From an uncultured Flavobacteriaceae bacterium (GTDB taxonomy: Bacteria; Bacteroidota; Bacteroidia; Flavobacteriales; Flavobacteriaceae), in contig CANLRK010000007.1 of assembly GCA_947493535.1 (NCBI GenBank), positions 62,001 to 126,000 on the forward strand: 64,000 nucleotides of DNA, given 5' to 3'. The position numbers and the translations under genes are program-made. Below the pieces are notes generated by a model. The model was not told the origin of the DNA. It saw nothing but the letters and a program-made list of their open reading frames with translations, and did not search any database. The stretch's first letter is position 1, and each line of letters opens with the position of its first letter. This document shows positions 1 through 64,000 of this stretch, in pieces.

Positions 1-46
1 AATTGAAAAACACTTAAAAAAGTGTTTGCGTAAAATAAATTAATTT

Positions 47-1339
47 ATGAATATTCCAGAAATAGAACAATCTTCAAATGATGAAATATTAAAATTTCAG
101 AATGCTAAATTAATTGATTTACTCAGCTATTTAAACAAGAATTCTGCATTTTATCAAAAGAAATTTGCTAATGAAAATATTAATATTTCAAGCATTAAAA
201 CCATAAGTGACTTACAAAAAATATCTTTAACAACTAAAGATGATTTACAGCAGTATAATGATGATTTTATATGCGTAGATAAATCAAAAATAGTTGATTT
301 TGTCACTACTTCTGGTACTTTAGGAAAACCAGTAACATTTGCATTAACAGACAAAGATTTAGACCGTTTAGCTTATAATGAAGCTATTTCATTTGCTTGT
401 GCTGGTGTTAGTGAAAATGACGTTGTGCAACTTATGACCACTATGGATAGGAGGTTTATGGCAGGATTAGCATATTTTTTAGGGATAAGAAAGTTAGGGG
501 CTGGAATAATAAGAGTAGGAGCCGGAATACCAGAATTGCAATGGGATTCTATTTTAAAATTTAATCCTACATATTTAATAGCTGTACCGTCTTTTTTATT
601 AAAGTTAATACAGTATGCGGAGGCTAACGGAATTGATTATAACTCTTCAAGTGTGAAAGGAGTTATATGTATTGGTGAATCTTTAAGGAATAGTGACTTT
701 AGTTTAAATACACTATCTGAAAAAATAACGAATAAATGGAATGTCCAATTATATTCTACTTATGCATCAACAGAAATGGGGACTGCTTTTACTGAATGTG
801 ATCAGTTTAAAGGAGGGCATCACCATCCTGAATTAATTATTACAGAAATTATTGATGAAGATGGAAACGTAGTTAAAGATGGAGAAGAAGGGGAGTTGGT
901 GGTAACTACTTTAGGTTTTGAAGCAATGCCTTTACTGCGGTTTAAAACTGGTGATATTATAAAAGCGCATTATGGTGCTTGTGAATGTGGAAGAAATACT
1001 ATGCGATTAGGACCAGTTGTGGGAAGGAAAAAGCAAATGGTAAAGTATAAAGGAACTACATTATATCCACCAGCTATGCATGATTTACTTAATAAGTTTG
1101 ATGATGTAGAGTGTTATATTATTGAAATAAACACTAATGATATAGGGACTGATGAAATTTTAATTAAAATTGCAGCTAATGATACATCTTTTGATTTTTT
1201 GTCAAAAATAAAGGATCATTTTAGAGCAAAACTACGTGTAGCACCTGTTATAGAGTTTCACGATGCAAAAGAAATCAACAAACTTCGTTTTCCTAAAATG
1301 AGTAGGAAACCAGTTGATTTTATTGATAAAAGAGTGTAA
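47..1339 (+). CDS. PaaK-like AMP-forming acyl/aryl-CoA ligase
   Basis: This 430-residue protein resembles phenylacetate-CoA ligase family adenylate-forming enzymes, which activate a carboxylic acid with ATP and transfer it to CoA. Visible motifs are the P-loop-like TTSGTLGKP at about residues 87-95, YSTYASTEMGT at about 237-247, and LRFKTGDI near 300. A GRKKQMVKYKG segment near 330 marks the mobile C-terminal domain. A CECGR motif just before it is common in this family. The length is full and the ATG start is preceded by AT-rich sequence. It faces a minus-strand block, and any partners lie left of the window, so the substrate cannot be stated. Phenylacetate is only the family name-giver; polyketide or pigment precursor activation is equally possible. 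Confidence 0.85.
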   Translation: MNIPEIEQSSNDEILKFQNAKLIDLLSYLNKNSAFYQKKFANENINISSIKTISDLQKISLTTKDDLQQYNDDFICVDKSKIVDFVTTSGTLGKPVTFALTDKDLDRLAYNEAISFACAGVSENDVVQLMTTMDRRFMAGLAYFLGIRKLGAGIIRVGAGIPELQWDSILKFNPTYLIAVPSFLLKLIQYAEANGIDYNSSSVKGVICIGESLRNSDFSLNTLSEKITNKWNVQLYSTYASTEMGTAFTECDQFKGGHHHPELIITEIIDEDGNVVKDGEEGELVVTTLGFEAMPLLRFKTGDIIKAHYGACECGRNTMRLGPVVGRKKQMVKYKGTTLYPPAMHDLLNKFDDVECYIIEINTNDIGTDEILIKIAANDTSFDFLSKIKDHFRAKLRVAPVIEFHDAKEINKLRFPKMSRKPVDFIDKRV

Positions 1340-1346
1340 TCAGTAA

Positions 1347-1718
1347 TTATTGTATAATAACTTGTTTGATAAGAGCAATACTATCGCAATTTTCTACTAA
1401 AAACTCGTAGGATTTTTCTTTATAATTATTCTCTATAGTATAGGTTTTACACGATTTCTTTTTTGTGTTACTTCTTGAAAAATCAACAGTTCCATTATTG
1501 TAAGCAGCTGTAATAGCAGCAGTATCTAAAGTTTTAGTAGTAATAAGTTCTTGTACAGTAGGGGTAAAAGCTCTTTTTTTAAGTCGGATATCTTTTAAGA
1601 TCCTACAGTTGGGTAAATAACAAAAAGAAGTTTTTTTCTTGTCTAGTACAAAAAAAACTACAATACTACCCAGTGCCAATCCAACTAGATAATACCCAAA
1701 ACGTTGAATAAAATTCAT
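1347..1718 (-). CDS. DUF4258-like membrane-anchored small protein
   Basis: The 123-residue product has a short basic N-terminus and one hydrophobic segment (residues about 8-25, FGYYLVGLALGSIVVFFVL). A soluble Cys-containing region follows, which resembles the DUF4258 proteins often found next to alanine dehydrogenase in flavobacteria. The family function is unknown. It lies 14 bp downstream of the alanine dehydrogenase gene on the same strand and is probably co-transcribed. It converges with the acyl-CoA ligase gene with only 7 bp between the stops. The family name is recalled from similarity and is less certain than the reality of the gene. Confidence 0.75.
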   Translation of the reverse strand: MNFIQRFGYYLVGLALGSIVVFFVLDKKKTSFCYLPNCRILKDIRLKKRAFTPTVQELITTKTLDTAAITAAYNNGTVDFSRSNTKKKSCKTYTIENNYKEKSYEFLVENCDSIALIKQVIIQ

Positions 1719-1732
1719 TTAATTATAGATGA

Positions 1733-2932
1733 TTAAAATATTAACAAATTAGCGTCGTTATATGGCAATCCGTACCAGTCTGATACTGATTTACTCGTCA
1801 AAACGCCGTGGTAAAAATACAAACCATTTTTCAAACCTTTATCAAAACGTATCGCATTTTCTATGCCTCCATCTTCAGCTATTTTTAAAAGATAAGGTGT
1901 AAAAATATTACTTATTGCGTTAGAGGCTGTTTTAGAGTACCTTGAAGGAATATTTGGCACACAATAATGTATAACATTGTGCTTTACAAAAGTATGTTCG
2001 TGGTGTGTTGTTACTTCTGAAGTTTCAAAGCAACCTCCCATGTCTATACTTACGTCAAGTATTACGGAACCAGGTTTCATTTGTTCTACCATTTCTTCTG
2101 AAACAATAATGGGTGAGCGATTTTTTCCTCGTATTGCTCCAATAGCAATATCACATCGTTTTAATGCTTTTAATAAGTTTTTTGGTTGAAGTGTTGATGT
2201 GTATACCGTTCGGCCTAAATTGGCTTGTATACAGCGTAATTTAGTAAGTGAATTGTCAAATATTTTTACATTAGCACCTAATCCAATAGCTGAACGTGCA
2301 GCAAATTCTCCAACAGTGCCTGCGCCAATAATAACTACTTCGGTAGGAGGTACACCACTAATATTACCTAAAAGTAATCCATTACCATTATTAGTGTTTG
2401 CTAATAATTCAGAGGCAATTAACACTGAGGCAGTTCCGGCAATTTCACTTAAAGCTCTTACAGCAGGAAAAGTACCATCCTCATCTTTAATAAACTCAAA
2501 TGCTAATGCGGTGATTCGCTTTGAAGCTAGACGTTCAAAGTATTTTTTACTTTGAGTTTTTAGCTGTAGAGCAGAAATTAATAGTGTTTGTGGGTTTATC
2601 AATTCAATTTCGTCTAAAGAAGGAGGCTCTACCTTAAGAATTATAGGGCAAGAAAAAACTTTTTTAACATCGTTTGTAATTTCTGCACCAGCTTCACTAT
2701 ACTCAATATCTGTAAAACCAGCCGATTTTCCAGCGTTGGTTTCAATAATTATTCGATGACCATGTGATATTAACGCTCCAACTGCATCAGGAGTCAAGCA
2801 AATTCTTTTTTCTTGATATGAAGTTTCGTTTGGTATACCAATAAACAGTTCGTCTTTTTTTCGTAGTAATTCTAACGTTTCTTCTTGAGGAAGTAGTTGT
2901 TGTTTTGAAAACGGAGATGTTGTGCTACTCAT
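1733..2932 (-). CDS. ald: Alanine dehydrogenase
   Basis: The 399-residue protein belongs to the alanine dehydrogenase/pyridine nucleotide transhydrogenase family, which interconverts L-alanine and pyruvate with NAD+. The N-terminal domain shows the family signature GIPNETSYQEKRICLTP (about residues 33-49). A Rossmann motif VVIIGAGTVGEFAAR follows near residue 200. The open frame continues one codon upstream to a TTG, but the ATG directly after it (2930-2932) is the better start. It is the central gene of a minus-strand group with tsaE and porX upstream. The N-terminus is about 25 residues longer than in typical Ald, a common feature of Bacteroidota homologues. Confidence 0.9.
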   Translation of the reverse strand: MSSTTSPFSKQQLLPQEETLELLRKKDELFIGIPNETSYQEKRICLTPDAVGALISHGHRIIIETNAGKSAGFTDIEYSEAGAEITNDVKKVFSCPIILKVEPPSLDEIELINPQTLLISALQLKTQSKKYFERLASKRITALAFEFIKDEDGTFPAVRALSEIAGTASVLIASELLANTNNGNGLLLGNISGVPPTEVVIIGAGTVGEFAARSAIGLGANVKIFDNSLTKLRCIQANLGRTVYTSTLQPKNLLKALKRCDIAIGAIRGKNRSPIIVSEEMVEQMKPGSVILDVSIDMGGCFETSEVTTHHEHTFVKHNVIHYCVPNIPSRYSKTASNAISNIFTPYLLKIAEDGGIENAIRFDKGLKNGLYFYHGVLTSKSVSDWYGLPYNDANLLIF

Positions 2933-2989
2933 CAATTAATCTTAGTTGGTTTTAACTAAATTACAACTATTTTTGTTAGCAACCATCTT

Positions 2990-3397
2990 TTAGGAATTAA
3001 TTTCTATAGTTCTACTGCCGTCGGGGTTTTCAATTAGTTTAATAATAACCGCGTCTTCAGGAACTATAGATGGTATCTTCTCAGGCCATTCTACTAAGCA
3101 CCAGGCATTTTGATAAAAATAATCTTCAATACCGATATCATATACTTCTTCTTCATTTTCAATGCGGTAAAAGTCAAAATGAAAAATTTTTGAATCATTT
3201 CCTATGTATTCATTCACTAATGAAAAAGTAGGGCTCGAGGTGTCATCGGTAACACCAAGTAAATAGGCTATTTTTTTTATTAACGTAGTTTTTCCTACCC
3301 CCATTTTACCATAAAAAAGCAGTGTTTTATTATTTGAATAGGCTATGATTTTTGCGGCAATGGCCTCTATGTCTGATAATTGATATGTAGTTTTCAT
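2990..3397 (-). CDS. tsaE: tRNA threonylcarbamoyladenosine biosynthesis ATPase TsaE
   Basis: TsaE is the ATPase partner of the TsaB-TsaD complex that makes N6-threonylcarbamoyladenosine at position 37 of ANN-decoding tRNAs. The 135-residue protein has the Walker A GKMGVGKTT (about residues 30-38), the motif TSSPTFSLVNEY and the HFDFYR motif, in the usual order and spacing. The length is normal. The gene sits 16 bp downstream of porX on the same strand, an arrangement seen in other Bacteroidota. Translational coupling with porX is plausible but not shown. Confidence 0.95.
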   Translation of the reverse strand: MKTTYQLSDIEAIAAKIIAYSNNKTLLFYGKMGVGKTTLIKKIAYLLGVTDDTSSPTFSLVNEYIGNDSKIFHFDFYRIENEEEVYDIGIEDYFYQNAWCLVEWPEKIPSIVPEDAVIIKLIENPDGSRTIEINS

Positions 3398-3413
3398 TAT
3401 TGAGGGATAACTT

Positions 3414-4961
3414 TTATTTTGGTTCTAAAACAACAAAAGGAATAATCATTTCTTCTAAGGAAACACCACCATGCTGATAGGTGTTTTTAAAATAACTAAC
3501 ATAGTGGTTGTAATTATTAGGATAAGCAAAAAACATATCATTTTTAGCAAAAATAAAAGAACTGCTCATATTTATGCTAGGCAAATGAATTGTGTTTGGG
3601 TTTTTAGCTGCAAGTACATCCTTCTCATTATAAGTTAAACTTTTTCCTGTTTTATAACGTAAGTTCAAGCTCGTATTCTTATCTCCAATAACCTTTGACG
3701 GGTGCTTTACATTTATAGTACCATGATCTGTAGTAATAATCAGTTTCATGTTTAAGCTTTGTGCTTGCGCTATAATATCTAACAAGGGTGAGTTTTTAAA
3801 CCAACTTTGAGTTAAAGATCTATAAGCTTTATCATCGGAAGCTAACTCTTTAATAACTTCCATATCAGTTTTTGAATGTGAAAGCATATCAACAAAATTA
3901 TAGACAACAGTTGTTAAATTGTTATTAGCACATGCTTTAAAATTGTTGGCTAATTTTTTACCAGAGTTTAAGTTTGTTATTTTATAATATTCGTGTTTTA
4001 AATCTAATTTTAAACGGCTGATTTGTGCGTTTAAAAAATCATTTTCATGTAAGTTCTTTCCCCCCTCATCAGTGTCGTTTTTCCACCAGTCAGGGTGTTT
4101 TTTTTCCATTTCTGAGGGCATTAAACCAGAAAAAATTGCATTTCTAGCATATTGTGTTGCTGTAGGGAGAATGCTACAAAAGGGTTTCTCTTGAGCTTTT
4201 TTATAATAAGCAGCTAAGCTAGGTTCAAAGGCTTTCCACTGATCGTAACGCAAATTATCAATAACAACCAAAAGTGTTGGTTGTGCCCCTAATTCTGGTA
4301 CAATCCAATTTTTAAAAAGCTGATGAGACATAATAGGTGCTCCTTCAGTACTTGTAAACCATTTAGGGTAATTTTTGTCGATAAATTTTCCAAACTCATT
4401 ATTTGCTTCATTTTTTTGAGAAATCAAAATTTCTTGCATTCCAGAATCTTCGATATCCTCTAGTTCTATTTCCCAGTATATAAGCTTCTGATAAAGCTCA
4501 GTCCATTCCTCCCAAGTGTTAATCATTGCTAAGTCCATAGCAATTTTTCTAAACTCTTGTTGATAATTAGAGGTAGTCTTTTCTGAAATAAGCCTTGAAT
4601 AATCTAGATTCTTTTTTATACTAAGCAGTATTTGATTAGGATTGACAGGTTTTATTAAGTAATCAGCAATTTTTGATCCAATAGCTTCTTCCATAATATG
4701 CTCTTCCTCACTTTTAGTAATCATAACTACCGGAATATGAGCTTTACGTTCTTTAATTTCAGCTAGGGTTTCTAGGCCAGTAAGACCAGGCATGTTTTCA
4801 TCTAAAAAAATAATATCAAAGTTTTTAGCGTCTATAATTTCAATGGCTTCTGCACCACTAAAACAGGTAGTTACTTCACAATTTTTCTTTTCTAAAAAAA
4901 GAATATGAGGTTTTAATAAATCTATTTCATCGTCTACCCAAAGAATTTTGATATTATTCAT
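3414..4961 (-). CDS. porX: PorX-type response regulator with PglZ domain (T9SS regulator)
   Basis: The 515-residue protein has an N-terminal receiver domain (ILWVDDEIDLLKP; phospho-acceptor Asp in IIFLDENMPG at about residue 53; conserved Lys in YLIKPVNP). A helical linker follows, then a C-terminal PglZ domain of the alkaline phosphatase superfamily, with metal-site motifs VVIDNLRYDQW, LIITTDHGT and QHGGVSLEE. This architecture is that of PorX, which with the kinase PorY and sigma factor SigP controls T9SS genes in Porphyromonas; PorX PglZ domains are reported phosphodiesterases. Three T9SS cargo genes in this window fit the role. The gene is divergent from the HD hydrolase, with an 82 bp shared upstream region. 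Confidence 0.93.
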   Translation of the reverse strand: MNNIKILWVDDEIDLLKPHILFLEKKNCEVTTCFSGAEAIEIIDAKNFDIIFLDENMPGLTGLETLAEIKERKAHIPVVMITKSEEEHIMEEAIGSKIADYLIKPVNPNQILLSIKKNLDYSRLISEKTTSNYQQEFRKIAMDLAMINTWEEWTELYQKLIYWEIELEDIEDSGMQEILISQKNEANNEFGKFIDKNYPKWFTSTEGAPIMSHQLFKNWIVPELGAQPTLLVVIDNLRYDQWKAFEPSLAAYYKKAQEKPFCSILPTATQYARNAIFSGLMPSEMEKKHPDWWKNDTDEGGKNLHENDFLNAQISRLKLDLKHEYYKITNLNSGKKLANNFKACANNNLTTVVYNFVDMLSHSKTDMEVIKELASDDKAYRSLTQSWFKNSPLLDIIAQAQSLNMKLIITTDHGTINVKHPSKVIGDKNTSLNLRYKTGKSLTYNEKDVLAAKNPNTIHLPSINMSSSFIFAKNDMFFAYPNNYNHYVSYFKNTYQHGGVSLEEMIIPFVVLEPK

Positions 4962-5006
4962 TTAAAATAAAAATTTAATCAAGAGTTAAAATACTAAACA
5001 AATTGC

Positions 5007-5014
5007 TAAGTTTG
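5007..5014 (+). promoter_or_regulatory. TAnnTTTG -7 element for HD hydrolase gene
   Basis: The octamer TAAGTTTG matches the Bacteroidota -7 consensus TAnnTTTG. It lies 29 bp before the TTG start at 5044. No convincing -33 TTTG was seen at the usual spacing. Confidence 0.45.
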
Positions 5015-5043
5015 TCATACTAAGCAATAAAAAAACAACGCTT

Positions 5044-6270
5044 TTGAATTCAAACAACAAACTTAAGATATTAAACGATCCTATTTACGGTTTTATTGCA
5101 ATTCCTAACGAACTTATTTTTGATGTTATTCAGCACAGGTACTTTCAGCGCTTACGAAGAGTATCGCAAATGGGTTTGACATATTTGGTGTATCCTGGTG
5201 CACATCATACAAGGTTCCATCATGCCTTAGGGTGTATGTACTTAATGGATAAAGCAATAAAAGTATTACGATTTAAAAAGGTGGTAATTTCTGAAGATGA
5301 AGCAACAGCACTTTTATTAGCTATTTTATTGCATGATATTGGTCATGGCCCTTTTTCCCATGCAATGGAGCATAGTATTGTAGAAGGAATTACACATGAA
5401 GAAATTTCATTACACTTTATGAATGTGCTTAATGAGGAATTTGAAGGAAAATTATCTTTAGCTATTGAAATTTTTAAAGGAGCTTATAAGCGAAAGTTTT
5501 TCAATCAGTTAATTAGTGGGCAATTAGACATGGATAGAGCCGATTATTTAAAACGAGATAGCTTTTACACAGGTGTAGCGGAAGGGAATATTAATTCTGA
5601 GCGTTTAATTACAATGCTCAATGTGGTAGATGATGAATTAGTTGTTGAAGAAAAAGGGATCTATTCCGTTGAGAAATTTTTATTAGCTAGACGGTTAATG
5701 TATTGGCAGGTATATTTACACAAAACAAGTTTGGTGGCAGAAAGCTTGTTAGTTAGAGTTTTAAAACGTGCTAAAGAGTTGGTTGATAAAGGTGTAATAC
5801 TTGAAGCAAGTGAATCCTTTGATTATTTTTTAAAGCATAAAATTGATGCTTCAAATTTTGACAACTCTACATTGGAAATATTTTCTAAATTAGATGATTA
5901 TGATATTGTTGCAGCTATGAAATCATGGGTTACCCATGAAGATGTGGTTTTATCAAACTTATCAAGAATGATTATTAATCGAAATTTATTAAAAATTAAA
6001 TTAACTAATACTGAAATTTCAACAGCAGAATTTGCAGCACTAGAACAAAAAACAAAACAAAAATATAAACTGTCAGATAATGAAGTATCCTATTTTGTGT
6101 TTAAGTCAGCAGTAAGTAATCAAGCTTATAGTAGCACAAAAGAAGGAATTAAAATACTTTCCAAAACTGGAGATGTTTGCGATGTAAGTGAAGCTTCTGA
6201 TCATTTAAACTTAAAGGTTTTATCTAAGCCTGTTAAAAAATACTTTGTGTGTTATCCAAAAGAGCTATAA
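5044..6270 (+). CDS. HD-domain phosphohydrolase (dNTPase-like)
   Basis: The 408-residue protein is a metal-dependent HD hydrolase of the deoxyguanosine triphosphatase/SAMHD1-like type. It carries the signature [10 protein letters not shown] (about residues 57-66), [15 protein letters not shown] with the HD pair near residue 97, and the later D in [12 protein letters not shown]. The gene must start with TTG at 5044, because the conserved core ([10 protein letters not shown]) begins only nine residues in and no ATG precedes it. The actual substrate in flavobacteria is not known. It is the first gene of a plus-strand run leading into the lipid A genes, with lpxD beginning 22 bp after its stop. 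Confidence 0.88.
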
Positions 6271-6278
6271 CAATTTTT

Positions 6279-6286
6279 TATATTTG
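6279..6286 (+). promoter_or_regulatory. TAnnTTTG -7 element immediately upstream of lpxD
   Basis: TATATTTG matches the Bacteroidota -7 consensus. Its last base is only 6 nt from the lpxD ATG at 6293. If used, the transcript would be nearly leaderless. Confidence 0.4.
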
Positions 6287-6292
6287 CCAATC

Positions 6293-7321
6293 ATGGAATT
6301 TACAGCAGAACAAATAGCGGGGATACTAGAAGGAGAAGTTCAAGGAAACCCTGAAGCTAAAGTATCAAAATTAGCAAAAATTGAAGAAGGAGAAAATGGT
6401 GCGTTAACATTTTTAGCGAACCCAAAATACACCTCTTATTTATATACTACTAAAGCCTCTATAACTATTGTTAATAGAGATTTTATCCCGGAAAAAGAAT
6501 ATACAACAACACTAATAAAAGTAGAAGATGCATACAAATCATTCTCTAAACTTTTAGCCTATTATAACGAAGTTAAAAACAATAAGGTTGGTGTTGAAGT
6601 ACCCAGTTTTATTGCTGCTTCTTCCTCACATGGTGAAAACGTATATTTAGGAGCGTTTTCATATGTAGGAGAAAATGTTACCTTGGGTGATAATGTAAAG
6701 GTTTATCCTCATGCATATATTGGTGATAATACAACTATAGGTAATAACGTAACTATTTTTTCTGGAGCAAAAATTTATTCAGAAACCGTAATAGGAAATA
6801 ATTGCATTGTTAATAGTGGCGCTATTATTGGGGCCGATGGATTTGGGTTTACCCCAGATGATCAAGGAGAATTTCAGAAGGTGCCACAAATAGGTAATGT
6901 GGTTATAGAAGATAATGTTGATATTGGTGCTGCTGCAACTATTGACCGTGCCACATTGGGCTCTACAATTATTCGTAAAGGAGTAAAAATTGATAATCAA
7001 GTTCAAATAGCACATAATGTAGAAGTTGGAAGCCATACTGTAATTGCGGCACAAACTGGTGTTGCAGGTTCTACTAAAATAGGAAAATATTGTATGTTTG
7101 GTGGGCAAGTAGGTATAGCTGGGCATTTAACTTTAGGTAATAATATTAAAGTTCAAGCTCAAGCAGGTATTGGTCATCGAGTAAAAGATGGGGAGCGTTT
7201 ATATGGCTCGCCAGCAATTGATTATAGTAACTATGTAAAATCTTACGTACATTTTAAAAATTTACCTAAGATTGTAAGTCAGTTAAATAAATTAGATAAA
7301 AAAGTAAACAACAATGAGTAA
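6293..7321 (+). CDS. lpxD: UDP-3-O-acylglucosamine N-acyltransferase LpxD
   Basis: LpxD adds the second 3-hydroxyacyl chain to UDP-3-O-acyl-glucosamine in lipid A synthesis. The 342-residue protein has the uridine-binding N-terminal domain followed by a left-handed beta-helix of hexapeptide repeats (for example [20 protein letters not shown]). The catalytic His lies in [11 protein letters not shown] at about residue 240, matching the well-studied enzyme. The frame is open further upstream, but the extra 16 residues overlap the HD gene and look non-conserved, so the ATG of [10 protein letters not shown] at 6293 is chosen. It overlaps lpxC-fabZ by 8 bp, indicating an operon. Confidence 0.95.
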
Positions 7322-8714
7322 TACTGTTGTAAAACAAAGAACATTACAGAATGAAGTTTCGCTAACAGGTGTTGGTCTTCATACAGGTAAAAATGTAACA
7401 CTTACATTTAAGCCTGCTCCAGAAAATCATGGATATGCATTTAAAAGAACCGATATTGAAGGTTCACCGGTAATTCCTGCTAAGGCAGAATTTGTAACCG
7501 ATACGCAACGTGGTACTAATATGGAATATAAAGGGGTTCATGTAAATACCTCTGAGCATGTATTAGCAGCATTAGTAGGACTTGAAGTAGATAACTGTTT
7601 AATAGAAATGAATTCACCAGAACCACCAATAATGGATGGTTCTTCAAAATATTTTGTTGAAGCTATTGAAAAAGCAGGTATAGTTGAACAAGAGGCAGAA
7701 AGAGATATTTATGTAGTAAAAGATGTTGTTGCCTATAAAGATGAAGAATCTGGTTGTGAAATCATGGTTATTCCTTCATCAGATTACCAAGTAACAACTA
7801 TGGTAGATTATGGTACAGATGTTTTAGGTACACAAAATGCCAGTTTAACAAAACTGTCTGATTTTAAAAATGAAATTTCTGAGTCAAGAACTTTTAGTTT
7901 TTTACATGAAATAGAAACTTTGCTAGATAATGGCTTAATTAAAGGCGGCGATTTAAATAATGCTATTGTATATGTTGACAAGGAAATTTCCGAGGCAACT
8001 ATGGAAAAATTGAAGAAAGCTTTTGAAAAAGATCAAGTTTCAATTACTCCTAATGGAACATTAGATAATGTAACATTACATCATACAAACGAAGCAGCAA
8101 GACATAAATTGTTAGATGTTATAGGTGATTTAGCACTAATAGGAACACGCATACAAGGAAAAGTTATAGCAACAAAGCCAGGCCACTATGTAAATACTCA
8201 GTTTGCTAAAAAAATGGCTCAATTAATAAAAAAGGAACGACGCAATAATGTTCCTTGTTATGATTTATGCCAACCTCCATTAATGGATATTCATAAAATT
8301 ATGAGTATGCTCCCACATCGCCCGCCATTTTTATTAGTTGATAAAATTATTGAATTAACAGATTCTGGTGTAGTTGGAGTGAAAAATGTAACTATGAATG
8401 AGCCTTTCTTTGTAGGTCATTTTCCAGGGGCGCCTGTAATGCCAGGAGTTTTACAAGTAGAAGCCATGGCACAAACAGGGGGGATTTTAATTTTAAGTAC
8501 AGTTCCTGATCCTGAAAATTACTTAACCTATTTTATGAAAATAGACAATGTTAAGTTTAAACAAAAAGTATTGCCAGGAGATACCTTAATATTTAAATGC
8601 GATTTAATTTCACCAATACGAAGAGGTATTTGTCACATGCAGGCCTATGCTTATGCTAACGGAAAAATTGTTGCAGAAGCAGAAATGATGGCACAAATAG
8701 CGAAAAAAAAATAA
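7314..8714 (+). CDS. lpxC/fabZ: Bifunctional LpxC deacetylase / FabZ dehydratase
   Basis: This 466-residue fusion joins LpxC (residues about 1-310), the zinc deacetylase that commits UDP-3-O-acyl-GlcNAc to lipid A, with FabZ (about 322-466), the 3-hydroxyacyl-ACP dehydratase. LpxC zinc motifs are visible as [10 protein letters not shown] (His near 82) and [11 protein letters not shown] (His near 264, Asp near 268). FabZ shows [19 protein letters not shown], the catalytic His in [12 protein letters not shown] (about 368) and the Glu in QVEAMAQ. The fusion is characteristic of Bacteroidota and links a deacetylase and a dehydratase that compete for the 3-hydroxyacyl-ACP pool. lpxD overlaps its start and lpxA begins 6 bp after its stop. 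Confidence 0.96.
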
Positions 8715-8720
8715 ATTAGT

Positions 8721-9506
8721 ATGAATCAACCATTAGCATACGTACATCCAGGAGCTAAAATAGCCAAGAATGTAGTAATAGAACCATTCACAACTATACA
8801 TAATAATGTCGTTATTGGCGAAGGTACATGGATAGGCTCCAATGTAACCATCATGGAAGGAGCGCGCATAGGTAAAAATTGTAACATCTTTCCTGGCGCT
8901 GTAATTTCTGCAGCACCACAAGATTTAAAATATAACGACGAAGAAACCACAGTAGAAATAGGAGATAATGTTACTATACGTGAATGTGTTACTATAAATA
9001 GAGGTACAGCTGATAAAATGAAAACAGTTGTAGGAAATAATTGTTTAATTATGGCATATTGCCATATAGCACATGATTGCTTTGTTGGTGATAACTGTAT
9101 TTTTTCAAATAATACTACGTTAGCAGGACATATTACAGTTGGTGATAATGTAGTGTTAGCAGGTATGGTAGCTGTACACCAATTCTGTTCTATAGGTAAC
9201 CATGCTTTTGTTACAGGAGGTACTTTAGTACGTAAAGATGTCCCGCCATATGTAAAAGCAGCACGTGAACCAATTTCTTATGTGGGAATAAATTCTGTAG
9301 GATTACGTAGGAGAGGGTATGACATTGAAAAAATTAGAGAAATTCAAAATATATACCGTATCCTTTATCAAGGGAAATATAATAATTCTCAAGCTTCAGA
9401 GGTAATCGAAGCAGAAATGGAAGCCTCTAAAGAGCGTGATGAAATTTTAATGTTCATCAAAAACTCAAAAAGAGGAATTATGAAAGGATATTTTAAATCA
9501 AATTAA
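8721..9506 (+). CDS. lpxA: UDP-N-acetylglucosamine O-acyltransferase LpxA
   Basis: LpxA performs the first step of lipid A synthesis, transferring a 3-hydroxyacyl chain from ACP to UDP-GlcNAc. The 261-residue protein is a hexapeptide-repeat beta-helix with the LpxA-specific AAPQDLKYNDEETTVEIGDN segment near residues 65-84. The catalytic His region is MAYCHIAHDC near 115, and SVGLRRRGYD leads into the helical C-terminus. Length and order are typical. It follows lpxC-fabZ by 6 bp and precedes efp by 10 bp. Confidence 0.96.
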   Translation: MNQPLAYVHPGAKIAKNVVIEPFTTIHNNVVIGEGTWIGSNVTIMEGARIGKNCNIFPGAVISAAPQDLKYNDEETTVEIGDNVTIRECVTINRGTADKMKTVVGNNCLIMAYCHIAHDCFVGDNCIFSNNTTLAGHITVGDNVVLAGMVAVHQFCSIGNHAFVTGGTLVRKDVPPYVKAAREPISYVGINSVGLRRRGYDIEKIREIQNIYRILYQGKYNNSQASEVIEAEMEASKERDEILMFIKNSKRGIMKGYFKSN

Positions 9507-9516
9507 AAAATAAATT

Positions 9517-10083
9517 ATGGCAACTACTTCAGATATAAGAAACGGATTATGTATTAGGTACAATAGCGATATCTATAAAATTATTGAATTTTTACACGTA
9601 AAACCAGGAAAAGGTCCTGCTTTTGTGCGTACAAAATTAAAAAGTGTTACTACTGGTAAAGTTATTGATAATACATTTCCATCAGGAAGAAAATTAGATG
9701 ATGTAAGAGTAGAAACTAAAAAGTTTCAATTCTTATATCCAGAAGGTGATACTTTTCACTTTATGAATGTAGAAGATTATAATCAGATTACTTTAGAGAA
9801 AAATGCTATAGATGCACCAGATTTATTAAAAGAAGGTGAGGTAGTTACAGTTTTAATCAACACAGAAGACGATATGCCTTTAGCAGTTGATATGCCTGCT
9901 ACTGTAATATTAGAGGTTACTCATACAGAACCAGGCGTAAAAGGTAATACTGCTACAAATGCAACAAAACCTGCAACGGTAGAATCTGGAGCTGTAGTAA
10001 ATGTGCCATTATTTATTAATGAAGGAGATAAGATTAAGGTAGAAACTGATAAAGGAACTTACAAGGAAAGAATTAAAGAGTAA
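9517..10083 (+). CDS. efp: Elongation factor P
   Basis: EF-P binds the ribosome between the P and E sites and relieves stalling at proline runs. The 188-residue protein shows the three-domain EF-P pattern: an N-terminal KOW-like domain with KPGKGPAFVRTKLK, whose tip carries the modifiable position, then two OB folds ending in GTYKERIKE. Length is normal. Its stop codon overlaps the ATG of the next gene by one base (TAATG), so the two are probably translationally coupled. Placement between lpxA and an lpxD paralogue is common in flavobacteria and does not imply a lipid A role. Confidence 0.97.
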   Translation: MATTSDIRNGLCIRYNSDIYKIIEFLHVKPGKGPAFVRTKLKSVTTGKVIDNTFPSGRKLDDVRVETKKFQFLYPEGDTFHFMNVEDYNQITLEKNAIDAPDLLKEGEVVTVLINTEDDMPLAVDMPATVILEVTHTEPGVKGNTATNATKPATVESGAVVNVPLFINEGDKIKVETDKGTYKERIKE

Positions 10084-11012
10084 TGCAATTTCCACAAGCT
10101 CATACTTTAGCACAAATTGCTACTATAATAAATGCTAACTATATTGGTGAAGCTGATTTTCCGGTATTAGGAATGAATGAAATACATGTAGTTTCTCCTG
10201 GAGATATTGTATTTGTAGACCATCCTAAATATTATGATGCAGCACTAAACTCTGCAGCAACAGTTGTTTTAATCAATAAGCAAGTTGATTGTCCTCCTGG
10301 GAAAGCGTTATTGATATCAGACGATCCGTTTAGAGATTTTAATAAGCTTACAGCGTATTTTAAGCCTTTTGAAGCAGCTAGAAAAGATATTGCTGACTCA
10401 GCTATTATAGGAAAAAATACAGTAATACAACCTAATACTTTTATAGGTAATAATGTAACTATTGGTGATAATTGTTTAATTCATTCTAATGTATCAATTT
10501 ATGATAATACCGTTATAGGTAATAATGTAACTATACACTCGGGTACTGTTATAGGTGCAGATGCATTTTATTATAAGAATCGACCTGAATATCGTGATAA
10601 GTTGCTTTCAGGTGGAAATGTAGTTATTGAAGATAATGTTGATATTGGTGCCTTATGTACTATAGATAGAGGAGTTACTGCATCAACAACTATAGGTGCA
10701 GGAACAAAAATTGATAATCAAGTTCAAATAGGACATGATACGGTTGTAGGAAAAAAATGTTTGTTTGCTTCGCAGGTAGGTATAGCTGGATGTGTGGTTG
10801 TGGAAGATGAAGTAGTGCTTTGGGGGCAAGTAGGTGTAAAAAGTGGAATAACTATTGCAAAAGGAACAGAAATATTTGCGCAGTCTGGTTTAGGTCATTC
10901 TACTCAGGAAAATAAAAAATATTTTGGTTCGCCAGCTATAGAGGCTCGTGAACGTTTTAAGGAAATGGCTTACATAAAAAGAATACCAGAACTAATCAAA
11001 AAACTAAAATAA
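10083..11012 (+). CDS. Second LpxD-like hexapeptide acyltransferase
   Basis: The 309-residue protein is a paralogue of LpxD, with an N-terminal uridine-binding-like domain (GDIVFVDHPKYYDAAL) and a hexapeptide beta-helix. The segment DNQVQIGHDTVVGKKCLFASQVG keeps the His of the LpxD active site. It is shorter than the 342-residue LpxD upstream and diverges most in the N-terminal domain. It could be an alternative N-acyltransferase with different chain specificity, or act on another nucleotide sugar; the sequence alone does not decide. It is coupled to efp by a one-base overlap. Confidence 0.85.
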   Translation: MQFPQAHTLAQIATIINANYIGEADFPVLGMNEIHVVSPGDIVFVDHPKYYDAALNSAATVVLINKQVDCPPGKALLISDDPFRDFNKLTAYFKPFEAARKDIADSAIIGKNTVIQPNTFIGNNVTIGDNCLIHSNVSIYDNTVIGNNVTIHSGTVIGADAFYYKNRPEYRDKLLSGGNVVIEDNVDIGALCTIDRGVTASTTIGAGTKIDNQVQIGHDTVVGKKCLFASQVGIAGCVVVEDEVVLWGQVGVKSGITIAKGTEIFAQSGLGHSTQENKKYFGSPAIEARERFKEMAYIKRIPELIKKLK

Positions 11013-11015
11013 ACT

Positions 11016-11408
11016 ATGAGTCCGAAGGAGCTTGTAAAATCGTTTTACGAATCAGATTTTTATAAAAACAAAGAAGTTTTAAAAAAGTTTTTACACCCAG
11101 AATGTGAAGTAAATTGGAGTAGTAGTGAAGGGTTTATAAAACTAGATTATGATGGTATTGTAAATCATGGAAAAATTGTTTCTGAATCATATAAAACATT
11201 ACGTACAGAAATAAGTCATTTATTAGCAGAAGGAAACACAGTAACAGTGCGCTACACCTATTACGTAGTAACTTTTGATAACCCAGAAGAAGAAATTTGT
11301 TTAGCACATTTCATATCAATTTGGGAAATTAAAAATGATATGCTTTATAAGTGTTATGAAATGAGTCAATTAGCAGATGAAAATGCATTAGATAATAATG
11401 CCTATTAA
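11016..11408 (+). CDS. NTF2-like / SnoaL-like small protein
   Basis: The 130-residue protein has the cone-shaped alpha+beta NTF2-like pattern: an N-terminal helix pair (ELVKSFYESDFY), a central strand cluster (TVTVRYTYYVVTFDN) and a final FISIWEIKNDMLYKCYEMSQLAD segment. Such proteins may be enzymes or binding domains; no catalytic motif identifies a reaction. It begins 3 bp after the LpxD-like gene, so it belongs to the same transcript. It ends 80 bp before sucD, which has its own promoter-like element. Confidence 0.75.
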   Translation: MSPKELVKSFYESDFYKNKEVLKKFLHPECEVNWSSSEGFIKLDYDGIVNHGKIVSESYKTLRTEISHLLAEGNTVTVRYTYYVVTFDNPEEEICLAHFISIWEIKNDMLYKCYEMSQLADENALDNNAY

Positions 11409-11455
11409 GCTTTGAAATTTTCGTAATAAAAAGTAATAAATAAATTAGAAAAAAG

Positions 11456-11463
11456 TAAATTTG
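11456..11463 (+). promoter_or_regulatory. TAnnTTTG -7 element for sucD
   Basis: TAAATTTG matches the Bacteroidota -7 consensus and lies 25 bp before the sucD ATG, a normal leader distance. The -33 element is not obvious. Confidence 0.5.
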
Positions 11464-11488
11464 TAACAATTATAAAATTTAACAAAAA

Positions 11489-12370
11489 ATGAGTGTTTTA
11501 GTAAATAAGGATTCAAAAATTATAGTACAAGGTTTCACAGGTAGTGAAGGAACATTTCATGCTGGTCAAATGATTGAGTATGGAACTAATGTTGTTGGTG
11601 GTGTTACTCCAGGAAAAGGAGGTCAAGAGCACTTAGGAAAACCTGTTTTTAATACTGTTCAAGAAGCTGTTGATAAAGTGGGAGCAGATACAACTATTAT
11701 TTTTGTGCCACCAGCATTTGCTGCTGATGCTATTATGGAAGCTACAGATGCAGGAATTAAAGTAATTATTACTATTACTGAAGGTATTCCTGTTGCTGAT
11801 ATGATTAAAGCTAATGCTTATGTTAAAGCCAGTAACGCTCGTTTAATTGGACCTAATTGCCCAGGGGTTATAACTCCAGGTGAAGCAAAAGTAGGTATTA
11901 TGCCAGGTTTTGTTTTCAAAAAAGGAAATGTAGGTATTGTTTCTAAATCGGGAACTTTAACATATGAAGCTGCAGATCAAGTTGTACGTGAAGGATTAGG
12001 AATAACAACAGCAATTGGTATTGGAGGAGATCCTATTATTGGAACTACTACAAAAGAAGCTGTTGAATTGTTAATGAACGATCCTGAAACAGATTGTATA
12101 GTAATGATAGGAGAAATAGGAGGTCAGTTAGAAGCTGATGCTGCTAAATGGGTAAAAGCAGATGGAAATAGAAAACCAGTTGTAGGTTTTATTGCTGGAG
12201 AAACTGCTCCTGCAGGTAGAACTATGGGGCATGCTGGTGCTATTGTTGGAGGTTCTGATGATACTGCTCAAGCTAAAAAAGCTATCATGAAAGATTGTGG
12301 AATTCACGTAGTTGACTCTCCTGCAGAAATAGGAATTAAAGTAGCTGAAGTATTAGGGGTTAATGCATAA
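11489..12370 (+). CDS. sucD: Succinyl-CoA ligase (ADP-forming) alpha subunit
   Basis: SucD, with SucB/SucC, converts succinyl-CoA to succinate with substrate-level phosphorylation in the TCA cycle. The 293-residue protein starts with the CoA-binding Rossmann domain ([18 protein letters not shown]). The phospho-His lies in [11 protein letters not shown] at about residue 247. The sequence [20 protein letters not shown] is classic. The partner beta subunit gene is not in the window, as is usual for Bacteroidota. A strong hairpin terminator follows 42 bp after the stop. Confidence 0.97.
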
Positions 12371-12412
12371 ATAAGCATAACTCAATATTAAAAAAAAATA
12401 TAAAATTTCGTT

Positions 12413-12443
12413 AAAAACACCATCATTATATGATGGTGTTTTT
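12413..12443 (+). terminator. Intrinsic terminator after sucD
   Basis: A perfect 13-bp stem (AAAAACACCATCA pairing with TGATGGTGTTTTT) with a 5-nt loop is followed by further T residues. It closes the sucD transcript. Confidence 0.9.
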
Positions 12444-12480
12444 TTTATGAGTATTTTTAAGCAACTATAATCAATTTTAA

Positions 12481-15459
12481 ATGAAAAAATTAACTAGCCT
12501 CTTATTGTTATGCTATTTAGTAATAATAAGTTGTAAAAAATCAGACACTTCACAAGAAGTAGTTGCAGAGAAAAGTTTTGCAGTTAATACCCAAAAGGAT
12601 AGTCAAGGGTACTCTTTTGAAACTGTAACTAACGACCCAACAGGATTACGGTTGTACACATTAGATAATGGATTAAAAGTATACTTAAGTAAAAATACTG
12701 ATGAGCCAAAAATTCAAACTTATATCGCTGTAAGAGCAGGTTCTAACTATGACCCTAAAGAATCTACAGGATTAGCACATTATCTTGAGCATATGGTGTT
12801 TAAAGGTACTCATGAAATTGGCACAGTAAATTGGGAAGAAGAAAAAAAGCATCTTGAGAAAATAGCTAATTTATATGAAAAACATAGAGCAGAAACTGAT
12901 CCAGAAAAAAAACTAGCTATATATAAGCAGATAGATGAAGCTTCCTTGGAAGCATCTAATCATTCTATTGCCAATGAATATGATAAAATGATTAGCTCTT
13001 TAGGAGCGGAAGGAACTAATGCTCATACTTGGTTTGAGGAAACAGTTTATAAAAATAAAATTCCTGCTAATGAATTAGATAAATGGCTAACTGTAGAAAG
13101 TGAGCGTTTTAGTGAATTGGTATTACGTTTATTTCATACTGAGTTAGAAGCTGTTTTTGAAGAGTTTAACCGTGGTCAAGATAATGATTTCAGAAAAGTA
13201 TACGCAGCTATGCTGAATGATTTATTTCCAAACCATCCATACGGACAGCAAACCACTATAGGGACTGCTGAGCATTTGAAAAATCCATCAATGGTTGATA
13301 TTCATAATTATTTTGAAAAATATTATGTGCCAAACAATATGGCTGTAGTTTTAGTAGGTGATTTTGATTTTGATTCAACTATTAAAAAAGTAGATGATGC
13401 ATTTGGTAAAATGGAGCGAAAAGAAGTTGTTCATCCTGAACTTCCAAAAGAAACACCAATAACTAAGCCAATAGTAAGTGAAGTATATGGACCTACAGCA
13501 GAAAGTGTATCTATAGCCTTTCGTTCTTCAGCTATTGGAACAAAAGAAGAGAAATTATTAACATTAGCCGATATGATTTTAGCTAATGGAAATGCGGGTT
13601 TAATAGATTTAAATTTAAATCAAAAACAAGCTATACAAAACGGAGGTTGTTCGCCAACATTTTTAAACGACTATGGGTTTCATAGATTTACAGGTACTCC
13701 AAAAGAAGGGCAAACACTAGAGGAGGTTAAAAATTTATTATTGGATGAAATTGAAAAGTTAAAACGAGGAGAGTTTGATGCTTGGATGTTAGAAGCTGTT
13801 ATAAACGATTTAAAACTATCACAAACACGTGAATATGAAAACAACACGGCTTTAGCTAGTGCTTATTATAATGCATTCATACATTATCAAAATTGGGCAG
13901 ATAAAGTATCTTTTTTAGAGGAATTAAAAAAGATTTCAAAGGAGGACTTAGTAGTCTTTGCAAATGATTTTTATAAAGATAATTATGTTGTTACTTACAA
14001 AAGAAAAGGAGAAGACAAAAACATAGCTAAAGTTAAAAACCCAGGCATAACACCAGTTAATTTAAATAGAGGTAAACAATCAGATTTTGTTCAAAAATTT
14101 AATGAAATGAAATCGTCAGACTTACAACCTTTATATGTTGATTACAATCAAGAAATTAAAAAAACTACTCTTGACAATGGTGTAGAGTTAGCGTATATAG
14201 AAAATAAAAATAATGATCTTTTCGATTTAAATATTATTTTTGATATGGGGCGTGATCATAATAAAAAATTAGGCTTAGCGGTTGAGTATTTAGATTATTT
14301 AGGAACGGATAAATATACTCCTGAAGCACTTAAAAAGGAATTTTATAAGTTAGGAATAGATTACAGTGTTAATGCTGGATACGATAAATCTTACATTGGG
14401 TTAAGTGGACTAAAAGAAAATTTACCTAAGGGATTAGCTTTACTAGAACATTTATGGACAAATGCTAAAGCTGATGAACAAACTTATGCTAAATATGTTC
14501 AAAAAATAGCTAAAGGTAGATTAAATAAAAAAACGCAAAAAAGTAATATTCTATGGGGAGGTTTATATAACTATGGACAGTATGGTGAAGATTCTAGACT
14601 TCGTGATATATACCAGTTAAACGAATTAGAAGCTATAAATCCAGATGAATTAGTAACTATAATCAAAAACCTGAAAGATTATAAGCAGCGAATATTTTAT
14701 TATGGTAAAGACATTGAAGCAGCAACTAAAGCTTTAAATCAAGATTATTCTGTAGCTGCAGATTTGAAAGAATACCCATCTCCAAAAATGTATTCTGAAA
14801 AAGAAACAGGAGGGAATGTATATTTTGTTGATTATGACATGGTACAAGCTGAAATGCTATTATTAGCTAAGGGTGAGCCTTTTAAAGCAGAAAATATGGC
14901 GGCATCTACACTTTTTAATACTTATTTCGGAAGTGGATTATCTTCTATTGTATTTCAAGAAATAAGAGAGTCTAAATCATTAGCATATTCTGCTTTTTCT
15001 AGCTACAGAAACGCTCGTAAAAAAGAGGAGTCAAATTATGTAATGGCTTATGTGGGTACTCAAGCTAATAAAATGGAGCAAGCTGTTAACGCAATGATGG
15101 ATTTAATGAATAATATGCCAGCTGCAGAAAAACAATTTGAAGCAGCAAAAGCTGCAGCGTTAAAGAAAATAGCAGCGCAACGTATTACAAAAGCTAATAT
15201 TTTTTGGAATTATGAACGTTTACAAAAACTTGGTATTGATAAGGATAATAGAGAAGAAATGTATAATACCATAAAAAATATGACCATGGAGGACTTAAAA
15301 ACGTTTTTTAATGAAAACATAAAAGGAGAGAAGTACAATGTTCTGGTTATAGGTAATAAGAATGATGTTGATATGAATGCTTTGTCTAAATTAGGTAAGG
15401 TACAAGAAATGGATATTGATTATCTTTTTAATTATAAAAATGAGAAAGTAAAGCTATAA
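12481..15459 (+). CDS. M16 family zinc peptidase, lipoprotein
   Basis: The 992-residue protein is a tandem M16 (pitrilysin/insulinase-type) peptidase. A lipoprotein signal ends at Cys18 (LVIISC). The N-terminal half holds the inverted zinc motif HYLEH at residues 100-104, and the third-ligand Glu lies in TELEAVFEEFNRG near 221-233. Between them is an insert rich in Glu/Lys (residues about 118-170, predicted helical) that lengthens the usual spacing. A second, presumably inactive M16 half follows, with the family segment SSIVFQEIRESKSLAYSAFSS near residue 820. It likely degrades or processes peptides at the cell envelope. The gene appears monocistronic, with terminators on both sides. Confidence 0.92.
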   Translation: MKKLTSLLLLCYLVIISCKKSDTSQEVVAEKSFAVNTQKDSQGYSFETVTNDPTGLRLYTLDNGLKVYLSKNTDEPKIQTYIAVRAGSNYDPKESTGLAHYLEHMVFKGTHEIGTVNWEEEKKHLEKIANLYEKHRAETDPEKKLAIYKQIDEASLEASNHSIANEYDKMISSLGAEGTNAHTWFEETVYKNKIPANELDKWLTVESERFSELVLRLFHTELEAVFEEFNRGQDNDFRKVYAAMLNDLFPNHPYGQQTTIGTAEHLKNPSMVDIHNYFEKYYVPNNMAVVLVGDFDFDSTIKKVDDAFGKMERKEVVHPELPKETPITKPIVSEVYGPTAESVSIAFRSSAIGTKEEKLLTLADMILANGNAGLIDLNLNQKQAIQNGGCSPTFLNDYGFHRFTGTPKEGQTLEEVKNLLLDEIEKLKRGEFDAWMLEAVINDLKLSQTREYENNTALASAYYNAFIHYQNWADKVSFLEELKKISKEDLVVFANDFYKDNYVVTYKRKGEDKNIAKVKNPGITPVNLNRGKQSDFVQKFNEMKSSDLQPLYVDYNQEIKKTTLDNGVELAYIENKNNDLFDLNIIFDMGRDHNKKLGLAVEYLDYLGTDKYTPEALKKEFYKLGIDYSVNAGYDKSYIGLSGLKENLPKGLALLEHLWTNAKADEQTYAKYVQKIAKGRLNKKTQKSNILWGGLYNYGQYGEDSRLRDIYQLNELEAINPDELVTIIKNLKDYKQRIFYYGKDIEAATKALNQDYSVAADLKEYPSPKMYSEKETGGNVYFVDYDMVQAEMLLLAKGEPFKAENMAASTLFNTYFGSGLSSIVFQEIRESKSLAYSAFSSYRNARKKEESNYVMAYVGTQANKMEQAVNAMMDLMNNMPAAEKQFEAAKAAALKKIAAQRITKANIFWNYERLQKLGIDKDNREEMYNTIKNMTMEDLKTFFNENIKGEKYNVLVIGNKNDVDMNALSKLGKVQEMDIDYLFNYKNEKVKL

Positions 15460-15479
15460 TGTTAAAAATAAAATTGTTT

Positions 15480-15513
15480 AAAAGTGCTTTCAATAATTAT
15501 TGAAAGCACTTTT
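15480..15513 (+). terminator. Intrinsic terminator after M16 peptidase gene
   Basis: A long perfect stem (AAAAGTGCTTTCAAT pairing with ATTGAAAGCACTTTT) with a tiny loop and a following T run lies 20 bp after the stop codon. Confidence 0.9.
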
Positions 15514-15550
15514 TTTATACAAGCTAGTTACCTATAAGTAAATATTAATT

Positions 15551-15558
15551 TATATTTG
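15551..15558 (+). promoter_or_regulatory. TAnnTTTG -7 element for T9SS propeller protein
   Basis: TATATTTG matches the -7 consensus 29 bp before the ATG at 15588. Confidence 0.5.
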
Positions 15559-15587
15559 TTTCATATAATTAAAGCCCATAAAATATT

Positions 15588-18500
15588 ATGAATAAAAATT
15601 ACACCTTTTTGGCTGCATTGTTAATTTCATGTTTTGCTTTTTCTCAAGACAGATGGCAGGATATGATGTTTGATCGTTCAGCTAATTTTTTCGAAATTCA
15701 AGAAGATTTTAATCGTTACTATAATTCTTTAATGGAAGGTAGAACGAAAATTCCTAAAGGAAGTGGAATTAAACAATTTAAAAGATGGGAATACTACTGG
15801 GAATCTAGAGTAGATGAGTTTGGTAATTTCCCTCCAGACGGACATGTTTTACGTGAGATGAAACGCTATAATACAAATAGTTCTGCTAACAGAAGTGCTT
15901 CACGAACTTATGCTTCTGGTACAGGTACATGGCAAATAGTTGGTCCTGTGCCATTACCAGCTAATGGAACAGGACAATTAAATGGTAGCGGACGTTTAAA
16001 CTGTATTACATTTCACCCTACAGATGCAAATACTATTTTCGTAGGAGCACCTTCAGGGGGAGTATGGAAAACAACAGATAATGGCGCTACATGGGCAGAA
16101 TTTTCTGATGGATTAACACGTTTGGGGGTGTCAGATATTAAAATTGATCCAAATACACCTACTACTATGTATATCGCTACAGGAGATAGAGATGGTGGTG
16201 ATGCACCAGGTTATGGAGTATGGCGTAGTACTGATGGAGGAATTTCTTGGCACTCAAGAAATAATGGAATGGGTAATAGAACGGTTTATGAAATTTTAAT
16301 GGACCCGAATAATTCTAATATTTTAATAGCTTCTACAAGCGGAAGTAGAGTGTATCGTTCAACTGACGGAGGTGCTAACTGGACATACACTAGCACAGTG
16401 TCTTCTTGTAAAGATATTGCATTTCATCCAACTGATTCTAATATTATTTATGCAGCAGGTTCATCATTAAATCGCTCTACAGATAACGGACAAACATTTT
16501 CGCAAGTAACATCAGGAGTACCTGGTGGAACACAACGACTAGCATTAGCAGTTTCTGCTAACCAACCTAACTGGGTGTATTTATTATCATCTGGAGGCTC
16601 TGGTCTTGTTGGGATATATCGTTCTACAGATAGTGGAGCTAACTTCTCAACTAGAACAACTACTCCTAATATTATGGGGTATGCAACAGATGGTTCTGAT
16701 ACAAGAAGTCAGTATTGGTATGATACAGTAATTGCTGCAGATCCAACAGACGCAAATATAATTTATACTGGAGGGGTAAATATGTGGAAATCTGTTGATG
16801 GTGGTACAAATATGACTTGTGTTTCTTATTGGGTAGGACCAACAGGTGGTATTGATGGTGCGCATGCAGATCAACATGCTTTAGAGTTTTCTCCATATAC
16901 CAATAATATATATAGCGGTAATGATGGGGGGCTATATGTTTCAACAGATCAAGGTACTACATGGGATGATTTAAGTAGTGGTTTAGCTATTGCTCAAGTA
17001 TATAAAATAGGAGTGTCACAAACAGAAGAGGCCTTGGTAATTAATGGATATCAAGATAACGGTACTGGAATTAGTAGAGGTGATACATTTATTACAGAAA
17101 TTGGTGGAGATGGTATGGAATGTATTATTGATCCAACCGATGAAAATTATATGTATGGTGCTTTGTATTATGGAGATGTTAGAAGATCAACTAATAATGG
17201 AAGTAGTTTTAGTACAATAGCAGAAGAAGGCGCAAATGGAATAACTGAAGGAGGAGCATGGGTTACTCCTTATAAATTAGATCCTAATGATCCTGCAAGA
17301 ATGTTTGTTGGATATAAAAACATTTGGCGCTCCAATGATGTTAAAACGCCTGCAGCTACTGCAGTTGCTTGGACACAAATATCTTCTTTCTCTGGAACGA
17401 GTAATATTAGAGATATTGCTATTGCACCATCTAACAGTGATGTGATGTACGTTTCAAGATATGATAATAAGCTATATAGATCAACAAATGCAACAGCAGT
17501 AACCCCAACCTTTACAGATATTGGAGCTAGCTTACCTATAGCTAACGAACCTAAAGATATTGAAATAGATCCTAACGACCCTACACATCTTTTTATAGCG
17601 ATTAATAATGATATTTATGAATCAACCAATAGTGGCGCAAGTTGGACTAATGTTTCAGGCTCATTACCTAATATTTCATTAAATACTATTGTTATCGATC
17701 ATAACAGTACAGTAGGCGCTATGTATGTAGGAATGGATGTTGGAGTATATTATAAAGACAATAACTTAGCTGATTGGGAAGCATATTCTTCAGGTTTGGC
17801 TAACTTAGAGATTACTGAACTTGAAATTCAAGCACCAACAGATGTATGTAAGTCCATGCTATATGCAAGTACTTATGGGCAGGGCTTATGGAAAAGTGAT
17901 TTAAAAGATCCTGGTACAGTTCAACCAATTGCTTGTTTTGAAGCTAATGCAACCACAGGATGTTTAGGGAATAATTTTTCATTTACAGATTATTCAGCAT
18001 TTACACCAACATCTTGGACTTGGACAATCACTCCAGCTACCTATAATTTTGTTGGAGGAACGAATGCTAATTCACAAAATATAGAGGTTCAGTTTACTGC
18101 TACAGGAACATATACAGTTGAGTTAACAGCTACTAATGCACATGGTAATAATACTGAAACTAAAACCTCATATATTACTGTTGAAAATGCAATTATAGCA
18201 ACTAGCTACAATGATGATTTTGAAGCGGAAACAGCTTGCGGAACAGCTTCTGATTGTGGTACTACAGTTTGTGGACTTACTGGAGTATGGGCAAACTTAA
18301 CTAATGGTAGTGATGATAATATTGATTGGAGGATTGATGCTGGAGGAACACCTTCTACAGGAACGGGGCCAACTACAGATTATGCACCAGGAACCGCATC
18401 AGGAAAGTATGCATATACTGAAGCTTCAGGTTGTTATGCTCAAACTGCAATACTAGAAAGTAGTTGTGTAAATTTAGATGTGGCGTATAACTTTGAGTTA

Positions 18501-19013
18501 GCTTATCATATGTCAGGAGTTAACATGGGAAGTTTACACATTGATTTATTTTCAGCTGGTGGATGGCAAACAGATATCATAACACCTATTTCGGGTGATC
18601 AAGGTGCTTCTTGGCAAACCTTATTGGTTGATTTATCGGCATATACAGGACAAGCAGTAAAGTTGAGAGTTAGAGGTGTTACTGGAAATAGTTTTGAATC
18701 TGATATCGCTATTGATGATCTTAAATTTACAGCACAAGCTCCTTTAAGTGTTGATGGTAGTGTGTTAGAAGCGGCCGGAGTTACAATTTATCCTAACCCT
18801 GCTTCTAATACAGTTAATATTATTAACCCTAAACAACTAAAACTTAATGAGGCTGTTATTTATGATGTAGCAGGTAGAGTTGTTAAGGTAATTGATTTAA
18901 CAACTATTGCTGATACTGAAGCTATAAATATTTCAACTCTTGAAAATGCAGTATATGTTATACAGATTAAGGGAGAAAATGGAGAAATGGTTAAAAAGCT
19001 AATTAAAAAATAG
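15588..19013 (+). CDS. Secreted sortilin/BNR-propeller and PKD protein with T9SS sorting domain
   Basis: The 1141-residue protein has a signal peptide (residues 1-20, ending FAFSQ). Many Asp-box/BNR repeats of the form S-T-D-x-G-x-x-W/F follow (for example STDGGISW, STDGGANW, STDQGTTW, STNSGASW), spanning about residues 120-770, as in VPS10/sortilin or sialidase-like beta-propellers. A PKD-like domain lies near 780-870 and a concanavalin-like jelly-roll region near 880-1050. The end (VTIYPNPASNTVNI ... GEMVKKLIKK) is a type A T9SS C-terminal signal. The protein is therefore exported by T9SS and probably surface-attached or released. No glycosidase catalytic residues could be assigned, so an adhesion or structural role is as likely as an enzymatic one. 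Confidence 0.9.
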   Translation: MNKNYTFLAALLISCFAFSQDRWQDMMFDRSANFFEIQEDFNRYYNSLMEGRTKIPKGSGIKQFKRWEYYWESRVDEFGNFPPDGHVLREMKRYNTNSSANRSASRTYASGTGTWQIVGPVPLPANGTGQLNGSGRLNCITFHPTDANTIFVGAPSGGVWKTTDNGATWAEFSDGLTRLGVSDIKIDPNTPTTMYIATGDRDGGDAPGYGVWRSTDGGISWHSRNNGMGNRTVYEILMDPNNSNILIASTSGSRVYRSTDGGANWTYTSTVSSCKDIAFHPTDSNIIYAAGSSLNRSTDNGQTFSQVTSGVPGGTQRLALAVSANQPNWVYLLSSGGSGLVGIYRSTDSGANFSTRTTTPNIMGYATDGSDTRSQYWYDTVIAADPTDANIIYTGGVNMWKSVDGGTNMTCVSYWVGPTGGIDGAHADQHALEFSPYTNNIYSGNDGGLYVSTDQGTTWDDLSSGLAIAQVYKIGVSQTEEALVINGYQDNGTGISRGDTFITEIGGDGMECIIDPTDENYMYGALYYGDVRRSTNNGSSFSTIAEEGANGITEGGAWVTPYKLDPNDPARMFVGYKNIWRSNDVKTPAATAVAWTQISSFSGTSNIRDIAIAPSNSDVMYVSRYDNKLYRSTNATAVTPTFTDIGASLPIANEPKDIEIDPNDPTHLFIAINNDIYESTNSGASWTNVSGSLPNISLNTIVIDHNSTVGAMYVGMDVGVYYKDNNLADWEAYSSGLANLEITELEIQAPTDVCKSMLYASTYGQGLWKSDLKDPGTVQPIACFEANATTGCLGNNFSFTDYSAFTPTSWTWTITPATYNFVGGTNANSQNIEVQFTATGTYTVELTATNAHGNNTETKTSYITVENAIIATSYNDDFEAETACGTASDCGTTVCGLTGVWANLTNGSDDNIDWRIDAGGTPSTGTGPTTDYAPGTASGKYAYTEASGCYAQTAILESSCVNLDVAYNFELAYHMSGVNMGSLHIDLFSAGGWQTDIITPISGDQGASWQTLLVDLSAYTGQAVKLRVRGVTGNSFESDIAIDDLKFTAQAPLSVDGSVLEAAGVTIYPNPASNTVNIINPKQLKLNEAVIYDVAGRVVKVIDLTTIADTEAINISTLENAVYVIQIKGENGEMVKKLIKK

Positions 19014-19033
19014 TATTTACTTTTTATAGTATT

Positions 19034-19064
19034 AAAGCTAGTAGCAATATTTGTTACTAGCTTT
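19034..19064 (+). terminator. Intrinsic terminator after T9SS propeller gene
   Basis: The 10-bp stem AAAGCTAGTA / TACTAGCTTT is extended inward by four more pairs and followed by a T run. It lies 20 bp after the stop. Confidence 0.88.
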
Positions 19065-19098
19065 TTTTGTTAATGTAATAATACACGTATTATTTGTC

Positions 19099-19106
19099 TA
19101 TTTTTG
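19099..19106 (+). promoter_or_regulatory. TAnnTTTG -7 element for RlmI-like gene
   Basis: TATTTTTG matches the -7 consensus 20 bp before the ATG at 19127. Confidence 0.5.
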
Positions 19107-19126
19107 CAAACCTAGCTATTATTTAA

Positions 19127-20347
19127 ATGAAAGTATTACCAGAAATATCACCAAACACATTAGCTGTTCGTTTACGTTTAAAAGCGGAAAGAATGGTAAA
19201 AAAACAGCATCCTTGGGTTTTTGAAGATAGTATTAATAAACAAAATAAGGCTGGTAATGCAGGAGATGTAGCTGTAATATATGATACAAAAAAGAATAAG
19301 TTTTTAGCTTGTGGTTTGTTTGATCCTTTTTCTCCTATAAGAATAAAATTATTGCATTTCGGTAAGCCGGAAAAATTAAATGAAAGTTTCTTTCAACAAA
19401 AAATCGCAATAGCATATGCTAAAAGAGCCTCCTTGTTAGCAACAAATACTAATAGCTATCGGTTTTTATTCGGTGAAGCAGATGGTTTTCCTGGATTTAT
19501 AGCTGATGTGTATGCTAATGTTTTAGTCGTAAAATTATATTCTGCCATTTGGTATCCTTATTTAAAGATAATTATAGAGGGGCTACTAAAACATAGTAAT
19601 GCAACTACGGTTGTTTTACGTATGAGTAGGAATTTAAAAAAAGACGGATTAAACTACAATTTAAAGGATGGTGATATAATACATGGCATACTTGATAATG
19701 AAGTAATTGTTTTCAAAGAGCATGGTGTGTGCTTTTCAGCAAATGTAATTCACGGACATAAGACAGGATATTTTTTAGATCATAGAGCTAATAGAAAAAG
19801 AGTAGGAGAGTTATCTACCAATAAAACAGTATTAGATGTGTTTTCATATGCTGGCGGTTTTTCTGTACATGCTTTAGCAAATGGTGCTTCTGAGGTGACT
19901 AGTCTTGACATCAGTGCGCAGGCTTTAGAAATGGCTATTAAAAATGGGAAGCTAAATGAATATTCAGGAGTCCATAAAACTATGGCTATTGATGCTTTTT
20001 TAGGATTACAACAATTATTAGCAGAAAAAAAGAAATTTGATGTAGTTGTTATAGATCCACCATCTTTTGCTAAAAGTAGTAAAGAAATTGAACGAGCTAA
20101 GCATAGCTATTCTCGTTTAGCAAAACTAGGAGCACAATTGGTTGCTGAAAACGGATTGTTAGTTTTAGCATCTTGTTCGTCTCGTATTTTAGCAAATGAT
20201 TTCTTTGCAATTTGTGAAGCTGAAATTCAAAATTGCTCAAGAGGCTTTACAGTTTTAGAGAAAACCTATCATGATAGTGATCACCCGAAGATTGATAGTT
20301 TTCCTGAAGGAGCTTATTTAAAATGTGGGTATTATCAATTGGACTAA
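19127..20347 (+). CDS. rlmI: RlmI-like 23S rRNA (cytosine-C5) methyltransferase
   Basis: The 406-residue protein has an N-terminal PUA-like domain (KAERMVKKQHPWVFEDSI) and an EEHEE-like linker. A C-terminal class I SAM methyltransferase domain follows, with motif I in VLDVFSYAGGFSVHALANGA (near residue 243), motif IV VVIDPPSFAKS and the catalytic Cys in LASCSSRI. This is the RlmI/YccW architecture, which methylates C5 of a 23S rRNA cytosine (C1962 in E. coli). Length matches the E. coli enzyme. The next gene starts 6 bp downstream and may share the transcript. Confidence 0.88.
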   Translation: MKVLPEISPNTLAVRLRLKAERMVKKQHPWVFEDSINKQNKAGNAGDVAVIYDTKKNKFLACGLFDPFSPIRIKLLHFGKPEKLNESFFQQKIAIAYAKRASLLATNTNSYRFLFGEADGFPGFIADVYANVLVVKLYSAIWYPYLKIIIEGLLKHSNATTVVLRMSRNLKKDGLNYNLKDGDIIHGILDNEVIVFKEHGVCFSANVIHGHKTGYFLDHRANRKRVGELSTNKTVLDVFSYAGGFSVHALANGASEVTSLDISAQALEMAIKNGKLNEYSGVHKTMAIDAFLGLQQLLAEKKKFDVVVIDPPSFAKSSKEIERAKHSYSRLAKLGAQLVAENGLLVLASCSSRILANDFFAICEAEIQNCSRGFTVLEKTYHDSDHPKIDSFPEGAYLKCGYYQLD

Positions 20348-20353
20348 GTATTA

Positions 20354-21094
20354 ATGAAAACAATAAAAACAATACCAGTATATAATAGAAAAGGCCAACG
20401 TATTACAAGTATTACAGAAAAAGAAGCTGGATATATAGACCACTCAAAAATTGACGATAAGTTTTTTATTGTTGAAAATGATTTTTTAGTTATTAAGAGC
20501 AGGTTTTTCAGACAAGAGCATTTAGTAAAAAATACAACTTTTTATATTTATAAAGAGAATGTTCATTATAAAAGAAAAGAAAATATCTCATATAAAAAAG
20601 TGTTGTTTATACTTGAATCACCTCACCATAATGAATTTGATTATGAAAATAATTTCATAAGTAAAAAACCTTTATTTGGTAATTTTGAGTTGTTCACAAA
20701 TGGATTTCAAAAGTTAATGAAACAAATAAATAGCGTTGATTTAGCTTATGAAGTAACTCTGTACATTCCTGTTCCTTTTCAAAATTCATTACATTATTTA
20801 TTTAGACGGAATATTAAAGAACAAACTAAATTTAATTTTTGGCTGTATGGTTGGTGGGACTTGAAATACCATAAGGAGTTTCAAGAGTTTTTAGAGTATA
20901 GAAAGTTTGATTATTATATCAATTCCAGTACACGAACTTATAAAACGTTAATTTCACAAAAATTATCAAAGCTTATTACAACGGAATATCAAGTACATCA
21001 TCCTAACAGTAGCTTTTGGCGTCGAGAAGTACCTAAGTTTGCAATAAAAAAAATAGTGCATTTAGATGATTCCCATGCGCTTTTTAATCAATAA
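20354..21094 (+). CDS. Unrecognised 246-residue protein
   Basis: I do not recognise this family with confidence. The protein is soluble and basic, with no signal peptide or membrane segment. The core KKVLFILESPHHNEFDY, the NPFTF-like region VTLYIPVPFQNSLHYLF and the late HPNSSFWRR motif recall the strand-loop pattern and final His of uracil-DNA-glycosylase-like folds, but the match is too weak to name. The N-terminal 75 residues (VYNRKGQRITSITEKEAGY) look like a separate small beta domain. It follows the RlmI-like gene by 6 bp, so co-transcription is likely. The high Lys/Phe/Tyr content differs from the neighbours and may indicate recent acquisition. Confidence 0.7.
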   Translation: MKTIKTIPVYNRKGQRITSITEKEAGYIDHSKIDDKFFIVENDFLVIKSRFFRQEHLVKNTTFYIYKENVHYKRKENISYKKVLFILESPHHNEFDYENNFISKKPLFGNFELFTNGFQKLMKQINSVDLAYEVTLYIPVPFQNSLHYLFRRNIKEQTKFNFWLYGWWDLKYHKEFQEFLEYRKFDYYINSSTRTYKTLISQKLSKLITTEYQVHHPNSSFWRREVPKFAIKKIVHLDDSHALFNQ

Positions 21095-21178
21095 CTGAAT
21101 AAGTGTTTTTTAATGATTTGTTAAGATGGTATTGTATTTGATGCTTTTTATGTAGTTTTATCATCACACATAGGATTT

Positions 21179-21811
21179 ATGAAAGTATATACAACTGTAT
21201 TTTTTGCCATATTTTTTTGCTTATCGGTTACTGCACAAGTAAGAATGGATAGTAATATAAAAAATGGAGTGATTTTGCCTGCCGATGAGGATAGCAATGT
21301 AACAAAAAGCACATATAAATTAAGTTTAAAAAAGAACAATGAGTTACCAGAAATCGATTTAAAAAATCCATTAGAAGATCCTGTAGTGTTTAGTATTGAA
21401 AAAGACACTGAACTGTTAGATGCAGGAGAGGAGTTAGAAAAAAGATGGAAAGATAGTGATTTAGCCAACTCAGCAAAAGCAGATCAATATTTAGGAGATT
21501 TTAAAACAAAAAGCTCATACTTAACTTTACAGTGTAGAGATTTTGGGACAGTTGATGGCGATTATGTTCGTATTATTTTAAATGATCAAGTAGTTAGAAA
21601 TTCATGGAGATTAACAGGCAGTTTTAAAGGACTCAATATTGATTTAGAGCCTGGGTTAAACCGAATTGATATTATAGCACTTAATGTAGGAATGGCAGCA
21701 CCAAACACCGGCCATTTTGTAGTTGTAGATGAATTGGATCAAATACTAAATAATCAAATGTGGAATTTATATAGTAAAGGAAAAGCCACAATGATAGTTA
21801 TAAAAGAGTAA
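21179..21811 (+). CDS. Secreted protein of unknown function
   Basis: The 210-residue protein has a clear signal peptide (residues 1-20, FFCLSVTAQ). An acidic, probably disordered stretch follows, then a C-terminal beta-rich domain (YLTLQCRDFGTVDGDYVRIILNDQVV ... LEPGLNRIDIIALNVG). That domain reads like a jelly-roll or carbohydrate-binding fold. No sorting domain is present, so a periplasmic or outer-membrane-associated location is inferred. It lies 5 bp upstream of the DUF1272 gene, suggesting co-transcription. The function is unknown. Confidence 0.78.
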   Translation: MKVYTTVFFAIFFCLSVTAQVRMDSNIKNGVILPADEDSNVTKSTYKLSLKKNNELPEIDLKNPLEDPVVFSIEKDTELLDAGEELEKRWKDSDLANSAKADQYLGDFKTKSSYLTLQCRDFGTVDGDYVRIILNDQVVRNSWRLTGSFKGLNIDLEPGLNRIDIIALNVGMAAPNTGHFVVVDELDQILNNQMWNLYSKGKATMIVIKE

Positions 21812-21816
21812 CTTTT

Positions 21817-22050
21817 ATGTTAGAAATACGTCCAAACTGTGAACACTGTAATAAAGATTTACCCAACAACGCTACCGATGCAATGATTTGTAGCTTTGAA
21901 TGTACATTTTGTGCCAATTGTGTTACAAATGTATTACATAATATTTGTCCTAATTGTGGTGGTGGATTTGAAAAAAGACCTGAAAGACCTGCAAAACTAT
22001 TGGAAAAATATCCTGTAAGTACTACACGTATTTTTAAGCCCGTAAAGTAA
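21817..22050 (+). CDS. DUF1272 zinc-binding protein
   Basis: The 77-residue protein carries cysteine pairs (EHCNKD, MICSFECTFCANC, ICPNCGGGF) that would bind two zinc ions in a small rubredoxin/zinc-ribbon-like fold. It matches the DUF1272 family in length and in the ending RPERPAKLL. Function is unknown. It converges with the MscS-type channel gene, with only 3 bp between the stops. Confidence 0.88.
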   Translation: MLEIRPNCEHCNKDLPNNATDAMICSFECTFCANCVTNVLHNICPNCGGGFEKRPERPAKLLEKYPVSTTRIFKPVK

Positions 22051-22053
22051 TAA

Positions 22054-23304
22054 TTATGTGTTCTTTATTAAACTATTGTTATTAGAAAGTTCAAACAACT
22101 CCAACCCAAAATAGGGGATAGCTGCAATTAGATGATCAAAAATATCGGCCATTATATATTCGTAATTTTCCCAGCGTTTATCACTACTAAAAGCGTAAAT
22201 TTCTAAAGGAATTCCTTGCGAGGTGGGAGCTAGCTGCCTTGCCATAATCATCATATCTTTATTAATAGCTGAATGATTTTTCAAGTAGGTTTCAATATAT
22301 TTTCGAAACACTCCAATATTGGTTAAATTTCTACCATTAAGCAGTAGTTGCTTATCAATATTATTAGAGTTATTGTATTGATTTATTTTTTCTTGCTGAC
22401 TTATTATATACTCCTTAATTATTTCTATGTTTTTAAATGTATCTATCTCCTTATCATTTAAATAATGTATACTGTTTTGAGTGATAATTAATGCTCGCTT
22501 AATTCGTCTACCTTCTGCATGAACCATTCCGCGCCAATTTTTAAACGATTCAGAAATTAAGGCATATGTAGGTATTGTAGTTATTGTTTTATCAAAATTT
22601 TGAACCTTCACAGTTGAAAGATTAATTTCAATCACATCACCATCTGCTCCATAGCGTTCAAAAGTTACCCAATCTCCAATACGGACCATATCATTTATAG
22701 ATACTTGTATACTGGCAACAAAGCCCAAAATTGTATCTCTAAAAATTAAAATAATTATAGCGGAAGCTGCACCAATAGTAGTTATGAATTCAAAAAAGGA
22801 TCTTTCAGTAATAATTGCTAAAGCTGAAAAAAGCCCAATTGTCCATGCAAAAATCATAAAAACCTGTATGTAGCTATCTATAGGTTTGTCTTTTAAGCGT
22901 GGTAGGGTTTTAAAATAATCTTTTAATGATTTTAAGATGCTTCTAGCTACCCAAAGTGTAAGTACAACACCAAAAACCTGTAAACATTTAACAAGTATGT
23001 TTTTAGTGTATGAAAAATCAGCAAAAATATATGGTGTAAACTCAAGAGCAATTAGTAACGGGACTATATGTGCAATATTTCTTGGAGTTTTATTAGAAAT
23101 AAGAATATCATCAAAATTTGTTTTCGACTTTTTTGCTAATCTGCTAAAAAAAACAATCAATATCTTGCGCGAAACTATATCGATTAAAACAATTGTTAGC
23201 AATACAAACACCAATAGGGCAAACATGTTTAAATAAGCTGCTAAGGTTTCATCAAAACCGTTTTTAATTAAGTAGTCAAATAATAAATGTTTGATGTTTT
23301 TCAT
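22054..23304 (-). CDS. MscS-family mechanosensitive channel
   Basis: The 416-residue inner-membrane protein has several N-terminal transmembrane segments (about residues 22-42, 70-85, 92-115, 150-172). The MscS pore helix follows (AASAIIILIFRDTILGFVASIQVSINDMVRIGDWV), then the beta domain with GDVIEINLSTVKVQNFDKTITTIPTYAL and a long cytoplasmic C-terminus. Length and layout resemble E. coli YbdG more than the 286-residue MscS. It would release solutes on hypo-osmotic shock. The gene stands alone on the minus strand, divergent from the DUF1456 gene. Confidence 0.9.
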   Translation of the reverse strand: MKNIKHLLFDYLIKNGFDETLAAYLNMFALLVFVLLTIVLIDIVSRKILIVFFSRLAKKSKTNFDDILISNKTPRNIAHIVPLLIALEFTPYIFADFSYTKNILVKCLQVFGVVLTLWVARSILKSLKDYFKTLPRLKDKPIDSYIQVFMIFAWTIGLFSALAIITERSFFEFITTIGAASAIIILIFRDTILGFVASIQVSINDMVRIGDWVTFERYGADGDVIEINLSTVKVQNFDKTITTIPTYALISESFKNWRGMVHAEGRRIKRALIITQNSIHYLNDKEIDTFKNIEIIKEYIISQQEKINQYNNSNNIDKQLLLNGRNLTNIGVFRKYIETYLKNHSAINKDMMIMARQLAPTSQGIPLEIYAFSSDKRWENYEYIMADIFDHLIAAIPYFGLELFELSNNNSLIKNT

Positions 23305-23415
23305 ATACGTTTAATTGAAGTACAAAAATACTATCAAAGACAACAATAAAAAATAATAATAGGTATTTATAAATTCATTAAGAATGAACTGCGCAGTATT
23401 TTTAATGAAATAACT

Positions 23416-23423
23416 TACCTTTG
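23416..23423 (+). promoter_or_regulatory. TAnnTTTG -7 element for DUF1456 gene
   Basis: TACCTTTG matches the -7 consensus. It lies 93 bp before the ATG at 23517, implying a fairly long leader. Confidence 0.4.
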
Positions 23424-23516
23424 TGCAACTATAAACTGGTTTAACGTTTTATAGATTATTGATGGAATATGCTACGTATACTAAATAAGAATATATGTTA
23501 ACTAAAAAACTGTACA

Positions 23517-23771
23517 ATGGGATTAACAAATAATGATATTTTAAAAAAACTACGTGTAGCACATAAGTTGCGTGATACTGATATTGTTGAGATATGTGCT
23601 TTGGTAGATTTTAAAGTTTCAAAAAGTGAGTTAGGCGCCTTTTTTAGAAACGAAAGTCATCCTAAGTATATGGAATGTGGAGATCAGATATTAAGAAATT
23701 TTTTAAATGGGTTAATTATTCATTTGCGTGGCCCAATGCCACCTAAACCTATTCAGGAAAAAAAAGCTTAG
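23517..23771 (+). CDS. Single-repeat DUF1456 protein
   Basis: The 84-residue protein has the DUF1456 pattern (NNDILKKLRVAHKL ... ELGAFFRNESHPKYMECGDQILRNFLNGLI). Family members such as E. coli YehS usually contain two such repeats in about 150 residues; here only one is present, followed by a short Pro/Lys tail. It is either a natural single-repeat form or a shortened copy, and the stop is followed at once by a good terminator. Function is unknown. Confidence 0.82.
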   Translation: MGLTNNDILKKLRVAHKLRDTDIVEICALVDFKVSKSELGAFFRNESHPKYMECGDQILRNFLNGLIIHLRGPMPPKPIQEKKA

Positions 23772-23782
23772 TAGCCAAAAAA

Positions 23783-23814
23783 ATCGGTTAATACACATAT
23801 GTATATTAACCGAT
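23783..23814. terminator. Bidirectional intrinsic terminator between DUF1456 gene and mini-ORF cluster
   Basis: A perfect 11-bp stem (ATCGGTTAATA pairing with TATTAACCGAT) with a 10-nt loop is flanked by A7 on the left and T7 on the right. It can terminate the plus-strand DUF1456 gene and the minus-strand mini-ORF unit. Confidence 0.88.
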
Positions 23815-23836
23815 TTTTTTTAATATTTCAGTAAAA

Positions 23837-23971
23837 TTATATCACAAAACTAGCATGATTTAATTGCTGTAACTGAACATATTTATAATAGTATTTAGGT
23901 GTTTTTTTAATATTAGATAACCTTTTCTTTATTCTACTCATTCCTACGGGTATTTGTTGTATTGTTCTCAT
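23837..23971 (-). CDS. Mini-ORF C, 44-residue basic peptide
   Basis: A 44-codon ATG-started frame begins MRTIQQIPVGMSRIKKRLSN, continues with a Lys/Tyr-rich stretch and ends in TAA just before the shared terminator. It lies 23 bp downstream of mini-ORF B on the same strand. It has no visible similarity to mini-ORFs A and B apart from being short, basic and intracellular-looking. In DNA this AT-rich a frame of this length can occur by chance, so only its position in the unit supports it. Confidence 0.35.
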   Translation of the reverse strand: MRTIQQIPVGMSRIKKRLSNIKKTPKYYYKYVQLQQLNHASFVI

Positions 23972-23994
23972 TGCTATTTTGTTATTGATTCAAC

Positions 23995-24081
23995 TTATCT
24001 GTACCGTCTTTTTGAGTTCCAAATACTTGCTTTTGTTCTACTTAATTTGTGGGTAATTTGATTGTTTGCTGTCGTTTCCAT
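23995..24081 (-). CDS. Mini-ORF B, 28-residue basic peptide, tandem paralogue of mini-ORF A
   Basis: This 28-codon frame reads METTANN, then QITHKL, and ends WNSKRRYR followed by TAA. It aligns without gaps to mini-ORF A at 18 of 28 residues, including QITHKL and the full C-terminal WNSKRRYR. Within the conserved blocks the two copies differ at synonymous third positions (Thr ACC/ACG, Lys AAA/AAG, Arg CGG/CGC, Tyr TAC/TAT). That pattern is expected if the protein sequence, not the DNA, is under selection. The peptide is strongly basic, soluble and without a signal sequence. No family is recognised. Confidence 0.6.
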   Translation of the reverse strand: METTANNQITHKLSRTKASIWNSKRRYR

Positions 24082-24113
24082 GATTAATGATTATTTTAAT
24101 TGATGATTTAATT

Positions 24114-24200
24114 TTATCTATAGCGTCTTTTTGAGTTCCAATAATTAGCTTTTGCTGTTGTTAACTTGTGCGTAATTTGAGTTTGTGTTCCTGCTTCCAT
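24114..24200 (-). CDS. Mini-ORF A, 28-residue basic peptide, tandem paralogue of mini-ORF B
   Basis: This 28-codon frame reads MEAGTQT, then QITHKL, and ends WNSKRRYR followed by TAA. It is the first ORF of the minus-strand mini-cluster and lies 32 bp upstream of its paralogue. A purine-rich stretch (AAAAAAAAG) lies a few bases before the ATG. An AGTACT palindrome lies 56 bp upstream. The two equal-length copies with a shared C-terminus suggest a duplicated functional micro-protein; nucleic-acid binding is one guess from its charge, not evidence. Confidence 0.6.
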   Translation of the reverse strand: MEAGTQTQITHKLTTAKANYWNSKRRYR

Positions 24201-24256
24201 AATGCTTTTTTTTATTGTTGTATATCTAATAGACGCACAAAAAACAATTTTGTTAC

Positions 24257-24279
24257 AGTACTATGTAAAACAAAGTACT
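24257..24279. promoter_or_regulatory. AGTACT interrupted palindrome, operator-like
   Basis: A 23-bp near-perfect palindrome has outer half-sites AGTACT and inner half-sites TGT and ACA around a 3-bp centre. On the minus strand it contains TACTTTG, similar to a -7 element, 56 bp before mini-ORF A. The form is that of a dimeric regulator binding site; the regulator is unknown. Confidence 0.5.
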
Positions 24280-24360
24280 ATTTTAACAAAAATTAACACT
24301 TTGGTGTTTAATAAGCTTATTTTCAAAAGGGTGTATAGAATAGGTGTTTAGGAAGTAAAG

Positions 24361-24804
24361 CTAATATTTAACTAATTCAAATTGAAACTCAATTTTTTGA
24401 GTTTCATTAGCAACGGTAGCATATAACTTGTCGTTAGCTTTCCAATAACTAATTGTTTTAGGAAAATCATGAGTTTTATTTTCAAAAACCAGCTTATTTT
24501 GCTGCTTTGAAATTAATTTAAAACGAACAGTATTTTTATTTTCTGGAGTAGAAATATCCAAATACCAATTTGACGCTTGTTTATGTAGTAATATTTTTTC
24601 TTGCCAAATAGTATCGTTGTTTTGCAGTATGAATCCATGTCCTAAAAAAATAGAATCATTTTTTTTTGTCCAATATTCATAGGTTAATTTTTGTGTGTTG
24701 TCATCACTTTTTTTCCATTTACCCAATAACCAATCATTTTGAGTATTTTGCTTTATACATGATATACACGCTAAAAGGCAAGTAATTAAAACTAACTTTT
24801 TCAT
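24361..24804 (-). CDS. DUF6265-like lipoprotein
   Basis: The 147-residue protein begins with a lipoprotein signal (MKKLVLITCLLAC, lipid Cys at 13 or 16). A beta-rich domain follows, with the pattern WLLGKWKKS, YEYWTKKNDSIFLGHGFI, LVFENKTHDFPKTISYW. This matches the DUF6265 lipoproteins of Bacteroidota in order and length. The open frame extends 4 codons upstream to a TTG that overlaps the recQ stop, but the ATG at 24804 gives a proper signal peptide. It lies just downstream of recQ and may be co-transcribed. Function is unknown. Confidence 0.78.
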   Translation of the reverse strand: MKKLVLITCLLACISCIKQNTQNDWLLGKWKKSDDNTQKLTYEYWTKKNDSIFLGHGFILQNNDTIWQEKILLHKQASNWYLDISTPENKNTVRFKLISKQQNKLVFENKTHDFPKTISYWKANDKLYATVANETQKIEFQFELVKY

Positions 24805-24812
24805 AATAGCTT

Positions 24813-26927
24813 TCAAGTTAAATATTTTTCCTTAGCGATAACACTTAAAGCCAATCGTATTTTAAAATAATCTAATTGTTCTTCAAAAAAATCAAAGTAG
24901 GGTTTTAGAGCTTCTGGAGCACCTAAAGTTTGCTGAGCACTTTTTACTGCTTCAACTTCATGTTTACTAACAAAATCATATATGTTAATTGTTTTTCCAT
25001 CGGAATATAATTTAGCAATATGTGAATAAATTGTAGTAGCTTTTAACTTTCGTTGTTCAGCAATTTCATCAATGGTTAATCCTTGTTGATATAGTTCATA
25101 TGTAAATTTATGAGTATTGTTTTTATTTTTTGAAACTTTTTTTGACTTAGTAAATGCAATTACTTCTTTTATAAAAGCTTCCCCGTATACCTCTAATTTA
25201 TGCTGCCCAACACCATTTATTGCTAAAAATTCCTTTTCAGACATAGGTCGTTCAGTTTCAATTTCTTTTAAGGTAGCATCATTAAAAACTAAATAAGCAG
25301 GTATATTTTGTTCCAAAGCAATTTGCTGACGTATAACACGTAACCGCTCAAATAAAGTGTTATTTATTTTAGGCTTCTTTTGTTTGGTTGTTATGGTGCT
25401 ATTATGTGTTATAGGTTTTGTAAGTTCAATTCTTTCATTTTCAAACAATACTTTTTTTGAAAATGCAGTAAGTTGTAAAACATTATTCTGATGAAAGGCA
25501 ATTTGACAATAGCCCTGATTTATTAGTTGAATAATGTAGTGTTGCCAGTCTTTCCATGAAATATCTTTGCCTATCCCGTAAGTTTTAATGCTATCATAGT
25601 GTTTATTAAGTATTGTGGTGTTTTTTGCGCCACGCAATACATCTATAACAATTCCTATTGCTGCTTTCTCTTTTAACCTTACTATAGTTGATAACGCTTT
25701 TTGTGCTATAACTGTACCATTAAAAAACTCTGGCGGATTATTACAAATATCACAATTGCCACAATTATCGGGTAATAACTCTCCAAAATAACTAAGTAAA
25801 ATTTTTCTTCTACAACTAGTAGCTTCGGTAAATTGCTTCATACGGTCTAATTTAGCTAGTTGTACTTCAGCATTTGATGTGCCTTCTGCAAAATTACGAA
25901 GTTGAACTACATCTGCATAACTATGAAAAAGTAGGGCATGAGCTTCAAGGCCATCTCTTCCTGATCGGCCAATTTCTTGGTAATAACCCTCTATATTTTT
26001 AGGCATATTATAATGAATTACCCAGCGGACATTAGATTTATCTATTCCCATTCCAAAGGCTATTGTGGCACACACTACCTGTATTTTATCAAAAATAAAA
26101 TCTTCTTGAGTTTTAGCACGTTGCTCAAATGTTAAACCAGCATGATAGCTACGGGCTTTTATTCCGTTTAATTGTAATTTTTCGGCTAAAGTTTCAGTTG
26201 ATTTCCTGCTTAAACAATAAATAATGCCAGCTTCATTAGGCTTATTCCGAATAAACTTTATTATTTGTGAAGCTCTTTCATTAGCAGGTCTGACATCTAG
26301 TTTAATATTTTTTCTATCGAAAGAGGAAATACTTTGTATTGCATTTGGAATATGCAATTGTGTAATAATATCTTCTCTTGTTGCTTTGTCGGCAGTAGCT
26401 GTTAAGGCAATAAAAGGCGTGTTGGAAAGTTTCCGTTTTAAAAAACCAAGTTGTTGATATGACGGTCTGAAATCATGTCCCCATGATGAAATACAATGAG
26501 CTTCATCAATGGCTACGCAACTAATATAATTTTCATTAACAATATCTGATATTATACTTAAACTTTCTGGAGCTATATATAATAGTTTTAATTGGGCTTG
26601 ATGTACTGCTTCAAAAATTTGTTGCTGTTCTTCTGGCGTTTGACTACTATTAAAATAGGCGGCAGCTATACCGTTAGCATGTAAACCGTCTACTTGGTCT
26701 TTCATTAAAGCAATTAAAGGTGATATCACTAATGTTGTACCTTTAAAAAGTAGTGCAGGTAGTTGGTAACAAATAGATTTACCTCCACCTGTGGGTATAA
26801 TTACCAAATTATCTTTTTTAGCAAGGACGGCAGTTATTATAGCTTCTTGGTGTTCCCTAAAGTTATCGTATCCAAAGTATTTCTTTAAAGTTGGTAATAA
26901 TTGTTCTTGGTAATTATTTATAGGCAT
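24813..26927 (-). CDS. recQ: ATP-dependent DNA helicase RecQ
   Basis: The 704-residue helicase unwinds DNA 3'-5' in recombination and repair. Walker A TGGGKS is at residues 46-51 and the DEAH box at 141-144, followed by the RecQ loop CISSWGHDFR. QEIGRSGRDG is motif VI. The zinc-binding Cys set is CRRKILLSYFGE ... CGNCDIC. An RQC winged helix and an HRDC domain (LFERLRVIRQQIALEQNIPA) follow. A final segment of about 100 residues with a DEIAEQRKLKATTIYSHI helix-turn-helix is the extra C-terminal domain typical of Bacteroidota and Bacillota RecQ. The topB gene lies two genes upstream on the same strand. Confidence 0.97.
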   Translation of the reverse strand: MPINNYQEQLLPTLKKYFGYDNFREHQEAIITAVLAKKDNLVIIPTGGGKSICYQLPALLFKGTTLVISPLIALMKDQVDGLHANGIAAAYFNSSQTPEEQQQIFEAVHQAQLKLLYIAPESLSIISDIVNENYISCVAIDEAHCISSWGHDFRPSYQQLGFLKRKLSNTPFIALTATADKATREDIITQLHIPNAIQSISSFDRKNIKLDVRPANERASQIIKFIRNKPNEAGIIYCLSRKSTETLAEKLQLNGIKARSYHAGLTFEQRAKTQEDFIFDKIQVVCATIAFGMGIDKSNVRWVIHYNMPKNIEGYYQEIGRSGRDGLEAHALLFHSYADVVQLRNFAEGTSNAEVQLAKLDRMKQFTEATSCRRKILLSYFGELLPDNCGNCDICNNPPEFFNGTVIAQKALSTIVRLKEKAAIGIVIDVLRGAKNTTILNKHYDSIKTYGIGKDISWKDWQHYIIQLINQGYCQIAFHQNNVLQLTAFSKKVLFENERIELTKPITHNSTITTKQKKPKINNTLFERLRVIRQQIALEQNIPAYLVFNDATLKEIETERPMSEKEFLAINGVGQHKLEVYGEAFIKEVIAFTKSKKVSKNKNNTHKFTYELYQQGLTIDEIAEQRKLKATTIYSHIAKLYSDGKTINIYDFVSKHEVEAVKSAQQTLGAPEALKPYFDFFEEQLDYFKIRLALSVIAKEKYLT

Positions 26928-26988
26928 TAAACTCTAATAAAGTGTGTTAATTGTAAAGTTAAGCATTAAGATTGGTTGATACTAGTAA

Positions 26989-27585
26989 TTAAAAGAAATC
27001 GGGCAACTCAATTACTTCTCCGGCTTGCATATCATTTAAGTGAATTTGACCTATTCGTACTCGTACCAATCGTAAGGTAGGAAACCCGACTGCAGCGGTC
27101 ATTTTTCTAACTTGACGAAATTTTCCTTCCCGTAAAGTGATTGCTATCCAACTTGTTGGACCATGGCGCTCATCTCTTATCTTTTTCGCTCGTATAGGCA
27201 AGGTTAATTTTGAAGGGTTTAATAGTTGTACATTACATGGTTTGGTTGTATAGTCTTTACCATCTACAGTTATCACTACTCCTTGGTTAAGTTGTTTTAC
27301 AGCTTCATTAGTAATGCAACCATCTACTTGTGCATAATATTCTTTTTCCACCTTAGCACTTAAAATTTCATAACTTTTTTTTCCGTCAGTAGTTAATAAT
27401 AGTAAACCTTCAGAATCACGATCTAACCGACCAACAGCCATTGTACCTTCCGGAAAGTTTGTGAGCTCACCAAGAAACTTATGCTGTTTCTTTTTGCGTT
27501 GTTCATTACTAATGAACTGACTGAGATATCCATAAGGTTTGCAAACCGCAAAATAGAAATGAGTTTTATGTATTGGTGTTTTCAT
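26989..27585 (-). CDS. rluE: RluE-like rRNA pseudouridine synthase
   Basis: The 198-residue protein is of the RsuA/RluB/E/F type without an S4 domain. The catalytic Asp lies in VGRLDRDSEGLLLLT (about residues 51-65). KEYYAQVDG and EGKFRQVRKMTAAVGFPTLRLVRVRIG complete the active-site frame. The closest E. coli match in length is RluE, which modifies 23S rRNA U2457. Its start codon lies within the end of topB, with 20 bp overlap in another frame, so the two genes are translationally linked. Confidence 0.88.
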   Translation of the reverse strand: MKTPIHKTHFYFAVCKPYGYLSQFISNEQRKKKQHKFLGELTNFPEGTMAVGRLDRDSEGLLLLTTDGKKSYEILSAKVEKEYYAQVDGCITNEAVKQLNQGVVITVDGKDYTTKPCNVQLLNPSKLTLPIRAKKIRDERHGPTSWIAITLREGKFRQVRKMTAAVGFPTLRLVRVRIGQIHLNDMQAGEVIELPDFF

Positions 27586-29830
27586 GTAATAATTGGTAGA
27601 CTAATAATTTTGTTATTTGTTGTTTCCCGGCGTTTTCTTTTAGTGTAGTGAATAAGTACTTAAAATCACAACCGGTTTTATAATTACTACATCCATAGGC
27701 GGTTTTTCCTTTTAAAATAGTACCTTTTTTACATTTTGGACAAGGTATACTGCTGATTTTATTATTCGCTTTAAATTTTACAGTGTAATCGTCATCTAAA
27801 CATAGTCTGCCTTCTTGAACCCCTTCTTTAGTAGCAAACCCTTTTAAATTAATTGTACTCCCTTTTGTTATAAGGCGTTCTACCTGTTTTTTTGGAAGTT
27901 TTTTATTGTGATAGATAAACGCAATGCGAAAGTTACAGCCATTATTGTAATTGCTACAGCCATAGGCAGATTTCCCTTTAATGATAGCACCGTTTTTACA
28001 TTTAGGGCATTGATTTTTTTTAGAAGTGTTTTTTTTAGTTGCAGGTTTGTTTTCTTGCTGGTGAGAAATATTTGCTTGTAGGGTTTCTGACCTTACTTCA
28101 TATACCAACTGATCTACCATACGCTTCATATTTTTGATGAATGTTGAAGCGCTATAGGTTCCTTTTTCTATTTCCATTAATTGTTTTTCCCACAAACCTG
28201 TCATTTCAGCAGACTTAATAAGTTCATTTTGAATAGTGTTTATTAATTGTATACCAGTATCTGTTGGTAATACTTGTTTTTTATTACGAATAATATATTT
28301 ACGCTTAAATAAAGTTTCAATAATATTGGCCCGTGTAGAGGGTCTTCCAATACCATTTTCTTTCATTAGTTCTCGCATTTCCTCATTATCTACATGCTTC
28401 CCAGCAGTTTCCATGGCCCTCAACAAAGTTGCTTCCGTGAATTGTTTTGGAGCTTTGGTTTGTTTTTCAATAAAGGTAGGGGAGTGCGGACCTTCTTCTC
28501 CTTCTACAAATGAAGGTAAACTATCTTTAGTTGTTACTGAAGATTCATCAGTCTCAAACACAACTTTCCATCCTTTTTTTAAAATTTTTTTACCAGAGGT
28601 TTTAAAGGTAACTGCTTCTGCCTGTCCAAATACTGTAGTATTTGCTACACTACAATCATCATAAAAAGATGCAATAAAACGCAAGGTTATACAATTGTAT
28701 ACCTGTTGTTGTTTGTACCCTAATTGTGTTTGTATTCCTGTAGGAATAATGGCATGGTGATCGGTTACTTTTTTGTCATTAAATACTTTAGCTGACTTTT
28801 TTATTTTTTTACCTAAAAGTGGCGTAGTTAATTCTTGATAAGCTGTTAGTTTAGTTAAAATGCCTTCAATTTTAGGGTATAGATCATTAGGTAAAAAGGT
28901 AGTATCTACTCTTGGATAAGTAACTAACTTTTGTTCGTATAACTGTTGTGCTATTTTTAATGTTTCTTCTGCTGATAAGCCAAACTTTGTATTGCAATAC
29001 ACTTGCAACCCTGTTAAGTCGAATAGTTTTGGGGCATATTCTTTACCATTTTTCTTACTTATTGAAGTAATTTTAAAATTACTTTGCTGTACTTTTTCTG
29101 CGAACACTTCGCCATCAGCTTTATTTAAAAAGCGTCCTTCTTCACAGTTAAAGGTTGTGTTTTTGTATACTGTTTGTAGTTCCCAATAGGGTTGTGGTGT
29201 AAAGTTTTCTATTTCAACAAAACGATTTACAACCATTGCTAGTGTAGGGGTTTGCACTCTTCCTATGGAGAGTACTTGTTTGTAGCCTCCATGCTTTAAG
29301 GTATATAGTCTTGTAGCATTCATACCTAGTAACCAATCACCGATAGCACGTGAAAACCCTGCATAAAACAAGTTATCATATATAGCTGCATCTTTTAAAT
29401 TTTTAAAGCCATCTTGAATGGCTTCAGTGGTTAATGATGAAATCCACAACCGTTTTACAGGTCCTGTGTAATTGGCTTGAAGTAATACCCAACGCTGTAT
29501 AAGTTCTCCTTCTTGTCCGGCATCACCACAATTAATTACTTCAGTAGCTTTGGCACATAATTCTTTTATAATTGAGAATTGTTTTTTGATACCGCTATTG
29601 TCAACTACTTTAGTTTTAAACTTTTCTGGTAGCATGGGTAAATTATTTAAATCCCATTTTTTCCAATGCGGTTTATAATCGTTAGGTTCAAATAATGTGC
29701 ATAAATGTCCGAAGGTATATGTTACAATATAACCATTACCTTCATAATAGCCTTCACGTTTTGTATTAGCGCCTAACACAGCAGCTATTTCTCGGGCAAC
29801 ACTAGGTTTTTCGGCAATACATGTTTTCAC
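27566..29830 (-). CDS. topB: DNA topoisomerase III (type IA)
   Basis: The 754-residue enzyme relaxes and decatenates DNA through a 5' phosphotyrosine. The N-terminal TOPRIM shows CIAEKPSVAREIA and the acidic GDAGQEGELI. The catalytic Tyr is in VTYPRVDTTFLP, and IGRVQTPTLAMV and GRPSTRANIIETL are conserved. The C-terminus carries two zinc-ribbon topoisomerase modules (CPKCKNGAIIKGKSAYGCSN and CPKCKKGTILKGKTAYGCSN), followed by a Lys-rich tail. The start is GTG: the conserved N-terminal residues begin immediately after it and no ATG is available. A helicase-topoisomerase pairing with RecQ is a known functional partnership, here three genes apart. Confidence 0.95.
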   Translation of the reverse strand: MKTCIAEKPSVAREIAAVLGANTKREGYYEGNGYIVTYTFGHLCTLFEPNDYKPHWKKWDLNNLPMLPEKFKTKVVDNSGIKKQFSIIKELCAKATEVINCGDAGQEGELIQRWVLLQANYTGPVKRLWISSLTTEAIQDGFKNLKDAAIYDNLFYAGFSRAIGDWLLGMNATRLYTLKHGGYKQVLSIGRVQTPTLAMVVNRFVEIENFTPQPYWELQTVYKNTTFNCEEGRFLNKADGEVFAEKVQQSNFKITSISKKNGKEYAPKLFDLTGLQVYCNTKFGLSAEETLKIAQQLYEQKLVTYPRVDTTFLPNDLYPKIEGILTKLTAYQELTTPLLGKKIKKSAKVFNDKKVTDHHAIIPTGIQTQLGYKQQQVYNCITLRFIASFYDDCSVANTTVFGQAEAVTFKTSGKKILKKGWKVVFETDESSVTTKDSLPSFVEGEEGPHSPTFIEKQTKAPKQFTEATLLRAMETAGKHVDNEEMRELMKENGIGRPSTRANIIETLFKRKYIIRNKKQVLPTDTGIQLINTIQNELIKSAEMTGLWEKQLMEIEKGTYSASTFIKNMKRMVDQLVYEVRSETLQANISHQQENKPATKKNTSKKNQCPKCKNGAIIKGKSAYGCSNYNNGCNFRIAFIYHNKKLPKKQVERLITKGSTINLKGFATKEGVQEGRLCLDDDYTVKFKANNKISSIPCPKCKKGTILKGKTAYGCSNYKTGCDFKYLFTTLKENAGKQQITKLLVYQLLHENTNT

Positions 29831-29923
29831 GGTATACTTACATATTAATAGACATGCAAAGTACAGTTTTTACTTGATATTATAATGAAAAAAGGCTCAA
29901 GCTTTTCTAGTAGTTATTTTGGA

Positions 29924-31495
29924 TTATGAGCTGCATGAAAGCATTGAACAACCTATTTTATGACGTGCCCATTCAGGACGTTTTGCAAACCATTTTTGAT
30001 GTTCGGGTTGCTCTTCATATGGTTTTTGTAGTAGGGTGTACAACTCATCTACAAGTTGGTACTCTTCCTTATCTGCAGCTTCAATGGCTAGTTGAGCCAT
30101 GTAGTTTCGTAAAACATATTTAGGGTTAATACCGTTCATTGCGCTAGTTCTTTCGGTGTCAGTATAAGGTTCTTCTGCCAACCTGTTGATATATGTTTGC
30201 AGCCATGTTTCCCAACGTTTTTTTATTTCACCTGTAATTTCTTCTGGTTTATAAAAGGCTTCTTTTATAGGATTTAAAATAGCTTTAAGGTTTATATTAT
30301 CGTTTTTGCTATAACTCGCTAAGCTTCTGAAAAAAATAGTCATATCAGTTTCAGATAAATGTAGGTTTGCTTCTAAATTTTTAATTAATTCAGTATCATT
30401 TTCATTATAAGAAGTTAAACCAAGTTTTGCTTTCATCATTTGCTGGTATTTATGATGAAACTGTGTGTTATACTCATTCAAAATGATTTCTAAAGCTTCA
30501 GCATCTTCTATAAGCGGGTATAAAGCGTTAGCCAATTGTAGTAGGTTCCATAGACTAATATTAGGCTGATTTCCAAAACGATAGCGTTTATGTTCGCTGT
30601 CGGTAGTGTTTGGAGTCCAGTCGTAATCAAACCCTTCTAGCCAACCATAAGGACCATAGTCTATTGTTAATCCTAAAACAGACATGTTATCGGTATTCAT
30701 TACCCCGTGCACAAAACCTACCCGTTGCCAATGTATAATCATGTTGAGTGTTTTATTGCAAACTGCCTGGAAGAAAGTTAAATAATCAGCTTTATTTCTA
30801 TTAGCAATTTCAGGAAAATGGTGTGTTATAGTATAGTCTACTAAGGTTTTTAAGGTAGTATAATCTTTGCGTGCTGTTAAGATTTCGTAACTCCCAAAAC
30901 GTAAAAAAGAGGGAGCTACCCGACAGACAATAGCTCCTTTTTCATAGGCTGGATTTCCGTTGTACAATACATCTCGTAAAACCTGATCGCCAGTTAAGGC
31001 TAATGATAACGCTCGAGTAGTAGGTACCCCTAAATAATGCATAGCTTCACTACAGAGGTATTCGCGTATGGAAGAGCGTAACACTGCTAATCCATCTGCT
31101 GAACGTGAGTAAGGAGTTTCTCCTGCGCCCTTTAATTGTAGTGTCCATTTTTTATTATCGTGAATTATATCGGTAAGATTAATTGCTCTACCATCGCCTA
31201 ATTGTCCTGCCCAGTTACCAAATTGATGCCCTCCATAGCACATGGCATAAGGCGTGGTGTTTTGCAGTAATTGATTACCAGTAATTACTTTTAAAAAGTC
31301 CTCAGAAGTTAACATCTTTTCAGAAATACCTATGCTATTAGCGAAGTGTTTAGCCGTATGTATTAGTTTAGGATTTGCTGTTTTTTTAGGTTGTACGTAT
31401 GAATAGCAAGCTCCTAATACTTGACGACGTGTGTTGTTTAAGTTCTTGTCAGCAGGGAGTTGTTTAGTAAATGTATGGCTTGTGTTTAATTCCAT
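29924..31495 (-). CDS. selO: SelO/YdiU family protein adenylyltransferase
   Basis: SelO is a pseudokinase-fold enzyme that transfers AMP to Ser/Thr/Tyr of proteins in redox-stress responses. The 523-residue protein shows the family blocks YGGHQFGNWAGQLGDGRA, LKGAGETPYSRSADG, GVMNTDNMSVLG, DYGPYGWLEGFD and NQPNISLWNLLQLANAL. It ends with a Cys-containing tail (KIGCSMLSCSS); like most bacterial forms it has Cys rather than selenocysteine near the C-terminus. Length is slightly over the usual 480-500. The gene is separated from its neighbours by more than 90 bp on each side and is probably monocistronic. Confidence 0.95.
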   Translation of the reverse strand: MELNTSHTFTKQLPADKNLNNTRRQVLGACYSYVQPKKTANPKLIHTAKHFANSIGISEKMLTSEDFLKVITGNQLLQNTTPYAMCYGGHQFGNWAGQLGDGRAINLTDIIHDNKKWTLQLKGAGETPYSRSADGLAVLRSSIREYLCSEAMHYLGVPTTRALSLALTGDQVLRDVLYNGNPAYEKGAIVCRVAPSFLRFGSYEILTARKDYTTLKTLVDYTITHHFPEIANRNKADYLTFFQAVCNKTLNMIIHWQRVGFVHGVMNTDNMSVLGLTIDYGPYGWLEGFDYDWTPNTTDSEHKRYRFGNQPNISLWNLLQLANALYPLIEDAEALEIILNEYNTQFHHKYQQMMKAKLGLTSYNENDTELIKNLEANLHLSETDMTIFFRSLASYSKNDNINLKAILNPIKEAFYKPEEITGEIKKRWETWLQTYINRLAEEPYTDTERTSAMNGINPKYVLRNYMAQLAIEAADKEEYQLVDELYTLLQKPYEEQPEHQKWFAKRPEWARHKIGCSMLSCSS

Positions 31496-31647
31496 TTTAT
31501 AAAAACTTAATTTAATGCGTTTTATATATATTTATATAAACTATTCATTTATGATTTTTGTTGACCAGCTTATAAATATTTATGTTTTCAAAATTACAAT
31601 AAATTACTAGTTGTGTTTGCTATTTTAGTCGGATAAATATTATGAGA

Positions 31648-32376
31648 TTACCACCATACTACAAAGATTTTTTCTAGTTTGTTATCAGGTGTTTTAAGCC
31701 AGCACAAAGGTGCTTTATTATTCGCTAATAGGTTTTTAATTTCCGAAATAACGCTAGTGTATGTACTCCAAGGTACATTGTTATGTGGTGTTACCAACCA
31801 ATTGTGTTTGCTAGGGATGTACCATTGGCAAGTTTTAAAATTGGAACTATTTTTCAGGTTTACATAAAAACCAACAATACACCCTTGGTTTATTTTTGGA
31901 TATGTAGTTTTATTTTGTTGGTAAGGCACAAACAATTGTGCTTGAAAATGTACATATTGTTTTGTTTTATCAGGACTTATATTAAGCTGTTTTAGCACAG
32001 ATATCGCTTCTGGTTTATGTAATAATGGTAATTGTTTAGTTTTTAGTTTGTGTAGTTTTTCTACTAAACTATCTTTTCTGTTAGGACCAATCCAATGCTC
32101 CAACTCTGATGACCCCACAGTTTCGTCGTATACGTAGAATTTATAGACTATTTCTAAATGAATAGGCGTGTTGTTTTGTAGAAAAATAACATCGAGTTCA
32201 CCAATTGTTTGTTTATTATGTTTTATTTGTAAGTTACTGGTTAATAACTGTGTATTGGTATTCTGTTGTAATTGATGGATTATATAACGTTCTACCAAGT
32301 GCCCTAAGCGTATGTTATGTTGTGGTAATTGAAGATTTGTTAGTGGAGCAGGAGTAAGTGGAGCTATTTGTTCCAA
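31648..32376 (-). CDS. DUF1853 protein, start uncertain
   Basis: The protein matches DUF1853 (LGHLVERYIIHQL, GELDVIFLQNNTPIHLEIVYKFYVYD, HWIGPNRKDSLVEKLHKLKTKQLPLL). The family has a PD-(D/E)xK nuclease-like core; its function is unknown. The coordinates given start at the TTG at 32376. The open frame continues 28 codons further upstream to 32460, and the added residues (IETQYKGVLHTPLLWEGKLN) look like the conserved N-terminus, but no ATG, GTG or TTG lies in that stretch. Translation may start at ATT 32457 or CTG, or the native start has been mutated. A TAGCTTTG -7-like element sits directly before this extension. Confidence 0.75.
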   Translation of the reverse strand: MEQIAPLTPAPLTNLQLPQHNIRLGHLVERYIIHQLQQNTNTQLLTSNLQIKHNKQTIGELDVIFLQNNTPIHLEIVYKFYVYDETVGSSELEHWIGPNRKDSLVEKLHKLKTKQLPLLHKPEAISVLKQLNISPDKTKQYVHFQAQLFVPYQQNKTTYPKINQGCIVGFYVNLKNSSNFKTCQWYIPSKHNWLVTPHNNVPWSTYTSVISEIKNLLANNKAPLCWLKTPDNKLEKIFVVWW

Positions 32377-32613
32377 CCCATTTAGTTTGCCTTCCCAAAG
32401 GAGCGGTGTATGCAGTACTCCTTTATATTGTGTTTCTATGTTTTTATTTGCTTCAATACGTCAAAGCTATTTATTTCAATTGAAATGCTTGTTATAATCA
32501 CTCTGTTTTTGACTTATTTGTTGTTATGTTAGAACAATTTGATGCATTGTGGTGCATTTACATGGCTTTAGCATAAAGTATCCATGAAGGTACACATGAA
32601 ACAAAAGTATAAG

Positions 32614-32645
32614 AAAATACCCTAAAAATTATTCTAGGGTATTTT
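32614..32645. terminator. Hairpin, probable terminator of a lost minus-strand gene
   Basis: A perfect 11-bp stem (AAAATACCCTA pairing with TAGGGTATTTT) has a 10-nt loop. No intact gene ends here. On the minus strand it follows the T9SS-tail-like remnant at 32671-32709 by 25 bp, the usual spacing of a terminator. Confidence 0.5.
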
Positions 32646-32670
32646 GCATTTAAATAATATTGGTTAGTTA

Positions 32671-32709
32671 TTATTTAATGAGTACTTTTTTTACAGTTAT
32701 TTCATCAAG
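32671..32709 (-). pseudogene. Remnant of a T9SS sorting-domain C-terminus
   Basis: On the minus strand a 12-codon frame reads LDEITVKKVLIK followed by TAA. This resembles the ends of the T9SS cargo proteins in this window (GEISVKKFVKN, GEMVKKLIKK). Only the tail survives, as an in-frame stop lies directly upstream. The hairpin after it and the direct-repeat operator before it (32778-32810) suggest a deleted regulated gene. The short length makes chance similarity possible. Confidence 0.3.
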
Positions 32710-32777
32710 TTAAATTTTATTAAGGGTTAATTTAAGGTTCAAATATGTGAGTTTTTATAAAAACAACTGTTAAGTAA

Positions 32778-32810
32778 TTAGGCAATGGTAGATTTACTTA
32801 CGGTATGGTA
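32778..32810 (-). promoter_or_regulatory. Direct-repeat site A, probable LytTR operator
   Basis: On the minus strand TACCATACCGTAA (32798-32810) and TACCATTGCCTAA (32778-32790) form a direct repeat 20 bp apart. LytTR-type domains bind paired direct repeats about 21-22 bp apart. The site lies 168 bp before the LytS ATG and in reverse orientation to it. Confidence 0.5.
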
Positions 32811-32885
32811 GTTTGTATTAAAAAGGAAAGAAAAGAGTATGTATAGTTTTTTTATAAAACATTTTTTATTTATTACAATACTTAT

Positions 32886-32919
32886 TTATGGTGTGGTAGT
32901 ATTTATTTAGGTAATGGCA
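32886..32919 (-). promoter_or_regulatory. Direct-repeat site B, probable LytTR operator
   Basis: On the minus strand TGCCATTACCTAA (32907-32919) and TACCACACCATAA (32886-32898) form a direct repeat 21 bp apart, matching sites A, C and D. It lies 58 bp before the LytS ATG and may mediate autoregulation. Confidence 0.5.
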
Positions 32920-32977
32920 GAACGATTGTTTTCAAAAGATATATATTGCATGCAACTGGTTTTTGTTGCTCCATACT

Positions 32978-35752
32978 ATGCTAAAACACTTTTTTTTAAT
33001 TCTAATCTTCTTTACATTTTTCCAAAGTTATTTACCTGCTCAGGTACTTAATGATAGAGATTTCATCAATTTTACGGTTGAAGATGGCTTACCAAGTAAT
33101 GAGGTGTATGAAGTTTTTGAAGATTCGAAAGGTTATTTATGGATAGCTACAGATAGAGGGGTAGCTAGGTATAATGGGTATGAGTTTGTTACCTATACCA
33201 TTGCAGACGGATTGCCGGATGATACCATATTTAATTTTTACGAAGATAAAAAAGGTAGAATTTGGTTTTTTTCGTTTAATGGTAGGGTAGGATTCTATTT
33301 TAATGAGCGATTTACTACCTTAAATATTAAGGTGCCTCATAAGATAATTTTAGGCATGACAGTTAACAACAATCAGGTAGAGGTTTTATATAGTTATAGT
33401 ATAAGTCTTGAAACTAAACTCAATTTTGAATTAAAAGATAATAGCGCCATAAATATTAGGTGGAGTAAGCAAAGTAAAGCCGATGTTACAAATGCTATTA
33501 TTAACGGAAGGCATAAACTGGGCATTCATGTAGGAGATTCTATATGTTTAAAAAATGCTAGTGGCTTTTTAAAATTGGACGGGTTTGGCTTAAAAAATAG
33601 AACACAATTATCTGGTATTAATAATTTTACGGGAGTAAATTTTTTAGCAAAGTTTAATGGAGAGTTGGAAGAAATTAAGTTTGCCAATGATACAATGCAA
33701 CTTACTACTGTTGCCCAATTAAAAACATATATTCCTTCAGGGATTATTAAAGATAGTTATGGTGGTTTGTGGGTTGCTACGCTTAATAAAGGGATTTTGT
33801 ATGCCTCTAACCCTAAAAATTATGTAAAAGAGTTTGATGTATCTGTAAGTAAAAAAGGGCTATCAAGATATTTTAAAAACGATCAATATGAAATTATAAT
33901 TAATAACGATAAAGAGCTATTTAAAAAAAATAAAGGTAATTATAAAAAAGTAGCCACACTTCAAGGAACCTTAGGGTATATTTATAAAGAAGGGGAGAGG
34001 TATTTTGTAAATTCCCAAAACGAAGTAATAGAATTTGACTCTTTAGGAAAAGCTGAATACAAGTATAAATTGTTTTTAAAAAATCTAATACCATTTAAGC
34101 TTACAGGACTAAATGGCTTTAGAAAACTAAAAAGCTTAAATGATGAATATGTAACTTGTTATTCTAATAAAATTCACTTTTTAAAAGATTCATCTTTTAT
34201 AGAAATAGATGGAGCAAAAAGACTTACCCATTTGTATGCAATAAAAGACACCTTGTGGGCAGGAGGATTAGAGGGATTATTTGCTGTTAATATTAAAAGC
34301 AAGAAAAACCTAAAAAAGAATACTGATTATAGGCTAAACCAACGAGTTAGTTATTTATCTGGTATACACAACTGGTTGTTAGTAGCTACAAGGGGTAACG
34401 GTTTGTATTTAAAAAAAGGAGAACAAATAGTTTCTATAAAAAAAGAAGATGGCTTAATAGATAATTCACTTTCGAAAATTGTAACAGACAAGCAGCACAC
34501 CATATGGGTGTCTTCTAATAAAGGGGTGAGTAAAATAACTTTTACTTCGTTCACCCCTTTAAGTTATACCATTGATAATATTACCAAAGAAGACGGGTTA
34601 TTGTCATTAAAAATAAATGATTTACAGTATTATCAAGATAAAATTTTAGTGTTAACAGATGAACTGTTACACGAGTTTCCCAAAGTAATTAATCGACCAA
34701 CTATAAATCTGAAGTTTTATGTTAAAGAGGTAAAGGTAAATGGACAAACAGTAAGGGCATCTGTGCTTAATAAGCTAGAGCACTACCAAAACAATATAGA
34801 AATTAATTATGAAGCGGTATACTATCCTAATCCTGAAGGACTGTATTATAAATATTCTAATGATGGAGGTGATACTTGGAAAGTAACTAATAGTAGGAGG
34901 TTAAATTTTTTAAATCTTAATTACGGAGCCTATACCTTTTTAGTAAAAGCGGTTAATGCTAACGGTATAGAAAGCAACGTGAAATCGATACAGTTTACTA
35001 TAGCAGCTCCTTTTTGGAAAACCGCTTGGTTTTTAAGTATTAGTCTATTATTAGCAGCCATTATTCTTATCCTAATCATTAGGAATATCCTCAAGCAAAA
35101 TAGAATGAAAAATAAAGTAGTAGAGATGGAGTTAAAAGCCTTAAAATCTCAAATGAACCCACATTTTTCGTTTAATAGTATGAATTCTATACAGTCGTTT
35201 ATACTTGAAAATAAACAAGATGAGGCTTTAGCGTTTATAGCTAAGTACTCTAAATTAATTAGGTTAATACTAAATAACTCGGCCAAGCCTTTTATTTCTC
35301 TGCAAGAGGAAATTAATGCCTTGCAACTTTATTTAGATATTGAACAAGTTAGGCTTAACAATAAGTTTTCGTATCAATTTTTAATAACCTCTGAAATTGA
35401 TCCAGATGCTATTAAAATACCTTCAATGATTTTGCAACCTTATATAGAAAACGCTATTTGGCATGGTATATCTAACAAAGAAGGAAGAGGAAGTATACAA
35501 ATAAGTTTTACGGTAAAAAATAATATTCTTAATTGTTCAATAGAAGATGACGGGGTAGGGAGATTAAAAGCTCAAGCGTTAAAAAGTAAACGAAGTATTA
35601 AATACAAATCATTCGGTTTAGATATTACCAATGAACGAGTAAAACTAATAAATTCTTCAAGGAAAATTATGGGGGTAAAAATTATTGATTTATATGATGT
35701 TACTAAAAAACCTACTGGGACAAGAGTTGAAATTAAAGTAGTAACAAAGTAA
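32978..35752 (+). CDS. LytS-type sensor histidine kinase with propeller and Y_Y_Y sensor domains
   Basis: The 924-residue protein has a signal peptide (LKHFFLILIFFTFFQSYLPAQ). It continues with a periplasmic two-component-regulator propeller (repeats such as DGLPSNEVYEVFEDSKGYLWIATDRGVARY) to about residue 590, and a Y_Y_Y domain near 600-685. One transmembrane segment lies near 690-712, followed by a cytoplasmic His_kinase domain. The phospho-His is in SQMNPHFSFNSMNS, and the ATPase N-box is ILQPYIENAIWHG with DDGVG. A TTG-started extension of five codons exists, but the ATG at 32978 gives the best signal peptide. The response regulator follows 2 bp later. Two operator-like repeats lie upstream. 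The ligand is unknown. Confidence 0.92.
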   Translation: MLKHFFLILIFFTFFQSYLPAQVLNDRDFINFTVEDGLPSNEVYEVFEDSKGYLWIATDRGVARYNGYEFVTYTIADGLPDDTIFNFYEDKKGRIWFFSFNGRVGFYFNERFTTLNIKVPHKIILGMTVNNNQVEVLYSYSISLETKLNFELKDNSAINIRWSKQSKADVTNAIINGRHKLGIHVGDSICLKNASGFLKLDGFGLKNRTQLSGINNFTGVNFLAKFNGELEEIKFANDTMQLTTVAQLKTYIPSGIIKDSYGGLWVATLNKGILYASNPKNYVKEFDVSVSKKGLSRYFKNDQYEIIINNDKELFKKNKGNYKKVATLQGTLGYIYKEGERYFVNSQNEVIEFDSLGKAEYKYKLFLKNLIPFKLTGLNGFRKLKSLNDEYVTCYSNKIHFLKDSSFIEIDGAKRLTHLYAIKDTLWAGGLEGLFAVNIKSKKNLKKNTDYRLNQRVSYLSGIHNWLLVATRGNGLYLKKGEQIVSIKKEDGLIDNSLSKIVTDKQHTIWVSSNKGVSKITFTSFTPLSYTIDNITKEDGLLSLKINDLQYYQDKILVLTDELLHEFPKVINRPTINLKFYVKEVKVNGQTVRASVLNKLEHYQNNIEINYEAVYYPNPEGLYYKYSNDGGDTWKVTNSRRLNFLNLNYGAYTFLVKAVNANGIESNVKSIQFTIAAPFWKTAWFLSISLLLAAIILILIIRNILKQNRMKNKVVEMELKALKSQMNPHFSFNSMNSIQSFILENKQDEALAFIAKYSKLIRLILNNSAKPFISLQEEINALQLYLDIEQVRLNNKFSYQFLITSEIDPDAIKIPSMILQPYIENAIWHGISNKEGRGSIQISFTVKNNILNCSIEDDGVGRLKAQALKSKRSIKYKSFGLDITNERVKLINSSRKIMGVKIIDLYDVTKKPTGTRVEIKVVTK

Positions 35753-35754
35753 TT

Positions 35755-36489
35755 ATGATAAAAGCCGTTATTGTAGACGATGAGTTGCATGCAATTAATG
35801 TATTAACTAAGTTACTAGAAAAGTTAGATATAGTTATAGAAATAGTAGCTTCGGCCACTTCGGTTAACGATGGTTATGAAGTTATTCAGCAATACCAACC
35901 AGATTTGGTTTTTTTAGATGTTGAAATGCCAGGTGGTAATGGTTTTGATTTACTCAGCAAGTTTACAGCGGTTACTTTTCAAGTAATTTTTACTACAGCT
36001 TATGAACATTATGCTTTACAAGCAATTAAAATTTCAGCATTAGATTATATTTTAAAGCCTATAGCAATTGAAGAGTTGAATGCTGCCGTTAAAAAAGTTA
36101 GTACAAAAAAAGTACAAGAGGCAAAGCGAGTAGTTTCGTTATTAGAAAACTTACACACGAATCAGCTTAAAAGTATTGTATTGCCAAATAAAGGCAGTTA
36201 TGAACCAATAAATATAAGTGAGATAATATTACTAAAAGCAGATAATAATTATACAGAGTTTATACTTCAAAACGGAAAGACCATTTTAGTGAGTAAAACC
36301 ATAAAAGAATACGAAGATTTATTAATTAATAAAGGTTTTTTTAGGGTTCATAAATCAACCATCATAAATCTAACTCATATAGAAAAATACACTAAAGGAG
36401 ATGGGGGAGAAGTGCTAATGAATAATGGATCTATAGCGAAGGTTTCTAGATATAGAAAAAAAGAGTTTTTAAAGATGTTTTATGATTGA
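35755..36489 (+). CDS. LytTR-family response regulator
   Basis: The 244-residue protein has a receiver domain with the phospho-acceptor in LVFLDVEMPG (Asp55) and the conserved Lys in YILKPI near residue 100. A C-terminal LytTR DNA-binding domain follows, with the motifs IILLKADNNYTEFIL, FFRVHKSTIINLTHIEKY and SRYRKKEFL. It is the cognate regulator of the LytS kinase 2 bp upstream. The direct repeats A-D (32778-38901) are its most likely targets, because they flank this gene pair and fit the LytTR binding-site form. Those target assignments are inference. Confidence 0.93.
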   Translation: MIKAVIVDDELHAINVLTKLLEKLDIVIEIVASATSVNDGYEVIQQYQPDLVFLDVEMPGGNGFDLLSKFTAVTFQVIFTTAYEHYALQAIKISALDYILKPIAIEELNAAVKKVSTKKVQEAKRVVSLLENLHTNQLKSIVLPNKGSYEPINISEIILLKADNNYTEFILQNGKTILVSKTIKEYEDLLINKGFFRVHKSTIINLTHIEKYTKGDGGEVLMNNGSIAKVSRYRKKEFLKMFYD

Positions 36490-36492
36490 TAG

Positions 36493-36526
36493 AACCATAT
36501 ACTAAGTGATTGCTACCATAGCCTAA
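36493..36526 (+). promoter_or_regulatory. Direct-repeat site C, probable LytTR operator
   Basis: AACCATATACTAA (36493-36505) and TACCATAGCCTAA (36514-36526) form a direct repeat 21 bp apart, in the same orientation as the gene 76 bp downstream. A further half-site in the opposite orientation (AACCATACACAAA) lies just after it. Confidence 0.6.
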
Positions 36527-36602
36527 TTTTTGTGTATGGTTTACTTAATAATTAAGCATATTCATGATTAGATTACTTTAAATGACGAATTAAACTTTAG
36601 CA

Positions 36603-37487
36603 ATGTCACCTACAACTCTTAATCAACCTGTATGTCTCCTTAGCCAATTACAATCCTTTATTAGTGTTGAGGCTCCGTATAATGTTTTAACTCAAATAGA
36701 GAACTATAATGATGGATTATCAGCAATTGTTACAAATGAGTTTTTAAATAAATATGAAGGAGGTCCGATAGCATGTGGTGAATTTGGACGCCATTTAGCC
36801 ATATTAGGTTCTTTAGTATTAGCAAACACTAGAACTGACTCTTGTAAACACTATTATTTAGCTACTAATGCTAAAATAGAAAGAGTATATGAAGATACGT
36901 GTATTAAAGATGTAATAACAAATGATGACTTTTGCTTTTACGCAAGGCCTATTTTGAATGAAAAAAGATTAGGAGGAATAAAAGGTTATGTTACAGATGA
37001 GAAAGGAAAGGTTGTGTTTTCAGGTGAAGTTTATTATCAAATAATACCTTACAATACTTTTGAAAAATTATTTAGGAAAAGGAGACTAGATACATCAGCA
37101 GTTGATAGCTCAATTTTTAAAAGAAAAACAATTAAAAAATTTATACATAATGATTTGTCTGTTACTGCTAACTATGGAGAGGTAAGCAAGGAACACTGTA
37201 GTGGGCATTTTAAAAACTATCCTGCATTACCAGTAGCTATTATAGCAAATTTGTTTATGGAATTAGGAATAGAATTATGTAAAAAGCATAAGCTAGGAAG
37301 TAATGAAAAGTTTATTGTAAAAGGCGCACAAATTGAAGCTGTTAGGTTAGTTTTTGCAACTGAAAAAGTTCAATTTAAAGCAATTTTCAAAAAGCCATTT
37401 TTCACTTCAGAGCCTACAGTATTATTCCACGCGTTTGTAGATGATGAGGTGGTAGCTAAAGGAATTGCACAAATAATTGCATTATAA
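36603..37487 (+). CDS. Double hotdog-fold protein of unknown function
   Basis: The 294-residue protein appears to contain two hotdog domains. The second has a FabZ-like central helix (HCSGHFKNYPALPVAIIANLFMELG, residues about 195-220). The first has a related segment (GPIACGEFGRHLAILGSLVLAN, about 54-75), each followed by a strand of matching pattern (YYLATNAKIERVY and FIVKGAQIEAVRL). Hotdog proteins act on acyl-CoA or acyl-ACP thioesters. Whether the catalytic His and acidic residue are retained in a productive arrangement cannot be judged. There is no signal peptide. Its position behind operator site C links it to the LytS/LytTR system; the biology is unknown. Confidence 0.7.
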   Translation: MSPTTLNQPVCLLSQLQSFISVEAPYNVLTQIENYNDGLSAIVTNEFLNKYEGGPIACGEFGRHLAILGSLVLANTRTDSCKHYYLATNAKIERVYEDTCIKDVITNDDFCFYARPILNEKRLGGIKGYVTDEKGKVVFSGEVYYQIIPYNTFEKLFRKRRLDTSAVDSSIFKRKTIKKFIHNDLSVTANYGEVSKEHCSGHFKNYPALPVAIIANLFMELGIELCKKHKLGSNEKFIVKGAQIEAVRLVFATEKVQFKAIFKKPFFTSEPTVLFHAFVDDEVVAKGIAQIIAL

Positions 37488-37503
37488 TTAAACCCATATA
37501 ACT

Positions 37504-38865
37504 ATGATTATAACTAGAAAACGTTTTGTAGTACTATTTTTATTCATTTCTATTTGTTCTATTGCGCAAGAGAAAAAGGAAATGAAAAGAGGAGGTGAAG
37601 TTTTGTTTAACCCAAAAACCAACTCTTGCTTATCAGATTCTGATAGAGCAGCAATTGTAAATAGATTAACTTCCAATATTACTCAATTGAGAGTAGAAAA
37701 TAAATATCGTGTTCCTACTTCAAAAGCAGCTACATCTTTTGGTTGGCCCGTACAAAAATCAGTAGATGCTCCTTATAATGAAACTTGGGCGATTTCTTAT
37801 TATATAGATCATGATACTACGTTTGGTATTATAGACTATAATTGTGGTAATAAGGCTTATAACGGCCATAAAGGGGTTGATATTTATACATGGCCTTTTT
37901 GGTGGGAACAAATGGAATTAAATCACACAGAAATTGTTGCAGCAGAAGCAGGACAAATTATTTATAAACAAGATCAAAATTTTGATAAAAATTGTTCAGG
38001 TTCTGGTCAGTGGAACGCCGTTTATGTTCAGCATGCTGATGGTTCAACCGCTTGGTATGGACATATGAAAAAGGAATCATTAACCACTAAAGAAGTTGGT
38101 GATATGGTTTCCAAAGGAGAGTTTTTAGGAATAATTGGTAGTTCAGGAAATTCTAATGGTCCACACTTACATTTTGAAGTATACGATAGTGGAGGAAGAT
38201 TAATAGATCCTTATTTTGGAGGATGTAGCTCGCTCAATGCTGTTTCTTGGTGGGACAACCAAAAAGCGTATCGTGATTCTAATATCAATGCAGTATTGAC
38301 TCACTCTGATTATCCTGATTTTAATACTTGTCCGGAAATAGAAAGTTCAAATCTTCAAAATAATTTTTCATTAACAGATACTGTTATTTTAGGAGTTTAT
38401 TTAAGGGAACAGCTTCCGGGGACAACTATAGATTTAGAAATAATAAGACCTGACAATACCATTAAAGATAGTTGGACATTTGATCTGGTAGACGATTATA
38501 CTATATCTTATTGGACCTGGACCGATATACCAGACATGATAGGAGAGTGGACATGGAAAGCTACTTATCTTGGGCAAACTATTACTCACAATTATTCAGT
38601 ATCAACACTTAGTGTAGGAGATTTCAATTTGGACTCAGTAGCGGTATATCCTAATCCAGCAAATCATACAATTACGATTCAACCTATTAATGAAGATTAT
38701 GATATTAAACTATATGATATTAGTGGGAGAGAGGTACTAAGAAAACACCATACAGGAGCTATGAGTCATCAATTAGATGTATCGTATTTATCTGACGGAG
38801 TTTATGTATTATCCATAAAAACGATTTCAGGAAAAAAAAGAAATTTGAAAATAGTTAAGCATTAA
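37504..38865 (+). CDS. M23 peptidase with T9SS sorting domain
   Basis: The 453-residue protein has a signal peptide (residues 1-22, FISICSIAQ). An M23 LytM-type zinc peptidase domain follows, with ligands in GHKGVDIY (near residue 122) and HLHFEVY (near 222). A beta-sandwich region comes next, and a T9SS type A sorting domain (VAVYPNPANHTITIQ ... LKIVKH) ends the protein. M23 enzymes cleave peptide cross-bridges of peptidoglycan. T9SS export places this one outside the cell, so attack on other bacteria's walls or on extracellular proteins is plausible. It follows the hotdog gene by 16 bp and is likely in the same transcript. Confidence 0.9.
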   Translation: MIITRKRFVVLFLFISICSIAQEKKEMKRGGEVLFNPKTNSCLSDSDRAAIVNRLTSNITQLRVENKYRVPTSKAATSFGWPVQKSVDAPYNETWAISYYIDHDTTFGIIDYNCGNKAYNGHKGVDIYTWPFWWEQMELNHTEIVAAEAGQIIYKQDQNFDKNCSGSGQWNAVYVQHADGSTAWYGHMKKESLTTKEVGDMVSKGEFLGIIGSSGNSNGPHLHFEVYDSGGRLIDPYFGGCSSLNAVSWWDNQKAYRDSNINAVLTHSDYPDFNTCPEIESSNLQNNFSLTDTVILGVYLREQLPGTTIDLEIIRPDNTIKDSWTFDLVDDYTISYWTWTDIPDMIGEWTWKATYLGQTITHNYSVSTLSVGDFNLDSVAVYPNPANHTITIQPINEDYDIKLYDISGREVLRKHHTGAMSHQLDVSYLSDGVYVLSIKTISGKKRNLKIVKH

Positions 38866-38867
38866 AC

Positions 38868-38901
38868 AGCCATACACTAACTAATGTACACCATATCCTA
38901 A
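38868..38901 (+). promoter_or_regulatory. Direct-repeat site D, probable LytTR operator
   Basis: AGCCATACACTAA (38868-38880) and CACCATATCCTAA (38889-38901) form a direct repeat 21 bp apart, in the same orientation as the T9SS leucine-rich-repeat gene, whose ATG is 66 bp downstream. Confidence 0.6.
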
Positions 38902-38967
38902 TTTATACTGATGAGATATTTTAACTTTTAGTTAATTTATATGTATTAGCAAAAAAACTTATCCAAT

Positions 38968-41058
38968 ATGAAAAAAATAATTATACTGAGTTTACTTACT
39001 TTTTGTAGCTTTTATACAAATGCGCAAATAATTACTTTTGATGATGCTGCATTAGAAGCAGCATTATTAAATGCTTATCCTGGAAATAGTAATGCACCTG
39101 TAGATGCAGATGCAGATGGTAGTATTACTGTAGCTGAAGCTCAAGCAATAACCATGTTAAATGTTTCTGGTAAAAATATCTTTTCGTTAGTAGGGTTAGA
39201 GCAGTTTACTAATTTAGAACGTTTTTTTTGTGATAATAACCATGTGACTGACATAGATTTGCTTCAAAACCTAAATAGATTAACACATGTATCTTTTATA
39301 AATAATAATTTACTAAATGTAGATGTAATTGAACATTTGCCAGAACTAATTTACCTTGAATGTCAGGGCAACTATGATATTAGTAGTATTGATGTATCAC
39401 AACTTCATTTTTTAGAATATTTAGATTGTTCTTCAATAGACTTTTTATCTGAGATAAACATTACAAATAATCCGTATTTGAATTATTTAAATGTAAATAA
39501 TACTCCAATAACACATTTGTTTATTAAAAACGGAAATGAACAATTACTTACAGGAGCTAATTTAAACTTTGAATTTACTTCTAACTTAAATTATATATGT
39601 GTAGATGATTTTGGAGTAACTGCTGTGGCTCAAAAATGGGCTAATTATAACGGAACTTCACCAGATGTATATTTAGATAGAATAAATTCCTACTGTTCCT
39701 TTGTGCCTGGAGGTATTAATTATGAAATTAGTGGTCAAAACAGTTATGACGCTAATGCTAATGGTTGTGATGTTTCTGATGCAAGTTTACCTTTTTTACG
39801 TTTTTCTATTGATGATGGTACAAATTCAGGAAGCATCATATCAAACGCTTCTGGTGCGTATTCAATAGCTGTTCCTCAAGGAACTTATACCGTAACTCCG
39901 GAATTGAATCCATACTTTACAGTTTCACCATCTAATTTAATTGTATCTTTTCCATCGGCATCCACACCTACAGTTCAAGATTTTTGCATTACAGCTAATG
40001 GTACATTTAATGATTTAGAAGTAGCTATTTTACCCTTAGAAATAGCACGGCCTGGTTTTGATGTAGTTTATAGTATACAGTATAAAAACAAAGGGACAAC
40101 TATTTTATCAGGTGATATTAATTTGCTTTTTGATGACAACTACCTTGACTATGTATCGGCTACACCTGCTGTTAGTAGTGTTACTACAGGGGAGTTACGT
40201 TGGACTTATAGCAATTTACAACCTTTTGAAACACGTGAAGTATTGTTTACTATGAACGCTAACACACCTACAGATCCGTCCTTTCCTTTAAATAGTGGGG
40301 ATATTTTGAGCTATACCGCTCAAATAAATTCTGCTATTGGAGATGAAACACCAGAAGATAATACGTTTGTACTGAATCAAGAGGTTGTTAATTCATATGA
40401 CCCTAATGATAAACGCTGTTTAGAAGGGAAAACTATTTTACCTACTGAAGTTGGTGATTATGTTACGTATTTGATTCGGTTTGAAAATAACGGAACAGCA
40501 AGTGCCGTAAATATTGTAGTAAAAGATGAGATAGACACTTCAACATATGATATGAGTTCATTTGAGGTTCTTAACGGGAGTCATGATTTTGTAACAAAAA
40601 TAAGAGATACTAATGTAGTTGAATTTATTTTTGAAAACATTAATTTACCTTTTGATGATGCAACAAATGATGGGTATGTTTCTTTCAAAATAAAAACTTT
40701 GCCAACACTTGTAGAAAACGATACTTTTGAAAATAAAGCCGAGATATATTTTGATTATAACCCTGCTATAATTACCAATTTAGAGCAAACAAAAGTAGAA
40801 TCGGCTTTATCAATTGAGACGCACGAATTCATAAATGCAATACAATTATATCCTAATCCTGCCAATGATTACCTAACTGTTTTCTCGAAGGACACATCTA
40901 TTCAAAAAATTGAAGTTTATACTTATTTAGGTAAAAAAATCATGACTTCAGTTAATACTGAATCGATTAATATTAAAAACATTGAATCTGGCTTATATAT
41001 CTTAAAAGTACATGGGGAACACGGGGAAATTTCTGTAAAAAAATTCGTAAAGAACTAG
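38968..41058 (+). CDS. Secreted leucine-rich-repeat protein with DUF11-like domain and T9SS sorting domain
   Basis: The 696-residue protein has a signal peptide (residues 1-19, FCSFYTNAQ). Leucine-rich repeats cover about 50-190 (VGLEQFTNLERFFCDNNHVTDIDLLQNLNRLTHVSFINNNL). A carboxypeptidase-regulatory-like fold follows near 250-330, then a DUF11-type repeat (VTYLIRFENNGTASAVNIVVKDEID, near 500). The end is a T9SS type A signal (IQLYPNPANDYLTV ... VKKFVKN). This layout is common in flavobacterial surface adhesin-like proteins; no enzyme motif was seen. Operator site D lies just upstream, suggesting LytTR control. A wobble-containing hairpin follows the stop. Confidence 0.88.
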   Translation: MKKIIILSLLTFCSFYTNAQIITFDDAALEAALLNAYPGNSNAPVDADADGSITVAEAQAITMLNVSGKNIFSLVGLEQFTNLERFFCDNNHVTDIDLLQNLNRLTHVSFINNNLLNVDVIEHLPELIYLECQGNYDISSIDVSQLHFLEYLDCSSIDFLSEINITNNPYLNYLNVNNTPITHLFIKNGNEQLLTGANLNFEFTSNLNYICVDDFGVTAVAQKWANYNGTSPDVYLDRINSYCSFVPGGINYEISGQNSYDANANGCDVSDASLPFLRFSIDDGTNSGSIISNASGAYSIAVPQGTYTVTPELNPYFTVSPSNLIVSFPSASTPTVQDFCITANGTFNDLEVAILPLEIARPGFDVVYSIQYKNKGTTILSGDINLLFDDNYLDYVSATPAVSSVTTGELRWTYSNLQPFETREVLFTMNANTPTDPSFPLNSGDILSYTAQINSAIGDETPEDNTFVLNQEVVNSYDPNDKRCLEGKTILPTEVGDYVTYLIRFENNGTASAVNIVVKDEIDTSTYDMSSFEVLNGSHDFVTKIRDTNVVEFIFENINLPFDDATNDGYVSFKIKTLPTLVENDTFENKAEIYFDYNPAIITNLEQTKVESALSIETHEFINAIQLYPNPANDYLTVFSKDTSIQKIEVYTYLGKKIMTSVNTESINIKNIESGLYILKVHGEHGEISVKKFVKN

Positions 41059-41095
41059 TAAAACTTCCCCAAAGAATTGTGCTTTAATTAGTTGT

Positions 41096-41128
41096 AATAG
41101 GCCTGAGTTGTTTCAACTTGGGCTTATT
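41096..41128. terminator. Hairpin after T9SS LRR gene
   Basis: A 15-bp stem with three G-T wobbles (AATAGGCCTGAGTTG pairing with CAACTTGGGCTTATT) and a 3-nt loop lies between the convergent T9SS LRR and LytTR genes. T-rich sequence follows on the plus strand. Confidence 0.55.
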
Positions 41129-41235
41129 ATTTATTTGGTGTTCTATAAAACGTAATTTCTTTGGTATAATTATGAGTAATGTTCTTTATTAAATTTCACA
41201 TTTCTCATAATAATTTGTTTAACTGTGTAATAGGT

Positions 41236-41934
41236 TTAAAAAAACTTGTTAAGATTATTTTTATAAACTTTACCAATGGGGATTATAAAATTATAAATAA
41301 TAATTCTATTGCCTTCTATTTCTTTAATATGGCTTTTGGCTACGATAAACGATTTATGGACTTGTATAAATGTGTCTTCTGGAAGTTTTTCAATGAAACT
41401 TGAAATTTTCTCCCGTACCTGTATGTCATCATCTTCAGTTACTATTTTGCAATAGTTACCAACCGCCTCAACAAATAGAATGTCATTTAATTTAACCTGA
41501 ATTATTTTTTTACTGGACTTAACAAAAATGCTTTCTTCAGGATTAGGTGATTGTGAAGGAGTAGAGGTTATGTTAGAAGTTTTTTTAGGTAGGTCAATTT
41601 TATTAATCGCCTTTACAAAACGCTCAAAACTGAAAGGTTTTAGTAAATAATCTACCACATTAAGTTCAAATCCATCTAATGCAAACTCACTGTAAGCAGT
41701 AGTGACGATTACTTTTGGCGGATTTTGTAGTGCCTTTAGAAAATCGAAGCCTTTTAGTTTAGGCATGTTTAAATCCAGAAACATGATATCTACATGATTT
41801 GACTGTAAATATTCTATGGCTTCTATGGCATCATAACAGTTTTTTGCCAATTTAAAATTGGAAAGTTTATCACAATACCCTTTTATAATATCATGAGCTA
41901 CATACTCGTCATCTATAATTAAATAGCTTATCAT
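41236..41934 (-). CDS. Second LytTR-family response regulator
   Basis: The 232-residue protein has a receiver domain with the phospho-acceptor in DIMFLDLNMPKLKG (Asp56) and YLLKPFSFERF. A LytTR domain follows (ILFVEAVGNYCKIVT, FIQVHKSFIVAKSHIKEIEG). Its ATG overlaps the TGA of the upstream histidine kinase by 4 bp, so the two proteins are co-translated. No TACCATA-type repeats were seen near this pair, so it probably recognises different sites from the 35.8 kb regulator. Confidence 0.93.
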   Translation of the reverse strand: MISYLIIDDEYVAHDIIKGYCDKLSNFKLAKNCYDAIEAIEYLQSNHVDIMFLDLNMPKLKGFDFLKALQNPPKVIVTTAYSEFALDGFELNVVDYLLKPFSFERFVKAINKIDLPKKTSNITSTPSQSPNPEESIFVKSSKKIIQVKLNDILFVEAVGNYCKIVTEDDDIQVREKISSFIEKLPEDTFIQVHKSFIVAKSHIKEIEGNRIIIYNFIIPIGKVYKNNLNKFF

Positions 41935-42755
41935 AATTGAATTTCTAATGTTGCTTTAAAAATGTTGTTCTGCACTTTGGTTGAAAATTTATGTTTTTTA
42001 GGGTATACTAATTCCAAGCGTCTTTTTAAATTATTTAATCCAATGCCTTTTTCGGTTTTGTGCTCGTTATCAAAATTGTTTTCAATTTCAAAATAAACTT
42101 GGTCATTATTGGCTTTTAATTTTATACGGACAAAAGCCGCCTCCCGTAGTACTTCAACACCATGCTTAAAGGCATTTTCTACCAAAATTATAAATAGTAG
42201 GGGCATTACTTTTACTGTGTTATTATCTACATCAGTAATAAATGAAATATCTATATGTTTATGGTATCTCATTTTATGCAATGCTATATAATTGGAAATA
42301 AAATCTATTTCTTCTTGCAGAGTAACTTCATCATTTTGCCCTTCATAAATACTATAGCGCATAAGGTCTGAAAGCTTTAAAATGAGCTGCTTTGCTTTTT
42401 CCGAGTTTGTATCGACCAAACCATAAAGATTGTTTAGCATATTGAAGAAAAAATGCGGATTGACCTGTGATTTTAAATGTCTTAATTCTGTTTGGGCTTT
42501 TTCATTCTTTAAGTTAATTACCTGTCGTATTTGTTTAAAAACCCAGTAAGTAGCATACATTACTATTAATGTAACCAGTAAAATATAGTATCCAACAACT
42601 GTATATACCAGTATGGGATTAGCATTAACAGTTATAGTTGTTGAATTTCCTTCAGCTGCTATTGCTATATAGGTTATATAGAATAGTGGAATTAATATTG
42701 AAATTCCACCAATAATGAGAAATAGTCTCTTGTATTTATAAATCCAATTAATCAT
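41931..42755 (-). CDS. LytS-type sensor histidine kinase, membrane-bound
   Basis: The 274-residue kinase has two transmembrane segments (about residues 12-32 and 51-72) with only a short periplasmic loop. A His_kinase domain follows, with the phospho-His in SQVNPHFFFNMLNNLYG, and the N-box MPLLFIILVENAFKHG. There is no large sensor domain, so it may respond through membrane state or a partner. The frame can be extended 9 codons to a GTG, but that lies inside an inverted repeat; the ATG at 42755 is preferred. The regulator gene overlaps its stop. Confidence 0.92.
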   Translation of the reverse strand: MINWIYKYKRLFLIIGGISILIPLFYITYIAIAAEGNSTTITVNANPILVYTVVGYYILLVTLIVMYATYWVFKQIRQVINLKNEKAQTELRHLKSQVNPHFFFNMLNNLYGLVDTNSEKAKQLILKLSDLMRYSIYEGQNDEVTLQEEIDFISNYIALHKMRYHKHIDISFITDVDNNTVKVMPLLFIILVENAFKHGVEVLREAAFVRIKLKANNDQVYFEIENNFDNEHKTEKGIGLNNLKRRLELVYPKKHKFSTKVQNNIFKATLEIQL

Positions 42756-42771
42756 GTCGCAAAATAACAAA

Positions 42772-42807
42772 TTGTTTGTCACCTGCTAAAGTTCTTGTGA
42801 CAAACAA
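42772..42807. promoter_or_regulatory. Inverted repeat upstream of second LytS gene
   Basis: TTGTTTGTCAC (42772-42782) and its exact complement GTGACAAACAA (42797-42807) are separated by 14 bp and end 17 bp before the kinase ATG. It could be a dimer operator or a 5' leader hairpin. Confidence 0.5.
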
Positions 42808-42962
42808 CTTGAGTATAGGTGCTTAACCTTTTAAAAAACAACATAAAATGATTTTATCATGAAATTAGGCTAATGCATATCCGGTTTTAAGGCTTACATC
42901 CCAATTAGTTTTTAAGACATTCTGTTCTATTCATATTTGCTCAAACAAAAACTTTTATCAAA

Positions 42963-44135
42963 ATGAAAAAACGAATATTAAGATATTTTAAGCACCTATT
43001 AGGAACTGTACTTTTTTTACTAATAGTTGGTGTAATAGTATTACTCTGTATAAATGGTACGTTGAATTATGGACATAATGATTTACGTTATCATTTAGAA
43101 AATGAAGGGCCTTATGTGTTTTATGAAAACGACAGTACTTTAAACATTAACTACGTAAAAGGTAACAAGGGTGATGGCTTTTATGTGGATAGTAAAAACT
43201 ACCCTACAGATAAAGACATTACTTTAGATTGTCATTTCCCATTAGAATCTTCTTCTTTCAGCTTTGTGCTAAACTCAACATTTAAAACTCCAAAAGCTGT
43301 TTACAACGATGGTAATAAAATTTTAGCTATCTCTGATATAGAAAGTGGTTATAGAACGTTCCGTGATTTTTTAATTGCTAACAGTGTGATAGATAAAAAC
43401 TTGAATTGGATTTTTGGTAAAGGACATTTGGTACTTGTTGGTGATTTTGTAGATAGAGGGTTTTCAACCACACAAGTGCTTTGGTTTATCTTTAAGTTAG
43501 AACATGAAGCAAAACAGCATGGTGGTTTAGTACATTTTATTTTAGGGAATCACGAACTCTACAATATGCAAGGACAATATAAATCTGCAGAGCAAAAATA
43601 TTACGCTGTAGCTTCCATTTTAGGCAAGCAACAATACGACTTGTACAGTAAAAATTCAGTCCTAGGTAGGTGGATGCATAGTAAAAATACCATAGAGCGT
43701 ATTAATGGCGTGCTATTTACCCATGGTGGTATTCACCCGGAACTGGCAGATGCAGACATTACCCTTGAAGAGATTAATTCCATTAATAGAGCCAACTACA
43801 ATACTACCTATTTTCCAAAACCAGAAGAAACTATAGATCAACTTATTACTTCACATAAAAAAGGTGTGTGCTGGTATCGTGGCTATTTTAATGATGATTT
43901 GTCTCAAAACGAAGTAGAGAAGGGGGTTGCTAAATTTAATGCCGAAAGTGTAGTGGTTGGCCATACTATACAATCTATGGTGAAAAAACTATTTGATGGA
44001 AAAGTATATGCCATAGATGTTAAACATCCTGGCGATTATATTAGTATGTGGCCCAATAGAAAATCTGAAGGGCTTTTAATTGAAGCGGGTAAATACTATC
44101 AAGTATTATATACTGGAGAACGAAACGAATTATAA
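42963..44135 (+). CDS. Metallophosphoesterase, membrane-anchored
   Basis: The 390-residue protein has an N-terminal transmembrane anchor (residues about 13-33, LLGTVLFLLIVGVIVLLCI). A calcineurin-type phosphoesterase domain follows with ISDIESGY (near 119), LVGDFVDRG (near 158), ILGNHELYN, TKGG-type TRGG replaced by FTHGGIHPE, and VVVGHT. In the first motif the usual GDxHG His is Glu, a variant found in related bacterial phosphoesterases. The substrate may be a phosphoprotein or a small phosphoester; this is not determined. It is divergent from the LytS/LytTR pair and leads a three-gene plus-strand group. Confidence 0.85.
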   Translation: MKKRILRYFKHLLGTVLFLLIVGVIVLLCINGTLNYGHNDLRYHLENEGPYVFYENDSTLNINYVKGNKGDGFYVDSKNYPTDKDITLDCHFPLESSSFSFVLNSTFKTPKAVYNDGNKILAISDIESGYRTFRDFLIANSVIDKNLNWIFGKGHLVLVGDFVDRGFSTTQVLWFIFKLEHEAKQHGGLVHFILGNHELYNMQGQYKSAEQKYYAVASILGKQQYDLYSKNSVLGRWMHSKNTIERINGVLFTHGGIHPELADADITLEEINSINRANYNTTYFPKPEETIDQLITSHKKGVCWYRGYFNDDLSQNEVEKGVAKFNAESVVVGHTIQSMVKKLFDGKVYAIDVKHPGDYISMWPNRKSEGLLIEAGKYYQVLYTGERNEL

Positions 44136-44139
44136 AATC

Positions 44140-44823
44140 ATGAAAACAAAAATACACAATACCTTAACAAAGCCTTGTATTGTGCTTCTGGTAATGCTTT
44201 TGGTACCATTTTTAAACTATTTTGACCGAAACTTTAGTTTCTTCTTTGGATTGAGCGTCGTAGGATTAATAGTGTGGTCCAGCAATTATAATTGGTCATT
44301 ATTTGCATTATCACAAAAGCTAACAAAGCAGACCATTGTCAAAGCATTAGTCTTCTCTGTCTTGATACTTATTGCCTTTGTGCCCATTAATATAATTATA
44401 GATCAATATTTTGGTGAAACAGATTTATCGTCTTTAGAAGACATAAAACATAATACAATTGGTTATATCATGACACTTATTGTAGTTTGGGTATTTGCTG
44501 CCTTTGGCGAAGAAATCTTGTTTAGAGGTTATTACCTTAAATGGATAGCAGAATTGTTTGGAAACACTAAAAAGTCATGGCTTGTTACAGCTATTATAGT
44601 AGCAATATATTTTGGAATATCACATTATTATCAAGGCATATCAGGTATACTTGGGATTATTCCCATGGCTTTTGTGTATTCACTTATCTTCTTAAAAAAT
44701 AAAGATAACTTATGGCTATTGGTGTTTATGCATGGTTTTCATGATACTATTGGCATTACCTTTTTATATTTAGATATAGAAGATCCTGTAACGCAATTGT
44801 TTGAACACTTGTTGTTAGGCTAA
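44140..44823 (+). CDS. CPBP family intramembrane metalloprotease
   Basis: The 227-residue membrane protein has about seven hydrophobic segments and the CPBP (CAAX protease and bacteriocin-processing) motifs: the EEILFRGY glutamates with conserved Arg, and the downstream HGFHDTIG histidine. Such enzymes cleave within the membrane; the substrate is unknown. The frame is open into the phosphoesterase gene, but the ATG at 44140, 4 bp after that gene's stop, is the likely start. The cupin gene follows 28 bp later. Confidence 0.87.
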   Translation: MKTKIHNTLTKPCIVLLVMLLVPFLNYFDRNFSFFFGLSVVGLIVWSSNYNWSLFALSQKLTKQTIVKALVFSVLILIAFVPINIIIDQYFGETDLSSLEDIKHNTIGYIMTLIVVWVFAAFGEEILFRGYYLKWIAELFGNTKKSWLVTAIIVAIYFGISHYYQGISGILGIIPMAFVYSLIFLKNKDNLWLLVFMHGFHDTIGITFLYLDIEDPVTQLFEHLLLG

Positions 44824-44851
44824 AATATGACTCAATCATTAAGAATACACA

Positions 44852-45214
44852 ATGAACAATTTAAAAGCAAAGTTTGAGAAATTAACAGCTCATTTTTCAC
44901 CCAAAATAATTGGAGAAGTTAATGATGTTTACATCAAGATTGTAAAGATTTTGGGAGATGAAGTACCTTGGCACATACATAAAAATGAAGATGAACTATT
45001 TTATATCGTAGAAGGTGAACTTTTATTTGAAATTGAAGGCCTAACTAGTTTTACAATGACTAAAGGTGATATTTTTATTGTTCAAAAAGGAATTAACCAC
45101 CGGATTTCATCAAAAAAAGAATGCAAAATTATGCTTATTGAACCTAAATCTACGCTTCATACTGGAAACAAAAATGTAGATATTACTAAAACTTTAAATC
45201 AACAATTTCTTTAA
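44852..45214 (+). CDS. Cupin-domain protein
   Basis: The 120-residue protein is a single cupin barrel. Motif 1 is PWHIHKNEDELFYIVEGEL (metal-binding His-x-His and Glu, near residues 41-56) and motif 2 is GDIFIVQKGINHRI (His near 88). The metal site appears complete. The role could be a small dioxygenase, isomerase or sugar-binding protein; the family does not tell. It is the last gene before a 450-bp repeat-filled gap. Confidence 0.87.
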   Translation: MNNLKAKFEKLTAHFSPKIIGEVNDVYIKIVKILGDEVPWHIHKNEDELFYIVEGELLFEIEGLTSFTMTKGDIFIVQKGINHRISSKKECKIMLIEPKSTLHTGNKNVDITKTLNQQFL

Positions 45215-45218
45215 AGTG

Positions 45219-45594
45219 TTTTACATAATCAATTATAGCTATCAAATGTACATTTTGGATAAACAGCTACATAAACACATTTACACTATAATGGCTGGAA
45301 ATTGTGTTTAAAATAAATTGCCATGAGCAATTTGATTTTATAAAGCAATCAACGTTGGCAGCGGATATTTTACATAACGGCAAATTATAGTTACAAATGA
45401 CTTTCCTTATAAATCAAAAATCTTAATCCGTGAGAATCGCGTATTTGAAATTTTAATGACCCGAGTACATAATATTAAAAAGAATAAATACAGTTTCTGG
45501 GATATTTTACATAGTATAGAATTATAGCTTACAAATGGATTCAACACATAAATACAAATATTGACATTTGTACTATAATTTATATTATGTAAAA
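45219..45594. repeat. Array of imperfect inverted/direct repeats in a 450-bp gene-free gap
   Basis: A repeat of about 30 bp, reading TTTTACATA, a short variable part, AATTATAG, then ACAAATG, occurs at 45219-45248, 45368-45399 and 45505-45537 (plus) and at 45565-45594 (minus). A half copy lies at 45278-45293 (minus). Copies at 45505 and 45565 face each other and could form a long hairpin; the first copy and the half copy also face each other. The gap 45215-45664 holds no plausible gene. Candidates are a decayed mobile palindromic element or recombination sites; integron-like attC sites are possible but no integrase is in the window. Confidence 0.6.
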
Positions 45595-45664
45595 TAGAGT
45601 GTTTTAGATCCTACAGTAACTAGTGTTATACTACTCCTGTTGAATTATTTATTTATAAAAAAGC

Positions 45665-46537
45665 TTACTCTTCCAAATACCCAAATTTTCCGGTGTTGAA
45701 ATCTTCAAAGGCTTGTACTAACTCTTGTTGGTTGTTCATGACAAATGGTCCGTAAGCAGCAATTGGTTCTTGTATAGGTTCGCCACTTAATACCAATACT
45801 GTAGCGTCTTCTAAAGCATTGATTGTAAAGGTTTCACCAACATTATCAAAAAGCACTAAATGATCTTGCTTTACGGTATTTTTACTGTTGATGTTTACAT
45901 AACCTTGTATGGTTACTAAAGCCGTGTTGTAATTTGCAGGAAAACTTAACTGTGTCACAGCTCCTTTATTTAACTTAAGATTATATAGGTTTATGGGTGA
46001 AAATGTAGTTGCTGGCCCAATATTATCGTTATAATTCCCTGCTATAACTTCAACATGCCCAACATTATTTGGTAAAGCTACCTTTGTTAATTGCTTATGA
46101 GTAATAGCTTGGTATTTAGGTGGACTCATTTTATGTTTTGCTGGCAGGTTTACCCAAAGTTGCACCATTTGAAATTCGCCGCCTGTTTTACTCCATTCGG
46201 TTTCGTGAAATTCTTTGTGTAATACTCCTGAAGCTGCGGTCATCCATTGTACATCACCTTCGCCAATAATACCACCACCACCTGCACTATCGGCATGTTC
46301 TATTTTACCTTTATAGGCAATAGTTACGGTTTCGAAACCTCTATGTGGATGCACACCTACTCCTTTAGGTTTATCTGTTGGCGGAAAATTATAAGTTTCG
46401 TTATAGTCCATCATTATAAACGGATCCATGCGTTTCATACGAATGTTACTTGGGATAAAATTATGTACTCTAAATCCGTCACCTACAAAATGGGGTGTGC
46501 CCGGTTGTATTATTTTTTCTATATTTTTTGTTTTCAT
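45665..46537 (-). CDS. Pirin-family bicupin protein
   Basis: The 290-residue protein has the pirin signature with metal ligands in GVHPHRGFETVTIAYKGKIEHADSAGG (His-x-His about residues 62-66) and WMTAASGVLHKEFHE. A second cupin follows. Bacterial pirins act as quercetin-2,3-dioxygenase-like enzymes or as modulators of metabolism; which applies here is unclear. It follows an unknown 116-residue ORF by 1 bp, so both share a transcript. Confidence 0.93.
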   Translation of the reverse strand: MKTKNIEKIIQPGTPHFVGDGFRVHNFIPSNIRMKRMDPFIMMDYNETYNFPPTDKPKGVGVHPHRGFETVTIAYKGKIEHADSAGGGGIIGEGDVQWMTAASGVLHKEFHETEWSKTGGEFQMVQLWVNLPAKHKMSPPKYQAITHKQLTKVALPNNVGHVEVIAGNYNDNIGPATTFSPINLYNLKLNKGAVTQLSFPANYNTALVTIQGYVNINSKNTVKQDHLVLFDNVGETFTINALEDATVLVLSGEPIQEPIAAYGPFVMNNQQELVQAFEDFNTGKFGYLEE

Positions 46538-46538
46538 G

Positions 46539-46889
46539 TTATTGTGTTTTTATTAGTGCTTGTGCTAGCTGTAACTGTACCGAATTATCTACATAATTAT
46601 GCTTATTGTAGCGCCTTTTATTGATGAAATAAGCCTTATGGATCGTTTCTTTTAGCGCAATTTCCGTAGTAATTTCTAACTTGTTAATTTCAGGATAAAA
46701 TTTTTTAATAACAACATCTAACTTATTGATTTTTTGTGTGTTGAAGGGTTTTATTACTACTGCTACTTTATATCTATTTTGATGTAGCAATTCAATTGCT
46801 TTTTCTACAGTATTAGGGTTGGTTACTCTCCAGTTTAGCTTCGCTGTTATTCGTTGTTTACTGAGTACTAGTACATCAATGTGTTTCAT
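46539..46889 (-). CDS. Unrecognised 116-residue protein upstream of pirin
   Basis: I do not recognise this family. The protein has alternating strands and helices (HIDVLVLSK, YKVAVVIKP, LDVVIKKFYPEINKLEITTE) suggesting a small alpha/beta fold, and a basic C-terminal helix. There is no signal peptide or membrane segment. It sits 1 bp before the pirin gene and about 110 bp after the Crp-type regulator, all on the same strand. Confidence 0.65.
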   Translation of the reverse strand: MKHIDVLVLSKQRITAKLNWRVTNPNTVEKAIELLHQNRYKVAVVIKPFNTQKINKLDVVIKKFYPEINKLEITTEIALKETIHKAYFINKRRYNKHNYVDNSVQLQLAQALIKTQ

Positions 46890-46999
46890 GAGTTTGTTTC
46901 CTTTCTTTTTGTTATTGTAAAATTACAACAGTTTAAAAGGCTATGCATTGATCTATGGTAAGAACGAATACTTACTATTTATGAGTACATTGGACTTTT

Positions 47000-47599
47000 T
47001 TAGCTATTTGGCTTGAAGTTTTCTTTAGCCAGCGCTTTACGTACACGACTTAAACTTTCTGGGGTAATACCTAAGTATGAGGCTATCATCCATTGAGGTA
47101 CTCGCAACATGATGTCTGGATACATCCTTACAAAATCTAGGTAACGGCTTTTTGCCGAAGCTCCTAGTAATTGACTTATACGCTTGTAAAGTTGACGAAT
47201 ATGATTGTGAAGCAATTGCTCATTCTTTTTTCTAAAATCGGGGTTGATATTGGCTACCTGAGTTATAAAACTATCGTTTAATAGAATTACTTGGGTATTT
47301 TCAACAGCATCGATATAATAACTTGAAGGTTCTTGAAAATAGACACTTCCCCTATCGCTCACTATCCAGTTTTCAGTAGCAAACTGTAGTATATTTTCTT
47401 TTCCTTCCTCATTTAAGGCATACATGCGCAATAAGCCTTGTTCTACAAAAAAGAAGTGTGAGCAAACCTCTCCTTGCTTTAATAGATACTCCCCTTTTGC
47501 TATTTTCTTGGTTTTGATATGTGGTAGTACTTGTTGTAACTGGGCTGCTGAAAGTCCGCATTTGGTTGTTAAGTGTGTGGCGAAATTAGATAGTTTCAT
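47000..47599 (-). CDS. Crp/Fnr-family transcriptional regulator
   Basis: The 199-residue protein has an N-terminal cyclic-nucleotide-binding-like beta barrel (KGEYLLKQGEVCSHFFFVEQGLLRMY) and a C-terminal helix-turn-helix (WMIASYLGITPESLSRVRKAL). The barrel lacks a clear cAMP phosphate-binding Arg-Ser pair, as in many Bacteroidota members, so the signal is unknown. It lies 27 bp downstream of the membrane-bound winged-helix regulator gene. It precedes the unknown-pirin pair, which it may regulate. Confidence 0.9.
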   Translation of the reverse strand: MKLSNFATHLTTKCGLSAAQLQQVLPHIKTKKIAKGEYLLKQGEVCSHFFFVEQGLLRMYALNEEGKENILQFATENWIVSDRGSVYFQEPSSYYIDAVENTQVILLNDSFITQVANINPDFRKKNEQLLHNHIRQLYKRISQLLGASAKSRYLDFVRMYPDIMLRVPQWMIASYLGITPESLSRVRKALAKENFKPNS

Positions 47600-47626
47600 T
47601 ATAGTACTCCTTTATAGTATAGTAAA

Positions 47627-48505
47627 TTAACTAATTTCTAACTTATACCCAACTCCGTGAACATTGGTGAGCTTAATATTAGTATCTGCTTTTAATTTTT
47701 TACGCAATTTGGAGATGTACGTATCTAAGCTACGACCTACGATTACGCCTTGATCTTCCCAAACTTTTTTACTTAGCTCTTCGCGTTTAATTATTTGATT
47801 AGGTTTTTCAATAAAAATACTTAGTAGTTCACATTCTTTTTTTGATAAATAAATTTCTTCGGCTTGTTTTACTAATTTATTTTGCTCTGGGTAAAACTGA
47901 AAACTCCCTAAAACGGTATAGTTTGTAGTGTTATCACTTTTTGAAGTGTTTGTTATTGGTTGAAGCGTCTTCTTTTTTCTCCAACCACTTGCAAGCAGTA
48001 CTATCCCCAATACTAATAGGCTATAATACACTATTGTAGCGGTATTTGATTTCTGAGGTATAGTAAACATTGTTTCGATACGGTAGCAATTTTTAGGTAG
48101 CGTTCTTCCTTTACAAGGAACAATATTATTACCTGTTGTTTGTTGTACGGCATAGCTGTACACTACTTTTTGAGTATTGCATGCCAACACTTCTAACAAA
48201 TAATTATTGGGTAATTGGGCTTTTTTAAAGCTTGACTGTGCAAAGTGCACTAAACTGTCGGGGTGTATGGCTACAGGTGTTTTTAAAGTTAGTACAAATT
48301 GATTGGGTGCTTTTTCAGTTACGGGAAGTACCAGCGAATTAAAATCGTTTTGCGCTCGCAAAAGCTTATCGCCCACCTCGCGTAAGGCAAGTTTTGCCCA
48401 AGATGGTGAAAAGGCTTGCTTGGGTTGGTGTGTTAGTAATAGACTTAAAGCTAAAATGCTAGTTATGAGTCCGCTAATAATTTGTATGTTTCTTTGCTGC
48501 ATCAT
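47627..48505 (-). CDS. Membrane-bound winged-helix (OmpR-type DNA-binding) regulator
   Basis: The 292-residue protein has an N-terminal transmembrane segment (residues about 7-24) and a region of about 130 residues, presumably periplasmic, with a Cys pair. A second transmembrane helix follows (IVYYSLLVLGIVLLASGW, near 162). The C-terminal OmpR/PhoB-type winged helix is LSKKECELLSIFIEKPNQIIKREELSKKVW, RSLDTYISKLRKKL and NVHGVGYKLE. It would sense an envelope signal and act directly on DNA, as ToxR/CadC do, but with the DNA-binding domain at the C-terminus. A 16-codon extension to a GTG exists, but it overlaps a direct repeat; the ATG at 48505 is preferred. The Crp gene follows. Confidence 0.85.
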   Translation of the reverse strand: MMQQRNIQIISGLITSILALSLLLTHQPKQAFSPSWAKLALREVGDKLLRAQNDFNSLVLPVTEKAPNQFVLTLKTPVAIHPDSLVHFAQSSFKKAQLPNNYLLEVLACNTQKVVYSYAVQQTTGNNIVPCKGRTLPKNCYRIETMFTIPQKSNTATIVYYSLLVLGIVLLASGWRKKKTLQPITNTSKSDNTTNYTVLGSFQFYPEQNKLVKQAEEIYLSKKECELLSIFIEKPNQIIKREELSKKVWEDQGVIVGRSLDTYISKLRKKLKADTNIKLTNVHGVGYKLEIS

Positions 48506-48546
48506 ATCAAGTAAAGAACTAACAATTTCGGCAATTTTTACAGTAG

Positions 48547-48577
48547 TTGACACTTATTTTACATTTTTTTGACACTT
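48547..48577. promoter_or_regulatory. TTGACACTT direct repeat, probable site for the adjacent winged-helix regulator
   Basis: Two identical 9-mers TTGACACTT (48547-48555 and 48569-48577) are spaced exactly 22 bp apart in the divergent region between the membrane regulator and the secreted protein. OmpR-class domains bind direct repeats on one DNA face, so this is a good candidate operator. Confidence 0.5.
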
Positions 48578-48665
48578 CATGCAGGGATTGGCTGTAATTT
48601 TATGCTGTGCTTATTTCCGGAACAAGCTGCAAATTATTATTTATTCACTTTTACAATTTATTATT

Positions 48666-49190
48666 ATGTACACGCAACTTATTATACTTTTCGTTTTTTT
48701 ACTTACATCATCAACGAACGCTACTTTACCTAAAGCTAGCCTGAATGACTCTTTAACACATAGTTTTACAGAAAAACCTTATGTTATTGATTTTTCATTA
48801 ACACAACAATCTACTACGGGGTATACCTTGCATATTTCTGTAAGTTTAAAGGATGGTGCTCATTATATTTCGCCTAATTCACGCGGAACCTATAAAGGAA
48901 AGTTTCAGTTGTTTATTGCTGCAAAACAACACTTAGCAGTAGATAGGTTTTTGATTGAGCAACCAGCTTCGAAAGAGATTTATGATTCGTACCCTTTTGT
49001 GAATGGTTATGTAAATTGGGTTGCAGTAGATACTCAGTATAGCCAACATCTCAATGTGCTTAGTACTGCTGATTTTAACGTGTTTGGTTATGTTCAATTC
49101 ACTATAGAGCCGCGTTGTACCCTAGAAAAGATTCCATTTATTATAAAGCAACGTAATGGGAAATTGGTAGTAGAATTGGATGTTTGTTAG
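48666..49190 (+). CDS. Secreted protein of unknown function, divergent to the membrane regulator
   Basis: The 174-residue protein has a signal peptide (residues 1-19, LIILFVFLLTSSTNA) and a beta-rich domain (YTLHISVSLKDGAHYISPNSRGTYKGKFQLFI, DRFLIEQPASKEIYDSYPFVNGYVNWVAVDTQY). The later half has an FTIEPRCTLEKIPF segment, recalling N-terminal domains of thiol-disulfide interchange proteins. No family was assigned. The frame extends 29 codons upstream, but the ATG at 48666 gives a clean signal peptide. Divergence from the winged-helix regulator suggests it is a target. Its stop overlaps the stop of the opposite gene by 4 bp. Confidence 0.7.
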   Translation: MYTQLIILFVFLLTSSTNATLPKASLNDSLTHSFTEKPYVIDFSLTQQSTTGYTLHISVSLKDGAHYISPNSRGTYKGKFQLFIAAKQHLAVDRFLIEQPASKEIYDSYPFVNGYVNWVAVDTQYSQHLNVLSTADFNVFGYVQFTIEPRCTLEKIPFIIKQRNGKLVVELDVC

Positions 49191-49555
49191 TCCGTTACTA
49201 TATCGGTATCCCTAAAACAGCGCTCTTCGCCTAAATATTTAGGGTTACCGTACTCTTCACTCCAAAAACCGTCTAGAATATCTTTTGTTAAGCAATGGTA
49301 CACTACTACTCCTTTGTAGGTTTCATTGTCGTCACCTAGGTATTGAAAGTTGATGACAAGTATGTTATTTTTAAAGAAACCCAAACCTGTTTGCTCTTGG
49401 GTATTGTTAATTAACCATTTGGCCACTACTCTATTGTTTGCATCTAAACTTAATATTAGTGTTCCTTTATAAGTCACTTCAGTATCAGCTTGGTTTTTAC
49501 CAATGACGTTATATGTACCTGGGAGGTCTTGTAGATTTACGTTGTATTGAGGCAT
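49187..49555 (-). CDS. Small beta-barrel-like protein of unknown function
   Basis: The 122-residue cytoplasmic protein has repeated strand-like segments (TYNVIGKNQAD, YKGTLILSLDANNRVVAKWLI, GLGFFKNNILVINFQYLG, YKGVVVYHCLTKDILDGFW), typical of a small lipocalin-like barrel. No signal peptide is present. It lies 5 bp downstream of the SIMPL-domain gene and is likely co-transcribed with it. Function is unknown. Confidence 0.7.
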   Translation of the reverse strand: MPQYNVNLQDLPGTYNVIGKNQADTEVTYKGTLILSLDANNRVVAKWLINNTQEQTGLGFFKNNILVINFQYLGDDNETYKGVVVYHCLTKDILDGFWSEEYGNPKYLGEERCFRDTDIVTD

Positions 49556-49560
49556 ATTAA

Positions 49561-50292
49561 TTAATCAGCCTTATAAACTAATTTCATGGTAATAGAAGCT
49601 GTTTTTTCTCGGGCACTGGTATTAAAAGTTCCACCCCAGGAATAACTTTCTTTAGAGTTTTGCCCAGTGATTTGAAAGATTCCCATTTTTGCTGAGACTA
49701 ACTCACCAAGTTTTCCACCAGAGAATTCAGCTATTTTTTCGGCTCTTAGTCGTGCATCTTTAGTAGCTTTAGAAATCATTTCAATTTTTAAATCGGCTAA
49801 TTTGGTATAGTAATAACGGGGTGCTTCTGAATACAGTTGTACACCTTGGTTGAGTAGTTCGGTAATTTCTCTTGATACACGTTCTATTTTATCAACCTCT
49901 TTAGCTTCTATCTGTACTGATTGTTGTAGCTCATAACCTTCAAACTCTTCGCCCATATAATCGCCATTAGCAGAGTACTTTCGTTTGTTTTTTTTATTGG
50001 TTTTTACTGCAGAAAAAATAAGTTGATTGGCAGGGATTCCTTTTTCTAACAAGTATGTTGTAATGGTTTTCTTATTACTTTCTAGAGTAATGTATGCTTG
50101 TTTTAAATTAACATTAGTAGCACCAAACTTCGCTTCCCATACAATTAAATCGGAACTGAAATCGGTTTTTCCTAAACCTGTAACGCGTATTTCTCCGTCG
50201 GGTTTAGCTCTGTCAGTATAGGCTTTTCCTAAAAATATAGCTGCTAGAATAATGGCTATTCCGAATATGATGGCACTACCGAATTTTTTCAT
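49561..50292 (-). CDS. SIMPL-domain (DUF541) protein
   Basis: The 243-residue protein has an N-terminal membrane anchor (FGSAIIFGIAIILAAIFLGKAY). A SIMPL domain follows (RVTGLGKTDFSSDLIVWEAKFGATNVNLKQAY, ISKATKDARLRAEKIAEFSGGKLG). Such proteins are periplasmic and linked to stress tolerance in other bacteria; the biochemical role is unknown. The frame runs 27 codons upstream of the chosen ATG at 50292, but the anchor starts there. It is the first gene of a pair with the small barrel protein. Confidence 0.88.
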   Translation of the reverse strand: MKKFGSAIIFGIAIILAAIFLGKAYTDRAKPDGEIRVTGLGKTDFSSDLIVWEAKFGATNVNLKQAYITLESNKKTITTYLLEKGIPANQLIFSAVKTNKKNKRKYSANGDYMGEEFEGYELQQSVQIEAKEVDKIERVSREITELLNQGVQLYSEAPRYYYTKLADLKIEMISKATKDARLRAEKIAEFSGGKLGELVSAKMGIFQITGQNSKESYSWGGTFNTSAREKTASITMKLVYKAD

Positions 50293-50481
50293 GAGTTGTG
50301 AAGTGTTTAAGTTTGACTTAAAGATACATATTTTACTGCTAAATAATATTTTGTTTATTTTAAAAAATAGCATAATGAGTAACTATGCTTTATCCCTCAT
50401 GTTATTCAAGTTTTTAGGCCATTGCTTATGTTTACGACATTTATTTGTTAGTAATCTTTTCTAAACTTTTATGCTATAAAG

Positions 50482-50940
50482 TTAATTCATAAAAAAGATA
50501 TAAGCATTTAATGATGTAGCAAGTAGTAACCATAAAAAATATGGTAGTAGGAGAAATGATTTTTTTTGTAGTGTTGTTTTATAGTTAATTAACATATACC
50601 CTATTAATAGAGAAAGCAGGCTAATAATGATTAGCGCCATAAAAATTTGATGTTTACAGAAAAACACTGGGCTCCATGCAACATTTAATATCCATTGCAG
50701 TATATAGCTTCCTAATACTTGAGCTTTGTTAGCTGCTGCTTGCCATAAATATCCCATATATACCGAAAAACAACTCATAATAATTGTCCACGCGAAACCA
50801 AATACCCACCCTGGTGGTGACCAAGGGGCTTTGTTGAGTGTTAAGTACCAATTTGAATTTACTTCAGTGCTCGTGTACATACTTCCTATGGCAAGTGCTG
50901 CAAAATTCAGTATTAAAAAAACAATGATTCGAAATTTCAT
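50482..50940 (-). CDS. tspO: TspO/MBR family membrane protein
   Basis: The 152-residue protein has five predicted transmembrane helices and the TspO motifs WYLTLNKAPWSPPGWVFGFAWTI and AWSPVFFCKHQIFMALI. TspO proteins bind porphyrins and cholesterol-like ligands and influence tetrapyrrole or stress responses. Length is normal. It follows the SRPBCC gene by 20 bp on the same strand. Confidence 0.93.
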   Translation of the reverse strand: MKFRIIVFLILNFAALAIGSMYTSTEVNSNWYLTLNKAPWSPPGWVFGFAWTIIMSCFSVYMGYLWQAAANKAQVLGSYILQWILNVAWSPVFFCKHQIFMALIIISLLSLLIGYMLINYKTTLQKKSFLLLPYFLWLLLATSLNAYIFFMN

Positions 50941-50960
50941 CTGTTTGATGGATTTAAGTT

Positions 50961-51464
50961 TTAATCTAGTTGTAAGCTATTATTTTTATTACGTAAATCT
51001 AGCCCACCTAAAAGTACGGATTTTAAATTGAGTAAATAAAAGGTCCATCCTGTTTTGCAACCTACATGAAAATTCATTTTTGCAGTTTCATCCAGAGGAA
51101 TATTTTCTTGATGTAATTGTAAAATAGTTTCTTCATTTTGTAGGTCAACTTTCACGCTTACAACTCCTGCCTTTCCAAAAGTAAATCGAATTAGTTCATT
51201 CGTTTTAGGTGGTAGTATTTTTCCGTGTTCAGCAACATCATCTGGCCATCCATGCCAACACCATTTATAGGTGTCCCCTATTTGTATGTGGTCGTTAGGT
51301 TGACGAACTTTTCCTTCTGCATTGGTAAATTTTGCAATTCGTAAAAACCATGTTTCTAGCATTGCTTGAGTAGCCCACGCTTCACGAATTTTATTTACTG
51401 CTATTGGTATTGGTAATTGAACGGTAAAGTTACTCCAATCAGGAGGTGTATTGTTATTGCTCAT
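50961..51464 (-). CDS. SRPBCC/AHSA1-like protein
   Basis: The 167-residue protein has the START/Bet v 1-like pattern of activator-of-Hsp90-homology proteins: an N-terminal VNKIREAWATQAMLETWFL, central KWCWHGWPDDVAEHGKIL and RFTFGKAGVVSVKVDLQ, and a final helix GCKTGWTFYLLNLKSVLLGG. Members are hydrophobic-ligand binding proteins of unknown specificity. It lies 30 bp downstream of the esterase gene and upstream of tspO. Confidence 0.87.
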   Translation of the reverse strand: MSNNNTPPDWSNFTVQLPIPIAVNKIREAWATQAMLETWFLRIAKFTNAEGKVRQPNDHIQIGDTYKWCWHGWPDDVAEHGKILPPKTNELIRFTFGKAGVVSVKVDLQNEETILQLHQENIPLDETAKMNFHVGCKTGWTFYLLNLKSVLLGGLDLRNKNNSLQLD

Positions 51465-51494
51465 ATATGGTTTGTTTTATTGCGTTAATATATT

Positions 51495-52544
51495 TTATTC
51501 AAATTCAAGAAAAGTATCGAAAAAAGGCAGCATATCATTTAAGGCTCGCCCATCATCTGTCCACAGTTTATTTCCATGAGTACCTATATATTCTTCAGCG
51601 TAATGGTTTATACCTAAATCCTCAAACTTTTGGCTCAAGGCTCTACATCCCATTAAAACAAATCCAAATTGGTCGTTTCTTCCCCAATCTAATTTAATCG
51701 CATTTAATTTTTTTAGATTATCAACATATTCATCAGCCATATTGTGCAGAAAATGTTTATTCCATAAACTGATGGTTTTTGAATTAATTATTAAACTATC
51801 AGATTTATAGTGGAATGGTAAGTCTGCGTAAAAAGGTGGTTTATTTTGATTTGGAGAAAATGCTCGTCCCATTGCTATTATTGCATTTTCTAAAAAAAAA
51901 TCAAAATTGTTAACTAATTTTTCTCTTGAGTTAATACTTTGTAGATTTTTATACGCATTACTATTAGCCCCAAGTTCTTTATATAAACTTAAGCAACCAG
52001 AAAATGAATACACATTAGCGAATATGTCAGGAAACATCATTCCTAATTTTACCGCCCCATAACCTCCCATTGAAAACCCTGTAATTCCTCTGCTTTCTTT
52101 TTTTTTAATTGTTCTATAATTCTCATCAATATAATTAACCAAATCTTTTGCTGTGAAGTGATTCCAGTTTCCAGTTAACGACGAATTAGTATGAAAACTA
52201 CCACGATATAACGTATGATGATTTGGTATTACAACTATTACAGGTTTTATTTTACCTGTTGCTATGGCTTTATCTAATAATTTATCAAATTTGAGCACCT
52301 CTATTTGTTTTTTGTCACTACCGGAAAATCCATGTAAATAGTAAATAACTGGGTAATTACTAGTTGCTTTATTGTAAGCAGGAGGAAGATATATATGAAT
52401 GCTTCTAGTTGGGTTTTCACCAGCGTTATTTTCTAAACTTTTAGAATACAAACTATCCGTTATAATACTCCCCTTTGGATATTGCGCTATAACGGTAGTT
52501 ATACTTATAAAAAACAACGTAACAAATAATATTATACCTTTCAT
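51495..52544 (-). CDS. Secreted alpha/beta-hydrolase esterase (esterase D/PF00756 type)
   Basis: The 349-residue protein has a signal peptide (residues 1-20, FFISITTVIAQ). A putative-esterase domain follows with YPVIYYLHGFSGSDKK, the nucleophile motif GFSMGGYGAVKLG and a late His in YIGTHGNKLW. It resembles tributyrin/S-formylglutathione-type esterases or feruloyl esterases. The open frame begins at a TTG five codons earlier, but the ATG at 52544 starts the signal peptide. No sorting domain is present, so a periplasmic or outer-membrane location is likely. Substrate unknown. Confidence 0.87.
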   Translation of the reverse strand: MKGIILFVTLFFISITTVIAQYPKGSIITDSLYSKSLENNAGENPTRSIHIYLPPAYNKATSNYPVIYYLHGFSGSDKKQIEVLKFDKLLDKAIATGKIKPVIVVIPNHHTLYRGSFHTNSSLTGNWNHFTAKDLVNYIDENYRTIKKKESRGITGFSMGGYGAVKLGMMFPDIFANVYSFSGCLSLYKELGANSNAYKNLQSINSREKLVNNFDFFLENAIIAMGRAFSPNQNKPPFYADLPFHYKSDSLIINSKTISLWNKHFLHNMADEYVDNLKKLNAIKLDWGRNDQFGFVLMGCRALSQKFEDLGINHYAEEYIGTHGNKLWTDDGRALNDMLPFFDTFLEFE

Positions 52545-52660
52545 GCAACTAACTATCAATATCTATTAAAGATACTGAATATTATTCATGTACTAGTATT
52601 CTGAAAACACAAACGTTAATAAACCGTTTTGTTTTTTGTTTTTTTGACTTCGTGTAATAG

Positions 52661-53053
52661 TTATTCTTTTGGATTATGGTTTGAAATCACAAGAGGTTTA
52701 AAGCCACCGTAAACCATTCTGCTAGCATCAAAAATATTTTTCTTAGTGCTTACTAATGGCGCTACTAATGCCTCCATTCTTGGGTCATTTGGGACTTTTT
52801 GATTGGCTATATCTCGTACTTTTTTTGAAGGAAAAATCACCCATCCAAATACCACGCTTTCATTTTCTTTTACAGCTATAGTTTCTAAAAAAGACTTGGT
52901 TCCTTCCAGATACATATCGTCACCAACATATTCTACATATGCTAGTGCTCCATAGGACTTCCATATTTCGGCAACTTGTATTGCTATTTTTTTATAGTCT
53001 TCCAAATAGATTGAAGGTATTGGAAAAACAAAGCCATCTATATAAGTGTTCAT
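52661..53053 (-). CDS. DUF1428 protein
   Basis: The 130-residue protein matches DUF1428 (YIDGFVFPIPSIYLEDYKKIA, YGALAYVEYVGDD, ESVVFGWVIFPSKKVRD, DPRMEAL, ASRMVYGGFKPLV). The fold is a dimeric alpha-beta barrel; the function is unknown. It follows the uridine-kinase-like gene by 22 bp. Confidence 0.93.
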   Translation of the reverse strand: MNTYIDGFVFPIPSIYLEDYKKIAIQVAEIWKSYGALAYVEYVGDDMYLEGTKSFLETIAVKENESVVFGWVIFPSKKVRDIANQKVPNDPRMEALVAPLVSTKKNIFDASRMVYGGFKPLVISNHNPKE

Positions 53054-53075
53054 AATGATACGGGATATTATTGTA

Positions 53076-53741
53076 TTATATTTTAATTACTTTTAACTGG
53101 TGAAAGTCTGAATTATCAATAATGATATCAGCTAATTGTTCTGGATTATTTTCTTGCTGATACAATTGTGACGCTTTATGGTACCTATTTATAAACTTTG
53201 CTTTTGTTGCTTCTGTCCCACCAAGTGCTGCTTGGTCTCTCTCTACCCCTCTATCCATTGCCACAGCAAAACTTGTTTTTAAATAAATTTTTAAATCCCA
53301 ATACTCTCTGTAGTTAGGTTTAAACAAATAAGCGCCATCAGTAATTAAAACAGTTTCATTAGGTATTTCTATTGGCTTTACTGATAGGTATTCATCAGTT
53401 TCTAAATTGTGTGTTGCTTCGGTAATAGTAGGAATTTCAGCTTGTGATGCTATTAATACTTTTTCAACAAATGCCAATTCATCATACGAATCTTCATAAT
53501 AGCCCTTAGCAGAGTTTTGACCTTGACGGTATCTTATTTTTTTATTAAAGTGAAATCCATCAATAGATACTTGAAGTGCATTTATGTTTTCAGAATTCAG
53601 ATATTCCGTTAGTTTTCCTGCAAAAACTGTTTTTCCAGTACCTTCAATACCATTTATAGCTACTCTAATTGGTTTTGTATTTTGCTCTCTTAGTGTACAG
53701 AGTCTTTTTTTTATCAGTTCAAATATTTCTTTTTCAGTCAT
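53076..53741 (-). CDS. Uridine-kinase-like P-loop NTPase
   Basis: The 221-residue protein resembles uridine/cytidine kinase and phosphoribulokinase-type P-loop kinases: Walker A NGIEGTGKT (about residues 29-37), the SIDGFHFNKKIRYRQG motif, YYEDSYD, and a TDGAYLF segment. The substrate is probably a nucleoside or small sugar alcohol, not determined. A 91-bp decayed copy of its first 30 codons lies about 1.2 kb upstream at 54856-54946, on the same strand. Confidence 0.85.
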   Translation of the reverse strand: MTEKEIFELIKKRLCTLREQNTKPIRVAINGIEGTGKTVFAGKLTEYLNSENINALQVSIDGFHFNKKIRYRQGQNSAKGYYEDSYDELAFVEKVLIASQAEIPTITEATHNLETDEYLSVKPIEIPNETVLITDGAYLFKPNYREYWDLKIYLKTSFAVAMDRGVERDQAALGGTEATKAKFINRYHKASQLYQQENNPEQLADIIIDNSDFHQLKVIKI

Positions 53742-53891
53742 TTGATATAAATCTTTAACAATACTTACAACTTAAAAATAGCTCTTATATTGCTTTTAGA
53801 AAAAATATATCTGTGGTTAGTTGACATTAATTACAGGATTAACTTCTGTACATGCTATTTTATAAAACAGTATATCAATTAGTTACAACTC

Positions 53892-54623
53892 TTAGTTTTT
53901 ATGTAGGTATTCGTCAATCATTTCTATTAATTCTTCTGCTTTTGACAATTGCTTTTTTACAAAATATTCATTGACCTTTAAACCATATCTGGCTGATTTA
54001 ATTTTATTATAGTAATTATGTAAATATCGGTCGTTGGTTTCAATAAATGTAGCAGTTACTGTAAAAGGAGAATTCAATGAGTTTTGAGTTGCTTTTAGAC
54101 TATCTACTTTAAATTCGCTTATTAATTTTCCACCTGCATCCCACATATTCTGATACTTCTTATCGGTGCCTTTTGCTTCAAATAGTAGGTCGTCCATTTG
54201 ATAGTAATAACTTTGAATACTATCTATCAATTCTTGATTTTCAATAAATCTAAATCCAATATTTTTAATTTGATTATAGGCCGTTGTTGTAGGGTAAAAA
54301 TCACCATATGAGTTGTAAGCGTTTTGTATGGTTTCAAAACGTGTGTACTCATTGTTCATAATTTCAGAAAAATTATTGATAATACGGTCAAAATTAGGTA
54401 GCCGTTCTTCTTTATAGTCTTTCAAAGTTATATTTGCATTACGCATGTCTTTTTTAAGATCTACAATTAACAATTCAAGGTATTCATCGGCTATTTTTTT
54501 ATTTTGTCTTTTTTCTCTATAATTTTCAGCTACAAAACCCAAAAAAACTGCTAAGAATAGCATTAAAAAATCAAAAAAATACTTCGTTATTTTACTCGAC
54601 CGTTTTAAAAATTTAAGTTTCAT
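53892..54623 (-). CDS. DUF6090-like membrane-anchored protein
   Basis: The 243-residue protein has one N-terminal transmembrane helix (FFDFLMLFLAVFLGFVAENY, residues about 16-35). A mostly helical, charged domain follows (EYLELLIVDLKKDMRNANITLKDYKE, ending in SKAEELIEMIDEYL) and probably forms coiled coils. It matches the DUF6090-type proteins of Bacteroidota in the N-terminal pattern FLGFVAENYREK. Function unknown. It lies between the uridine-kinase-like gene and the decayed copy of that gene's 5' end. Confidence 0.78.
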   Translation of the reverse strand: MKLKFLKRSSKITKYFFDFLMLFLAVFLGFVAENYREKRQNKKIADEYLELLIVDLKKDMRNANITLKDYKEERLPNFDRIINNFSEIMNNEYTRFETIQNAYNSYGDFYPTTTAYNQIKNIGFRFIENQELIDSIQSYYYQMDDLLFEAKGTDKKYQNMWDAGGKLISEFKVDSLKATQNSLNSPFTVTATFIETNDRYLHNYYNKIKSARYGLKVNEYFVKKQLSKAEELIEMIDEYLHKN

Positions 54624-54855
54624 CTTTCAATCTTTTTAAACATTAAAAAAACACCCCATTTTATAAGTCACTACTATGATAGGATTACTCCTTTATTCGT
54701 TATTTTTTTATTGAATTACTAGTATCACAAACAGAATTTTATGTATTGTTTATTCTAATACTTTTTTTAGGGATATACTTTAAAAGTAGTGATTTGTAAT
54801 GACTTTTGCTAAAAAAAATATGAATAAACTAGATGTAAATCGTTGTCAAAATACT

Positions 54856-54946
54856 ATTTATAGCTACTCTAATTGGTTTTTGTATTTTTGCTCTCTTAGT
54901 GTAGAGAGTCTTTTTTTATCAGTTCAAATATTTCTTTTCAGTCATT
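54856..54946 (-). pseudogene. Decayed duplicate of the 5' end of the uridine-kinase-like gene
   Basis: These 91 bases repeat bases 53652-53742 (the first 30 codons of the P-loop kinase gene) with one or two substitutions and four single-base indels in homopolymer runs. The indels destroy the frame. The original start-codon region is included. The remainder of the 369-bp gap 54624-54992 holds no supported gene. Confidence 0.85.
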
Positions 54947-54992
54947 AGTTTATGTTATAAGCGAGTATAAGTATAACTCCTTAGTTTATGAG

Positions 54993-56042
54993 CTAGTATA
55001 TGAATTTTTCAAATGTTACACCATTAAATTTATATGCTCCATTTTCATGTGTTCCAAGCCAAAGAGCTCCATTTTTGTCCTTGTAAATACTAAATAGCGT
55101 AATATCTTTTGAGTTGTCTTGAACAGCATAATGCGTAATCGTTACCCCATCATATTTCCAAACACCATTACGATAGGTTACAAACCATAAATTATTATTG
55201 TTGTCTATTACACTTGATAGATACTCGTCTAAATTACTATTTTCTTTTCCATCCAAACCACCAATACTTTTATGTCTTGAATAAAATTTATTACTCTTTA
55301 AGGTTAGGCTATCGTAAATACTATATCTATATTCTGTATTAAACCAAAAATCTCCATTTTTGTCTTCCAAAATTGAACGTACTCCATTAGCTCCTTCATT
55401 ACGAAATTCTGTCACATCTTCTTCTGTAATCCAATCAAATGATTTACCATTGTACCGACACACACCTACAGGGTTAGTACCAAACCAGACGTTTCCTTTA
55501 CTATCTTTATAAATGCTATAGACATCAAATGGATTAGATAAGTTTGGAGGGTTAGGAAACTGTAATTCAAATAAAGTAGTACCGTTATAACGATATACTT
55601 TTCGCGTATTTCCATAAGAATATTTAAACCACATATCAGAGGAATCAAGCTTCCAGTTTTTGCTAGGAACAGCCTTTAAGGTAGTGAATGTATTTCCGTT
55701 AAACTTTGATATTTTTGACGTTGCGTTAGCGCTAGAAAAATAAATATTACCCAATTGATCTTCTTTTATTTCATCAATTCTATTATTTAATAAGCCATGT
55801 TTTGTAGTGAAATTAACTAATTTCTTTCCATCGTATTTATACACTCCTGATTTCCAACTACCAAACCAATATGTCTTATTATTGTCTTGATAAACAACCA
55901 TTATACTTTTACCAAGTTCTGCAACAATATCACCTTCTACTTTGTTATCTGTTTTAACTTGTTGTTTTGCAGTTTGTCCGTTACAAGAAGTAAATAATAT
56001 TAATAGGTTCAATAATGCAATTCTGTTCAATTTTAGTATCAT
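54993..56042 (-). CDS. Propeller-repeat lipoprotein (two-component regulator propeller domain)
   Basis: The 349-residue protein has a lipoprotein signal (LLNLLILFTSCNG, Cys near 20). About seven repeats of the two-component-regulator propeller follow, for example YWFGSWKSGVYKYDGKKL, VWFGTNPVGVCRYNGKSF, LWFVTYRNGVWKYDGVTI and LWLGTHENGAYKFNGVTF. It is a sensor-type beta-propeller without any kinase, so it may be a surface binding protein or a detached sensor. It is similar in repeat type to the sensor part of the 33 kb LytS kinase. The upstream gap carries a frameshifted small ORF. Confidence 0.85.
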   Translation of the reverse strand: MILKLNRIALLNLLILFTSCNGQTAKQQVKTDNKVEGDIVAELGKSIMVVYQDNNKTYWFGSWKSGVYKYDGKKLVNFTTKHGLLNNRIDEIKEDQLGNIYFSSANATSKISKFNGNTFTTLKAVPSKNWKLDSSDMWFKYSYGNTRKVYRYNGTTLFELQFPNPPNLSNPFDVYSIYKDSKGNVWFGTNPVGVCRYNGKSFDWITEEDVTEFRNEGANGVRSILEDKNGDFWFNTEYRYSIYDSLTLKSNKFYSRHKSIGGLDGKENSNLDEYLSSVIDNNNNLWFVTYRNGVWKYDGVTITHYAVQDNSKDITLFSIYKDKNGALWLGTHENGAYKFNGVTFEKFIY

Positions 56043-56095
56043 TTGTTTAAACGTTTATACCATATAACTAACTAGTGTTACTTGTAAAATACATT

Positions 56096-56271
56096 TTACT
56101 TTATTTCTTTATGATTAACTATAAGGACTTTAATTTTGTTATATTTTATTAATTTTGTATTCCATTTTTTCCAAATTAATGGTGATTTGTATACTCCTGA
56201 AGTTACTTTAATTGGTTTGCTCAAAAATTTTAATTTCTCATTTTTTTAATTACCGTAAAAGGATTAGTCAT
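56096..56271 (-). pseudogene. Possible frameshifted 58-residue ORF
   Basis: From an ATG at 56271 the frame reads MTNPFTVIKK and then stops soon after a run of seven A. If that run had eight A, the frame would continue to a TAA at 56096 and encode 58 residues, including FLSKPIKVTSGVYKSP and LIWKKWNTKLIKYN. The second part has mixed composition with Trp, Pro and Gly, not just Lys/Asn/Ile. No family is recognised and chance is not excluded. Confidence 0.25.
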
Positions 56272-56296
56272 GCACTCCAGCTTCAGATAGTACTTT

Positions 56297-57532
56297 CTAT
56301 TCAATACTATTCCCAATTACTTGCATAAAATCAACCATTGACCTATTAACAAAATTCAAACTCGAAGTACCATAATCTAAATTTAAAGGATTTGCTCTAA
56401 ACGATACGACTGCAACATTATTTTTACGGTTAATATAAATTGTTTGTCCGCCAAGTCCCCAAGCAAAAATTTCATCACCATTAGTGTCATCCGGAATCCA
56501 CCAAAAATTATTGTAACCCCAACCGTAATAATCATAAAACAATCGTAAAGAATAATTAACTACTGGTTTTGTTGTTGCTCTATGTGCTGTAAACGTTTGA
56601 TTAACCCAATCTTTTGAGACAATTTGTTTTCCATTCCAATTACCCTCTTGAAGATAAAGTTGTCCAATTTTAGTAAGATCTCTAGTCGTTGCATAAATTC
56701 CCCCAAAAGTAGTTTCAATATCATCTTCGATTAAATAACTGAAATAGGCATTGTTTTCTGTACCTAACGGTTTCCAAAGCTTTTCTTGTATGTATTCAGA
56801 AATTGTTCTTTCTCCGATTACGCTTTTCAGAACTAATCCAATTATTAGTGGATCCATTGAATTGTACACCATTTTTTCACCAGGTTTGTGCCAAGGTTCT
56901 CTTTGTAGAAGAAATTCTTCGGCAGTGGTTAAATCCCAACCCCATTTCCACATAAATTCGCTTACCATAGGTAAATCATTTTCCCATTTGACTCCAGATA
57001 CCATATCCAAACATTCATCAATGGTTACATCTTTATACCAAGTATTTTTAAATTGCGGAAGATATTTAACGATTAAATCATCTTTACTTTCAATAAGACC
57101 TTCATTAATTGCAATACCAATTGTAATTGATATTATAGACTTTGTAATTGATGCTACCATATGAGTTTCATCATTTTTAAGTCCATTCCAATAGTTTTCA
57201 TATACTATCTTACCGTTTTTCAAAACCATAAGACTTTCATATCTCATGTTTTTCAAATACTCTTCTGTCGAAATTAAACTATCTACGGAATTAAATGTTT
57301 CGGGTAGCCTAATTTTAGAATCAGACATTACAAATTTTTCAGGTTCTAAAGATTTAGTAATTAATCTTGTCTGAAAATATTTTTGACCATCTTGAAAATA
57401 CTCAAGCCTGTTTTCAGGCTTTAACGATTGTAAATAGTGGTACGACAGTTTAATTGTTTTCCACTTGATAAGTACAAATCCAATTAGTAGAATCAGTAGA
57501 ACTAATCCAATTCTTTTTAGTGTTTTTTTCAT
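56297..57532 (-). CDS. Class C beta-lactamase-like serine hydrolase, membrane-anchored
   Basis: The 411-residue protein has an N-terminal transmembrane anchor (LKRIGLVLLILLIGFVLIKW). A serine beta-lactamase/D-Ala carboxypeptidase-like domain follows, with the catalytic SxxK in ASITKSIISI (near residue 131) and the YxN motif in MVYNSMDPLIIG. The WGLGGQTIYINRKNNVAVV segment is the third-box region with HTG replaced by LGG. Such proteins are mostly esterases or peptidases rather than antibiotic-hydrolysing enzymes. The gene is isolated by 120 bp or more on each side. Confidence 0.88.
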   Translation of the reverse strand: MKKTLKRIGLVLLILLIGFVLIKWKTIKLSYHYLQSLKPENRLEYFQDGQKYFQTRLITKSLEPEKFVMSDSKIRLPETFNSVDSLISTEEYLKNMRYESLMVLKNGKIVYENYWNGLKNDETHMVASITKSIISITIGIAINEGLIESKDDLIVKYLPQFKNTWYKDVTIDECLDMVSGVKWENDLPMVSEFMWKWGWDLTTAEEFLLQREPWHKPGEKMVYNSMDPLIIGLVLKSVIGERTISEYIQEKLWKPLGTENNAYFSYLIEDDIETTFGGIYATTRDLTKIGQLYLQEGNWNGKQIVSKDWVNQTFTAHRATTKPVVNYSLRLFYDYYGWGYNNFWWIPDDTNGDEIFAWGLGGQTIYINRKNNVAVVSFRANPLNLDYGTSSLNFVNRSMVDFMQVIGNSIE

Positions 57533-57651
57533 TCTAAATTTACTGTTATATTACCTACAACTGATAAATAATTACAACTGTTTTCACATATCTTACTAAC
57601 ACTAAGATAACTAATCTGACTGACTTTTAACTTGTTATAGCTGTTTATTAT

Positions 57652-58320
57652 TTACTTCAAATAATAAAGTGTTGTTACAATGCGCCCTTTTCCTTCATCT
57701 AAATTTGTTGTCAATAATTCTTCGGTTTTTATAGTTTTTAAATAAAATGGAGCTGCTGTAACTACTACTCCACTTTGTTTTTTTAATCGAATCCCTTGTC
57801 CAGAAAGAATATCAACATTGGGAGTGAAATCATTATGCTTTGGTAAATGTTCTGTTATAATAGCATACTTATATTCTTTTATGTTATGTAATATGCTACT
57901 AATTTCATCATTACATAAGTGTTGTAGTACTTGCCTAATAATTACACAATCTGCTTTAGGCAATGCATCTGTAGCAATATCTTGCTGTAAAAAACACACG
58001 TTAAGCGCACTGTATTTTTCAATATTACGTTGTATTAATGGTGCAACAATATCTACTGCTGTGTATGTTTTGGTATAAGCCACTAACTCTTTACCTATAT
58101 TAAAATCACCGCAACCTAAATCACATACCGAAAGTGGCTGTTTAAAAGAAGTCAAAAAGCTTTGTACAACAGCCAAATAAGGCATTACAATTTTAGCATC
58201 ATGAGATCCTTCTCCAGAAAAATAATCATGGGGTTTCCCACCCCATAAGTGTTTTTCATAAATCTGAGTCATAGCTCTATCTGTAGGCCAAGGTTTTTTA
58301 TTGCGTTTACTATAATTCAT
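57652..58320 (-). CDS. Class I SAM-dependent methyltransferase
   Basis: The 222-residue protein has the SAM-binding motif SVCDLGCGDFNIGKEL (near residue 82) followed by YTAVDIV (acidic residue of motif II) and CVIIRQVLQHLCNDEI. The N-terminus carries LWGGKPHDYFSGEGSHDAKI. No residue indicates the substrate. It is divergent from the Bcr/CflA transporter across a 168-bp gap. Confidence 0.87.
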   Translation of the reverse strand: MNYSKRNKKPWPTDRAMTQIYEKHLWGGKPHDYFSGEGSHDAKIVMPYLAVVQSFLTSFKQPLSVCDLGCGDFNIGKELVAYTKTYTAVDIVAPLIQRNIEKYSALNVCFLQQDIATDALPKADCVIIRQVLQHLCNDEISSILHNIKEYKYAIITEHLPKHNDFTPNVDILSGQGIRLKKQSGVVVTAAPFYLKTIKTEELLTTNLDEGKGRIVTTLYYLK

Positions 58321-58476
58321 AACACAAGTATACTAAACAAAAATTACGATTTACTATTTTAATTAATTTACTATTAAGAACAGTTTAGTAATGAACAATT
58401 TATATCCTCAATAGTCGATTACAAATAAGTAAATATTTTTAACTGTTCTATAGCACTCTGATTGAATGCATAAACT

Positions 58477-58484
58477 TACCTTTG
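58477..58484 (+). promoter_or_regulatory. TAnnTTTG -7 element immediately upstream of transporter gene
   Basis: TACCTTTG matches the -7 consensus, with only 4 nt between its last base and the ATG at 58489. The transcript would be leaderless or nearly so. Confidence 0.45.
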
Positions 58485-58488
58485 CAGC

Positions 58489-59679
58489 ATGCACAAACAA
58501 GAAATAGCCCAACTAGAATTTGTTGCCTTAATGGCTTCTTTAATGGCAATGGTAGCCTTAACCATTGATGCGCTACTCCCAGCCCTTACAGCTATTGGTG
58601 ATAGTTTAAATTTTCAACACCCGAATGATGGACAATTACTTATAACCATGATATTTTTGGGTCTTGGAATTGGTCAACTTGTTTTTGGACCTTTATCCGA
58701 TACTTACGGACGTAAAAAAATGATTTACGTAGGGCTATTCCTGTTTTTAATAGCTAGTTTAATTTGTGTATTTGCAATTTCATTAGAAGTTATGATTTTA
58801 GGAAGAATATTACAGGGTATAGCTTTATCGGCTCCTAGAACTATAAGTGTTTCTATAATTCGAGATTCCTATGAAGGAAATTATATGGCTAAAATCATGT
58901 CTTTCGTTACTGTAATATTTATTATTGTTCCTACAATAGCGCCAGCCTTAGGGAAAGTTATAGCTGATATCTATAATTGGCAAGCAATATTTTATGCACA
59001 GTTACTCTTTGCCGTTGGAATTGGCTGTTGGTTTGCTATAAGACAACCTGAAACCTTAGCTATTCAAAATAGATTACCTTTTACTGCAACTGTTTTTAAT
59101 AATGGTATAAAAGAAGTTTTTCGGTACCCACAAACGGTAGCTTGTACTGCTATATCTGCACTAATTACAGGTTCTTTTATGGTGTATTTAAGTGCTTCAC
59201 AACAAGTGTTTCAATTACAGTATGGTTTAGTAGAAGAGTTTCCTTATATTTTTGCTTCGTTAGCACTAACCGTTGGAGGTGCAACGTTTATAAACGGTCA
59301 GCTTGTAATGAAGTTTGGTATGGAAGGCTTACTAAAATGGGCTTTAAGAGGTTTTACTTTAACATCAGTATTGTACATAATCATATTTTACGGCAGTGAC
59401 AACCCTCCAATTACTTATTTATTAGCTTTCTTTGGAGTTCAGTTTTTCTTTCTAGGTTTTATTTTTGGTAACTTACGCGCCTTAATGATGCAACCTATAG
59501 GTCATATTGCTGGTATTGGCGCCGCAATAACTGGTTTTTTAGCGACTGTAATATCAGTGCCCTTAGGAACATTTATAGGTAGCTTTGTGAGCACTACTGC
59601 CCTACCTATGTTTATTGGCTTTGCTTGTTGTGGTATTACAAGTTTAGTAATATTTTACCTTTTAAGACGGTTATTTTAA
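58489..59679 (+). CDS. Bcr/CflA-type MFS multidrug transporter
   Basis: The 396-residue protein has twelve hydrophobic segments. It shows the drug:H+ antiporter DHA1 features: IDALLPALTAIGDSL in helix 1, GPLSDTYGRKKMIYVG in the 2-3 loop, and an Arg-rich helix 4-5 region (RILQGIALSAPRTISVSIIRD). It likely exports small molecules; the substrate is unknown. The pseudouridine synthase gene begins 1 bp after its stop, so the two are co-transcribed. Confidence 0.93.
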   Translation: MHKQEIAQLEFVALMASLMAMVALTIDALLPALTAIGDSLNFQHPNDGQLLITMIFLGLGIGQLVFGPLSDTYGRKKMIYVGLFLFLIASLICVFAISLEVMILGRILQGIALSAPRTISVSIIRDSYEGNYMAKIMSFVTVIFIIVPTIAPALGKVIADIYNWQAIFYAQLLFAVGIGCWFAIRQPETLAIQNRLPFTATVFNNGIKEVFRYPQTVACTAISALITGSFMVYLSASQQVFQLQYGLVEEFPYIFASLALTVGGATFINGQLVMKFGMEGLLKWALRGFTLTSVLYIIIFYGSDNPPITYLLAFFGVQFFFLGFIFGNLRALMMQPIGHIAGIGAAITGFLATVISVPLGTFIGSFVSTTALPMFIGFACCGITSLVIFYLLRRLF

Positions 59680-59680
59680 A

Positions 59681-60376
59681 ATGCTAACAATTTGTTACGA
59701 AGATGCTTCTATTTTAGCGGTAAATAAACCGAATAATATATTGGTGCACCATTCTAGTATGGCCAATAACAAAACTGATGAATTATCTTTAGTTCAATTA
59801 TTATACAATCAAATTAATCAACATTGTTTTCCTATTCATCGATTAGATAGAAAAACTTCAGGAATTGTGTTATTTGCCAAAAAGAAAGAGGATGTAGCCA
59901 AGTGGCAACATCTTTTTATAACTAACAATATTCAAAAAGAATATTATGGAATTGTACGTGGCTATGCTCCTCTAAAAGGTGTAATTGATAGCCCCGTAAA
60001 AGGCAGAGACGCTAAAATACATAAGAGTGCTCTAACCAATTACAAACGTCTTGCTACTAAAGAACTTGATATTCCTGTAGAACCATTTGATACTTCAAGA
60101 TATAGCTTATTAGCATTATATCCTAAAACTGGGCGAATGCATCAATTGCGAGTACATTTAAATAAGATAAGTTACCCATTAATTGGTGATCCGAAATATG
60201 GTGATCGCTTTCATAATAGAATGTTTGCTAACCAACTTCAGTACAGCAACTTATTTTTACATGCTAAATCTTTACAGTTCATACATCCAGATACCAAACA
60301 ATTAATATGTGTAATTGCAGATTTTCCTAGTGATTGGTTGCAAATTTGTAAAAAATTTAATTGGAAGCTAGACTAA
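59681..60376 (+). CDS. truC: TruC-like tRNA pseudouridine synthase
   Basis: The 231-residue protein is of the RluA type without an S4 domain. The catalytic Asp is in HRLDRKTSGIVLFAK (near residue 48), and TGRMHQLRVHLNKISYPLIGDPKYGD is the family C-terminal block. Length and the N-terminal LTICYEDASILAVNKP fit TruC, which modifies U65 of tRNA, but other RluA members cannot be excluded. It follows the transporter gene by 1 bp and precedes the PrsW-like gene by 17 bp. Confidence 0.85.
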   Translation: MLTICYEDASILAVNKPNNILVHHSSMANNKTDELSLVQLLYNQINQHCFPIHRLDRKTSGIVLFAKKKEDVAKWQHLFITNNIQKEYYGIVRGYAPLKGVIDSPVKGRDAKIHKSALTNYKRLATKELDIPVEPFDTSRYSLLALYPKTGRMHQLRVHLNKISYPLIGDPKYGDRFHNRMFANQLQYSNLFLHAKSLQFIHPDTKQLICVIADFPSDWLQICKKFNWKLD

Positions 60377-60393
60377 TTACTTACTTTAGCAAC

Positions 60394-61572
60394 ATGCAAC
60401 AAAACGTCGTTTTTTTACTACTAGATATTATTGGTTTAGGTCTCCTAGTCAAATGGAGTTATTTACAAGTAAAAGCGTATAAAATAACTGCTAATAAAAA
60501 AGTTTTTTTTAGTTTTAAGCGCTTTAAATTCCCTTTACTTATTTTAGTAATAATAAGTATTCCTTTGCTATTGGTTAATAGCACCAACTTTGAAGAAGTT
60601 TTCCATATTAATGCGAATAACTTACAACAAAATAGCCTATACTATGCAATTCTACTTTCGTTTTGTATAAGCTTTGTATGGCTATTGTATATTTATAAAA
60701 TAGATGTTTTTGAAAAAGAGCAAAAAAGGTATATTCTTTTAATTATACTACTATCAAGTATTTTTACACTTTTTGCAGAAGTCCCATATAACCTTTTGCA
60801 TCATATTGGTTTTACGAACACTGAGCATCCGCTACAAAGTTTTTTATACTGTGTTTTTGGTATTGGGTTTATTGAGGAAACAATCAAATTTATTCCACTC
60901 CTAATTATTTTAAAGTTTACTAAAGCAATAGATGAACCTTATGATTATATTTTTTATGCTTCTGCCTCAGCATTAGGTTTTGCTTTTATTGAAAATGCTA
61001 TGTATTTATACTCTCATGGTATAGACATTATTAATGCGAGGGCTTTATACGCCACTGTTGCTCATATGACCTTTAGTTCTGTTATTGGATATGGATTGTT
61101 TTTAACTACCCATAAAAAAACTAAATTCCCTGCAGGAATAGTCTTTTTAATAATGTATTTATTGTCAATGGTTTCACACGGATTTTATGATTTTTGGTTA
61201 ATTAATGAAGCCGTAGCTGAATATAGCGGACTTACAACACTATTTTTCTTAGCAACTGTTCATATTTGGTTTGTAATGAAAAATAACACCCTAAACAATT
61301 CCAATTACTATAAAAAATCAATCCGTATAGACAATGATCGTATTAAAGTTTATTTGATTTTTAGCTTACTTGGGTTATTTATGTGTAGTTATTTATATGT
61401 CGCATTGGTTTGGGATGCATTTGAAGCTAATATATTTTTTATTAAATCTGCTTTTGCATACGGATATATTTTACTGTATTTAATTGCTACACTTTCTCGT
61501 TTTAATTTAATAGAAGGTATTTTAAAGCCTATACGCTTAAGTATATCTTTTTTGTTTCCTAAACTAAAATAA
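60394..61572 (+). CDS. PrsW-like intramembrane metalloprotease
   Basis: The 392-residue membrane protein has about ten hydrophobic segments. It shows the PrsW motifs GIGFIEETIKFIPLL (EExxK, near residue 172), ASALGFAFIENAMYL, ATVAHMTFSSVIGYG and VSHGFYDFWL. PrsW of Bacillus cleaves an anti-sigma factor; a similar regulatory or envelope-processing role is plausible. The frame runs back to a TTG 11 codons earlier that overlaps the end of truC, but the ATG at 60394 is preferred. It converges with the small membrane protein gene with 1 bp between stops. Confidence 0.87.
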   Translation: MQQNVVFLLLDIIGLGLLVKWSYLQVKAYKITANKKVFFSFKRFKFPLLILVIISIPLLLVNSTNFEEVFHINANNLQQNSLYYAILLSFCISFVWLLYIYKIDVFEKEQKRYILLIILLSSIFTLFAEVPYNLLHHIGFTNTEHPLQSFLYCVFGIGFIEETIKFIPLLIILKFTKAIDEPYDYIFYASASALGFAFIENAMYLYSHGIDIINARALYATVAHMTFSSVIGYGLFLTTHKKTKFPAGIVFLIMYLLSMVSHGFYDFWLINEAVAEYSGLTTLFFLATVHIWFVMKNNTLNNSNYYKKSIRIDNDRIKVYLIFSLLGLFMCSYLYVALVWDAFEANIFFIKSAFAYGYILLYLIATLSRFNLIEGILKPIRLSISFLFPKLK

Positions 61573-61573
61573 A

Positions 61574-61963
61574 CTAGTACAGTACTATTTGATAGGCCTG
61601 GTTAAGCAATAACACTCCTATAAGAAATAACAAGCTATATAGAATAGGTAAATAACGTATATTAATTGAACTAAATGCCTTTATTGTTGTTTTAGGAAAA
61701 ATAAGATTTATAATTCCTTTTATTAAAGCTATCCAGCCAAATAAAGTTATTAAGAGTTTCCAGTTCAACTCCCAGACATTATGGAGTATAACACTTACTA
61801 AGCCTAAAAGAATGGCTATAAAAGAAACCAATACTAAATATTTTTCACTTTCTAATAAAGCAAAAAAGCGCACAACACGCTTAGTATTAATCAGCAGTAT
61901 GCTACAAAATATTATTAAATACCAGCCCCAAAATTTTGCTAAACCAATTGCTACTTCATCCAT
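61574..61963 (-). CDS. Small four-helix membrane protein of unknown function
   Basis: The 129-residue protein has four predicted transmembrane helices (about residues 12-25, 43-60, 69-88 and 105-122) with short loops. No motif identifies it. It lies between the PrsW-like gene and the E1 dehydrogenase gene, with a terminator on its upstream side. Confidence 0.72.
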   Translation of the reverse strand: MDEVAIGLAKFWGWYLIIFCSILLINTKRVVRFFALLESEKYLVLVSFIAILLGLVSVILHNVWELNWKLLITLFGWIALIKGIINLIFPKTTIKAFSSINIRYLPILYSLLFLIGVLLLNQAYQIVLY

Positions 61964-62001
61964 AAATAGTTATTTCAATACGTTACAAAAAGATACAAAA
62001 A

Positions 62002-62023
62002 AAACAGCAATTTCTTGCTGTTT
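62002..62023 (-). terminator. Intrinsic terminator after E1 dehydrogenase gene
   Basis: The 9-bp stem AAACAGCAA / TTGCTGTTT with a 4-nt loop is followed on the minus strand by a run of T. It lies 22 bp after the E1 stop codon. Confidence 0.85.
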
Positions 62024-62044
62024 ATATTTTCTGTTAATTAATTG

Positions 62045-64000
62045 TTAGTATGCTAATAGCTCTTTTAATGCAGACTCAAACCTATTTTTAGGTAAGTACT
62101 GCTGCTCTAAAGAGGGTAAAAAAGGAATTGGCGTAGCTAAACTAGAAACTCTTTTTACAGGAGCATCTAATGCCTCAAAACAGTTTTCCATTAGTAATGC
62201 AGATAAATCACTACCAAATCCGCCAAACTCAGAATCTTCTTGTAAAATTATAGCTTTACCTGTTTTTCTCACAGAGTTAAAAATAGCTGTTTCATCTAAA
62301 GGCACAAGTGAACGTAAATCAATTAAATCGGCCGAAATTTCAGGATTATTCGCTAAAGTTTCTAAAGCCCAATGCACTCCCGCTCCAAAAGTGATGATAG
62401 TTACATCATTTCCTTCTTTAAGCAAGCTAGCTTTACCAAAAGGAAGTGTGTAATAATCTGTAGGAACATCTTGATATATACTTCTATATAGAGCTTTATG
62501 CTCAAAAAACAATACCGGATTAGGGTCGTTTATTGCAGTAGCTAACAGACCTTTTGCATCTACAGGAAAAGCTGGATATACAACTTTTAATCCGGGTACA
62601 GTAGTAAACCATGCTTCATTGGTTTGAGAATGAAATGGTCCTGCACCAACTCCTGCTCCACAAGGCATACGTACAACTACATCGGCGTTTTGTCCCCAAC
62701 GGTAATGTGATTTTGCTAGTAAGTTTACAATTGGATTAAAACCTGAGGAAACAAAATCTGCGAATTGCATTTCCATAACTGATTTAATGCCATTAACAGA
62801 TAAACCATAGGCAGCAGAAACTATTGCCGATTCGCATATAGGAGTATTACGAACTCTATCTTTCCCAAAAGCCTCTATAAATCCGTCTGTTATTTTAAAC
62901 ACTCCTCCATACTCTGCTATATCTTGCCCCATAATAACTAAATCATTATGCTTCTCCATAGACTGATATAAACCTTCTGATATTGCATCAACCAAACGAA
63001 TATTTTTTGTGCTTTTTACAGGTTTAATATCTTGATAATTAAAACTTTTAAACACATCATTTAATTCAACACTTAAATTAACTTCAATTGCAGGTTCGTC
63101 AAAAGCTAATTTTAAATTAGCATCAATTTGCTCTTTAATAGCTGCTGAAATTTCAGTATGTAATGTGTCATTTAACACCCCTTCTTTTTCTAAAAAAGTT
63201 TTGAAATTGGTTATCGGGTCTTTGGTAGCCCAAGCATCCATTAAATCTTGAGGTACATATTTTGTTCCACTAGCTTCCTCATGACCACGCATACGGAACG
63301 TTTTAAACTCTATCAATACTGGTCTTGGATTTTCACGCATGTCTGCAACAATCGCTTCAATTTTGGTATATACATCTATAATATTATTACCATCAATTAT
63401 ATGTGCTTCCATGCCATAGCCCATACCTCTATCGGCTAAATGTTCGCAATTAAATTGTTCGTTAACTGGTGTAGACAAGCCATAACCATTATTTTCAATA
63501 CAAAACAGCACTGGTAAATTCCATACAGAAGCTACGTTTAATGCTTCATGTATGTCACCTTCACTAGTACCACCATCACCAGTAAAAACAGCGCAAACTT
63601 GCTTGTTTTTCTTTAATAAATTTCCCAGAGCAATTCCATCTGCCAAACCGAATTGTGGTCCTAAATGAGAAATCATTCCTACAATATTATAATCTTGTGT
63701 ACCAAAGTGAAAACTTCTATCACGACCTTTAGTAAATCCGTTAGCCTTACCTTGCCATTGTGAGAATAGTCGATGTAAAGGGATTTCTCTAGTAGTAAAT
63801 ACACCTAAATTTCTATGCATTGGCAGAATATATTCTTCTTTATTTAAAACTGAAGTTACTCCTACTGATATAGCTTCTTGACCAATACCAGAAAACCATT
63901 TAGAAATTTTTCCTTGTCGTAATAAAATAAGCATTTTTTCCTCAATCATTCGAGGGGTTAGCATTGCTTTATATAATTTTAATAAGGTATCATCACTTAA
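62045..64000 (-). CDS. Fused 2-oxo-acid dehydrogenase E1 component (alpha+beta), 5' end beyond window
   Basis: The reading frame runs off the right edge, and 651 residues are visible. An internal ATG at 63964 is not the start, because the 12 codons before it (LSDDTLLKLYKA) are conserved E1-alpha sequence. The alpha half has the thiamine diphosphate motif FTGDGGTSEGDIHEA ... NNGYGLSTP and the RMRGHEEASG loop. The beta half has IMGQDIAEYGGVF, MQFADFVSSGFNPI and RMPCGAGVGAGPFHSQTNEAWF. This single-chain form is typical of Bacteroidota branched-chain 2-oxoacid dehydrogenases. It may also act on pyruvate. E2 and E3 genes are not in the window. A terminator follows the stop. Confidence 0.93.
   Translation of the reverse strand, partial: LSDDTLLKLYKAMLTPRMIEEKMLILLRQGKISKWFSGIGQEAISVGVTSVLNKEEYILPMHRNLGVFTTREIPLHRLFSQWQGKANGFTKGRDRSFHFGTQDYNIVGMISHLGPQFGLADGIALGNLLKKNKQVCAVFTGDGGTSEGDIHEALNVASVWNLPVLFCIENNGYGLSTPVNEQFNCEHLADRGMGYGMEAHIIDGNNIIDVYTKIEAIVADMRENPRPVLIEFKTFRMRGHEEASGTKYVPQDLMDAWATKDPITNFKTFLEKEGVLNDTLHTEISAAIKEQIDANLKLAFDEPAIEVNLSVELNDVFKSFNYQDIKPVKSTKNIRLVDAISEGLYQSMEKHNDLVIMGQDIAEYGGVFKITDGFIEAFGKDRVRNTPICESAIVSAAYGLSVNGIKSVMEMQFADFVSSGFNPIVNLLAKSHYRWGQNADVVVRMPCGAGVGAGPFHSQTNEAWFTTVPGLKVVYPAFPVDAKGLLATAINDPNPVLFFEHKALYRSIYQDVPTDYYTLPFGKASLLKEGNDVTIITFGAGVHWALETLANNPEISADLIDLRSLVPLDETAIFNSVRKTGKAIILQEDSEFGGFGSDLSALLMENCFEALDAPVKRVSSLATPIPFLPSLEQQYLPKNRFESALKELLAY

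Follow-up and report, generated by a model that had tools for sequence, protein, structure and literature searches.

A conserved tandem 11-bp repeat as the probable operator of a membrane-bound OmpR/PhoB-type regulator in Flavobacteriaceae

What purpose is served by two identical 9-mers in the 160-bp gap between two divergently transcribed genes, one on the minus strand (47627-48505) encoding a putative membrane regulator (P0001) and one on the plus strand (48666-49190) encoding a secreted protein (P0002), was the question raised by the window (the whole stretch of 64,000 nucleotides that was analysed). A search of the window placed TTGACACTT at 48547-48555 and 48569-48577, both on the plus strand and 22 bp apart as the initial annotation had reported, with no third copy in the window. 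The count of 9-mers does not reject chance, because at least two copies of the 9-mer were present in 22 of 100 shuffles of the window; chance is rejected because the element is conserved across relatives. Near the regulator start, the 28-mer TTGACACTTCTTTTACATTTTTTTGACA that makes up the whole element (layout TTGACA-N5-TTTACA-N5-TTGACA) was found with at most five mismatches in 87 of 91 distinct loci with an orthologous regulator (0, 1, 2, 3, 4, 5, 7 and 9 mismatches in 19, 35, 18, 8, 4, 3, 2 and 2 loci, respectively). Across 455 dinucleotide shuffles of these upstream regions the lowest mismatch count was 7, reached once (range 7 to 15, mostly 11 to 13). The DNA block is under strong constraint, because the regulator proteins in these loci are only about 50% identical to that of the window. 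Duplicates in the 91-locus set were removed by a 400-base coding key, and because the set was partly chosen by pattern match, including loci fetched in that way, a less biased figure was taken from 298 genomes, an even draw from the family rather than every family genome. Full-length P0001 orthologues were encoded in 62 of these (picked by eye from a protein search as long matches with about 38% identity or more), and the element was present at the promoter of the orthologous regulator, with at most five mismatches in 28, in 58 of the 62. The remaining four, two with a weak element (7 mismatches) and two with no convincing element (9 mismatches), count against reading it as an operator.

Alignment of the 91 loci resolved three half-sites whose starts are spaced exactly 11 bp apart (Table 1). 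Of the 11- or 22-bp periodicity invoked by the initial annotation, the direct repeats and the shorter period stood and the longer did not; the true period is 11 bp because a TTTACA half-site, overlooked at the time together with the -7 box of the divergent gene, lies between the two 9-mers. Head-to-tail half-sites about 11 bp apart are the arrangement of OmpR/PhoB-type operators, and their recurrence throughout the 91 loci is consistent with a candidate operator of this type. An RNA element was rejected as the identity of the repeat, the region 48300-48900 giving no Rfam match up to E 1. On the side of the secreted protein, 76 of 89 loci have a TAnnTTT box at a distance of 18-23 bp from the end of the element, usually at 20 and sometimes at 21 bp, and the box at the divergent promoter has the flavobacterial sigma-A form (TAnnTTTG), start sites being predicted from sequence. 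With this box at -12 to -5, the position given for flavobacterial -7 boxes in the available portion of PMC9723704, half-site 3 would cover about -38 to -33. On the regulator side, a conserved GTTATTT(A/G)C block was located 28-36 nt from the element, and in 62 of 87 loci the distance between the element and the regulator ATG is 43-45 nt. If this block is the -7 box of the regulator gene, the mRNA leader would have only a few bases, starting about 2 nt before the ATG at 48505, and the regulator mRNA would be nearly leaderless.

Table 1. Coordinates of the genes, half-sites and predicted promoter features at the divergent locus.
Feature	Position in window	Strand	Basis
P0001, membrane regulator, 292 aa	47627-48505	-	Pfam Trans_reg_C, structure model, conservation
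Predicted regulator promoter: -7-like block at 48512-48519, start near 48507	48507-48519	-	Conserved block and box position from the available portion of PMC9723704
Weaker fourth half-site TTTACA, 10 bp upstream of half-site 1	48537-48542	+	TTTACA-like block at -10 to -5 conserved in 91 loci
Half-site 1, TTGACA	48547-48552	+	Repeat search and alignment of 91 loci
Half-site 2, TTTACA, 11 bp after half-site 1	48558-48563	+	Alignment of 91 loci
Half-site 3, TTGACA, 11 bp after half-site 2, adjoining the -33 region of the divergent promoter	48569-48574	+	Repeat search and alignment
-7 box TAATTTTA (TAnnTTTG-like) of the divergent gene, predicted start near 48607	48595-48602	+	TAnnTTT at a fixed 20-21 bp after the 28-mer
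P0002, divergent target, 174 aa secreted protein	48666-49190	+	Open reading frame

The protein encoded at 47627-48505 carries an OmpR/PhoB-type winged helix (Pfam Trans_reg_C PF00486, E 1.8e-19, residues 216-289), for which the Foldseek matches included SaeR, ToxR and PhoB. Trans_reg_C was the sole Pfam match, and with no receiver domain found P0001 is not a two-component response regulator. Helices at 2-25 and 155-178 in the structure model predict a membrane link between sensor and DNA-binding domain, in the order N-terminal hydrophobic helix, periplasmic domain, transmembrane helix (approximately 155-178) and C-terminal winged helix. The periplasmic domain, in which cysteines 109, 131 and 140 are 97-100% conserved, was modelled with a pLDDT of 88; no fold relatives were returned by Foldseek at E 0.001 or below or by VIA-align at Z 8 or above, the best VIA-align match (Z 6.6) being an AlaX-type editing domain. 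The N-terminal helix ends in a lipobox-like sequence in 31 of 95 orthologues (including L008, L012, L014 and L019), so that about a third of these DNA-binding membrane proteins may be lipoproteins as well, and in most proteins of a sister subfamily it ends like a cleavable signal peptide. Given such helix ends, the mature regulator may keep a single transmembrane helix and a cytoplasmic C-terminal winged helix, as a "ToxR turned round". P0001 is predicted to resemble ToxR and CadC in having a membrane-anchored winged helix of the OmpR type, a periplasmic sensor domain and no receiver. In ToxR and CadC, however, the winged helix is at the N terminus, whereas in P0001 it is C-terminal (216-289 of 292), behind the signal-type helix, the periplasmic domain and the transmembrane helix; because the domain order is reversed, P0001 is ToxR-like in its working and falls outside the ToxR/CadC type.

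The sister subfamily was represented by 15 loci encoding regulator relatives at 29-35% identity. An array of three TTTACA half-sites was carried by 13 of these (L166 and L167 being off the sister consensus). Scoring by script placed the -7 box 31-32 bp beyond the array in 9 of these 13, and the sister array is thus one 11-bp step further from the -7 box than that of the window's subfamily. At position 263, in the recognition helix, 82 proteins have Tyr, and 81 of these are paired with a G in half-site 3; the other 24 have Phe, and 22 of these are paired with T or C in place of this G. In the available portion of PMC4832192, Tyr217 of PhoP from Mycobacterium tuberculosis touches the T and C of TCACAGC; in the alignment made in this analysis residue 263 corresponds to Tyr217, and the contacted base would be the one that varies here. 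As residue 263 changes once on a tree built without the recognition helix, the correlation between Tyr or Phe and the base is a single event and has no statistical weight of its own; the match between residue and half-site 3 base is suggestive only.

The element and the regulator were closely tied across the family. Searched genome-wide with at most three mismatches, the 28-mer was found in 53 of the 298 genomes, namely 52 of the 62 with the regulator versus 1 of the 236 without it (the co-occurrence over the 298 genomes was also put to a Fisher test), and the reversed control pattern gave no match at the same threshold in the 298 genomes. Of 148 genomes sampled across the order, 4 gave a match, and all four belong to the window's own family; the 127 genomes of other families gave none. 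A named genome collection held 38 relatives of P0001, including proteins from Kordia, Xanthomarina, Formosa, Lutibacter, Polaribacter, Lacinutrix, Psychroserpens, Tenacibaculum and Bizionia. The element was kept and the -7 box missing in six loci, five in which the neighbour is co-directional and ends 21-23 bp from the element (L086, L097, L103, L110 and L125) and one in which the neighbour has no secretion signal (L019). With only the regulator gene left to control there, these loci point to autoregulation through the array. The reverse case, a site before a target-family gene and no orthologous regulator by profile search, was met in three genomes (G200; G131, a single contig; and G083, 88% complete), and these orphan sites count against the operator reading. 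The initial annotation had proposed a membrane one-component sensor that binds its own promoter and controls the divergent secreted protein, and the comparison supports each of these proposals, through the Trans_reg_C domain without a receiver, the element at the regulator promoter in most regulator genomes and its retention in relatives with the gene pair: all 20 loci with a P0002-family divergent gene have it with at most four mismatches.

Divergent genes were examined at 95 regulator loci, four of which had no ORF; the 91 ORFs comprised 53 of YceI type (confirmed by Pfam for one seed, other members being assigned by BLAST linkage), 20 of P0002 type, 6 TonB_C-like, 3 TWGKE, 3 S41, 1 propeller and 5 unassigned. 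P0002 homologues were found in 15 of the 298 genomes, mostly beside the regulator, and neither P0002 nor two of the target families had a useful Pfam or NCBIfam match. When the element followed by 20 bp and TAnnTTT was searched with at most two mismatches, 70 matches were obtained in 61 of the 298 genomes versus 4 for the reversed control, 55 at the regulator and 15 elsewhere (one in each of 15 genomes). The genes downstream of the 15 distant sites were of TWGKE type (5) and LDCxxCD type (4), family names coined in this analysis from motifs, together with one each of YceI, P0002 type, TonB_C-like, S41 peptidase and Reg_prop propeller and one unassigned; the regulator locus of G078 (L190_2871) was left out of the 15 sites and is counted in the family tally as a second distant YceI. 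Fourteen of the 15 distant targets are thus members of seven families, and for six of these seven other genomes have a member divergent to the regulator; 10 of the 15 belong to families serving as divergent partner elsewhere. A P0002 homologue approximately 16 kb from the regulator carries its own element in G096. G029 and G005 have lost the divergent partner, but have the element and -7 box at a YceI and a TWGKE gene, respectively, at another place in the genome. A hydrophobic, secretion-type N-terminal segment was scored in 106 of 107 divergent and distant target proteins, by a crude hydrophobicity rule and with spurious ORFs included (the cis ORFs of L086, L097 and L110 are spurious, the real neighbour being co-directional).

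In the window's own genome the element with a -7 box occurs at two sites only, that of the window and one on contig C1 (G000 C1:568983; locus L142, site at 1984). The latter precedes the gene for a Reg_prop propeller protein of 320 aa whose N terminus resembles that of a lipoprotein; in G050 (L157) a relative of this protein is encoded divergently from the regulator. The LDCxxCD protein, of approximately 410 aa with the motif near its N terminus and no Pfam or NCBIfam match, has the element in four genomes (L144, L149, L150 and L191), two of which (G200 and G131) are without the regulator. The distant target in G005 (L192) is serine-beta-lactamase-like, with a C terminus consisting of the TWGKE-type domain that other genomes encode as a separate protein under the element.

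On the strength of what was observed directly, namely a conserved element that accompanies the regulator, keeps a fixed distance to the -7 box and recurs before the same secreted families, we propose that the repeat is probably the operator of the neighbouring membrane OmpR/PhoB-type one-component regulator, which would activate genes for envelope proteins and control itself. Judged from sequence comparison, the array is very probably bound by P0001, and activation of the divergent gene, rather than its repression, appears likely; the signal is tentatively taken to be an envelope or redox one. Cytoplasmic winged helices would sit head-to-tail on three to four T-N-A-C-A half-sites 11 bp apart, the last of which would extend to the -33 region of a promoter of sigma-A type whose -7 box resembles TAnnTTTG. 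Once a signal is received by the periplasmic domain with its three cysteines, the tethered regulator would be able to fill the array and recruit RNA polymerase to the secreted-protein gene, and the same array would control the regulator's own gene in the opposite direction. Binding by P0001 could also serve to repress the divergent gene and the regulator itself until the signal arrives, since half-site 3 abuts the -33 region, where bound protein could block polymerase, and the array is placed upstream of the start of the regulator gene as well. This is unlikely, as the fixed -7 box distance and the one-helical-repeat step between subfamilies would fit contact-dependent activation, and repressors would usually tolerate more positions. 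That the array is bound by some other winged-helix protein, for example a soluble response regulator with the membrane protein merely one of its targets, is quite improbable: the three target-site genomes without the membrane regulator do have response regulators with similar winged helices, but such regulators occur in almost every genome (some match in 297 of 298), whereas the element co-occurs near-perfectly with the membrane regulator and half-site changes track its subfamily. A mere -33/-7 core of a strong sigma-A promoter, with repeats and no regulator, is very hard to sustain, because, although TTGACA resembles a -33/-35 element and is followed by a -7 box, half-sites 1 and 2 are conserved as well as half-site 3 across the 91 loci, half-site 3 is without TTG in 11 of them, and the element persists where the -7 box and divergent gene are lost and is absent from 235 of the 236 regulator-less genomes, which also have sigma-A promoters.

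Taken as the operator of P0001, the array has its closest parallels in PhoP and PhoB. PhoP of M. tuberculosis is described in the available portion of PMC4832192 as binding TCACAGC direct repeats with a period of 11 bp (7-bp motif and 4-bp spacer), with cooperativity on arrays of two, three and four sites and tighter binding to arrays of three or four than to pairs. Both cases would place a winged helix on head-to-tail 11-bp half-sites, TCACA there corresponding to T-N-ACA here, but P0001 is membrane-bound and has no receiver domain, whereas PhoP, a soluble response regulator of a two-component system, does have one. Taken singly, none of the three features (winged helix, 11-bp array, one-component membrane design) is new. 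In the pho box of Escherichia coli PhoB, tandem 11-bp half-sites stand at the upstream edge of the activated promoter, as they do at the promoter here; the array here, however, appears to end further upstream of the -7 box than arrays in the pho regulon, and is joined to a flavobacterial -7/-33 promoter and a membrane-tethered regulator. No description of this regulator, of its operator or of the combination with reversed domain order and regulon was found in the literature searched, subscription journals being mostly outside its scope. The system could plausibly represent a family-wide, hitherto undescribed form of envelope signalling in Flavobacteriaceae, in which a type-I membrane protein would read the envelope or redox state onto DNA through a TNACA tandem array, with a nearly leaderless mRNA and a divergent slot occupied, depending on the lineage, by any of six or more secreted families whose members are found under copies of the array at other sites. 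Envelope signalling in this family is poorly mapped, and the locus yields a regulator, an operator at base resolution, a promoter geometry and target families mostly of unknown function; in a relative that can be grown in the laboratory, a single footprint and a single deletion would put the whole regulon to the test. Because the divergent slot changes its target genes and keeps its operator, it offers a clean natural experiment on regulon rewiring.

Two further targets suggested by the initial annotation fared less well. Control of the pirin operon is not supported, as neither of the two sites of element plus -7 box in the genome scan lies near 45665-46889. The Crp-type gene was rejected as a conserved partner, since among 111 loci a homologue lies near the regulator in three lineages only, namely this genome (L001 and L045), a congener (L033 and L074) and L094. 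Read-through into it is possible: the gene, at 47000-47599, follows that of the membrane regulator after a gap of 27 bp, shares its strand and is possibly co-transcribed with it.
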